From Bacilli bacterium (GTDB taxonomy: Bacteria > Bacillota_I > Bacilli_A > RF39 > UBA660), in contig JAFQIC010000042.1 in the NCBI GenBank assembly GCA_017397745.1, forward strand, positions 1-37,903: a stretch of DNA of 37,903 bases. The letters run 5' to 3'. This document shows positions 1 to 37,903 of the stretch, in pieces (the stretch's first letter is position 1; each line of letters opens with the position of its first letter). The position numbers and the translations under genes are program-made. The notes beneath the pieces are model-generated. The model did no database searches and was not told where the DNA came from. It saw nothing but the letters and a program-made list of their open reading frames with translations.

Positions 1-6
1 AATTCA

Positions 7-39
7 ATATTAAAAGAGGACTGAGTCCTCTTTTAATAT
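7..39. terminator. Strong bidirectional hairpin terminator
   Basis: Positions 7-21 and 25-39 form a perfect 15-bp inverted repeat around a 3-base loop (core AGAGGAC/GTCCTCT), followed by an A/T run ending in TTTTT at 46-50. It probably ends a gene just left of the window. Confidence 0.8.
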
Positions 40-69
40 ATCATATTTTTGTCTTTTTGTGTTGTACAA

Positions 70-100
70 ATTATTTTGGTGAAAATCACCTCAAAATAAT
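70..100. repeat. Imperfect palindrome left of the defence islet
   Basis: ATTATTTTG at 70-78 pairs with CAAAATAAT at 92-100, and GTGA at 79-82 (read GTGA/TCAC) continues the stem with a two-base bulge. A partial direct copy of TTTGGTGAAA follows near 101-110. There is no T run, so this is not an obvious terminator. It may be a recombinase or protein binding site at the edge of the islet; that role is a guess. Nothing else was recognised in 101-217. Confidence 0.4.
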
Positions 101-217
101 TTGGTGAAACTTGGTTAAATTAATTTGCAAATCTATATTTTTCTACACCCACAGCTCACCTAAATTCACACAATTATAAGTTTTCCGTGAGTTTTTTGGA
201 AAATATACCAAACAAAA

Positions 218-244
218 GAGTATTAGAATAAATAACTAATACTC
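218..244. terminator. Terminator of the minus-strand small gene
   Basis: GAGTATTAG (218-226) and CTAATACTC (236-244) form a 9-bp stem with a 9-base loop. T-rich tracts lie on both sides, so it can work in both directions. The stop codon of the minus-strand gene (236-238) lies inside the stem. Confidence 0.7.
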
Positions 245-559
245 GATTTTTTTAATTTCTAAAGGATTTTCATTAGTGATACTTAAAGCATATTTTACTC
301 GTAATAATTTAAAAACCTCAGCTTTTACTTTTTCTTCGTTTTCCCCAAACATATTAATTAAATCTTTAGCAGAATTATAATGTTGTAAAAAAGAACCTTC
401 ATACATAGCATTTCTATAATATGAATTAGCAATATAATAAGCAATAACTTCAGGCATAACATAGCTTTCAATATACTCATCGTAATTTTCTAAAAAAGGT
501 TTTAATATTGCATTAAATTCTTCATCACTAATATCGCCATTAGTAGTCTTTCTAATCAT
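236..559 (-). CDS. Small acidic protein of unknown function
   Basis: A 107-residue protein, not recognised. It is acidic and predicted mostly helical, with no membrane segment, Cys pairs or obvious DNA-binding motif; the middle is Tyr-rich (YYIANSYYRNAMYEG). The start was placed at the Met of MIRKTTNG because GGAGG sits five bases before it; an ATG 12 bases upstream would overlap that ribosome site. It is divergent from the abrB-hsd operon, with about 127 bases between the start codons, and ends in its own hairpin. Position suggests an islet-encoded accessory or control protein, but this is only context. Confidence 0.6.
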   Translation of the reverse strand: MIRKTTNGDISDEEFNAILKPFLENYDEYIESYVMPEVIAYYIANSYYRNAMYEGSFLQHYNSAKDLINMFGENEEKVKAEVFKLLRVKYALSITNENPLEIKKIEY

Positions 560-633
560 AGGCACCTCCAATTTGTTGTATTAATCACTTAAAAATCAAA
601 ATTTTGCAACAAAATGTGTCAAATTTTTAAAAA

Positions 634-661
634 TTGTTATAATTTGTGTTATAATTATAAT
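634..661 (+). promoter_or_regulatory. Promoter of the abrB-hsd operon
   Basis: TTGTTA (634-639), 16 bases, then TATAAT (656-661), with the abrB start at 687. A second TATAAT sits at 650-655. GTTATAATT occurs twice, at 636-644 and 648-656, 12 bases apart on the same helix face. This direct repeat across the promoter is a plausible operator, perhaps for the AbrB-like product. Confidence 0.5.
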
Positions 662-686
662 GTAAGGAAAGTAAGGAGAAAATGAT

Positions 687-914
687 ATGAAAAAAGAAAA
701 TGAATTTTTAGCAACAGCTAAATTAACGTCAAAAGGACAAATTACTATTCCAAAAATTGTAAGAGAAACATTAAAACTTGATGAAGGAGACTCTGTATTC
801 TTTTATGTGGATAAAAACAATAATATAAAAATATCCAATACAAAAGATTGTAAAATTGAAACTGATAATAATAAAGAACAAATAGTAGTTAAGAGAGGTA
901 ATAAAAATGAGTAA
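687..914 (+). CDS. AbrB/SpoVT/MazE-type DNA-binding protein
   Basis: A 75-residue protein with an N-terminal swapped-hairpin AbrB domain: LTSKGQITIPKIVRETL (about residues 13-29) is the family signature, followed by LDEGDSVFFYV. Such proteins bind DNA as dimers and serve as transition-state regulators or antitoxins. The tail after residue 50 is short, charged and unlike full AbrB. AAGGAG precedes the start by nine bases. Its stop overlaps the hsdM start by 8 bases (shared ATGAGTAA), so it is translated with the methylase and lies first in the operon. No toxin gene is adjacent. The best inference is an autoregulator of the restriction operon; an antitoxin role is possible. Confidence 0.85.
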   Translation: MKKENEFLATAKLTSKGQITIPKIVRETLKLDEGDSVFFYVDKNNNIKISNTKDCKIETDNNKEQIVVKRGNKNE

Positions 915-2631
915 TATAGCAAGAATTGTGAATGAAAAAGCATCATTGATTTGGAGTATTGCAGATAAATTGGTTGGCGTATACAAACCGCATGAATATG
1001 GAGATGTTATTCTTCCACTAACGGTTTTAAAAAGATTTGATTCTGTTTTGGGAGATACAAAAGATAAAGTATTAGAAATGGCAAAAAAATATCCAGAAAC
1101 TTTTGCTAAGAGAGATTTTGTTTTGAAAGAAACAGCAGGCCAAAAGTTTTATAACACATCTAAATATGATTTTAAAAAGTTATTAGATGATCCGGATAAC
1201 ATTGAAGAGAATTTTTATAATTATATAAATGGATATTCTGATGAAGTTAAAGATATTATTAAAAATTTTGATTTAAACAAGCAGATAGAAAGAATGGCTG
1301 ATAGTGGAATTTTATATCAAGTTATAGATACTTATAATTCAGAAAAAGCAAATTTACATCCAAACTATGTTTCGAACATTGAAATGGGATATATTTTTGA
1401 AGAAATTATAAGAAGATTTAATGAATTATCAAATGAAGAAGCTGGACAACATTATACTCCAAGAGAAGTTATTGAATTAATGGTTAATTTAATATTTGAA
1501 GACGAAGAAGATTTAGCTGATTCTTCTAAAATTAAAACAGTATATGATGGAGCTTGCGGGACGGGTGGAATGTTAACTGCTAGCATGGAATATGCTAAAA
1601 AATTAAATTCATCATCAAGAATTCTATGTTATGGACAAGAATTAAATGCTCAAACATATGCTATTTGTAAAGCTGATATGTTAATTAAGGGAGAAGATTC
1701 TAATAATATAAGACATGGAAATACCTTATCAGGAGATTTATTTCCTGGTGAAAATTTTGATTATATTATAATGAATCCACCATTTGGAATTGAATGGAAA
1801 AATGAAAAAGCTGCAGTGCTGAAAGAAGCAGAAAAGGGTAGTGATGGAAGATTTCCGGCAGGGACACCAGCTATATCTGATAGTCAATTATTGTTTTTAC
1901 AAAATGCTGTATCCAAAATGAAACCAGAAGGTTCCAAAATTGCAATAGTACATAATGGTTCCGCATTGTTTAAAGGGGATGCTGGATCAGGTGAGTCTGA
2001 AATAAGACGCTATGTAATAGAAAATGATTTATTAGATTGTATTGTTCAATTACCTAATGATATGTTTTATAATACTCCAATTGCAACATATATTTGGATT
2101 TTATCTAATAAAAAACCTTCACATAGAATTGGAAAAGTCCAATTGATAGATGCTTCTTCATTTGGAAAAAGATTGAGAAAACCTTTAGGAAATAAAAGAA
2201 ACGAAATTTCTAATGATCAAATTAATAAAATAACTAAAATATATGGTGATTTTGTTGAAAATGAATATTCTAAGATATATGAATTAGAAAATTTTGGATA
2301 TAGAAAAGTTACAATACTAATTCCGGAACTAGATGTAAATGGTTTAGTAAAAAAGAATTCTAAAGGAATACCAATAATAAATAAAGATTTAACAGAAACA
2401 GAAGTGATTCCTCTTAGTCAATCAATAGAGGATTATTTGAATAAAGAAGTTGTTCCGTTTAATGAATATGCAATGGTAGATGATTCAAAAACTAAAATTG
2501 GTTATGAAATATTGTTTATGAAATATTTTTATAAATATGTTGAACCTAAAAACTCAAAAGATATTCTAAAAGAAATTTCTGATTTAGATAAGGAATTAGA
2601 TTTTATATTGAAGGAGATTTCATATGAGTAG
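907..2631 (+). CDS. hsdM: Type I restriction-modification, DNA methyltransferase subunit
   Basis: Adds a methyl group to adenine N6 within the site chosen by HsdS, and forms the M2S core of the restriction complex. The 574 residues show an HsdM N-terminal helical domain (about 1-150), the lead-in GQHYTPREV, the AdoMet site DGACGTGG at 214-221 (motif I) and the catalytic NPPF at 290-293 (motif IV). Length is typical of the family. It overlaps abrB by 8 bases and hsdS by 8 bases; both junctions use ATGAGTA, so translation of the three genes looks coupled. All key motifs are intact, so the enzyme is probably active. Confidence 0.97.
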   Translation: MSNIARIVNEKASLIWSIADKLVGVYKPHEYGDVILPLTVLKRFDSVLGDTKDKVLEMAKKYPETFAKRDFVLKETAGQKFYNTSKYDFKKLLDDPDNIEENFYNYINGYSDEVKDIIKNFDLNKQIERMADSGILYQVIDTYNSEKANLHPNYVSNIEMGYIFEEIIRRFNELSNEEAGQHYTPREVIELMVNLIFEDEEDLADSSKIKTVYDGACGTGGMLTASMEYAKKLNSSSRILCYGQELNAQTYAICKADMLIKGEDSNNIRHGNTLSGDLFPGENFDYIIMNPPFGIEWKNEKAAVLKEAEKGSDGRFPAGTPAISDSQLLFLQNAVSKMKPEGSKIAIVHNGSALFKGDAGSGESEIRRYVIENDLLDCIVQLPNDMFYNTPIATYIWILSNKKPSHRIGKVQLIDASSFGKRLRKPLGNKRNEISNDQINKITKIYGDFVENEYSKIYELENFGYRKVTILIPELDVNGLVKKNSKGIPIINKDLTETEVIPLSQSIEDYLNKEVVPFNEYAMVDDSKTKIGYEILFMKYFYKYVEPKNSKDILKEISDLDKELDFILKEISYE

Positions 2632-3922
2632 GACGATGAAATATACGGGTATTGAATGGTTGGGCGAGATACCAGAATCATGGGAAGTGAAAAAAGTTAG
2701 AAATGTATTCTTTAGAAGAAAAGAAATTAATCAAACCTCCGATCCGATCATTTTATCGTTAGCTAGAGATGGAGTTAAAGTTAGAGATATATCTAATAAT
2801 GAGGGGCAACTTGCTGAGAGTTATGATAATTATCATATTGTTTACAAAGGAGATTTGATGATAAATCCTATGGATTTAGTAAGTGGTGCTAATTGTAGCG
2901 TTTCTGAAAACGAAGGAGTTATTAGTCCAGCATATATAAATTTAGCAAAAAAAGTAGATTGTAATTCTAGATACTTTGATTATTATTTTAAAAATCAATA
3001 TTGGGTTAAGGCAATGTTTATACATGGAAAAGGAGTTTCTTTTGATAATAGATGGACAATAACCGCAGAAACACTTATGAATTATTATATTCCTTTTCCG
3101 GCAAAAGAAGAACAGGATAAAATAGCGACTTATTTAGATGAAAAAACAAAAAAAATTGATTATTTAATTGAAAAAAATAAAGAAATTATTAAATTATTAA
3201 ACGATTATTTTAAATCATTAACGACGGAATATACAACAGGAAAAAGATATATTGTTCAAAAAAAAGATTCAGAGATTGAATGGATTGGAGAGATACCTAA
3301 AACTTGGAACATTATTTCATTTAAAAATATTATGAAAGAACGCAATGAAAAGAATAATCCAGTAAAAAGTAAGACTCGATTATCTCTTTCAATAGATAAA
3401 GGTATAACTACATATTCTGAAAAAACAACTAATTTGGATAGATTTAAAGAGGAGTTTGAACAGTATAAGTTAGCGCATATTGGCGATTTAGTATTTAACA
3501 GCATGAACATGATTGTTGGAGCTGTTGGGTATTCCAATTATTATGGATGCGTTAGTCCGGTATACTATACCTATTATGATGAAGATGGCGAATATCATTA
3601 TTATTCAAGATTCTATGAGTATTTATTCAGGTCTAAAGGTATACGCAAAAAACTATATTCTATTGGAAGAGGGATTATTTCCTTTGATAAAGGTGATGAT
3701 CAAATTAATACCTGCAGATTAAAAATAAGTAGAGATGATTTGAGAGGATTTAAAGTACCGTTACCGCCATATAATGAAATTAAAACAATAGTAGATGATC
3801 TAGATGAAAGAAAAAAACAAATTAATAATGTTATAAAGATTAGAGAACAAATTATAGAAAAATTAGAAGAATATAAAAAGTCACTTATATATGAATGTGT
3901 GACAGGAAAAAGAGAGGTGTAA
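2624..3922 (+). CDS. hsdS: Type I restriction-modification, specificity subunit
   Basis: Determines the bipartite DNA target for methylation and cleavage. The 432 residues split into two matching halves. Each opens with EWxGEIPxxW (residues 11-20 and 219-228), runs through a variable target-recognition domain, and closes with a long charged helix ending in TTGKR (about 170-208) or VTGKR (about 400-430). These helices form the spacer that fixes the gap between half-sites. The start is preceded by AAGGAG seven bases away and overlaps hsdM by 8 bases. No second or partial hsdS and no recombinase is in the window, so phase switching is not shown, although the repeated half-boundaries would allow domain exchange. 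Confidence 0.96.
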   Translation: MSRTMKYTGIEWLGEIPESWEVKKVRNVFFRRKEINQTSDPIILSLARDGVKVRDISNNEGQLAESYDNYHIVYKGDLMINPMDLVSGANCSVSENEGVISPAYINLAKKVDCNSRYFDYYFKNQYWVKAMFIHGKGVSFDNRWTITAETLMNYYIPFPAKEEQDKIATYLDEKTKKIDYLIEKNKEIIKLLNDYFKSLTTEYTTGKRYIVQKKDSEIEWIGEIPKTWNIISFKNIMKERNEKNNPVKSKTRLSLSIDKGITTYSEKTTNLDRFKEEFEQYKLAHIGDLVFNSMNMIVGAVGYSNYYGCVSPVYYTYYDEDGEYHYYSRFYEYLFRSKGIRKKLYSIGRGIISFDKGDDQINTCRLKISRDDLRGFKVPLPPYNEIKTIVDDLDERKKQINNVIKIREQIIEKLEEYKKSLIYECVTGKREV

Positions 3923-3923
3923 T

Positions 3924-6908
3924 ATGGAAACTCAAGAAAAGAATTTTGAAGAATCAATTCAAAAATATTTAGTAACAAAAGGTGGATATCATATTAGTGA
4001 TGGATTAGGATATGATAGATTAAAAGGATATAATCCAAAAGTTTTAATTGATTTTATTGCATCTACTCAAAATAAAAAATGGATGAAATTAATGTCTATT
4101 CATGGAGAATATACTAAAGACTATTTCTTAAAAAAAGTTGAAGAACAAATTAAAGAACATGGATTACTTGCAACTTTAAGAGATAAAATTAAACTTGATG
4201 GAATGGAATTTAAATTAGTATTTTTTAAACCAGAAACATCGATGAATCCAGATTTAGAAGAATTATATAATGGCAATATCTTAGAGTGCGTAAGACAATT
4301 ACATTATTCTATGGATAATGAAAATAGTGTTGATATAACATTATTTATTAATGGATTTCCAATTGTAATTATGGAATTGAAGAATCAATATACAGGACAA
4401 GATATAAATAATTCAATGCATCAATTTAAATTTGATAGAGATCCAGAGGAACCAATCTTTAAATTTAATGAAAGAAGTTTAGTATATTTTGGTGTTGATT
4501 TGTTTGAATGTGTAATGAGCACTAAATTAGCAAAGGGAAGCACATACTTCTTACCTTTTAATCAAGGAACAAACGGTGCAGGTAATGTAGGTGGAGCAGG
4601 TAATCCAAACAACAAAGACGGATTTGGTACAGCATATTTATGGGAAAAAGTATTATGTAAAGATTCGTTACTTGAAATACTACAAAAATATATGCATTTA
4701 GATTATGATCCAACTAAATCATGGAGAACAGGTAAGATGATATTCCCTAGATATCATCAATTAGATGCAGTAACTAAATTGGTAAAAGATGCAAAAGAAA
4801 ATGGTAGTGGTAAAAATTATTTGATACAACATAGTGCAGGGTCTGGAAAATCAAATTCTATAGCTTGGCTTGCATATAGATTATCTTCATTACATGACGA
4901 TAGTGATAATAAAATATTTGATTCAGTAATTGTTGTTACTGATAGAAAAGTATTAGATAGTCAATTACAAAATACAATATATCAATTTGACCATGTTCCG
5001 GGAACTGTGGTTAAGATAGATAAGGGTAAAACATCAAAAGATTTATTACAAGCTATAAATGATGGTAAAAAAATAATAATTACAACATTACAAAAATTTC
5101 CAAGAATATATACTGAAATTAATAGTGTTGAAAAGAAGTTTGCTGTTATAGTTGATGAGGCTCATTCATCTCAAACAGGAACTAGCGCCTCTAAATTAAA
5201 AGAGGGATTAGGTAATACTGAAGAAATATTAGAGGAATATGCAAGAAATGAATTAGCGGAAGAAAATAGTAGAATTGAAGATGATGATCTCCTAATGAAT
5301 GAATTAGCATCGCATGGGGACCACTCTAATATGTCATTCTTTGCTTTTACTGCTACTCCAAAAGATAAAACGTTACAAATATTTGGGACAAAACAATTGG
5401 ATGGAAGTTACAGACCATATCATGTTTATTCGATGCAACAAGCTATTGAAGAAGGATTTATATTAGATGTACTAAAAAATTATATGACATATGATATGTA
5501 TTATAAGATTGTTAAAAGTGCAGCAGATGATCCTGAAGTTAAGACTTCGAAAGGAATGAAAGCAATTGCTCGATATGAATCATTACATCCTCATAATTTA
5601 AGCCAAAAAGCAGCAATAATGATCGAACATTTCTTAAATACAACAAGATACAAATTGGGTGGAAAAGCAAAAGCTATGGTTGTTACTTCGTCTAGATTAC
5701 ATGCTGTTAGATATTTAAAAGAATTTAGAAAGTACATTAAAGAACACAATATAGATGATATAGATGTTTTGGTAGCATTTTCTGGCGATTTAAATGATAA
5801 CGGCGAAATAGTAAGCGAAGAAAAATTAAATATTGATTACAAAGGAAATAATGAACATATAAAAGAAAGTCAATTGCCAAAAAGATTTAATGAATCATAT
5901 AATGTATTAATTGTTGCAGAAAAATATCAAACAGGCTTTGATGAACCATTGTTACATACTATGTTTGTTGATAAACCATTATATGGTGTAAAAGCTGTTC
6001 AAACTTTATCAAGATTAAATAGAACATGTCCAGGAAAGACAGATACTTTTGTACTTGATTTTGTAAATACTGCTGATGAGATTAGAGATTCTTTTCAACC
6101 ATATTATCAAGCCACAAATTTAACAGAAGGTGTTGATCCTAATAATGTGTATGCTATTTATAAAAGGGTAGAAGCTTATAGATTATTTGCCGAATCAGAG
6201 GCGCTTGAATTTGCAAAAGTATATTACAGTGGAAAAGAAGATATGTCTAAATTAAATTTCTATTTATACCCAGCTAGAAAGAAATATATGGATATGAAGA
6301 AAGAAGATCAAAGAGAATTTAAATCAATTCTTCAAGCATTTATTAGATGTTATGGATTTGTAGTTCAAGTAGCAAGAATGATGGATAAGGACATTCAAAG
6401 TAAATACATATTCTGTAAATATTTAAATAAAACATTACCAAAAGAACATGAAACAGTTATTGATTTAGATGATAAAATCGAACTTGAATATTATAGATTA
6501 GAAAAGAAATTTGAAGGTTCTATTGAATTAACTTCAGAAGAAGGAGAACTAAATCCACCTAAAGGTACTATTGGTAAAAAAGAAGAAGAGAAAGAACCGC
6601 TAAGTGTTCTTGTCGATAAAATTAATCAAAGATATAAAACAAACTTTACTAATATGGATAAAGTGATGGAACAAATAACACAAGATTTCTTAGATGATGA
6701 TGAAATGGTAAATCTTGCTAAAAACAATGAACCAGAAGCATTTAGAAAGATATATAATGAAGAGTTCCAAAGAAAAACATTTAAGAGATATCAACAAAAT
6801 ACTGATATGTTTGAAAAAATGATGTCTGAACCAGGATATATGGAAGACTTTATGACAAGCATGTTTAAATTTATTTATGATAAGTTAAAGAATAAAGGAG
6901 AAAAATAG
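3924..6908 (+). CDS. hsdR: Type I restriction enzyme, endonuclease/translocase subunit
   Basis: The motor and nuclease subunit that pulls unmodified DNA through the complex and cuts it. In order along 994 residues: a PD-(D/E)xK nuclease core with D137 and E151-L-K153; Walker A SAGSGKS at 304-310; DEAH box at 411-414; helicase motif III FTATP; motif VI QTLSRLNRT; and a C-terminal helical domain that binds the M2S core. Length matches the roughly 1000-residue family. It begins one base after the hsdS stop, inside the operon. All catalytic residues are present, so a working restriction enzyme is expected. Confidence 0.97.
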   Translation: METQEKNFEESIQKYLVTKGGYHISDGLGYDRLKGYNPKVLIDFIASTQNKKWMKLMSIHGEYTKDYFLKKVEEQIKEHGLLATLRDKIKLDGMEFKLVFFKPETSMNPDLEELYNGNILECVRQLHYSMDNENSVDITLFINGFPIVIMELKNQYTGQDINNSMHQFKFDRDPEEPIFKFNERSLVYFGVDLFECVMSTKLAKGSTYFLPFNQGTNGAGNVGGAGNPNNKDGFGTAYLWEKVLCKDSLLEILQKYMHLDYDPTKSWRTGKMIFPRYHQLDAVTKLVKDAKENGSGKNYLIQHSAGSGKSNSIAWLAYRLSSLHDDSDNKIFDSVIVVTDRKVLDSQLQNTIYQFDHVPGTVVKIDKGKTSKDLLQAINDGKKIIITTLQKFPRIYTEINSVEKKFAVIVDEAHSSQTGTSASKLKEGLGNTEEILEEYARNELAEENSRIEDDDLLMNELASHGDHSNMSFFAFTATPKDKTLQIFGTKQLDGSYRPYHVYSMQQAIEEGFILDVLKNYMTYDMYYKIVKSAADDPEVKTSKGMKAIARYESLHPHNLSQKAAIMIEHFLNTTRYKLGGKAKAMVVTSSRLHAVRYLKEFRKYIKEHNIDDIDVLVAFSGDLNDNGEIVSEEKLNIDYKGNNEHIKESQLPKRFNESYNVLIVAEKYQTGFDEPLLHTMFVDKPLYGVKAVQTLSRLNRTCPGKTDTFVLDFVNTADEIRDSFQPYYQATNLTEGVDPNNVYAIYKRVEAYRLFAESEALEFAKVYYSGKEDMSKLNFYLYPARKKYMDMKKEDQREFKSILQAFIRCYGFVVQVARMMDKDIQSKYIFCKYLNKTLPKEHETVIDLDDKIELEYYRLEKKFEGSIELTSEEGELNPPKGTIGKKEEEKEPLSVLVDKINQRYKTNFTNMDKVMEQITQDFLDDDEMVNLAKNNEPEAFRKIYNEEFQRKTFKRYQQNTDMFEKMMSEPGYMEDFMTSMFKFIYDKLKNKGEK

Positions 6909-8744
6909 ATGATTAGACACGTAGAACAAAAGTCGGTTTCACAAGTATTACCTGATGATAAAATTATTTATAAAATTCCTAAATATCAAAGAAAATATAC
7001 ATGGGGTCAAAATGAATGGGATTTGCTATTCAATGATGTTTTAGAAAATGATGAAGGATATTTTTTAGGATCAACTATTTGTGTTACTATACCAAGTAGT
7101 GCATATGGAGCTACTTATTTAGAAGTTATTGACGGACAACAAAGAATGACTTCGCTATCAATTTTATTATCTGTATTATATACTAAACTTTTGAAACATA
7201 AAGATGAATTAGATATAGACAGTATGACTGATTTAAATAATATAAAAAGACAATTAGCATATAAGCAAGATGATAAATATATTCCTAGACTGCAATTACA
7301 AATACAAGATAACAATCAAGCTGATTATAACTACTTATTATCAGAATCTGAAATAATAGAAAAAACAGAATTTCCACTTTATTGTGGCAATAGAAAAATA
7401 TATAAAGCAGCTAGATATTTTGATAAATTAATAACTAATTTTTTACAATCAGAAGATTCTGAAAATGTTTATAGAGGGTTAAAATCTGATAATGAAGTTA
7501 AAACTTTATTAAATTTAGTTAGAAGATTTAATAGTGCGATTTTAGTAGTTATAGAAGTAGATAATCATAAAGATGCATATATGTTATTTGAATCACTAAA
7601 TAATCGCGGAGTGCCTTTAACTGCTATAGATTTAATTAAAAATTTGCTTATATCAACATCTGAAAGAGATGGAAAATCAGATGAATGTTATGATAAATGG
7701 ACAAAAATTCAAAAGAATTTAGGTGAAGAATATTCTGTTCAAGAAAGATTTTTCAGACATTATTACAATGCATTTATAGACGAATTAAATAAACCATTTA
7801 TTACTCCAGAAAGTACTAAAAAATATCCATTGGCATATTTGGCAACAAAAACAACATTAATGGATATTTATGAAAGATTAATAAAAAAAGATTATATTAA
7901 ATTTATTGATGATATTGAATATGCATCAGATAATTATGCAATGATTATTAATAATTCTGATAAGAAACCAAGCTATGCCGAGGAACTTTTAAATCTTGAA
8001 AGAGTTCAAGGAGCTCCTGGATATTTGTTGCTTCTTTATTTAGAAAATAATAAAGAAACTTTAAAACTTACAGATAATAACATGAAAGATATTATAAAAT
8101 TATTAGTATCATTCTTTGTAAGAAGAAATATAACAGATATTCCGAACACAAGAAATTTAACTAAAATATTTATGGATATAATAGCGTCTATTAAAGAAAA
8201 TGATTGCAATTTAATTTATGATATTTGTAGAAACAAATTAGTTTCAGAATCAGCTCCTGATAGTCTATTTGAAGAAAAATTAAGGGGTCCACTATATGAC
8301 TTAAATGATACAGCAACAAGATTTATACTATGTCATATTGAAGCACAACACACAACAAAAGAAATATATACAGATTTGTGGTCTAGAGATAACAGTAATA
8401 AATATGTATGGACAATTGAACACATATTCCCAGAAGGACAAAAAATTCCAAAAGAATGGGTTGATATGATTGCTAACGGAAACGAAGATTTGGCATATGA
8501 ATATTTAAATAAATATGTGCATACACTAGGTAATTTAACTATCACAGGATATAATTCTAATTTGAGCAATTTTGATTTTGAAAAGAAAAAATATAGAAAG
8601 AATCAAGAAGGAAAAGACATCGGATATACAAATGGATTATATTTAAATAATGATGTAGTAGTTGAAGACAAATGGACAGTTGAAAGGATAAAAAATAGAA
8701 CAGATAAATTAGTATCAATAAGTTTGAGTTTATTTAAACTTTAG
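6909..8744 (+). CDS. GmrSD-like enzyme: DUF262 nucleotidase + DUF1524 HNH nuclease
   Basis: A 611-residue fusion. The N-terminal DUF262 half has IPKYQRKYTW (about 23-32) and IDGQQRMTSL with D75-G-Q-Q-R79, the ParB/sulfiredoxin-like NTP-binding motif. The C-terminal DUF1524 half has the HNH-like nuclease motif: E504-H505, then LGNLT at 540-544 and NSNLSNFDFEKKK. This is the layout of single-chain GmrSD-type proteins, which cut modified (for example glucosylated hydroxymethylcytosine) DNA. It starts directly after the hsdR stop with no gap, so it is the last gene of the type I operon before a hairpin terminator. Substrate is unknown. Partnering a type I system that attacks unmodified DNA with a nuclease for modified DNA makes biological sense; that is inference. 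Confidence 0.9.
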   Translation: MIRHVEQKSVSQVLPDDKIIYKIPKYQRKYTWGQNEWDLLFNDVLENDEGYFLGSTICVTIPSSAYGATYLEVIDGQQRMTSLSILLSVLYTKLLKHKDELDIDSMTDLNNIKRQLAYKQDDKYIPRLQLQIQDNNQADYNYLLSESEIIEKTEFPLYCGNRKIYKAARYFDKLITNFLQSEDSENVYRGLKSDNEVKTLLNLVRRFNSAILVVIEVDNHKDAYMLFESLNNRGVPLTAIDLIKNLLISTSERDGKSDECYDKWTKIQKNLGEEYSVQERFFRHYYNAFIDELNKPFITPESTKKYPLAYLATKTTLMDIYERLIKKDYIKFIDDIEYASDNYAMIINNSDKKPSYAEELLNLERVQGAPGYLLLLYLENNKETLKLTDNNMKDIIKLLVSFFVRRNITDIPNTRNLTKIFMDIIASIKENDCNLIYDICRNKLVSESAPDSLFEEKLRGPLYDLNDTATRFILCHIEAQHTTKEIYTDLWSRDNSNKYVWTIEHIFPEGQKIPKEWVDMIANGNEDLAYEYLNKYVHTLGNLTITGYNSNLSNFDFEKKKYRKNQEGKDIGYTNGLYLNNDVVVEDKWTVERIKNRTDKLVSISLSLFKL

Positions 8745-8757
8745 GCAAATATAGAAG

Positions 8758-8783
8758 CTCAGAAAATGTTTCTGAGTTTTTTT
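8758..8783 (+). terminator. Terminator of the abrB-hsd-gmrSD operon
   Basis: CTCAGAAA (8758-8765), loop ATG, TTTCTGAG (8769-8776), then seven Ts. It lies 14 bases after the stop of the HNH gene. Confidence 0.9.
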
Positions 8784-8821
8784 GATAAGGATAATTTGAG
8801 TTAGTTATGTGAAATAATTTA

Positions 8822-8830
8822 TGGTATAAT
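8822..8830 (+). promoter_or_regulatory. Extended -10 promoter of the membrane gene
   Basis: TGGTATAAT fits an extended -10 element (TGnTATAAT). No good -35 box is spaced correctly. GGGGGG stands four bases before the ATG at 8855. Confidence 0.45.
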
Positions 8831-8854
8831 ATTAAGTAAATCTGGGGGGATAAC

Positions 8855-9562
8855 ATGTATAAAGATATTGAAAAGTTATATAAGGAAAAAAGTCCATATA
8901 ATAGAATAAAAAAATGGACATTTTGGATATATGTTGTGTTCATTTTAATTTCATTAATTTTCAACTTTTTTAATAAAATAGTACCAATGATTTTAGTTTT
9001 TATAGCCATGCTTGTTATTATGAAAGTTGTGATTGAAAAAATATTAAATACAAAATTACATTTTAATATAGGTAAAAAGAAAGAAGATGAGATAACATTA
9101 TCCTTAATCATTAAAAATGAAGAAGATAAACTTTTTAAAGGATATTCTATAAATAATAATCTGTATAATGAAAAATCACTTTTATGTATAATTGGTCATT
9201 ATAGAAATTTAATTAAAACTAAAATTGTTGGTGGCAATTTATTGGCTATACTGTCAATTGTTGTACCAGTAATATTATCATTTTATACTAAAGAAGGATT
9301 TGATTTTAATGGGTTAGCTAATGCATTGCCATATTTAATAAGTTTCAGTATCATAATAATTTTATTATATTTTTCATACAATCAATTTATTGAAGCAAAG
9401 AAATTTTTAAAAGGCGAAGATGGTATGCTTGAAAGGTTAGAAGAAATATTTAGTGAGCTATATGTAGAGTTCCTTAATGAATCTAATGTTGATAAAACGA
9501 AAGTTAAAAAGAAAGAAACTAAAAATCAAAGTAATAAAAAAATAAAGACATCAAAAAAATAA
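8855..9562 (+). CDS. Four-helix membrane protein of unknown function
   Basis: A 235-residue protein, not recognised. Two hydrophobic helices form an N-terminal hairpin (about 24-43 and 44-64). A soluble stretch of about 55 residues follows, then two more helices (about 122-142 and 152-173), then a soluble tail that becomes almost pure Lys/Thr/Ser/Asn (KVKKKETKNQSNKKIKT). A strong ribosome site and its own promoter and terminator set it up as a single-gene unit. It sits between the restriction operon and the tandem repeat that may mark the islet edge, so it is probably cargo of the same insertion. A membrane effector or partner in defence is possible but unproven. Confidence 0.7.
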   Translation: MYKDIEKLYKEKSPYNRIKKWTFWIYVVFILISLIFNFFNKIVPMILVFIAMLVIMKVVIEKILNTKLHFNIGKKKEDEITLSLIIKNEEDKLFKGYSINNNLYNEKSLLCIIGHYRNLIKTKIVGGNLLAILSIVVPVILSFYTKEGFDFNGLANALPYLISFSIIIILLYFSYNQFIEAKKFLKGEDGMLERLEEIFSELYVEFLNESNVDKTKVKKKETKNQSNKKIKTSKK

Positions 9563-9578
9563 TTGATGTCTTTTTAGG
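9544..9578 (+). terminator. Terminator of the membrane gene
   Basis: AAAGACATCAA (9544-9554) pairs with TTGATGTCTTT (9563-9573) over 11 bp, with a T run after it. The stop codon at 9560-9562 lies in the loop. Confidence 0.9.
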
Positions 9579-9595
9579 TACGATTTAGGTACGAT
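9574..9595. repeat. Perfect 11-bp tandem repeat, candidate attachment site
   Basis: TTAGGTACGAT occurs twice end to end (9574-9584, 9585-9595) directly after the last islet gene. Paired short repeats like this are often seen at ends of elements moved by tyrosine integrases, but no integrase is in the window. The rest of the 306-base gap holds no gene. It contains a stem ACTTTT/AAAAGT near 9667-9684, two copies of CAATCAACC (9686-9694, 9713-9721) in an unusually C-rich patch, and a TATAAT at 9840-9845 ahead of the next gene. Confidence 0.4.
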
Positions 9596-9868
9596 GCCAT
9601 TAAACAAAGCTGGTAAATTACGAAAACATCATCAATTTATAGGCATATTTTCAACAAAAAAGGGCACTTTTGACCATAAAAGTACCAATCAACCAAAACC
9701 CCCTGAAGAGAGCAATCAACCCCCATTCTCATAAAAACACGATGTATAACTAGATTGTGAAAGTATTGCTATATAAATAGTAATATAGTACAGAATAAAT
9801 TAAAATTGAAATATTGTAGAAATAAATTAATAAATGCTGTATAATTTAAAGATAAGAGGTGGAAAGAT

Positions 9869-10339
9869 ATGTCATTAGAAAGAGTGAAAACTTATCTAAA
9901 AAAATATAATAAAGAAGCAGAAATAATTGAATTTAATGAATCAACCGCAACAGTAGAAGAAGCAGCTAGAACTTTAAATGTTACCAATGGTGAAATAGCT
10001 AAAACATTATCATTTTCATTAACTGATAAATATATTTTAATAGTAACAGCTGGTGATTATAAAATTGATAATAAAAAATATAAAGAAAAGTTTGGACAAA
10101 AAGCCCAAATGATAAGTAGAGAAGAAGTTGAAAAAATAATAGGACATGATGTTGGAGGTGTATGTCCTTTTGGTATAAATGAAGGTATTGAAGTTTATCT
10201 AGATGAAAGTTTAAAAAAATATGATTATATTTATCCTGCGTGTGGTACTTCAAATTCTGCGATAAAACTAACTGTTGAAGAATTATATAATATATCTAAT
10301 GCAACAGAATTTATTGATGTTTGTAAGGTGATAGAATAG
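9869..10339 (+). CDS. YbaK/EbsC-family aminoacyl-tRNA deacylase
   Basis: Removes wrongly attached amino acids from tRNA in trans (YbaK-type enzymes clear Cys-tRNA-Pro; related ProX enzymes clear Ala-tRNA-Pro). The 156 residues carry the family marks STATVEEAA with IAKTLSF, a central ILIVTAGDYKID strand region and GHDVGGVCPFG (about 93-103) in the substrate pocket. Length is normal. GAGGTGG lies close before the ATG. The stop shares a base with the GTG start of fmt, so the two translation-quality genes form an operon. Which mischarged tRNA is used cannot be told from sequence alone. Confidence 0.92.
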   Translation: MSLERVKTYLKKYNKEAEIIEFNESTATVEEAARTLNVTNGEIAKTLSFSLTDKYILIVTAGDYKIDNKKYKEKFGQKAQMISREEVEKIIGHDVGGVCPFGINEGIEVYLDESLKKYDYIYPACGTSNSAIKLTVEELYNISNATEFIDVCKVIE

Positions 10340-11274
10340 TGAAAGATAAAAAAGTAGTTTTTATGGGAACACCTTCTTTTGCAGTTCCAATATTAGAAAT
10401 GCTTATAAAGGAAACTAACGTAATATTGGTTGTGACACAACCAGATAAAATTGTTGGAAGAGAAAAAATAATTAAGTATTCTCCAGTAAAAGAAGTGACT
10501 TTAAAGAATAATATAGAAGTTTTTCAACCAGAAAAGATAAAAGAAGATTATCAAAGAATAATTGACTTAAATCCAGATATTATTATTACATGTGCATATG
10601 GTCAAATAATTCCTTCGGTATTACTAACAACACCTAAATTTAAAGCAATAAATGTTCATGCTTCTTTACTTCCAAAATTAAGAGGAGGCGCACCAATACA
10701 TAAAGCAATAATAGAAGGATATAAAGAAACTGGTATTACAATCATGTACATGAGTGAAAAAATGGATGCTGGAGATATCATAAAACAAAAAGCAATAAAA
10801 ATTGAAAATGAAGATAATGTAGGATTGCTTCATGACAAATTATCACAACTTGGAAAAGATCTACTTTTAGAAACATTGTCTTTAATATTTAGTGGTCAAA
10901 ATAAAAGTTTAGCTCAAAATGAAGAAGATGTAACATATGCCTACAATATAACTAGAGAAGAAGAAAAAATTTCTTTTAATCTAAGTGCTTTAGAAGTTTA
11001 TAATAAAGTGAGAGGCCTTTATCCTTGGCCTACTGCGAATGCAACTTTATTTGGTAAGGAAATAAAAATTTTAAAATGTAGTATTGGAAAAGAAACAAAT
11101 AAAAATCCAGGGGAAATTGTGGAATGTGATAAAACTGGTATTCACGTTATGTGCAAAGATAAAACTATAATTATAACGCACCTTAAAGAAGCTGGAAAAA
11201 AAGAAATGTCAGCTGTTGAATTTATAAATGGAAAGAAAAAAGAAAATTTAATTGGGGAAAAATTTAATGAATAA
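10339..11274 (+). CDS. fmt: Methionyl-tRNA formyltransferase
   Basis: Transfers a formyl group from 10-formyl-tetrahydrofolate to Met-tRNA-fMet to make the initiator tRNA. The 311 residues begin with the Rossmann strand VVFMGTPSFAVPIL, followed by the folate-site motif NVHASLLPKLRGGAPIHKAI and the catalytic-domain segment GITIMYMSEKMDAGDI. A C-terminal OB-like domain follows (about 205 onward, GLYPWPTA). It uses a GTG start that overlaps the stop of the upstream deacylase gene by one base. Its end overlaps the next gene by 8 bases. Confidence 0.97.
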   Translation: MKDKKVVFMGTPSFAVPILEMLIKETNVILVVTQPDKIVGREKIIKYSPVKEVTLKNNIEVFQPEKIKEDYQRIIDLNPDIIITCAYGQIIPSVLLTTPKFKAINVHASLLPKLRGGAPIHKAIIEGYKETGITIMYMSEKMDAGDIIKQKAIKIENEDNVGLLHDKLSQLGKDLLLETLSLIFSGQNKSLAQNEEDVTYAYNITREEEKISFNLSALEVYNKVRGLYPWPTANATLFGKEIKILKCSIGKETNKNPGEIVECDKTGIHVMCKDKTIIITHLKEAGKKEMSAVEFINGKKKENLIGEKFNE

Positions 11275-12025
11275 AAATTTAAAAAACATATTTTCAAATG
11301 AACAAAAAACAAACATCATAAAATTAGTAATAGCGGTATTATTTATTTTAGTTATGGTTATTTTAACAAGAACCTCTAATTCTTCTACAAATTCAAACTC
11401 CTACGAAAATGAAACAAATACACCAAAAACAGATGAGGTTTTAAGTCTTTTAAAAAATTTAAAAGAAGATAATTATGAAATTAATATAAATTTAACAATA
11501 AATAAAGATTTAATAAACATTGTAAGAAGAATGCAAAATAAAGAAGCAGAAATATTTTATATAAATTACAGAGGAGAAGAGAACGCTTATTTTAGAGATA
11601 ATAAAGATTACTATATTATAAATGAAACTGGAATAGAAAAAACTTTAGACTATAAAAAACTATTTGAATATAACGAAACTTTCTTATTAGCAAGTAATAT
11701 TGTTTCTCTACTTGAAAATAATAATACAAGCTATATCGATCTTCAAGAAGAAAAATATAAAATAAGAAGATATAAAATATCTTTAAATTCAGTTCTAGAA
11801 TTTTATAATAAATTATATGGCCTTAGTGAATTTACTTCATTGTCAAAAGAAATAAGTATAGATATACGATATAATAATAATACTTTACATAGCATTTATA
11901 TGGATATGACTAACTTTAATAATTATATAGAAGATACTGAGTATAATGAAGTAACATATGAAATGGACTTTGTTGATATTGGAAAAGTTAATTTAGATAC
12001 TTTCTTTAATTATATAAATAAATAA
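11267..12025 (+). CDS. Membrane-anchored extracytoplasmic protein, unknown
   Basis: A 252-residue protein with one N-terminal helix (about 16-36, IIKLVIAVLFILVMVILT) and the rest outside the cell, rich in Asn, Lys and Glu. No family was recognised. The external part alternates strands and charged loops, as in small lipoprotein-like beta folds. The ATG at 11267 is chosen over a TTG at 11252 because GGGGAA lies eight bases before it. It overlaps the end of fmt by 8 bases, so it is probably co-translated with it, although a link to formylation is not expected. Confidence 0.7.
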   Translation: MNKNLKNIFSNEQKTNIIKLVIAVLFILVMVILTRTSNSSTNSNSYENETNTPKTDEVLSLLKNLKEDNYEININLTINKDLINIVRRMQNKEAEIFYINYRGEENAYFRDNKDYYIINETGIEKTLDYKKLFEYNETFLLASNIVSLLENNNTSYIDLQEEKYKIRRYKISLNSVLEFYNKLYGLSEFTSLSKEISIDIRYNNNTLHSIYMDMTNFNNYIEDTEYNEVTYEMDFVDIGKVNLDTFFNYINK

Positions 12026-12168
12026 ATAAAAAATATATCTAGTTTTGTCTAAAATAATGAAAAATAATATTTAATATAATAAAATATTATCGGTGATAAG
12101 TATAAGGAAAATAAATAAAAAGTATAATAAAATGATTGATGAAATTACGAAAATGATTTTTAAAATAG

Positions 12169-12199
12169 AAGGTGTTAATATTAAATAACACTTTTTATT
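12169..12199 (+). terminator. Terminator after the fmt cluster
   Basis: AAGGTGTTA (12169-12177) and TAACACTT plus T (12186-12194) pair with one G-U, around an 8-base loop, followed by a T-rich run. The preceding 140 bases (12026-12168) are A/T-rich with no supported gene. Confidence 0.7.
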
Positions 12200-12225
12200 T
12201 TACGTTTATTAATATCTTCAATTTC

Positions 12226-12255
12226 TTGACAACATATAGTGTTATTTTATATAAT
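12226..12255 (+). promoter_or_regulatory. Consensus sigma-A promoter of gpsB (and probably rnpB)
   Basis: TTGACA (12226-12231), 18 bases, TATAAT (12250-12255): both hexamers are perfect. gpsB starts at 12283. No terminator lies between gpsB and the RNase P RNA, so this promoter may serve both. Confidence 0.85.
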
Positions 12256-12282
12256 ATTATTGTGAAAAGGGGCATTGATAAG

Positions 12283-12594
12283 ATGAATGAAAAAATATTA
12301 TTGACTCCTAACGATATTCTTGAAAAAGATTTTAAAATAGATGCACGTGGATACAGACCACAAGAAGTTGATAAATTTTTGGATGTAATAATAAAAGATT
12401 ACACTGAATTCATAAATATAATAAGACGATATGATAGCGAATTTAAAAATTTAGAAGCAGAAAATATTAAGCTAAAAAATGAACTTAGAAATTTAAAATC
12501 TAATCTTGACATTGCTAATACCAATAAAGGTGTTACTAATGTAGATATACTAAGAAGAATAAGTGAACTGGAGAAAATAGTTTACGGAGAATAA
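12283..12594 (+). CDS. gpsB: Cell-division adaptor GpsB
   Basis: A 103-residue DivIVA-family protein that bridges cell-wall synthases and division proteins during switching between side-wall and septal growth. LTPNDILEKDFKID, then GYRPQEVDKFLDVIIKDY (about 28-45) is the conserved N-terminal domain. A coiled coil follows (about 50-80), and the ending DILRRISELEKIVYG is the C-terminal trimer motif of GpsB, which separates it from the longer DivIVA. The ATG at 12283 is preferred; the open frame runs 37 codons upstream but those would cross the promoter. As in Bacillus, rnpB follows directly. Confidence 0.95.
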   Translation: MNEKILLTPNDILEKDFKIDARGYRPQEVDKFLDVIIKDYTEFINIIRRYDSEFKNLEAENIKLKNELRNLKSNLDIANTNKGVTNVDILRRISELEKIVYGE

Positions 12595-12596
12595 TA

Positions 12597-12937
12597 ATTT
12601 TTAAGACAAACGCTGCATAAAATTATGTAGAGGAAAGTCCATACTTGCACAAGCTGTGATGCTTGTAGTGTTTGTGTTAAGGGAAAAAATAACCTTAAGT
12701 ACTTTTTAAGTAACGGCTCTGAGGTAATCAAGAACTGATTATAGTAGGTATAAAAGTGCCATAGAGACGAGTCTTTTTAGGAATAAAAAGAGTGGAACGC
12801 GGTAAACCCCACAAGCAAGAAACCCAAATTATGGTAGGGGAACTTTCACAAAGGAAAAGAACTAAGTGAAGGAACTTATTAAGTTAGATAAATGTTTGTC
12901 ACCTTTATAAAAGGAACAGAATATGGCTTATTAAAGA
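12597..12937 (+). ncRNA. rnpB: RNase P RNA, bacterial type B
   Basis: The catalytic RNA that trims the 5' leader from pre-tRNAs. The universal 5' element GAGGAAAGTCC is at 12630-12640, the central GTGCCATAGAGACGAGTC and GGAACGCGGTAAACCCCAC segments follow (about 12756-12813), and the 3' element ACAGAATATGGCTTA is at 12916-12930. About 340 nt, normal size. The exact ends are approximate. The 5' strand of helix P1 (TTTTAAG and the ATAATAAT before it) can pair with CTTATTAAAGATTATTAT at the 3' end, so P1 may reach back to the gpsB stop codon. Confidence 0.95.
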
Positions 12938-12958
12938 TTATTATTTTAAAGGAGTATC

Positions 12959-13405
12959 ATGAAAGAAATAGGAACTATTTTTAAGGAAAAAAGAGAGACT
13001 ATAGGTATTAGTAAAAGTGAAATTTGTTCAGATTTAGAAATTAATGAAGCGCAACTTCAAAATTTAGAAGATGGTAATGCTAATGCTTTTAAAGATATTT
13101 TTTTCTTAAAAGAATTAATTTTAAAATATGCTAAATATTTGAATTTAGATGAAGAATACATACTTAATGAGTTTAATGATTTTATATTTAATTTTACATC
13201 TAAAATTCCAGTTGCAGAGATTGAAGAAAGAGTAAGAGAACTACAAGAAGAAGAAAATAATCAAAAGAAAATTGTATCGCCATACACAAAACCTATAACT
13301 AAAAAAAATAGAAAAAGAATTGTATTAATATATATGGTATCAATTCTTTTAGTAATAATACTTTTTTTATTAGTTGTGATAACAATTAAAATTGGTTTGA
13401 ATTAA
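12959..13405 (+). CDS. Short RodZ-like protein (helix-turn-helix + one membrane helix)
   Basis: Resembles the cytoplasmic and membrane part of RodZ, which ties the MreB cytoskeleton to the wall-elongation machine. In 148 residues: a HTH_25 domain (about 3-70; IGTIFKEKRETIGISKSEIC, then LEDGN and KYAKYLNLDEEYI), an acidic linker, a basic patch (TKKNRKRI) and one helix (about 121-144). The protein stops five residues after the helix, so the extracellular domain of full RodZ is missing. It stands before pgsA as ymfM/rodZ does in Bacillus, which supports the assignment. AAAGGAG precedes the ATG. Confidence 0.8.
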   Translation: MKEIGTIFKEKRETIGISKSEICSDLEINEAQLQNLEDGNANAFKDIFFLKELILKYAKYLNLDEEYILNEFNDFIFNFTSKIPVAEIEERVRELQEEENNQKKIVSPYTKPITKKNRKRIVLIYMVSILLVIILFLLVVITIKIGLN

Positions 13406-13418
13406 AAAGGAGTTAAAA

Positions 13419-14012
13419 ATGAATTTACCAAATAAAATAACAATATCAAGAATTATACTATCAGTTATTGTGTTAATATTATTATTATTTCCGTTTAATG
13501 AATTTGGAATAACATTTCCTATTATAGTTGTAAAAGATGCTTTACTAGTTGATATAAAATATGTTGTAGCAGGTACTTTATTTTTAATAGCATCAGTGAC
13601 AGATTTTTTAGATGGATATATTGCTAGAAAAAATAATATAGTTACTGATTTTGGAAAAATGCTAGATGCAATAGCAGATAAGATGCTTGTTAATGGTGTG
13701 TTAATAGTACTTGCTTGTAATGGGTTTATAAGTGTAATAATACCAGTTGTAATAGTAATTAGAGATATAGCGGTTGATACTATTAAAATGGTAGTAGGAA
13801 ATAAAAAAGCTGCTGTAGCTGCTAGTCCACTTGGAAAAATAAAGACAATATTAATGATGTGCGGAGTTACTTTAATGCTTTATTATAATTTACCTTTTGA
13901 ACTTATGAATTTTAGACTTGCAGATATATTAATAATACTTGCGACAATAATGTCTGTAATTAGTGGTGTAGAATATTATATTAAAAATAAAAACATAATA
14001 ATGGAAAATTAA
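13419..14012 (+). CDS. pgsA: CDP-diacylglycerol-glycerol-3-phosphate 3-phosphatidyltransferase
   Basis: Makes phosphatidylglycerol phosphate, the committed step to phosphatidylglycerol. The 197-residue membrane protein contains the complete CDP-alcohol phosphotransferase motif: D65-G66-x2-A69-R70-x8-G79-x3-D83-x3-D87. It has about six hydrophobic segments and a normal length. AAGGAG is nine bases before the ATG. It follows the RodZ-like gene by 13 bases in the same operon. In Bacillus cinA comes between pgsA and recA; cinA is absent here. Confidence 0.96.
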   Translation: MNLPNKITISRIILSVIVLILLLFPFNEFGITFPIIVVKDALLVDIKYVVAGTLFLIASVTDFLDGYIARKNNIVTDFGKMLDAIADKMLVNGVLIVLACNGFISVIIPVVIVIRDIAVDTIKMVVGNKKAAVAASPLGKIKTILMMCGVTLMLYYNLPFELMNFRLADILIILATIMSVISGVEYYIKNKNIIMEN

Positions 14013-14033
14013 ATAAAAATTATGTTTTTTTTA
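13989..14033 (+). terminator. Weak terminator after pgsA
   Basis: AAAAACATAAT (13989-13999) can pair with ATTATGTTTTT (14019-14029) across a 19-base loop, ending in a run of eight Ts. The stop codon lies inside the loop. The loop is long, so efficiency is uncertain. Confidence 0.5.
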
Positions 14034-14209
14034 TTTTGTGAATAAGTGTTTATTTTTGTACTATATTTAGATAAATTAATAAAAATTTGTAAGTGAATTA
14101 TTAAAATTACAAAGTATAATTTAATAATATTTAAAAACTGTTTAGCAAATTTTGTCATTTGATTTAAAATTATTTATATGTTAAATTTAAAATGTCAAAA
14201 AAAGAGTTT

Positions 14210-14223
14210 CAAACAAATGTTCG
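14210..14223. promoter_or_regulatory. LexA (DinR) box upstream of recA
   Basis: CAAACAAATGTTCG matches 12 of 14 positions of the Gram-positive SOS palindrome CGAACATATGTTCG. It ends eight bases before the recA -35 box, where bound LexA could block polymerase. Confidence 0.75.
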
Positions 14224-14231
14224 AAAAAATG

Positions 14232-14260
14232 TTGACAATTTAATGTTTTAAAGTTAAAAT
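14232..14260 (+). promoter_or_regulatory. recA promoter
   Basis: TTGACA (14232-14237), 17 bases, TAAAAT (14255-14260); recA starts at 14285 with AAGGAG in between. The remaining 14034-14209 is A/T-rich spacer with nothing recognised. Confidence 0.8.
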
Positions 14261-14284
14261 TAATAATGTAAGGAGAAATGTAAA

Positions 14285-15319
14285 ATGGTAAGTAAACTAA
14301 ATAAAGAAAAAGATAAAACATTAGAAGCAGTTTTAGCAGATATAGAAAAACAATTTGGTAAAGGTGCGATAATGAAATTAGGAGAAGGTGGTCTTAAAAA
14401 TATAGATGTAGTATCTTCAGGAAGTATTAGCCTTGATATCGCGCTTGGAGTTGGAGGATATCCTAAAGGGAGAATTATTGAGATATATGGTCCGGAATCA
14501 AGTGGTAAAACAACATTTGCGCTTCATGCGATTGCTGAAGTACAAAAAAATGGAGGTAAAGCAGCTTTTATTGATGCAGAGCATGCACTTGATCCTGTTT
14601 ATGCTAAGAACCTAGGTGTAAATATAAATGAACTTCTTTTGAGTCAGCCTGATACAGGAGAGCAAGCACTAGAAATATGTGAAGCGCTTGTTAGGAGTGA
14701 AGCTATGTCAATTATAGTAATTGATTCAGTAGCAGCGCTTGTCCCTCAGGCGGAAATTGAAGGTGAAATGGGAGATTCACATGTAGGATTGCAAGCAAGA
14801 CTAATGTCACAAGCATTAAGAAAATTAGGTGGAATAATAAGTAAAACAAATACAATTTGTATATTTATAAATCAACTCAGGGAAAAAGTTGGAGTTATGT
14901 TTGGAAATCCAGAAACTACTCCAGGTGGAAGAGCTTTAAAATTTTATGCATCTGTAAGATTAGACGTTAGAAGAGCAGAACAAATAAAATCAGGTGCTGA
15001 AATATTGGGAAATAAAACTGTTGTTAAAATTGTTAAAAATAAAGTTGCTCCTCCATTTAAAACTGCAGAAGTAGATATAATGTATGGAGAAGGAGTAAGT
15101 AGAGAAGGAGAAATTTGCGATATTGCTGCAAATCTTGGAATAATAGACAAAAGTGGTGCATGGTATGCATACAATGGCGAAAAAATAGGACAAGGGAAAG
15201 AAAATGTTAAATATTATTTGAAAGAAAATCCTTCACTTAGAGAAGAAATAGAAAATAAAATAAGACAACATTATAATTTTAAAGTGGATAACAAAGCTAT
15301 AGAGAATAAAGAAGAATAA
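14285..15319 (+). CDS. recA: Recombinase RecA
   Basis: Forms ATP-dependent filaments on single-stranded DNA, drives strand exchange and stimulates LexA self-cleavage. The 344 residues contain Walker A GPESSGKT at 69-76, the Walker B region [12 protein letters not shown], the L1/L2 loop area ([29 protein letters not shown]) and [13 protein letters not shown]. The length and the short C-terminal tail are normal. A LexA box and a strong promoter precede it, so SOS induction is expected. Confidence 0.99.
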
Positions 15320-15366
15320 AAGTCGAAAAAATAATTATTGCAATAGTTGAAAAAAAGTTTTAAAAT

Positions 15367-15404
15367 AATATTAGAAGTAATTCACAACTTCTAATATTTT
15401 AAAT
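15367..15404 (+). terminator. Hairpin between recA and rny
   Basis: AATATTAGAAGT (15367-15378) and ACTTCTAATATT (15387-15398) form a 12-bp stem with an 8-base loop. The following T run is short, so it may end recA transcripts only in part or protect the rny leader. Confidence 0.6.
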
Positions 15405-15421
15405 TAAAATGGAGGAATTTT

Positions 15422-16975
15422 ATGGAAAACATTTCTTTCTCCATTTTGCTAATGTTAATTGGATTAATAATTGGCGCTGTAATAGTATTTTTTATGGAAA
15501 AAATGAAAGTAAAGAATGCTACAATTGAAGCTGATAAATTACTTGAATCAGCAAAAAAAGAAGCTGAGAAAGTAAAAAGAGATAGTATTCTTGAGCTTAA
15601 AGAAGAATCATATAAATTAAAACAACAAACAGATCAAGAAATAAAAGAAAAGAAAAAAGAACTTGGTGAATTAAATGAGCGCATAAATTCTAGAGAGCAA
15701 AGTTTAGATAAAAGAGATGCGTTATTAACTGAAAGAGAAAAACATTTAGATGACAGAGATAAAAATTTATTAGCAAAGCAAAATGAAATTCAAGAAAAAA
15801 ATGCAAAAATGGAGAATCTCTTAAAAGAACAAGTAGAACTTTTAGAGAAAATATCAGGATATTCTAAAGATAAAGCAAAAGATTTAATAATGAAACGTGT
15901 TGAAGAAAGCATTTCAAGAGAAATTGCTGAATTCATTAGAGAAAGAGAAAATGAAGCAAAATTAGAAGCAGATAAACTTGCAAAAGAGTATTTAATTAGA
16001 AGTATGCAAAGATATTCTAATGATGTTACAAATGAACAGACTATTTCAACAGTAGAACTTCCAACAGATGAAATGAAAGGAAGAATTATTGGACGAGAAG
16101 GAAGAAATATTAGAACTATAGAAGCAATTACTGGAGTTGACTTAATTATTGATGATACACCAGAAGTAATAGTTTTATCAAGTTTTGATCCTTTAAGAAG
16201 AGAAATAGCAAAAACTACTCTTGAAGCATTAATTAAAGATGGGAGAATTCATCCTGCTCGTATTGAAGAATTATATAATAAAGTGTGTGAAGACTTTAAA
16301 ACTATAATTAGAGAAAAAGGTGAAGAGGCTTTATTTGAACTTGGCATAGCAAAAGTATCGCCAGAAATAGTTGAATTATTAGGAAAACTATATTTTAGAA
16401 CAAGTTATGGACAAAATGCTTTAAAACATTCTATAGAAGTAGCTCATTTATCTGGACTTTTAGCAAGTGAATTAGGTGAAAATGTTTTACTTGCAAAAAG
16501 AGCTGGATTGCTTCATGACATCGGAAAAGCAATAGATTATGAAGTAGAAGGAAGCCATATAGAATTAGGTGCAGAAATAGCTAAAAAGAATAATGAAGAT
16601 AAAGTTGTTTTAAATGCAATTGAGTCACATCATGGAAATAAAGAACAAACTAGTGTAATATCTGTACTTGTTCAAATTGCTGATGCTCTTTCAGCGGCTA
16701 GACCTGGTGCTAGAAATGATAGTTTAGAGAATTATATAAAAAGACTTGAAGAACTAGAAAACTTAGGAAATAGCATTGAAGGAGTAGAAAAAACATTTGC
16801 AATGCAAGCAGGTAGAGAACTTAGAGTTATAGTTAAACCTGAAGAAATAGATGATTTAGCAAGTTATAAAATAGCAAGAGATTTAAAAGAAAAAATTGAA
16901 TCAAACATGCAATATCCTGGAACGATAAAAGTAGTTGTAATAAGAGAAACAAGAGCAGAAGAAGTTGCCAAATAA
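15422..16975 (+). CDS. rny: Ribonuclease Y
   Basis: Membrane-bound endoribonuclease that starts decay of many mRNAs in Bacilli. Over 517 residues: an N-terminal membrane helix (about 5-25), a long Lys/Glu-rich coiled coil (about 30-150), a KH RNA-binding domain with G224-R-E-G227, and an HD domain with catalytic H365-D366 ([10 protein letters not shown]). The C-terminal region [13 protein letters not shown] is standard. GGAGG lies seven bases before the ATG. Gene order recA then rny matches Bacillus. Confidence 0.98.
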
Positions 16976-16989
16976 ACTTCTTCTTTTTT
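16957..16989 (+). terminator. Terminator of rny
   Basis: AGAAGAAGTT (16957-16966) and AACTTCTTCT (16975-16984) form a 10-bp stem followed by Ts. The left arm lies in the last rny codons and the stop codon overlaps the loop. Confidence 0.85.
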
Positions 16990-17022
16990 AAATTTTATAG
17001 TATACTAATATTGGTGAAATAA

Positions 17023-17787
17023 ATGAAAGCATTAATAACTGGAGCATCTTCTGGAATGGGAAGAAGTGCTGCAAAATATCTATCTAGTTTAGGTTATGAT
17101 TTAATTTTAGTCTCAAGATCGTTAGAAAAACTAGAAAATTTAAAAAAAGAACTTAAAACAAATGTTAAAATATATTCATATGATTTAAGTATAATCGATA
17201 ACGTGTTTGATTTTTATGAAAAAGTAAAAGATGAAGAAATTGACTTACTTATTAATAACGCTGGTTTTGGATTATATGGAGAGTTTTGTAGTGCAAATTT
17301 AGAAACAGAAATTAATATGATAGATTTAAATATTAAAGCTTATCACATACTTACTAAACTATTTTTAACTCATATGATTAAAAGAAATAAAGGAAATATA
17401 TTAAATGTAGTGAGTATTGCTTCATTAATGCCAGGAGGACCGCTTTTATCAACATATTATGCAACTAAATCTTATATTTTAAGTTTAGACAATGCAATAT
17501 ATGAAGAATTAAGAAAAAAGAAATCAAACGTACACATAAGTTCATTTTGTCCTGGACCTGTAGAAACTAATTTTAATAAAAGAGCTAATACATCTTTTAT
17601 GATAAAAGGACTAGATAGTGATAAAGTAATGAAGTATGCAATAAAAAAAGCTTTAAAAAATAAATTAATAATAATACCAGATATTAAAATGAGAATTTTA
17701 GTATTTTGTTCAAGATTTCTTTCGAAAAAAAGTCTGTTAAAAATTTTATATAAAATTCAAATAAAGAAAAAAACACATTCAATATAA
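17023..17787 (+). CDS. Short-chain dehydrogenase/reductase
   Basis: An NAD(P)-dependent oxidoreductase of the classical SDR family; substrate unknown. The 254 residues show the cofactor motif G7-ASSGMG13, the NNAG-type motif (LINNAGFGLYGEF), the catalytic Ser region (VVSIASLMPGG) and active-site Y145-x3-K149. A C-terminal extension is rich in Lys and hydrophobic residues (about 225-250), as in SDRs that sit on membranes. It is a single gene that converges on rnjA, and both stops lie within a shared hairpin. Confidence 0.9.
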   Translation: MKALITGASSGMGRSAAKYLSSLGYDLILVSRSLEKLENLKKELKTNVKIYSYDLSIIDNVFDFYEKVKDEEIDLLINNAGFGLYGEFCSANLETEINMIDLNIKAYHILTKLFLTHMIKRNKGNILNVVSIASLMPGGPLLSTYYATKSYILSLDNAIYEELRKKKSNVHISSFCPGPVETNFNKRANTSFMIKGLDSDKVMKYAIKKALKNKLIIIPDIKMRILVFCSRFLSKKSLLKILYKIQIKKKTHSI

Positions 17788-17807
17788 ATTACATATTAAT
17801 GTGTTTT
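17770..17807. terminator. Shared bidirectional terminator of the SDR gene and rnjA
   Basis: AAAACACATT (17770-17779) and AATGTGTTTT (17798-17807) form a 10-bp stem. The 18-base loop contains the stop codons of both converging genes (17785-17787 plus strand, 17789-17791 minus strand). Confidence 0.85.
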
Positions 17808-19462
17808 AAATCTAATATCATTGGAATAATAATAGGTCTTCTACCAGTTAGTTCTATAATATAAGCATTTATTTCTAAAATTATTCTATTTTTTAAATCA
17901 ATTAAACTAAAATTAGGTTTATTAAGTTCATTAAGTGTTATTTCTCTTACTTTGTTCTGAATATTTTGTATTAAATCTGAATTTTCATTAACAATAACAA
18001 ATCCTCTTGTAGTTACATTTGGATCAATAACTAATGTTCTTTTTGAAGAATCTATATTAAGTATAACCACTAGTACTCCATCTGTAGACATCATTTTTCT
18101 ATCTTTAATAATACTTGAACTTATTTCTCCAATTCTATTACCATCAACATAAACATCATTTATGTTGATTTTTTCGCCTCTACTAATGACACCATTTTTT
18201 ATTGATAAGACGTCACCATTTTCAAGTACAAATGTATTTTCTTTTGGGATATCACACATTACTCCCAAATCTGCATGTGCTTTTAACATTCTATATTCTC
18301 CATGTACTGGCATAAAATACTTTGGTTTAAAAATTCTTAAAACAAGTTTTAATTCATCTTGTTTACCATGACCACTAGTGTGAATATCTTGATCAGTTGT
18401 ATTTGTATAAACTTTAGCGCCTTTTAAATATAATTTGTTTATAACTCTATTTATACTAAGAGCATTTCCTGGAATAGGAGATGATGAGAAAATAACAGTA
18501 TCTTCTGGCATAAGAGTTATATTTTTATCGTTACCGTTTGCTATTCTTGAAAGGGCAGCAAGCGGTTCACCTTGAGAACCTGTACATAAAAGACATACTT
18601 CATGAGGTTTTAAATTATTAGCTTCTTGACTTGTAACAAAAATTCCATCGTCTTTTATATAACCAGCTTCCTTAGCAATTTGAATATTATTATTCATACT
18701 TCTTCCAAAAATTGCTATCTTTCTTCCATTTTCTCTACAAGTTTCAATTATATGAGTAAGTCTATATATATTACTAGCAAAAGTTGCAAGAATAATTCTG
18801 CTTTTAGTTGTACTAAAAATTTCTCCTAATGTTTCATCAACAATACTTTCGCTATTTGAAAACCCAGGTGATAAAGCGTTAGTAGAATCACTCATAAGTA
18901 AAGTAACACCTTTTTCACCAATTTTAGCCATTTTATGAATGTTGGCCATTGGGCCAATAGGTGTTAAATCAAATTTAAAATCTCCAGTTGTAACAATGGT
19001 TCCGTCTTCTGTTTCAATTAAAATTCCGTAAGAATCAGGAATAGAGTGTGTAGTTCTAAAAAACTCTATTTTTATATCATTAAACTTAATAACAGTATCT
19101 TCATTATATTCGCAAAGTATATTTGTATCTAAGTTTCTTTCTTCCATCTTTAATTTGATAAGTTTTAATGCTACATTTGAAGCATAAATTTTAGGAATAT
19201 TCAAATTAGCTACAATAAAAGGAACCCCTCCAATATGATCTTCGTGACCATGTGTAATTAATAGGGCTTTAATTTTATTTTCATTTTGCTTTAAGAAAGT
19301 GTAATCAGCTAAAACGTAATCTATTCCTAATAATTCGTTTTCAGGAAACATTACTCCTGCATCTATAATAATAATTTCATCGTTTTTACAAATACAGTAC
19401 ATATTTTTTCCCACTTCGCCAAGACCACCCAAAGCAAAAACTTTAGTATCTGTTTTATTCAT
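17789..19462 (-). CDS. rnjA: Ribonuclease J
   Basis: A 5'-3' exoribonuclease and endonuclease central to RNA turnover in Bacilli. The 557 residues carry the metallo-beta-lactamase motif H71-G-H-E-D75-H76, a beta-CASP insertion, the motif GHGKQDEL and the later metal ligand region PVHGEYRMLKAHADL. A C-terminal domain ends the protein. GGAGG precedes the ATG. Closest in length and motifs to RNase J1; only one paralogue is visible here. RNase J and RNase Y genes sit about 2.5 kb apart. Confidence 0.97.
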   Translation of the reverse strand: MNKTDTKVFALGGLGEVGKNMYCICKNDEIIIIDAGVMFPENELLGIDYVLADYTFLKQNENKIKALLITHGHEDHIGGVPFIVANLNIPKIYASNVALKLIKLKMEERNLDTNILCEYNEDTVIKFNDIKIEFFRTTHSIPDSYGILIETEDGTIVTTGDFKFDLTPIGPMANIHKMAKIGEKGVTLLMSDSTNALSPGFSNSESIVDETLGEIFSTTKSRIILATFASNIYRLTHIIETCRENGRKIAIFGRSMNNNIQIAKEAGYIKDDGIFVTSQEANNLKPHEVCLLCTGSQGEPLAALSRIANGNDKNITLMPEDTVIFSSSPIPGNALSINRVINKLYLKGAKVYTNTTDQDIHTSGHGKQDELKLVLRIFKPKYFMPVHGEYRMLKAHADLGVMCDIPKENTFVLENGDVLSIKNGVISRGEKININDVYVDGNRIGEISSSIIKDRKMMSTDGVLVVILNIDSSKRTLVIDPNVTTRGFVIVNENSDLIQNIQNKVREITLNELNKPNFSLIDLKNRIILEINAYIIELTGRRPIIIPMILDLKHINM

Positions 19463-19501
19463 TATTTTCCTCCGTAAATAAAAGTAATTTGATTAATAAG
19501 T

Positions 19502-19530
19502 ATTATACAATAAAAAATATAATTTGTCTA
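19502..19530 (-). promoter_or_regulatory. rnjA promoter (minus strand)
   Basis: Read on the minus strand: TAGACA (19530-19525), 17 bases, TATAAT (19507-19502). The -35 box overlaps five bases with the -35 box of the opposite promoter. Confidence 0.75.
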
Positions 19531-19552
19531 TTGTTTTCTTTTATTATATAAT
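19524..19552 (+). promoter_or_regulatory. Promoter of the kinase-ftsY-ylxM-ffh operon
   Basis: TTGTCT (19524-19529), 17 bases, TATAAT (19547-19552). It is back-to-back with the rnjA promoter, with nearly coincident -35 boxes, so two polymerases could not bind at once. Confidence 0.75.
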
Positions 19553-19570
19553 TATAAATGAGGTTATATT

Positions 19571-20452
19571 ATGGAAACATTTAATGAAGAATTAAAACCT
19601 ATTTTTAATAAAAATGCATATGATGATAGGCATAAGAAGTTAAAAAACTCAAAAGGAGAAATATTTTACTATAAAAGAGAAAGTAATTGGTTTTTTGAAT
19701 TGGTTTGTGAAAAAATAGCTGAATTATTAGGAATTAAAGCTGTTTGTCATATATTTTATAAATATAATTCTATGCCAGGATTAATATCTATGGATTTTCA
19801 TAAAAAAGGATACAATTATATCGATGGAGAAGAATTAATAAAAAATTATTTTTCAAAGCATCCAGATGCTTATATTCCTTATTTTGAGATAGATGATGCA
19901 AATAATTTACAAGTACTTTGGTGGGCAATAGAAGACAGATATAGACATTATCCAAACAAAAGTGAAATTGTTGAAAAATTAATGAGGCAGTTTATGGAAC
20001 TTTATGAGTTTTCTATTATAACAGCGCAAGGTGATCTACATTTAAGTAATTATCAAATAGAAGAAAGTAAGACTGATGCATCTTTGGCACCACTTTATGA
20101 TAACTCACAAAGTTTTTTAAATTATCCTATATCTGTATTATCAGTTGATGAAATGGATAGTAGAGTTAGCTCTTATGATTCGCTTAGAAGATATTTTGAA
20201 TTTGTACCTATAGAAGTCGTTCAGTCTTTCTTTGAAAAAGTAAGTATACTAGATTTAGCAACTTTATCTTCTATAATGGATAATATAATAAAAGAAGTTC
20301 CAGTTTCAGAAAAAGAAAAAGAAGAACTAGATTTCGAAAAGAAAGAAGCACTTAAAATATTTTTAAGACACAAATCAAAATTATTGAAAATATGTAATGA
20401 ATATTTAAATAAAGAAAATCATATAGGAGGAAATTATGGGACTATTAAATAA
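19571..20452 (+). CDS. HipA/CtkA-like protein kinase-fold protein
   Basis: A 293-residue soluble protein. The centre reads QGDLHLSNYQI with D155 and N160 in place for a catalytic loop, then LAPLYDNSQSF with D177 as the metal-binding Asp; this spacing is that of HipA-like kinases. K55-type lysine in FYYKRES and E in FFELVCEKIAELLGI could be the ATP-site pair. It lacks the N-terminal subdomain of full HipA and has no HipB-like partner. The final 17 bases overlap ftsY, whose GGAGG site lies within this gene, so translation is coupled. It is the first gene of the SRP operon. Family membership is from motifs; substrate unknown. Confidence 0.6.
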   Translation: METFNEELKPIFNKNAYDDRHKKLKNSKGEIFYYKRESNWFFELVCEKIAELLGIKAVCHIFYKYNSMPGLISMDFHKKGYNYIDGEELIKNYFSKHPDAYIPYFEIDDANNLQVLWWAIEDRYRHYPNKSEIVEKLMRQFMELYEFSIITAQGDLHLSNYQIEESKTDASLAPLYDNSQSFLNYPISVLSVDEMDSRVSSYDSLRRYFEFVPIEVVQSFFEKVSILDLATLSSIMDNIIKEVPVSEKEKEELDFEKKEALKIFLRHKSKLLKICNEYLNKENHIGGNYGTIK

Positions 20453-21404
20453 ATTAAAAAATGTATTTAGTAAAGAAAAAACAAAGGATATAGAAGTTTA
20501 TGAAAAAGGATTAGAAAAATCTAGAGAAGAATTTGTAAGTAAACTTAATATTCTAGGAATTAAATATAATAAAGTAAATGAAGAGTTTTTTGATGAACTA
20601 GAAGAAATTTTAATAATGTCTGACATAGGTGTAACTACAGTAATGGACTTTATTGAAAAATTAAGAAAAAGAGTAAAAGAAGAAAATATTGAAAATTTTG
20701 ATTATTTAAAAGAAGTAATTGTTGATGAACTTATGCTTATTTATGTAGGAGAAGAAATCTTAAGTAGTAAAATAAATTATAACAATAATGGGCCTACAGT
20801 TATATTATTTGTAGGTGTTAATGGTGTTGGAAAAACTACAACTATTGCAAAACTAGCATCAAAACTAAAAAAAGAAAATAAAAAGGTTATGTTAATTGCT
20901 GGAGATACATTTAGAGCAGGTGCTACTAATCAACTTAAAGAGTGGAGTGAAAAAGTAGGGTGTGAATTTTTTGGGAGTGAATCAAAAGATCCTTCTAGTG
21001 TGATATTTGATGGGCTTAAAAAAGCAAAAGAATATAATATAGATGTTGTCTTAGTAGATACTGCAGGTCGTCTTCAAAATAAACAAAATCTAATGAAAGA
21101 ACTTGAAAAAATGAATAAAGTAATAAGCAGTCAAATAGAAGGTGCACCTCAAGAAACACTTTTAGTAATTGATGCGTGTACAGGTCAAAACGGAATAAGT
21201 CAAGCAAAAAGTTTTAAAGAAATAACAAATATAACAGGTATAGTTTTAACGAAAATGGATGGAACTGCGAAAGGCGGAATAGTTCTTGCGATTAAAAATG
21301 CTGTGGGTATTCCGGTAAAGTATATTGGCCTAGGTGAAAAAGAAGAAGATCTTTTAGTATTTGATATAGAGAAATATATATACGGTCTTTTTAAGGAATT
21401 ATAA
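20436..21404 (+). CDS. ftsY: Signal recognition particle receptor FtsY
   Basis: GTPase that docks the ribosome-SRP complex at the membrane. The 322 residues have a short charged N-terminal region (about 1-30), the four-helix N domain, and a G domain with G1 GVNGVGKT at 127-134, DTFRAGATNQL, VDTAGRLQNK and the specificity motif TKMDGTAKGG. No long acidic A domain is present, as usual in low-G+C bacteria. It is followed by ylxM two bases after the stop. Confidence 0.98.
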   Translation: MGLLNKLKNVFSKEKTKDIEVYEKGLEKSREEFVSKLNILGIKYNKVNEEFFDELEEILIMSDIGVTTVMDFIEKLRKRVKEENIENFDYLKEVIVDELMLIYVGEEILSSKINYNNNGPTVILFVGVNGVGKTTTIAKLASKLKKENKKVMLIAGDTFRAGATNQLKEWSEKVGCEFFGSESKDPSSVIFDGLKKAKEYNIDVVLVDTAGRLQNKQNLMKELEKMNKVISSQIEGAPQETLLVIDACTGQNGISQAKSFKEITNITGIVLTKMDGTAKGGIVLAIKNAVGIPVKYIGLGEKEEDLLVFDIEKYIYGLFKEL

Positions 21405-21405
21405 T

Positions 21406-21693
21406 ATGTTTGAAAGAGAAAAAATAATTGAACTTTATGACCTTTATAAAAATATTTTAACTAATAAACAAAGAGAATATTTTGAATACTATTATTTTGA
21501 AGATATGTCTTTTAGCGAAATAAGTTATAATTTAAATGTTAGTAAAGCTAATATAGGTAAAGTCATAAAAGTAGTAGAAAATAAATTAAAAACCTTAGAA
21601 AATGTTTTGCATTTAAAAGAAATAAATGATTTAATATTAAGTAGTAAAAATCAAAAATTAATAGATAAATATTTAGAAATAATATATAAATAA
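21406..21693 (+). CDS. ylxM: YlxM/p13-like helix-turn-helix protein
   Basis: A 95-residue member of the UPF0122 family, made of a sigma-70 region 4-like fold: LTNKQREYFEYYYFEDMSFSEISYNLNVSKANIGKVIK. Family members sit beside ffh and have been linked to SRP function. The usual SRQAV of the recognition helix reads SKANI here. It lies two bases after ftsY and 11 bases before ffh. Confidence 0.9.
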   Translation: MFEREKIIELYDLYKNILTNKQREYFEYYYFEDMSFSEISYNLNVSKANIGKVIKVVENKLKTLENVLHLKEINDLILSSKNQKLIDKYLEIIYK

Positions 21694-21704
21694 AGGAGTC
21701 AAAT

Positions 21705-23015
21705 ATGTTTGAAACATTATCAGAAAGATTAGAAAATGCAGTAAAAAAGATTAAAGGATATGGTAAAATAACAGAAGATAATATTAAAGATATTATGAGA
21801 GACATAAGACTTGCTTTACTAGAGGCAGATGTTAATTACAAAATAGTACTTGAATTTACTGAAAAAGTAAAAGAAAAAGCGTTAGGTGAAGAAGTAAGAA
21901 AAAGTCTTAAACCAGGTGATCTATTTGTAAAAATATTAAAAGATGAATTAGTGTCGTTACTGGGTGACAATGCATCATCTTTAGTTGTAAATGATAATCC
22001 AACTATAGTTATGATGGTAGGACTTCAAGGAAGTGGTAAAACTACAACAACAGGAAAACTTGGGAATTTTATTAGAAAAAAGTATAAAAAAAATCCGCTT
22101 TTTGTTGCTTGTGATGTTTATAGACCAGCGGCAATAGAACAACTTAAGACTTTAGGATCATCTCTTAGTATTCCAGTTTATGAAGAAGGAAAAGGTAGTC
22201 CTGTGGAAATTGCAAAAAATGCAATTTCGTATGCAAAAGAAAACGGATATAATTATGTTTTAATTGATACTGCAGGAAGACTTCAAATTGATGAGAATCT
22301 TATGAATGAATTAGTTAATATTCAAAAAGAAGTTATGCCACAAGAAACACTTTTAATTATTGATGCAATGATGGGACAAGATGCTATAAACGTAATTACT
22401 GGATTTAATGAAAAATTAAACTTAACAGGATGCATTTTAACAAAAATGGATGGAGACACAAAAGGTGGTGTTGCTTTATCTTTAAGACATCTTACTAATG
22501 TTCCAATTAAAATGATAGGTGATTCTGAAAAATTAGATGGACTTAGCGAATTTGTTCCTGTAAGAGCTGCCGAAAGAATTCTTGGTATGGGAGATATTCT
22601 TTCTATAATAGAAAAAACTGAAAGTGTACTTGATGAAGAAGAAGCTTTAAATACCGCTAAAAAAATGCAAAAAGGGAAATTTGATTTAGAAGATTTTTTA
22701 AGTACATTAAAAACTATAAAAAAGATGGGACCTCTTGAAAATTTATTAAAACTAATACCAGGAGCAAGAAATATGGGACTAAACAATGTAAATATTGATC
22801 CTAAACAAATAGCACATATAGAAGCAATAGTTTTATCTATGACTAAAGAAGAAAGAAAGGATCCTTCAATATTAAAAGCATCTAGAAAACAAAGAATTTC
22901 AAAAGGTTCGGGGAGAAGTGTTGAAGAAATAAATAGATTACTTAAACAATTTGATCAAATGAAGTTAATGATGAAACAAATGAATAATGGAAATTTGAAG
23001 TTTCCTTTTAAATAA
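21705..23015 (+). CDS. ffh: Signal recognition particle protein Ffh
   Basis: Binds signal peptides on ribosomes and delivers them to FtsY. The 436 residues contain the N domain, G1 motif GLQGSGKTT at 106-114, DVYRPAAIEQL, IDTAGRLQ, TKMDGDTKGG and a methionine-rich M domain (about 300-436) with SKGSGRSVEEINRLLKQF. AAAGGAG precedes the start. In Bacillus rpsP follows directly; here about 10.5 kb separate them. Confidence 0.98.
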   Translation: MFETLSERLENAVKKIKGYGKITEDNIKDIMRDIRLALLEADVNYKIVLEFTEKVKEKALGEEVRKSLKPGDLFVKILKDELVSLLGDNASSLVVNDNPTIVMMVGLQGSGKTTTTGKLGNFIRKKYKKNPLFVACDVYRPAAIEQLKTLGSSLSIPVYEEGKGSPVEIAKNAISYAKENGYNYVLIDTAGRLQIDENLMNELVNIQKEVMPQETLLIIDAMMGQDAINVITGFNEKLNLTGCILTKMDGDTKGGVALSLRHLTNVPIKMIGDSEKLDGLSEFVPVRAAERILGMGDILSIIEKTESVLDEEEALNTAKKMQKGKFDLEDFLSTLKTIKKMGPLENLLKLIPGARNMGLNNVNIDPKQIAHIEAIVLSMTKEERKDPSILKASRKQRISKGSGRSVEEINRLLKQFDQMKLMMKQMNNGNLKFPFK

Positions 23016-23024
23016 TTAACCTAT

Positions 23025-23051
23025 ACTTTTTCAAATTATAAGCATAGAATA
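23025..23051 (+). promoter_or_regulatory. Sigma-K-type promoter of the CotD-like gene
   Basis: AC (23025-23026), 16 bases, CATAGAATA (23043-23051) matches the Bacillus sigma-K consensus AC-N16/17-CATANNNTA in full. It would start transcription near 23058, directly before AAAGGAG (23059-23065). Short consensus in an A/T-rich genome, so it needs support. Confidence 0.45.
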
Positions 23052-23074
23052 TACAAGAAAAGGAGTTGTTTAAT

Positions 23075-23410
23075 ATGAATAGCGATTTTGGTATGTATCA
23101 AGGCTATAATGTTGAAAATAAAAGTATGGAAATGAATTCTATGACTGACACAAACATGAATATGAATATGAGCATGGCTTCTAGTTGTGGTTGTTCTAAT
23201 CCAGGGATAGTATGTCCACCAATTTATGAATGTCCAAGAGAAAGATGTGTACACAGATGTTTTGAGCATGAAGTGCCTCATATTGTTCCAATAAATACTA
23301 GAATTATAAATCATCATGTATATAGACATACTTATAGTCCGTGTTATACTTGTACAGAAGAAAATGAAGTAAGTAGTTTAAATTCATGTCCTGGACAAAT
23401 GTATTATTAA
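23075..23410 (+). CDS. CotD-like inner spore coat protein
   Basis: A 111-residue protein rich in Met, Cys and His. The N-terminal half is a low-complexity Met/Asn run, followed by CGCSNPGIVCPPIYECPRE. The core HEVPHIVPINTRIINHHVYRHTY follows the CotD pattern (VPHI.P..T..NHH...H.Y). The end has CYTC and a Cys-Pro. Such proteins are cross-linked into the coat in the mother cell. The ATG at 23075 is nine bases after AAAGGAG; a TTG at 23066 would touch that site. A sigma-K-type promoter lies upstream and cotE is in the same window, both in favour. Similarity to CotD is by pattern, not a database match. Confidence 0.65.
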   Translation: MNSDFGMYQGYNVENKSMEMNSMTDTNMNMNMSMASSCGCSNPGIVCPPIYECPRERCVHRCFEHEVPHIVPINTRIINHHVYRHTYSPCYTCTEENEVSSLNSCPGQMYY

Positions 23411-23433
23411 AGGCATCGATTGATGTCTTTTTT
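23409..23433 (+). terminator. Terminator of the CotD-like gene
   Basis: AAAGGCATC (23409-23417), loop GATT, GATGTCTTT (23422-23430) with one G-U pair, then Ts. A decayed copy is found at about 24620-24640. Confidence 0.85.
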
Positions 23434-23565
23434 AGTAAAAAAATGTACATAAAAAAGTGTGTGTTATTTTATTATAGTATTTAGGATTTTTTTTAAATAG
23501 AATTTATAATCTGATATTTACTTTAAATTTACTTTTAGTGCCGACTTACAAACACATGTTTGAGC

Positions 23566-23691
23566 GGACATGCTGCTAAAGTAGCTCGTGATGATATTGA
23601 GAAGAACTTAGGTGAAACTGTTGTTAGTAAAGATAATGCATTATCATATAAATGTGTTGAAGATGATTTGATGATAGAAACTAAAGAATAA
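23566..23691 (+). pseudogene. C-terminal remnant of a phage-type (BRO/antirepressor-like) gene
   Basis: An open stretch without a start codon reads GHAAKVARDDIEKNLGETV, then VSKDNALSYKCVEDDLMIETKE and a stop. The text looks like the C-terminal end of BRO-N or Rha-type phage antirepressor proteins; the family call is tentative. The frame is closed by TAG at 23536-23538, so the rest of the gene is missing. Within the 351-base gap 23411-23761 this is the only coding trace. 23434-23538 is A/T-rich with nothing recognised, and 23692-23761 is the leader of the next gene. Confidence 0.45.
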
Positions 23692-23761
23692 ATGTTATAA
23701 TAACTTTATAGGTATTATGGAATTGAAAGAATACTAAAATGGAAAGAAATGAGGTAAAAAT

Positions 23762-24487
23762 ATGTTATTAGAAATAATAATTTTAATAATATTATACATA
23801 ATATTAAAATTAAATTATCCAAAGTTTAGAGGTTTTATGGGGGAGTTTTGGGTAAAGTTAGAATTAGAAAAATTACCTAAAGACAAATATATTATTTTAA
23901 ATGATATTATGATAAAGGATGAACATGGAACTCATCAAATTGATTATTTAGTTTTATCGCATTTTGGGATTTTTGTAATAGAAATGAAAAACTATTATGG
24001 TTTGATTAAAGGAAAAGAATTTGATAATAAATGGTGCCAATTTTTAGGAAAAACAAAAAATTATTTTGTTAATCCTCTGCACCAAAATTATGGACATATA
24101 AAATCTTTATCAAATTTGCTTAAATTAGATGATAAGTATTTTATATCTATTATATGTTTTTCTAATCAAGCAAAGATTGATGTTAAAAGTAATAGTACAG
24201 TTACACAGGTTGATTATTTGAAAAATGATATTTTAAAATATAAAGAATTACTTGTTGATAAGGATATAAAAGAATTATCAAATATAATTATAACTAATAA
24301 TATTGAAGATAAATCATTAAGAAAACAACATGTAAAAGATATTCGCAATAAAATTAATAATGATAAAGAATTAGAAAATAACATGATTTGTCCAAAATGT
24401 TATAATGAGCTAGTTAAGCGAAATGGTAAATATGGAAAATTTATTGGGTGCTCTAATTATCCAAAGTGTAAATACACTAAAAAATAG
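23762..24487 (+). CDS. NERD-domain protein with C-terminal zinc ribbon
   Basis: A 241-residue protein. A short N-terminal hydrophobic segment (about 2-18) probably anchors it. The NERD domain (about 24-140) carries the nuclease-like pattern GEFWVKLELEKLP, then HQIDYLVLSHFGIFVIEMKNY (D, E and K in PD-(D/E)xK order) and later NPLHQNYGHIKSL. The last 35 residues form a topoisomerase I-type C4 zinc finger: CPKC at the front and CSNYPKC at the end. NERD + zinc ribbon is a known combination with a suspected role in DNA processing. It lies between the cotD-like gene and a broken copy of its tail. Confidence 0.88.
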   Translation: MLLEIIILIILYIILKLNYPKFRGFMGEFWVKLELEKLPKDKYIILNDIMIKDEHGTHQIDYLVLSHFGIFVIEMKNYYGLIKGKEFDNKWCQFLGKTKNYFVNPLHQNYGHIKSLSNLLKLDDKYFISIICFSNQAKIDVKSNSTVTQVDYLKNDILKYKELLVDKDIKELSNIIITNNIEDKSLRKQHVKDIRNKINNDKELENNMICPKCYNELVKRNGKYGKFIGCSNYPKCKYTKK

Positions 24488-24510
24488 TATTATAAAAATA
24501 GGCAAGGACA

Positions 24511-24640
24511 TATTGCTTTAATAAATATTAGAATTATAAATCATCCTGTATATAGACATATTTATAGAAGAAAATGAAGCAAGTAGTTTAAATTTATGAT
24601 TTGGACAAATGTATTATTTAAGGCATCAATTGCTACCCTT
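24511..24640 (+). pseudogene. Broken duplicate of the cotD-like gene's 3' end
   Basis: This 130-base segment aligns with 23281-23430: 17 mismatches (about 87% identity by hand count) and one 20-base deletion in the copy, corresponding to 23338-23357. It covers the last third of the coat gene, its stop and the terminator. The deletion shifts the frame and a stop follows, so it is not coding. The terminator arms have also decayed. Confidence 0.9.
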
Positions 24641-24658
24641 TAATAAATATGCTATAAT
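24630..24658 (+). promoter_or_regulatory. Promoter of the ASCH-cation exporter pair
   Basis: TTGCTA (24630-24635), 17 bases, TATAAT (24653-24658). The -35 box lies inside the decayed copy of the cotD terminator. Confidence 0.65.
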
Positions 24659-24685
24659 TTATAAGTAAATAATTAGAGGATAAAG

Positions 24686-25033
24686 ATGATACATAGGATG
24701 AGACTTCATAATAAACCTTTTGAACTTATTAAGAATAAATCTAAGACTATTGAGATGAGACTTTTTGATGAAAAAAGAAGACTTATAAAAAAGGGAGATA
24801 TTATAGAATTTGAAAATAGAACAACTTTAGAAATAATTAAAACAAAAGTAATAAAACTATATAAATATAAAACTTTTGATGAACTTTATAAACATTTTAA
24901 TAAAAAAGAACTTGGATATTTAAGAAATGAAACTATTAATGTTAAAGACATTGAAAAGTACTATTCTAAAGAAGAACAAAATAAATATGGCGCATTAGCT
25001 ATAAGAGTAGAATTAATTGAGGAGGCAATTTGA
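24686..25033 (+). CDS. ASCH-domain protein
   Basis: A 115-residue single-domain protein of the ASCH (PUA-like) superfamily, whose members bind RNA or act on nucleosides. Typical marks are MRLHNKPFELIKNKSKTIEMRLFDEKRR near the start, KKGDIIEF in the middle, and YYSKEEQNKYGALAIRVEL at the end. The stop overlaps the TTG start of the cation exporter by three bases, and the exporter's GAGGAGG site lies in the ASCH gene, so the two are translated together. Function in this pair is unknown. Confidence 0.88.
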   Translation: MIHRMRLHNKPFELIKNKSKTIEMRLFDEKRRLIKKGDIIEFENRTTLEIIKTKVIKLYKYKTFDELYKHFNKKELGYLRNETINVKDIEKYYSKEEQNKYGALAIRVELIEEAI

Positions 25034-25884
25034 AGACAGAAAAAAATATATTAATAGCATTTATTTTAAATCTTATTTTTTCAATTATTGAATTACTTGG
25101 AGGAATTTTTACAAATAGTATTTCAATATTATCAGATGCAATTCATGATATATGTGATTCTATTAGTATAGGTATTTCTTTTATATTAGAAAAAATTAGT
25201 AAAAAAAGTGTTAATGATAGATATACTTTTGGATATGTAAGATACTCTGTATTAGGAGCACTTATAACAAATCTTATTTTAATAGTTTCAAGTATATTAA
25301 TTATTTACAATGCTATAAAAAGATTTAATAATCCAGTTATAATAAATTATGATGCTATGATTATAATTTCAGTTATAGGAATTATATTAAATATGGTAGC
25401 AACTATAATAACTAAAGAAAATAATTCGTTAAATGAAAAAGCAGTTTCTTTGCATATGTTTGAAGATACACTTGGATGGATAATTGTTTTTATAGGTTCA
25501 ATTATAATTAAAATAACTCAAATAAATAATATTGATTCTATAATGTCAATAGGAGTATCTTTATTTATATTTATTCATGCGTTTAAAAATTTAAATGAAA
25601 TAGTAAAGTTGTTTTTAATTAAAACACCAAAAAATATTTCTTTAAATGAAATAAAAAAAGAACTTTTAAAAATAAAAAACATTTTGGATGTACATCATAT
25701 ACATATATGGAGTTTAGATGGAATAAGAAATTATGCAACTATGCATATAGTAACAAATAAAGAGTCTTTTAAATTAAAAAAAGAAATAAAGGAAAAACTA
25801 TTTAAATTTAATATAATTCATACAACAATAGAATTTGAAAAAGAAGATGAATTTTGTTATGAGAACTCATGTAATTTAAAATAA
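25030..25884 (+). CDS. Cation diffusion facilitator (Zn/Mn-type exporter)
   Basis: A proton-driven metal exporter in the cytoplasmic membrane. The 284 residues have six hydrophobic helices (about 7-28, 31-52, 74-93, 107-128, 146-162 and 165-185) and two metal-site motifs HxxxD: H39-D43 in helix 2 and H142-D146 in helix 5. A pair of HxxxD motifs is typical of zinc transporters. The C-terminal cytoplasmic domain has the ferredoxin-like pattern VHHIHIWSLDG. The start is TTG, backed by GAGGAGG five bases before it. No metal-responsive operator was seen. Confidence 0.93.
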   Translation: MKTEKNILIAFILNLIFSIIELLGGIFTNSISILSDAIHDICDSISIGISFILEKISKKSVNDRYTFGYVRYSVLGALITNLILIVSSILIIYNAIKRFNNPVIINYDAMIIISVIGIILNMVATIITKENNSLNEKAVSLHMFEDTLGWIIVFIGSIIIKITQINNIDSIMSIGVSLFIFIHAFKNLNEIVKLFLIKTPKNISLNEIKKELLKIKNILDVHHIHIWSLDGIRNYATMHIVTNKESFKLKKEIKEKLFKFNIIHTTIEFEKEDEFCYENSCNLK

Positions 25885-25919
25885 AAAAAGATTTTATAAA
25901 AATTATTAATTAAAATTAC

Positions 25920-25948
25920 TTGATAAATTGACTATATTAACTTATAAT
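25920..25948 (+). promoter_or_regulatory. Promoter of the secreted-protein gene
   Basis: TTGATA (25920-25925), 17 bases, TATAAT (25943-25948), 34 bases before the chosen start. It also argues against the upstream TTG (25928) as start. Confidence 0.7.
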
Positions 25949-25981
25949 ATTATAAGAAGAATAGTATTGAAAGGTAAAAAG

Positions 25982-27448
25982 ATGAATATATCAAAATATT
26001 TTAGTAAATTTGAAAAATTAGTAACTAGTAAATTTAATAAATTATCTTTAATAATAGTAAGTCTTTGTTTACTATTTAGTTTTTCATTTGCTATTTTTGT
26101 TGTAAATACAGATAATTATAAAGCAGCAGAAATGTATATTGGTAATCTTATTTATACCTTAAATATGAGAGTTATAGAGAATGGTAATGCCGTTAATGGT
26201 AATGTTGTTACTATTCCTGATGAATATACTTATACGGTTATGGTAGATATAGGTAGTTTAAATCCAGTTAGAACGAAATATAAACTACAATACGATACGG
26301 ATTGTACAGAATGTCAAATATTTATTAGTGATGTAACAGGATGGAACCCCTCAGGATCAATTAATGCATCTGGTACTGAGATAGATTCTAAAACAGTAAA
26401 AGTTATTATTATTAATACTAGTGGATCTTCTGCTGATGTGGAATTTAGAGTTACAGGTGGTTATAATTATCATGGAGTTGAAGGCGTAGCACTGGCTGAA
26501 GGATTTTCTAATGATTTTAAGTATAATTATGTTGATTCAAATTCAAATCGAACTATAACTGAATTAGTAAAAGCAGATACAGAATGTACTCCAACAGAAG
26601 ATATGCCTTGTTATTATGGCGGAGAAGAACAAAGAAATTACATTACTAATAACGAAAAAATTTATAGAATTTTAGGTGTATATTTAATTAATGGTGTTGA
26701 ATATGTAAAAATTATTCAGGAAGATAATGAATCAACTTCATCATATAGTGGATTAAATGAAGCACTACTTAATTATAATAATTCACTTCCAAATAATAAA
26801 TTAGAATATTTAACTGGAGAAGTTCAAATAATAAGTGCAAATGATTATGTACAAATAGGTGCTTATGATTCATATTTAAATGATGGGGAAGAAATGCTTA
26901 CAAATACAACTAGTGAATCAAATGTGTTTTATGTTACTACATCTGGTGAACTTAAATTAAAAGCACAAACAGAAGTTTCTAATATAAGACCTGTATTAAT
27001 ATTGAAAAGCGATGCTCGTATTAGAAATACAGGAGATGGTTCTTCAAATAATCCGTATATAATTCAAGATTCAACATCTGACATAATTGTAACTGAATTA
27101 AAAGTAGATGGTGCTCATGTTCAAGATACACCTAAATCAGGTTTATATAGTTTCAAACCAAATTGTACAAATGGAACTGCAACTTGGTCAGATAAACAAT
27201 ACTTATTAGAATTTTCAATAACTAATTCTACTATGTCTTGTGTAATAGAGTTTGAATCTAGAGATTTTAAATTAAATACTAAAGTAAATGGAGTGTCAGC
27301 ACCGATTCCAACCACAGGAAATTATAGTATGGATTATGACTGCAGTATGGGTAATATAACACTTGTATGGGATAATACTAATCATGAAATTTCAATAAGC
27401 AATATAGAATCACCAGTTTTATGTGAAGTGGAATTTACAAGTATTTAA
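25982..27448 (+). CDS. Large cell-surface protein with C-terminal repeats
   Basis: A 488-residue exported protein, anchored or cleaved at an N-terminal hydrophobic helix (about 22-42). A beta-rich region follows, then NNEKIYRILGVYLINGVEYVKI-type sequence, then VFYVTTSGELKL with NIRPVLILKSDARI and GDGSSNNPYII. The last 115 residues are two copies of a roughly 57-residue beta domain (about 370-428 and 430-488), each with a Cys pair and the pattern VxG...P..G.Y...C..G....W. The middle block resembles the product of the cassette at 29827-30072. ATG 25982 is chosen because a promoter overlaps the longer version. Function unknown; an adhesin or envelope role is likely. Confidence 0.75.
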   Translation: MNISKYFSKFEKLVTSKFNKLSLIIVSLCLLFSFSFAIFVVNTDNYKAAEMYIGNLIYTLNMRVIENGNAVNGNVVTIPDEYTYTVMVDIGSLNPVRTKYKLQYDTDCTECQIFISDVTGWNPSGSINASGTEIDSKTVKVIIINTSGSSADVEFRVTGGYNYHGVEGVALAEGFSNDFKYNYVDSNSNRTITELVKADTECTPTEDMPCYYGGEEQRNYITNNEKIYRILGVYLINGVEYVKIIQEDNESTSSYSGLNEALLNYNNSLPNNKLEYLTGEVQIISANDYVQIGAYDSYLNDGEEMLTNTTSESNVFYVTTSGELKLKAQTEVSNIRPVLILKSDARIRNTGDGSSNNPYIIQDSTSDIIVTELKVDGAHVQDTPKSGLYSFKPNCTNGTATWSDKQYLLEFSITNSTMSCVIEFESRDFKLNTKVNGVSAPIPTTGNYSMDYDCSMGNITLVWDNTNHEISISNIESPVLCEVEFTSI

Positions 27449-27472
27449 TAATAGTTATTATTAGTGTATAAT

Positions 27473-27498
27473 AAAACTGCTTTAAGCAGTTTTTTGAT
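27473..27498 (+). terminator. Terminator of the surface-protein gene
   Basis: AAAACTGCT (27473-27481), loop TTA, AGCAGTTTT (27485-27493), then Ts. It stands shortly before the ribosome site AAGGAG of the next gene. Confidence 0.88.
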
Positions 27499-27511
27499 TA
27501 AGGAGTAAAAA

Positions 27512-29356
27512 ATGGCAATAACAAAAACGGATTTTATTAATTATACAAGATGTAGAAGATATGCTGCTTTAGAAGAAATAAAAAAGGAAAAGCTATCTGC
27601 ATCTTTAACTATAGAGGAATATAGAAAACAGGAAAATGATGAAATAATAAGAGAGATATTAGGTAATATGTTTTCTGAAGAAGATGGAGAAGAAGTAGAT
27701 TTAACAATAAAACATGATAAGCAATTAGAAGCAATGATGGATTATTATAAAGAAGTGGAATTTTTAGCTGCTAAACAAGTTAAAAAAGTTTTTGGAGGCG
27801 ATACAATATTTAGTGAAGATACTTTTAGACAAGAATCTTTTGACTTTCAAAAAAATGGTATAAAATACTTGTGTTATGTTGATATTTATAATGAAGTTAA
27901 TGATGAGATAAATATTATAGAAGTAAAAGCAACAACAAGTAAAAAATTTGTTGATGATCTTTTTTATGGGGAAAGAGGAAAAGATAAATATCCACTATTT
28001 GTTTTAAAAGATGGAATATATAGAATTAATAGAGATGATATAAATGACAAAAACGAAAAAAATTTTAATGAGAAAATATTAAAATTAAAAAATAGATTCT
28101 CAAGTGCTGGTAAATACGTATTTGATTTAGCGGTGCAAAGATATATAATTGAAAATGATTTTTTAACAAGAAACATTAATAAAAAAATTAATTATTATCT
28201 AGCAGTTTTAAATTCAAAATATGTATATGATGGGTATAAAGAAAATGGTAAAAGGGTATACAACACTGATGAAAATGGTAATGATATAATTAGTATATTT
28301 GATTTAAATGAGTTAACTAAAGAAATGATACCACTCATAGATGATAATAGAAAAATGCTTGAAAAATATATTTATGAAAGTGATAATTCAAAATGTAGAG
28401 TAAGTGAAGCGTGCGAACTTAAAAAAAATACTGAATGCAAATATAAATGTATTTGTTTTAAAGATGTTCCTAAATATAATACAAGTTATAATTACCTTAA
28501 TTTTAGAAGTTTTAAAGATTTAAATAATGTATCTTATAATAAATATGATTTAATAAATGAAGGGTATTTAAAATTTGATGATATACCAAAAGAATGGCTA
28601 AATAATCCTAACCATATTATTCAAAGAGATGTTTATGATACAAATAAAGAATATGTTGATAAAGAAAAAATAAAAGCATCATTATCCTCAATTGAATATC
28701 CAATTTATCATCTTGATTTTGAAACATTTCCTTGTCCTATTCCGAGATTTAAAGGCGAAAAACCTTATACACAATCTTGTTTTGAGTTTTCATTACATAT
28801 AGAACATGAGGAAGGAGTATGTGACAAAGAAAAAGATAACTTTATTTTTTTAGCTGAAACTTTAGATGATGAAAGAGAAGAACTTGTAAAAGCACTAATA
28901 AACCATATTGATGGAAGTAAAGGAACGATGCTTGCACAAAATGTAGGATTTGAAAAATCAAGAATAAAAGAACTTGCTAATGTTTTTCCACAATACAAAG
29001 AAAAATTAATGAAAATACATGATATAGGATTTGACTTATTATATGTAATAAGAAATAATGAAAAGTTATTCTTAGATTTAGGTTTTGATAATGAAAAAGC
29101 AAAAAAAATAAATTATTATCATAAAGATCAAAGCGGCAGCTATTCAATAAAAAAGACACTTCCATTATTTACTAACTTAAAATATACTGATTTAGAAATA
29201 CAAAATGGAACTGATGCTTTAGTTGAATATTCAAGATATAATTTAATGAATGATACAGAAAGAAAATATGTTCAAGAAAATTTAAGAAAATATTGTTGCC
29301 AAGATACTTGGGCTATGGTAGAAATACTAAAAGGTTTAAGAAAACTTGTAAAATAA
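27512..29356 (+). CDS. DUF2779 protein: Cas4/RecB-like nuclease fused to DEDD exonuclease domain
   Basis: A 614-residue protein with two nuclease-like parts. Part one: C14 near the start (YTRCRRY), D124, E137-V-K139 (PD-(D/E)xK) and a later Cys cluster C295, C301, C309, C313 and C315, a layout like the iron-sulphur nucleases Cas4 and AddB. Part two (about 395-610, DUF2779): HLDFETFP with D402 and E404, AQNVGFEKSRI, and CCQDTWAMVEIL with D598, the DnaQ-like DEDD order, although the third acidic position seems to be Glu. AAGGAG precedes the ATG. No cas genes or CRISPR array are in the window. DNA repair or defence is the likely field; exact role unknown. Confidence 0.82.
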   Translation: MAITKTDFINYTRCRRYAALEEIKKEKLSASLTIEEYRKQENDEIIREILGNMFSEEDGEEVDLTIKHDKQLEAMMDYYKEVEFLAAKQVKKVFGGDTIFSEDTFRQESFDFQKNGIKYLCYVDIYNEVNDEINIIEVKATTSKKFVDDLFYGERGKDKYPLFVLKDGIYRINRDDINDKNEKNFNEKILKLKNRFSSAGKYVFDLAVQRYIIENDFLTRNINKKINYYLAVLNSKYVYDGYKENGKRVYNTDENGNDIISIFDLNELTKEMIPLIDDNRKMLEKYIYESDNSKCRVSEACELKKNTECKYKCICFKDVPKYNTSYNYLNFRSFKDLNNVSYNKYDLINEGYLKFDDIPKEWLNNPNHIIQRDVYDTNKEYVDKEKIKASLSSIEYPIYHLDFETFPCPIPRFKGEKPYTQSCFEFSLHIEHEEGVCDKEKDNFIFLAETLDDEREELVKALINHIDGSKGTMLAQNVGFEKSRIKELANVFPQYKEKLMKIHDIGFDLLYVIRNNEKLFLDLGFDNEKAKKINYYHKDQSGSYSIKKTLPLFTNLKYTDLEIQNGTDALVEYSRYNLMNDTERKYVQENLRKYCCQDTWAMVEILKGLRKLVK

Positions 29357-29379
29357 TTTGTAAAAAAATGTCAATTTTA

Positions 29380-29409
29380 TTGCTTATTAGAATAGTAATG
29401 TAGTATAGT
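29380..29409 (+). promoter_or_regulatory. rpoZ promoter
   Basis: TTGCTT (29380-29385), 18 bases, TATAGT (29404-29409), 21 bases before the rpoZ start, with AGGAGA in between. Confidence 0.6.
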
Positions 29410-29429
29410 TAAAATAGGAGAGTGATAAA

Positions 29430-29624
29430 ATGATATATCCTTCTATTGATAAATTATTAAACTTAGTAGATTCCAAGTATAAACTAGTTCATGTTGCCGC
29501 TACAAGAGGAAGACAAATGCTCGAAAATAAACATTATCAATTAAATGAAAATGAATATGTTTCGACAAAAGAAATTGGAAAAAGTTTAGAAGAATTAGAA
29601 AAGGGTTATGTAAAATTAAAATAA
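29430..29624 (+). CDS. rpoZ: RNA polymerase omega subunit
   Basis: Small RNA polymerase subunit that helps assemble and stabilise beta-prime. The 64 residues begin with MIYPSIDKLLNLVDSKYKLVHVAATRGRQ, matching the omega core (PSID.LL...DSKY.LV..AA.R.RQ), and end EIGKSLEELEKGYVKL. Length is normal. In Bacillus it sits with gmk and coaBC; here it is alone between a nuclease gene and the prepilin-like ORF. Confidence 0.93.
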   Translation: MIYPSIDKLLNLVDSKYKLVHVAATRGRQMLENKHYQLNENEYVSTKEIGKSLEELEKGYVKLK

Positions 29625-29658
29625 ATTTACGTATACTTAGCAAAGGAGAAATATATAG

Positions 29659-29817
29659 ATGACAAGTAAAAAGGGATTTATATCAATATCAATTATTTAT
29701 TCATTTTTGATTCTTTTTTTGCTAATAATGTTTTCTATATTAATTTCTTATTCAAATAGAATAAGTATGGTATCTTCTATTGTTAATGAAGCAAAAGAAG
29801 TTTTAAATGGTTTATAA
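29659..29817 (+). CDS. Tiny prepilin-like membrane protein
   Basis: A 52-residue ORF. KKGF at residues 4-7 followed by 25 hydrophobic residues (ISISIIYSFLILFLLIMFSI) looks like a type IV prepilin leader and stem with the cleavage point between G6 and F7; the usual Glu at mature position 5 is absent, as in some minor pseudopilins. AAGGAG lies about ten bases before the ATG. The frame ends in TAA, then NTAA and TAA, and the same frame opens again at 29827 into the variable cassette. It may be the stub of a longer pilin whose middle was lost. No prepilin peptidase or assembly gene is in the window. Confidence 0.6.
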   Translation: MTSKKGFISISIIYSFLILFLLIMFSILISYSNRISMVSSIVNEAKEVLNGL

Positions 29818-29826
29818 AATTAATAA

Positions 29827-30072
29827 ACAAGTATATCTTATTTTTTATCAAGTTATTATTTATACACAAACGAATACTATTGGACAATGTCGCCGTATAG
29901 CTTCGGTAGCTCGACTGCGGGTGTGTTCTATGTCTATTCTGCGGGCTACTTGTACAACAGCTATGTGTACAACGCACGCGCGGTCGTGCCTGTAGTTTCC
30001 TTAAAAGCTGAAGCCACAGTAAAAAGTGGAACAGGACTATATAATGATCCATACATTATCTTAACAGAATGA
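29827..30072 (+). pseudogene. Orphan C-terminal variable cassette (VR-like), no start codon
   Basis: An 81-codon frame in register with the prepilin-like ORF but separated from it by three stops. It reads YYWTMSPYSFGSSTAG, then VFYVYSAGYLYNSYVYNARAVVPVVSLK and finishes NDPYIILTE. Bases 29881-30000 are about 53% G+C (64 of 120), against roughly a quarter in neighbouring genes. In codons from 29896 to 29973, 17 of 26 are NNC or NNT encoding Tyr, Ser, Gly, Thr or Asn, alternating with fixed Phe, Val, Ala and Leu. This is the pattern left when AAY codons are randomised in a diversity-generating retroelement target. The only internal ATG (29887) would cut the domain. A terminator follows. Confidence 0.55.
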
Positions 30073-30075
30073 TAC

Positions 30076-30105
30076 AAGGTATTTGTAAATAAATATCTTT
30101 TTTTA
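30076..30105 (+). terminator. Terminator after the variable cassette
   Basis: AAGGTATTT (30076-30084), loop GTAAAT, AAATATCTT (30091-30099) with one G-U pair, then Ts; three bases after the cassette's stop. Confidence 0.75.
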
Positions 30106-30117
30106 TGATGAAAAAAA

Positions 30118-30126
30118 TGATATAAT
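30118..30126 (+). promoter_or_regulatory. Extended -10 promoter of miaB
   Basis: TGATATAAT fits an extended -10 element. No clear -35. The miaB start lies 23 bases downstream. Confidence 0.5.
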
Positions 30127-30148
30127 TTTTACTCGAGAAGGTGATATT

Positions 30149-31555
30149 GTGAAACTACCTAATATGCTTGAAGCTAAGAAAAGGACAACTGCTATACCAA
30201 AGTTTTTTGATTATGAGGATAATAAAAGTAAATTTGGACTTGGTAAAAAATATTTTATAAGAACATATGGTTGTCAAATGAATGAACATGATTCTGAAAA
30301 TATAAAAGGACTTTTAGAAAGTGCTGGTTTTAGTGAGTCAGAAGATTTAAATAGTAGTGATGTTGTGATAATGAATACATGTGCAATTAGAGAAAATGCT
30401 CATAATAAAGTTTTTGGATTTTTAGGACAAATGAAAAAACTTAAAGAAGTTAATCCTAACATAATTGTATGCATATGTGGATGCATGGCACAAGAAAAAT
30501 CTGTAGTAGATGAAATAATGAAAAAATATAGATGGGTTGATTTAGTATTTGGAACACATAATTTAAATGAAATGCTTTCTTATTTAGAAAAGAATATAAT
30601 AAATAAAGAAAAAATAATAGAAGTAGAAAGTATAGAAGGAAATGTTTGTGAAGGTCTTCCAGTAAAAAGAGACAGTAAAATTACTGCTTGGGTAAATATA
30701 ATTCTTGGTTGTGATAAATTTTGTACATATTGTATTGTACCTTATACTAGAGGTAAGCAAAGAAGTAGAAAAAAAGAAGATATTATCAATGAAATTATTG
30801 AATTAAAAGAAAGTGGATATAAGGAAGTAACACTTTTAGGACAAAATGTTAATGCTTATGGAAAAGATTTATATGATAACTATGACTTATCCGATCTTTT
30901 AAATGATGTCAGTAACATAGGTATAGAAAGAATAAGATTTGTTACTAGTCATCCTTGGGATTTTACTGATAGAATGATTGAAATAATAAAAACAAAAGAA
31001 AATGTAATGCCTTATGTACATCTTCCAATTCAGTCTGGAAGTAATAGGATTTTAAAATTAATGGGAAGAAGATATACTAAGGAAGAATATTTAAAATTAT
31101 TTGATAAATTATCAGATATTGAAAATATTTCTATTACTACAGATATAATAGTGGGATTTCCTGGTGAAACAGAAGAAGATTTTAATGAAACTATAGATGT
31201 TGTAAACAAATGTAAGTTTGATGGCGCATATACATTTATATTTTCTCCTAGAGAAAATACACCAGCTGCATTAATGGAAGACAATATAAGCGAAGAAGAA
31301 AAAAATAATAGGCTTCAAAGACTTAATAAAATTGTTAATAAGTATAGTAATGAAAATAATAAAAAATATATGGGTAAAATCGTTAAATGTTTAATCTTAG
31401 GTGAAAGTGAAAAAGATCCATGTAAAATAATGGGTTATACTGAAAATATGAAACTAGTTAATATTGAAGGGGATAAATCATTAATTGGTAAAATTGTAAA
31501 TGTAAAAATAACAGATGCCAAAAGTTTTAGTTTAGATGGAAAAATTGAAGAATAA
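30149..31555 (+). CDS. miaB: tRNA 2-methylthio-N6-isopentenyladenosine synthase
   Basis: Radical-SAM enzyme that adds a methylthio group to i6A37 of tRNAs reading UNN codons. In 468 residues: the N-terminal MTTase domain with cluster ligands C42, C78 and C112; the radical SAM motif C188-x3-C192-x2-C195 (GCDKFCTYCIVPYTRG); and a C-terminal TRAM domain (about 400-468). The start is GTG with GAAGGTG close upstream. In Bacillus miaB stands next to cotE; here a transporter gene lies between them. Confidence 0.96.
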   Translation: MKLPNMLEAKKRTTAIPKFFDYEDNKSKFGLGKKYFIRTYGCQMNEHDSENIKGLLESAGFSESEDLNSSDVVIMNTCAIRENAHNKVFGFLGQMKKLKEVNPNIIVCICGCMAQEKSVVDEIMKKYRWVDLVFGTHNLNEMLSYLEKNIINKEKIIEVESIEGNVCEGLPVKRDSKITAWVNIILGCDKFCTYCIVPYTRGKQRSRKKEDIINEIIELKESGYKEVTLLGQNVNAYGKDLYDNYDLSDLLNDVSNIGIERIRFVTSHPWDFTDRMIEIIKTKENVMPYVHLPIQSGSNRILKLMGRRYTKEEYLKLFDKLSDIENISITTDIIVGFPGETEEDFNETIDVVNKCKFDGAYTFIFSPRENTPAALMEDNISEEEKNNRLQRLNKIVNKYSNENNKKYMGKIVKCLILGESEKDPCKIMGYTENMKLVNIEGDKSLIGKIVNVKITDAKSFSLDGKIEE

Positions 31556-31574
31556 AAATTTTATTCTTTTTTTT
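31548..31574 (+). terminator. Terminator of miaB
   Basis: AAGAATA (31548-31554) and TATTCTT (31562-31568), with A/T pairs possible inside, followed by eight Ts. The stop codon lies in the left arm. Confidence 0.75.
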
Positions 31575-31608
31575 ATGAAAACAAATATAATTTATTAAAA
31601 GGGGGTTT

Positions 31609-32802
31609 ATGAAATATTTAAAGAATTATAAGTTTTCTATTATTTTAATAATATCAATTACATTAGGATGCTTATCAGGAGTATATTTTAAAGATTTTAG
31701 TTCGTCTATAAGTCCACTTGGTGATTTATTTTTAAACATGCTTTGTACAGTAGTTGTTCCTTTAGTATTTTTTACAATTTCTAGTAGCATAGCAAATATG
31801 AAAAGTATTAAAAAAATTAATAAAATTTTAAGAAAGATGTTTTTAATATTTATTGTAACTAGTTTAATTGCGAGTATATTTATGCTTTTAGCTATTTATA
31901 TATATAATCCTGTAGAAGGATCAAATATTAAACTAGTAGAAGGAACAAAAGAAAGTGTAAATGTATTTAGTTCAATTGTCAGTGCAATAAGTGTAAATGA
32001 TTTTAGTGAAATACTTTCTAAAAATCACATGCTTCCACTAATAATATTTACCATTTGTTTTGGACTTGCAGTTAATCTAACTGAAAAAGAAGATAAAAGA
32101 ATTTCAAGTTTTTTAAAGAAAATGTCTGATGTATTTATGAGAATAGTAAAATGGATAATGTATTATGCACCAATAGGTTTGTTTTCATATTTTGCTGTTC
32201 TAGTTTCAACATATGGTCCTGAAATAATTGGAAGTTACGCTAAAAGTTTGATTATGTATTTTATAGTATGTGTATTATATTTTCTTATATTTTATACAAT
32301 TTATGCTTTTATTTCTGATGGAAAAAATGGAGTAAAGAAATTTTATAGATATATTCTTGAACCAATTCTTGTATCTTTCGGAACACAAAGTTCACTTGCA
32401 ACGCTTCCTACTAATATGAAAGCAGCAGAAGAAATAGGGATAAGCGAAGATGTTAGAAATGTAACACTTCCTGTAGGAGCAACTATACATATGGAAGGTT
32501 CTTCGATGGCAGCTATTTTAAAAATATTTTTCTTATTATCTATTTTTGGAACAGGCTTTGATAGTTTTGGTTCAATAATTATAGCTTTAACAGTTGCTGT
32601 TTTAAGTGGCGTAGTTATGTCAGGAATACCAGGTGGTGGACTTCTTGGAGAAATGCTTATTATAAGTTTATATAATTTTCCTATAACTGCTTTTCCAATA
32701 ATTGCGACTATTGGATGGATTGTTGATCCACCAGCAACTTCGATAAATGTTTGTGGAGATACTGCGAGTGCTATGCTTATAGATAAATATATCAAATCAT
32801 AA
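31609..32802 (+). CDS. Dicarboxylate/amino acid:cation symporter (DAACS family)
   Basis: Sodium- or proton-coupled importer of glutamate/aspartate, dicarboxylates or neutral amino acids (GltP/SstT group). The 397-residue membrane protein has about eight helices and two re-entrant hairpins. Family marks: the HP1 serine-rich tip FGTQSSLATLP, helix-7 motif GATIHMEGSS (usually NMDG), HP2 GIPGGG, and helix-8 IVDPPATSINVCGDTASAM. In that last motif the Arg that often binds the substrate's side-chain carboxylate is absent (DPPATSIN), which leans towards a neutral substrate. GGGGG precedes the ATG. Confidence 0.93.
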   Translation: MKYLKNYKFSIILIISITLGCLSGVYFKDFSSSISPLGDLFLNMLCTVVVPLVFFTISSSIANMKSIKKINKILRKMFLIFIVTSLIASIFMLLAIYIYNPVEGSNIKLVEGTKESVNVFSSIVSAISVNDFSEILSKNHMLPLIIFTICFGLAVNLTEKEDKRISSFLKKMSDVFMRIVKWIMYYAPIGLFSYFAVLVSTYGPEIIGSYAKSLIMYFIVCVLYFLIFYTIYAFISDGKNGVKKFYRYILEPILVSFGTQSSLATLPTNMKAAEEIGISEDVRNVTLPVGATIHMEGSSMAAILKIFFLLSIFGTGFDSFGSIIIALTVAVLSGVVMSGIPGGGLLGEMLIISLYNFPITAFPIIATIGWIVDPPATSINVCGDTASAMLIDKYIKS

Positions 32803-32809
32803 AAATATA

Positions 32810-32841
32810 AAAACTAGTTCAATAAAATGGATTAGTTTTTT
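32810..32841 (+). terminator. Terminator of the symporter gene
   Basis: AAAACTAGTTC (32810-32820) and GGATTAGTTTT (32829-32839), 11 pairs including two G-U, with an A/T loop and Ts after it. Confidence 0.75.
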
Positions 32842-32852
32842 AATGTTTAGTA

Positions 32853-32880
32853 ACTTTTATATAGGCTATAGCATAAAATA
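32853..32880 (+). promoter_or_regulatory. Sigma-K/sigma-E-like promoter of cotE
   Basis: AC (32853-32854), 17 bases, CATAAAATA (32872-32880) fits the sigma-K consensus. CATAAAAT also matches the sigma-E -10 (CATACAAT) at seven of eight bases, with TAACTTT 14 bases before. In Bacillus cotE is read from both sigma factors. The leader would be short, with AGGAGG starting at about 32887. Confidence 0.45.
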
Positions 32881-32899
32881 AAAAAGAGGAGGAGACTAA

Positions 32900-33442
32900 A
32901 TGCCTACATATAAAGAAATAGTAACGAAAGCGGTTATAGGGAAAGGAAAAAAATTATTTAAAGACACTTATGATCTTTATATTGAAGATAACGTTGATAC
33001 AGTACTTGGTTGCTGGGTAATAAATCATGAAATGTCAGGAAGAAATGATAAAGGGTCTGTTTTAATAACTGGATCTTTTGATGTGAATATTTGGTATAGT
33101 TATGATAATAATACCAAAACAAGTGTAGCAATTAAAAAAATACATTACAAAGAAAATGTAAATGTGAGACTGAAAGAAGCATCTACATTAACTGATAATT
33201 CAGAAATTATAATTAGAAGTTTAAAAAATCCTACATGCACAGATGTTAAAAGTAATGAAAAGAAAATAATATATGATATAGAAAAAGAACTAGGAATTGA
33301 AATAATTGGAGATGCAAAAGTAAAAATAGCTATAGAAGATGATTTTGATGACTACGAAATAATAGAAGAAGATAATAAAAATATAAATAAAATAATGAAT
33401 GATATAGATAATAATATAAATGAAGATTATTTAAAAAACTAA
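32900..33442 (+). CDS. cotE: Outer spore coat morphogenetic protein CotE
   Basis: In Bacillus CotE forms the layer on which the outer spore coat assembles. The 180 residues match CotE throughout: YKEIVTKAVIGKGKK at the start, LGCWVINHEMSG, GSFDVNIWYSYDNNTKTSVA in the centre, LKNPTCTDV, and an acidic C-terminal tail (DDFDDYEIIEED). Length equals that of Bacillus CotE. GAGGAGG precedes the ATG and a sigma-K-type promoter lies upstream. It keeps the neighbourhood of miaB, as in Bacillus. The clearest evidence for a sporulation heritage in this window. Confidence 0.95.
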   Translation: MPTYKEIVTKAVIGKGKKLFKDTYDLYIEDNVDTVLGCWVINHEMSGRNDKGSVLITGSFDVNIWYSYDNNTKTSVAIKKIHYKENVNVRLKEASTLTDNSEIIIRSLKNPTCTDVKSNEKKIIYDIEKELGIEIIGDAKVKIAIEDDFDDYEIIEEDNKNINKIMNDIDNNINEDYLKN

Positions 33443-33443
33443 A

Positions 33444-33470
33444 GTCAACCAAAAAAGGTTGACATTTTAT
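33444..33470 (+). terminator. Terminator of cotE, overlapping the rpsP promoter
   Basis: GTCAACC (33444-33450), loop AAAAAA, GGTTGAC (33457-33463), then ATTTTAT. The right arm contains the start of the rpsP -35 box. Confidence 0.8.
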
Positions 33471-33487
33471 ATTATATGATGTAATAT
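33459..33487 (+). promoter_or_regulatory. rpsP-khpA promoter
   Basis: TTGACA (33459-33464), 17 bases, TAATAT (33482-33487). The -35 box lies in the 3' arm of the cotE terminator. rpsP starts at 33513 after GAAGGAG. Confidence 0.65.
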
Positions 33488-33512
33488 TATTAAACAGAAG
33501 GAGAAAAATATT

Positions 33513-33779
33513 ATGGTAAAATTAAGATTAACTAGATTAGGTGCTAAAAAAAGACCTTATTACCGCGTTGTAGCAGCTGATAGTCATAACAAAAGAGATG
33601 GAAAAGTTATAGACTTAATAGGAACTTATAGTCCCCTTGAAGAAGTGAAATACAACATCGATGAAGAAAAAGCTTTAAGTTGGCTTAAAAAAGGAGCACA
33701 ACCAACTGATACTGTAAGAAGTTTATTTAGTAAAGTTGGTATTATGGAAAAATTCCATAATTCAAGTAAAAATAAATAA
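33513..33779 (+). CDS. rpsP: Ribosomal protein bS16
   Basis: Small-subunit protein needed for 30S assembly. The 88 residues show [30 protein letters not shown], then IGTYSPLE and the [19 protein letters not shown] segment, all standard. Its stop shares a base with the khpA start (TAATG), giving the usual rpsP-khpA pair. Confidence 0.98.
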
Positions 33780-34021
33780 TGAATTTAGTAGAATTTTCAG
33801 AATTTCTAGTGACTCGTCTTGCAAAAGAATCTGATTTAGTAAAAGTAAAAGATTTTGAAACAGAAGAAGGACTAATTATTCAAATATTAGTTAGTGAATC
33901 TGATATGGGTAGAGTTATTGGTAAAAAAGGAAAAATAGCAAATTCTATTAAGACACTTATTCAAGCAAAAGCTTATAACGATGGAATAAAGAATATAAAA
34001 ATTAATATTGATTCTTTTTAA
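33779..34021 (+). CDS. khpA: KH-domain RNA-binding protein KhpA
   Basis: An 80-residue single KH domain (formerly YlqC) that acts with KhpB in RNA binding and, in streptococci, in control of division and elongation. The GXXG loop is in MGRVIGKKGKIANSIKTLI. Start overlaps the rpsP stop. rimM and trmD, which often follow, are not here. Confidence 0.95.
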   Translation: MNLVEFSEFLVTRLAKESDLVKVKDFETEEGLIIQILVSESDMGRVIGKKGKIANSIKTLIQAKAYNDGIKNIKINIDSF

Positions 34022-34052
34022 ACTAATAAAACATACTTTATTAGTTTTTTTG
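34020..34052 (+). terminator. Terminator of rpsP-khpA
   Basis: AACTAATAAA (34021-34030), loop ACATAC, TTTATTAGTT (34037-34046), then a T run. Confidence 0.9.
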
Positions 34053-34112
34053 ATACTTATTATTTATTTGACATAAATATTTAGTAAATATATAATTTAA
34101 TTGGAGGAAAAT

Positions 34113-35033
34113 ATGAAAAAATGTGCTTTTATATATAATCCAGAAAGTGGACACTTAAAAAATAAAAGATTAATATATAAAATGATGGATGTACTTAAAA
34201 CTTATGATTATATGACTGATTTATATAAAACAGAATATCCAAAACATGCAGAGAAAATAGTAAAAGATTTAGAATATTATGATTTGGTTATATGTGCAGG
34301 TGGTGATGGTACTTTAAATGAAGCGATAGAGGGTAATATAAAAAGAGAAAGAAGACTTTTACTAGCACATTTACCATTTGGAACTTCTAATGATGTTGGT
34401 CATATGTATGGATACTCTAAAAATCATTTAAAAGATTTGCATATGCTTTTAAAAGGTGATATTAAAAATGTAGATGTATGTAAAATTAACGATAAATATT
34501 TTATATACGTTGCTTGCTTTGGTAATTTTATAGATGTAAGTTTTAAAACTCCTAGAAAGTGGAAAAAACAATATGGTCGCCTTGCATATATATATTATGG
34601 TGTTCAAAAACTTGCAAAAGAAATAAATACAACAAAAATAAAATATACAATAGACGGAGAAGTTAAAGAAGGAGACTATTCTTTTATATTTGTAACTAAT
34701 AGTAGTAGAGTGGCTGGTGTTAATAATCTTTACAGAGATGTTAAACTTGATGATAACATGTTTGAAGTAGCACTTTGTAAATCTAAAAATAGAAGAGAAT
34801 TGTTTGGAGTACTTAGTCAACTTTTAGTAACAAGTATTGATAAAATAGAAGGATTTGAATATTATAGAACAAATAATTTTAAGATAGAATTTGAAAATAT
34901 TTCAGAAAATTCTTGGGGTGTTGATGGAGAAGAATATCATACTAAATCAAATTATTTTGATTTTACAATTACAAAAGAAGTGCAAATGATGCTTCCTAAA
35001 AAAAATTTTAACAAATTATTCGAAGACAAATAA
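34113..35033 (+). CDS. Diacylglycerol kinase family lipid kinase
   Basis: Phosphorylates diacylglycerol (DgkB type) or a related lipid with ATP, recycling lipid freed by wall-polymer synthesis. The 306 residues start with FIYNPESG and carry the nucleotide motif CAGGDGTLNEAIEG, the LLAHLPFGTSNDVGHMYG segment (usually PxGTxND) and the C-terminal beta domain ending near WGVDGEEYH. ATG 34113 is chosen over an upstream TTG (34101) because GGAGG lies between them. It converges with the DUF378 gene on a shared terminator. Confidence 0.92.
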   Translation: MKKCAFIYNPESGHLKNKRLIYKMMDVLKTYDYMTDLYKTEYPKHAEKIVKDLEYYDLVICAGGDGTLNEAIEGNIKRERRLLLAHLPFGTSNDVGHMYGYSKNHLKDLHMLLKGDIKNVDVCKINDKYFIYVACFGNFIDVSFKTPRKWKKQYGRLAYIYYGVQKLAKEINTTKIKYTIDGEVKEGDYSFIFVTNSSRVAGVNNLYRDVKLDDNMFEVALCKSKNRRELFGVLSQLLVTSIDKIEGFEYYRTNNFKIEFENISENSWGVDGEEYHTKSNYFDFTITKEVQMMLPKKNFNKLFEDK

Positions 35034-35064
35034 AAAACTCATAGTTTAAATTTATGAGTTTTTT
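35032..35064. terminator. Bidirectional terminator between the lipid kinase and DUF378 genes
   Basis: AAAAAACTCATA (35032-35043) and TATGAGTTTTTT (35053-35064) form a 12-bp stem with T runs on both strands. Confidence 0.9.
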
Positions 35065-35066
35065 AT

Positions 35067-35270
35067 TTATTTTCTATCGTTAATAGGCATCAATAGTAAA
35101 CCGATATTAATAATACCAGCTAAACCTACAAGAGAATATATTAATCTAGTGACAAGTTCACCATCTCCAAATAGAGCCGCTACAAGGTCAAAATCAAATA
35201 AACCGATCATTCCCCAGTTTAAAGCACCTATTATAGTTATCCCTAGACATATTTTTTGTAATGTTTCCAT
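35067..35270 (-). CDS. DUF378 small membrane protein (YuzA-like)
   Basis: A 67-residue protein with two hydrophobic helices (about 6-24 and 41-61) and the family signature ALNWGMIGLFDFDLVAALFG, followed by RLIYSLVGLAGI. DUF378 proteins are widespread in Firmicutes with no assigned function. AAGGAGG precedes the ATG on the minus strand. It is a single gene, divergent from the YdcC-like lipoprotein gene. Confidence 0.92.
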   Translation of the reverse strand: METLQKICLGITIIGALNWGMIGLFDFDLVAALFGDGELVTRLIYSLVGLAGIINIGLLLMPINDRK

Positions 35271-35371
35271 CTACTCGTCCTCCTTACTACTATAGTTTAA
35301 ACAATTTTTTGTTAATTATTCATATATTATTAACATTTCAATATAATTAACTATGAATAGGGAGGAAAAAG

Positions 35372-36361
35372 TTGAAAAAGATATTTTTATTAACAATAAT
35401 GTGTTTATTATTTGTGGGATGTGGTAAATCAAATGAAGAGGATATACTTAAAAATTATCAAAAGAAACTAGATAATTCAAAAAGTTATACTTTAGATGCA
35501 AAAATGGAAATTTTTAGTAATGAAGAAAGTTATAACTATGATGTTAATGTTACTTATAAGGAAGGAGACTTTTATAAAGTATCACTTATAAACACTGAAA
35601 ATTCTCATGAACAAATTATTTTAAAAAATGAAGATGGAGTTTATGTTATAACACCGGCATTAAATAAAAGCTTTAAATTTCAAAGTGAGTGGCCATATAA
35701 TAGTAGTCAATCATATATTCTAAGTTCAGTTATAAAAGATTTATCAGCAGATTCTGATAGAACATATGAAGAAAAAAATGATAAATATATTTATACTAGT
35801 AAAGTGGACTATCCAAATAATAGTAGCCTTGTAAAACAAAAAGTAACATTTAATAAAGATATGGAAATACAAAAAATTGAAGTTTTAGATTCAAAAGATA
35901 AATCACAAATAATAGTTGATATAATTAAAGTAGATTATAAAACAAATCCTGATAAAGAATATTTTGCTTTAGAAAATAATATAGATGATGAATGTTGTGA
36001 AGATGAAAATGTAAGTCAATCTATAGAAGATGTTGTTTATCCAATGTATTTACCCGCAAATACTGTATATGAAGGTGAAGAAAAATTAAATAATAATGAA
36101 CAAGAAAGAGTAATACTTACTTTTTCTGGAGAAAAACCTTTTATTCTAGTAGAAGAAACTACTTCTGTTTCAAAAGAATTCGAAGTAAATCAAACAGGTG
36201 CAGAACTTGTATTCTATGAGAATATAGTAGGAAATCTAACGGACACATCACTTTCTTGGCATGAAAATGGAATTGATTACTATATAGTAGGTCAAAATTT
36301 ATCTAGCGAAGAACTTCTTCAAATAGCATCATCAACCACAACGGTAGCAATAACTAAATAG
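35372..36361 (+). CDS. YdcC/GerS-like lipoprotein (LolA fold)
   Basis: A 329-residue lipoprotein: signal peptide MKKIFLLTIMCLLFVG then C17 as the lipid-bearing Cys. The LolA-like domain contains NVTYKEGDFYKVSLIN, ILKNEDGVYVITPALNKSF and FQSEWPYNSSQSYIL, the pattern of Bacillus YdcC (sigma-E regulated) and of clostridial GerS, which is needed for germination. The last 110 residues form a DUF4367-like beta domain. The start is TTG, clearly set by GGGAGG. TATAAT at 35342-35347 suggests a sigma-A-like promoter; a clear sigma-E site was not found. A spore-envelope role is inferred from family and from cotE nearby. Confidence 0.78.
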   Translation: MKKIFLLTIMCLLFVGCGKSNEEDILKNYQKKLDNSKSYTLDAKMEIFSNEESYNYDVNVTYKEGDFYKVSLINTENSHEQIILKNEDGVYVITPALNKSFKFQSEWPYNSSQSYILSSVIKDLSADSDRTYEEKNDKYIYTSKVDYPNNSSLVKQKVTFNKDMEIQKIEVLDSKDKSQIIVDIIKVDYKTNPDKEYFALENNIDDECCEDENVSQSIEDVVYPMYLPANTVYEGEEKLNNNEQERVILTFSGEKPFILVEETTSVSKEFEVNQTGAELVFYENIVGNLTDTSLSWHENGIDYYIVGQNLSSEELLQIASSTTTVAITK

Positions 36362-36392
36362 AAGATTTTAACATTCTTCTTTTTCTTTTTTT
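36361..36392 (+). terminator. Weak terminator after the lipoprotein gene
   Basis: AGAAGA just after the stop can pair with TCTTCT around 36376-36381, followed by a T/C-rich run. Only six pairs. Confidence 0.5.
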
Positions 36393-36460
36393 AATAAAAT
36401 TATTAAATTTGCTTAAAAAGTTTAAATTTGTATGATAAAATTAAAAAGGAGAGTGAATTT

Positions 36461-37033
36461 ATGGCAAATAGAGAACAAAAAAGAAAAATGGAAAAAAAGA
36501 ATAAAGAAAAAAATATAAAAAAAGAAGAGCAAAAGAAAAAAAGTTTTGTTGAAAGAAAATTTGGATTAAACGAAGAAATGGCAAGTTTTATAAATACACT
36601 TTTAGTAGTATTTATTGGATTTATTATAGTACTTTTATTAACTTTAATTATGGGTAATTTAGGAGTGTTTGATTCTGGATATACTAAACCGGTACGAGGT
36701 GAAACTGAAATTTCTTATGAAGAAATATTAGTTGGAAGTGTATTTAATAAAAATGAATCAACATATTATGTGGTATTTGATAATTTTGGAGACTCAAGCT
36801 ATGATATATATCTATCACAAAAATTAAACGAATATTCAAAAGATATACCAATATATAAGGTAGATATGACTAAAGAAATTAATGCTAAACAAAAATCAGA
36901 TATAAGTAATCCATCAGCTAATAATGTTAAAGAGTTAAAAATAAAAGTGCCTACACTAATTAAAATAGTAAATGGTACTAATAGTCTTTATATAGAAGGG
37001 ACAGAAAATATAATAAATGAACTTTTTAAATAA
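36461..37033 (+). CDS. Membrane-anchored thioredoxin-like protein without CxxC
   Basis: A 190-residue protein. A highly charged Lys/Glu N-terminal segment (about 1-40) is cytoplasmic; one membrane helix follows (about 50-73); the rest is external. The external part reads STYYVVFDNFG, then IPIYKVDMTKE and VPTLIKIVNG with YIEGTENIINEL, in the strand-helix order and cis-Pro (VPT) of a thioredoxin fold. The CxxC pair is absent, so it is probably not a redox enzyme. ATG 36461 follows GGAGAG; a start 33 bases upstream lacks a site. Its last 17 bases overlap murB. Confidence 0.65.
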   Translation: MANREQKRKMEKKNKEKNIKKEEQKKKSFVERKFGLNEEMASFINTLLVVFIGFIIVLLLTLIMGNLGVFDSGYTKPVRGETEISYEEILVGSVFNKNESTYYVVFDNFGDSSYDIYLSQKLNEYSKDIPIYKVDMTKEINAKQKSDISNPSANNVKELKIKVPTLIKIVNGTNSLYIEGTENIINELFK

Positions 37034-37903
37034 AAATATAATAAATGAATTAGAAAAATATGGTGAAGTAAATAAAGATGTAGATTTAAAAAAATATAAT
37101 ACTTTTAAAATATCTTCAATATGTGATTATTTAGTAATTCCAAAGAATAAAGAATCTTTAAAAAATCTTATTAAATATTTAAAAACAATAAAAAAAGAAT
37201 TTATTATTTTAGGAAATGGATCGAATGTAATATTTAAAAATAAAAGAACTAAAAAAGTCGTTATTTTACTAACTAATTTAAATAAAATAAGTTATGATCA
37301 AAATATTGTAACTGCAGAATCAGGGGTAAAACTTCCAATTTTAGTAAATGATACTTTAAATAAAGACTTACTTGGACTAGAGTGGGCTATTAACATACCT
37401 GGTACAGTAGGTGGAAGTGTTTTTGGAAATGCGGGATGTTATGGCAATGAAATAAATGAAAGATTAATAAGTGTTGAAGTATTAAAAGATAATGAATTTA
37501 AAGTCTTAAATAAAAATGAACTTTATTTTTCATATAGAGATTCAATATTCAAAAAAGAAAAAAATATGATAATTATTAGTGCATCTTTTATGCTTGAATA
37601 CGGAAGTAGTGAAAGTGTTAAAGAAGTTATAAAAGAAAGAAATATAAAAAGAAAAGAAACTCAACCACTAGAATATCCAAGTGCTGGATCTGTTTTTAGA
37701 AATCCTTTAGGAGATTATGCTGGAGCAATTATTGAAAAATTGGGATTTAAAAAATTTTCAATTAATGATGCAGAAGTTAGTGAAAAACATGCTAATTTTA
37801 TAATTAATAAAGGAAACGCTACAGGAAAAGATGTAATTAAATTAATTAAAAAAATACAAAAAAAAGCAAAACAAGAATATAATATTGATTTAATTTTAGA
37901 ACA
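37017..37903 (+). CDS. murB: UDP-N-acetylenolpyruvoylglucosamine reductase (3' end outside window)
   Basis: Flavoenzyme that reduces enolpyruvyl-UDP-GlcNAc to UDP-MurNAc in peptidoglycan synthesis. The visible 295 residues include the FAD motifs ILGNGSNVIF and IPGTVGGSVFGNAGCYGN, then YRDSIFK and SAGSVFRNP (catalytic Ser region). The frame is still open at the last base with only a few residues likely missing. The ATG at 37017 lies within the previous gene; AAGGG stands about 11 bases before it. Confidence 0.95.
   Translation, partial: MNFLNKNIINELEKYGEVNKDVDLKKYNTFKISSICDYLVIPKNKESLKNLIKYLKTIKKEFIILGNGSNVIFKNKRTKKVVILLTNLNKISYDQNIVTAESGVKLPILVNDTLNKDLLGLEWAINIPGTVGGSVFGNAGCYGNEINERLISVEVLKDNEFKVLNKNELYFSYRDSIFKKEKNMIIISASFMLEYGSSESVKEVIKERNIKRKETQPLEYPSAGSVFRNPLGDYAGAIIEKLGFKKFSINDAEVSEKHANFIINKGNATGKDVIKLIKKIQKKAKQEYNIDLILE

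Follow-up and report, generated by a model that had tools for sequence, protein, structure and literature searches.

A probable variable region of a diversity-generating retroelement in a presumably truncated target gene of a Bacilli genome

The window analysed here, a stretch of 37,903 nucleotides (contig JAFQIC010000042.1 of the Bacilli bacterium assembly GCA_017397745.1), has an overall G+C content of 25.8% and carries at 29881-30000 a patch in which 64 of the 120 bases are G or C. The patch is the most G+C-rich 120-mer of the window, the runner-up elsewhere reaching 53/120 at 14633. The reading frame that spans it runs without a stop between 29827 and 30069 and closes with a TGA at 30070-30072 (translation ...SSYYLYTNEYYWTMSPYSFGSSTAGVFYVYSAGYLYNSYVYNARAVVPVVSLKAEATVKSGTGLYNDPYIILTE, then the stop). 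The first in-frame ATG (29887) falls within the conserved WTMSP motif, and no in-frame start precedes it ahead of the variable region (VR). The features of the locus are listed in Table 1; the right neighbour is presumably of the miaB type, a name that we base on its sequence motifs. Elsewhere in the window, a run of ORFs at 907-8744 resembles, as named from sequence, the HsdM, HsdS and HsdR components of a type I restriction-modification system, with a DUF262-like protein encoded behind them.

Table 1. Features at and around the G+C-rich patch, in window coordinates
Feature	Coordinates	Strand	Basis
Distant relative of the target proteins (NIRPVLILKSDARIRNTGDGSSNNPYII), without a DGR-type VR	25928..27448	+	weak match C32:26909-27064, E 8.5e-4
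rpoZ-like small ORF (RNA polymerase omega, candidate), left neighbour	29430..29624	+	named from sequence
Prepilin-like ORF of 52 aa, probably what remains of the N-terminus of the target gene	29659..29817	+	same frame as fragment
Orphan 3' fragment of a DGR target gene	29848..30072	+	homology to sister genes
Variable region (VR), TCGCCG...TTTCCTTA	29890..30003	+	homology to TR/VR pairs of L136, L120, L137, L138
Hypervariable part	29899..29977	+	differences from the C51 gene concentrated in A columns of a relative's TR
Constant 3' block GCGCGGTCGTGCCTGTAGTTTCCTTA, located where the initiation-of-homing (IMH) site would be	29978..30003	+	identical to C51 gene; homologous to 3' end of L136 TR/VR identity
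miaB-type methylthiotransferase (candidate), right neighbour	30149..31555	+	sequence motifs

Between 29896 and 29973, 17 of the 26 codons are NNY triplets encoding Tyr, Ser, Gly, Thr or Asn. The original prediction had taken this composition as the codon signature of a VR written by a diversity-generating retroelement (DGR). Its counts of 64/120 and 17/26 are both reproduced, and the signature is supported by sister copies in the same genome and by the real templates (TRs) of related genomes. However, two of the codons counted as variable, 15 (TCT) and 17 (GGC), belong to the scaffold, because Ser and Gly are constant there in most sister copies. The segment GCACGCGCGGTCGTGCC (29974-29990) had likewise been described as fixed; it is constant from 29978 onward, but its first bases are not, codons 27-28 differing among copies. 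An inverted repeat, GCACG...CGTGC, in this block was dropped from further consideration, as the C51 sister copy lacks it. The absence of a reverse transcriptase (RT) from the window was confirmed in its list of ORFs.

The genome to which the window belongs is a draft of 953 kb in 89 contigs, 88% complete. Searches of this genome returned 28 matches at the DNA level and 26 at the protein level, which fall at about 25 places. Most of these encode the C-terminal ends of surface proteins that are DUF6273-like (C-type-lectin-like), reach up to 555 aa and have in common a body of the kind WYRDNI...LIADTPYCNDMSE...LLTADEVAYAGG. At least 12 copies of the family possess a G+C-rich VR of the DGR type, in which fixed TTC, TCG, GCG, GTG TTC, GTG, CTG, GTG and GCG GTG CCT codons are separated by NNT/NNC positions. 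The homology to sister genes sets in abruptly at 29848, the matches starting at about query position 29, and ends near the stop; from 29848, 51 bases are those of the C51 gene, the closest sister, and the sequence upstream is unrelated. In the DNA search of the genome, no second copy with the same VR as the window fragment was found. At L064 (~400-620), a DGR-type VR has its reading frame shifted, either by a frameshift or by an assembly error. The distant relative of the target proteins within the window (Table 1) has a product without any match in Pfam.

Because no TR was found in the organism's own genome, TRs of related genomes were taken as the yardstick for adenine-specific variation. 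Five TR/VR pairs, each near a DGR-type RT, were available from four genomes within the family, every one assigned to a different genus (L138 and L141 come from one genome). Over 80 nt, the mismatches of these pairs at A and non-A positions amount to 19/0 (L120), 14/0 (L136), 11/0 (L137), 21/1 (L138) and 17/1 (L141). The window VR aligns without gaps to the L120 TR. Across the 12 G+C-rich VRs of the window's genome, the mean entropy is 1.42 bits in the A columns of this TR and 0.45 bits in the other columns (p = 1.2e-10). Compared with the C51 gene, the window copy shows 0/48 differences 5' of the VR, differences in 24/37 A columns and 8/43 other columns within the VR, and 9/82 differences in the 3' flank. 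A direct comparison of the window copy with the L120 TR gives mismatches in 23/37 A columns and 12/44 others (p = 0.003). Some of the non-A differences between copies are linked (GTC..TCT..GGC versus GTG..TCG..GGG), so that at least two versions of the TR are needed; the two linked sets may well correspond to two such template versions.

With regard to the machinery, a search of the 88%-complete assembly with a reconstructed template returned VRs only, and neither a DGR RT query nor a bAvd family search gave a match there. The genus consists of this one genome and offers no congener as a source of the TR. The sole RT found in the assembly (C25; gene at L056:3-926, truncated by the contig end and with a G+C-richer stretch just 5' of its start) was considered as the DGR enzyme and rejected: its best match (E 7.6e-116) lies in the DRT group, namely UG26, and it carries AGIPISAFLSN in place of GxxxSQ. 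The RTs of the relatives possess GLPIGNMTSQ-like and YMDD-type motifs and lie beside TR/VR pairs. Matches to bAvd occurred in 23 of the 97 genomes searched, every one of them within the family (23/58 family genomes), and exceeded the Pfam cut-off in 12 of these 23. In G098, RT, bAvd, TR and target are found together; an ORF that looks transposase-like from its sequence (L222:4971-6308) lies between the target gene and the TR, bAvd and RT of this complete DGR.

The original prediction had proposed to look in the genome for a near-identical segment next to a DGR RT. About 25 homologous copies are there, whereas the template copy and a DGR RT are missing from the assembly. Their absence, which the original prediction had named as the first half of what would refute it, carries little weight in a draft that is 88% complete and broken at the VR repeats. 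Of the 25 VR copies, 21 are situated no more than 1.5 kb from a contig end (expected 28%, p = 9e-9), and the DGR core may for this reason have been lost in assembly. We infer that a DGR core exists in this lineage, or did so until recently, and that it dropped out of the assembly.

For the fold of the target, a 300-residue AlphaFold model of the C51 sister protein reached a pLDDT of 91.7 (an earlier model from close paralogs alone, with a pLDDT of 39.5, was discarded). Phage DUF6273 proteins are among the best viral structural matches of the model, and C-type lectins appear as weak matches in the PDB (E > 0.8); a sequence-profile search of the PDB gave nothing significant. The DUF6273 profile (PF19789) scores 14 bits for the window fragment and 21.8 bits for a relative, neither of which reaches the cut-off of 23.5. 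DUF6273 has been described as a DGR target domain with a C-terminal VR in Faecalibacterium phages (PMC11792537) and as similar to the C-type lectin fold (PMC10743442). The predicted structure places the VR of the sister within a C-type-lectin-fold target protein. A C-terminal VR in a DUF6273/C-type-lectin domain is the likeness to the Faecalibacterium-phage targets and to tentaclins (PMC11792537, PMC10743442); those are phage genes, whereas the ones described here belong to a Bacilli genome and have a sequence score below the Pfam cut-off.

The prepilin-like stub ends 30 bp upstream of the fragment and is followed by in-frame TAA stops and then by 30 bp of unrelated sequence, the origin of which is not recognisable. 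Homologs of the stub in relatives are mostly the N-termini of longer proteins, and the best of them (G020, 689 aa) continues into the YYRG..NNYV..WRIVR domain that is found in the targets. Since the stub is in frame with the fragment, for which the chance of coincidence is 1/3, and its best homolog is joined to the target domain, we favour as the origin of the truncation a deletion within a prepilin-type target gene. The designation of the locus as an orphan therefore stands, but 'cassette' fits it less well than the remnant of a truncated target gene: judged from its sequence, the window copy is most likely a 5'-truncated target gene, and it is probably silent or not translated.

In relatives, the VR is followed on its 3' side by a hairpin with a stem of 11-15 bp and a 4-nt loop (ACCC, CTCC or CTCT). 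About seven target genes of the window's genome also have such a hairpin behind them, intact or degraded; L058, L059, L061, L063, L065, L069 and L074 have in common a 3' inverted repeat, GCTTTTCGAAAACCGTTTTCGAAAAGC, or degraded forms of it, at the position of the relatives' hairpin. No DGR target hairpin was found near the window copy. Since a downstream hairpin is required for efficient homing in BPP-1 (PMC3240598), its absence would make the window copy a poor or dead target, probably. The suggestion that the patch ends in the manner of a homing site is hence correct as to position, the TR/VR identity of relatives stopping at the homologous point ...TTTCCTTA, but the hairpin expected downstream is missing.

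Taken together, these findings make it very likely that the patch is a DGR VR and likely that it persists as a truncated, probably untranslated remnant. The reading that we favour, with a probability of roughly 85%, is that 29890-30003 is a DGR-written VR left in a broken target gene, the body of which has been lost and which is probably untranslated. Counting against this reading are the lack of TR, DGR RT and bAvd in the assembly, the linked non-A differences, and the 30 bp of unrecognisable origin between stub and fragment, whose common frame could be a coincidence. According to this model, an error-prone RT would copy the TR RNA, inserting any base opposite a template A, and the resulting cDNA would replace the VR of C-type-lectin-like surface proteins. 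Some 25 target genes or paralogs make up the family in this genome. The window copy lacks the gene body, most likely as the result of an internal deletion, and retains the prepilin-like stub and the C-terminal VR fragment.

A different role for the fragment is suggested by related genomes, in which VR copies lie outside genes; the fragment might be a silent donor cassette that serves as a store of VR sequence and is exchanged with expressed targets by gene conversion. In G040, which belongs to another genus of the same family, an anchor search gave 43 VR-like matches, two of them apparently double anchors of one copy. The loci in question (L142, L143, L144, L148, L151-L188, L225 and L234-L241) comprise about 41 gene-less VR cassettes, dispersed or in tandem, with a sharp 5' border, TTTGCCACCGG, that often lies behind a T-rich stretch. 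One VR belongs to a full-length gene (698 aa), and the remaining VRs with a listed frame have open frames of just 52-107 aa. Five TR-like units with a noncoding flank in common occur on C20 (two), C14, C10 and C35, and one of them lies just behind the full-length gene. Mismatches between the cassettes and the TRs affect 50% of the A cells and 8% of the rest, a comparison that is somewhat flattering in that the closest TR was chosen. Tandem cassettes are identical in 148 of 150 upstream bases, and their VRs show 21-23 differences, of which 13 fall at A. Over 218 bp, the expressed VR of the full-length gene is identical to that of a dispersed cassette. A search of G040 found no DGR RT; its congener G098 has the complete set. 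Another congener, G097, has gene-less cassettes as well, two of which stand beside a full-length target gene. Short orphan-like frames in G012, G028, G036 and G008 were not counted as gene-less cassettes, because those that were fetched lie mostly at contig ends.

The anatomy of G040 would fit silent-cassette antigenic variation of the vls or pilS type, with many silent donors and one expression site, but it is unlike that of the window genome. There, the window fragment is the only clear orphan, and no second copy of its VR was found; moreover, its 5' border does not resemble that of the G040 cassettes, and the prepilin-like stub stands just upstream in the same frame. As an account of the window fragment itself, the donor cassette is consequently rather unlikely.

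Other explanations fare considerably worse. If the copies were ordinary surface-protein paralogs that owed their diversity to point mutation, recombination and selection, with no DGR involved, an assembly devoid of TR and DGR RT would be expected, and the paralogs L067_2651, L069 and L076 do lack a significant A-column bias, some paralogs being A+T-rich or divergent. Nevertheless, the differences cluster where a real TR has A and spare the 5' flank, and in relatives with complete DGRs this domain serves as the DGR target, which renders this view highly improbable. The stop-free frame could also be thought to encode a mini-protein of 61-81 aa that consists of the VR only. Its first listed start, however, is the ATG inside WTMSP, where a ribosome-binding site is not evident, the product would have neither a signal peptide nor a lectin body, and in-frame stops separate the fragment from the stub, so that translation of this kind has an equally slim chance of being correct. 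A recent import of phage or plasmid DNA, as 53% G+C within a 26% window might suggest, is scarcely credible, since the high G+C stems from the make-up of the VR itself (randomised codons set between fixed ones such as TCG, GCG, GTG and CTG) and is seen again in a dozen sister genes of this genome, and since protein searches and two DNA pattern searches of viral contigs yielded no matches.

The remnant of a DGR target gene that we favour resembles known systems in several respects. As in the BPP-1 DGR (PMC3240598), a C-type-lectin-like target gene carries the VR at its 3' end, the changes fall on template adenines, and a constant 3' block occupies the homing position; the likeness extends to TR, RT, bAvd and a downstream hairpin with a 4-nt loop in the relatives only. 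The window VR differs from BPP-1 in belonging to a truncated gene without a hairpin, in an assembly without the core, and the loops of the family (ACCC, CTCC or CTCT) differ from the GRNA of the BPP-1 type. Treponema denticola DGRs include truncated targets of 58-136 aa, and targets are kept in isolates in which no TR or RT was found (PMC4891356). Several remote targets per genome and the occurrence of truncated ones are features common to both organisms; T. denticola has 2-7 targets of the FGE-sulfatase type, whereas here about 25 family copies of a DUF6273-like type are present in a 0.95-Mb genome. In the available part of the MetaCSST survey of DGRs (PMC6642488), genomes with many VRs and several TRs provide a further parallel, and gene-less dispersed VRs of the G040 type are not described in that part.

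Our results indicate that a single 120-base patch of raw sequence can be enough to recognise a DGR relic, and that DGRs with many target paralogs are widespread in this family of small-genome Bacilli. The arrangement in G040 may be more than a new example of a known system. It is conceivable, if doubtful, that the DGR of the family is coupled to a dispersed library of gene-less VRs from which gene conversion supplies an expressed surface protein, the window fragment being a small instance and G040 the developed form. The relatives thereby raise the question of whether variants made by a DGR are archived outside genes and then re-used.
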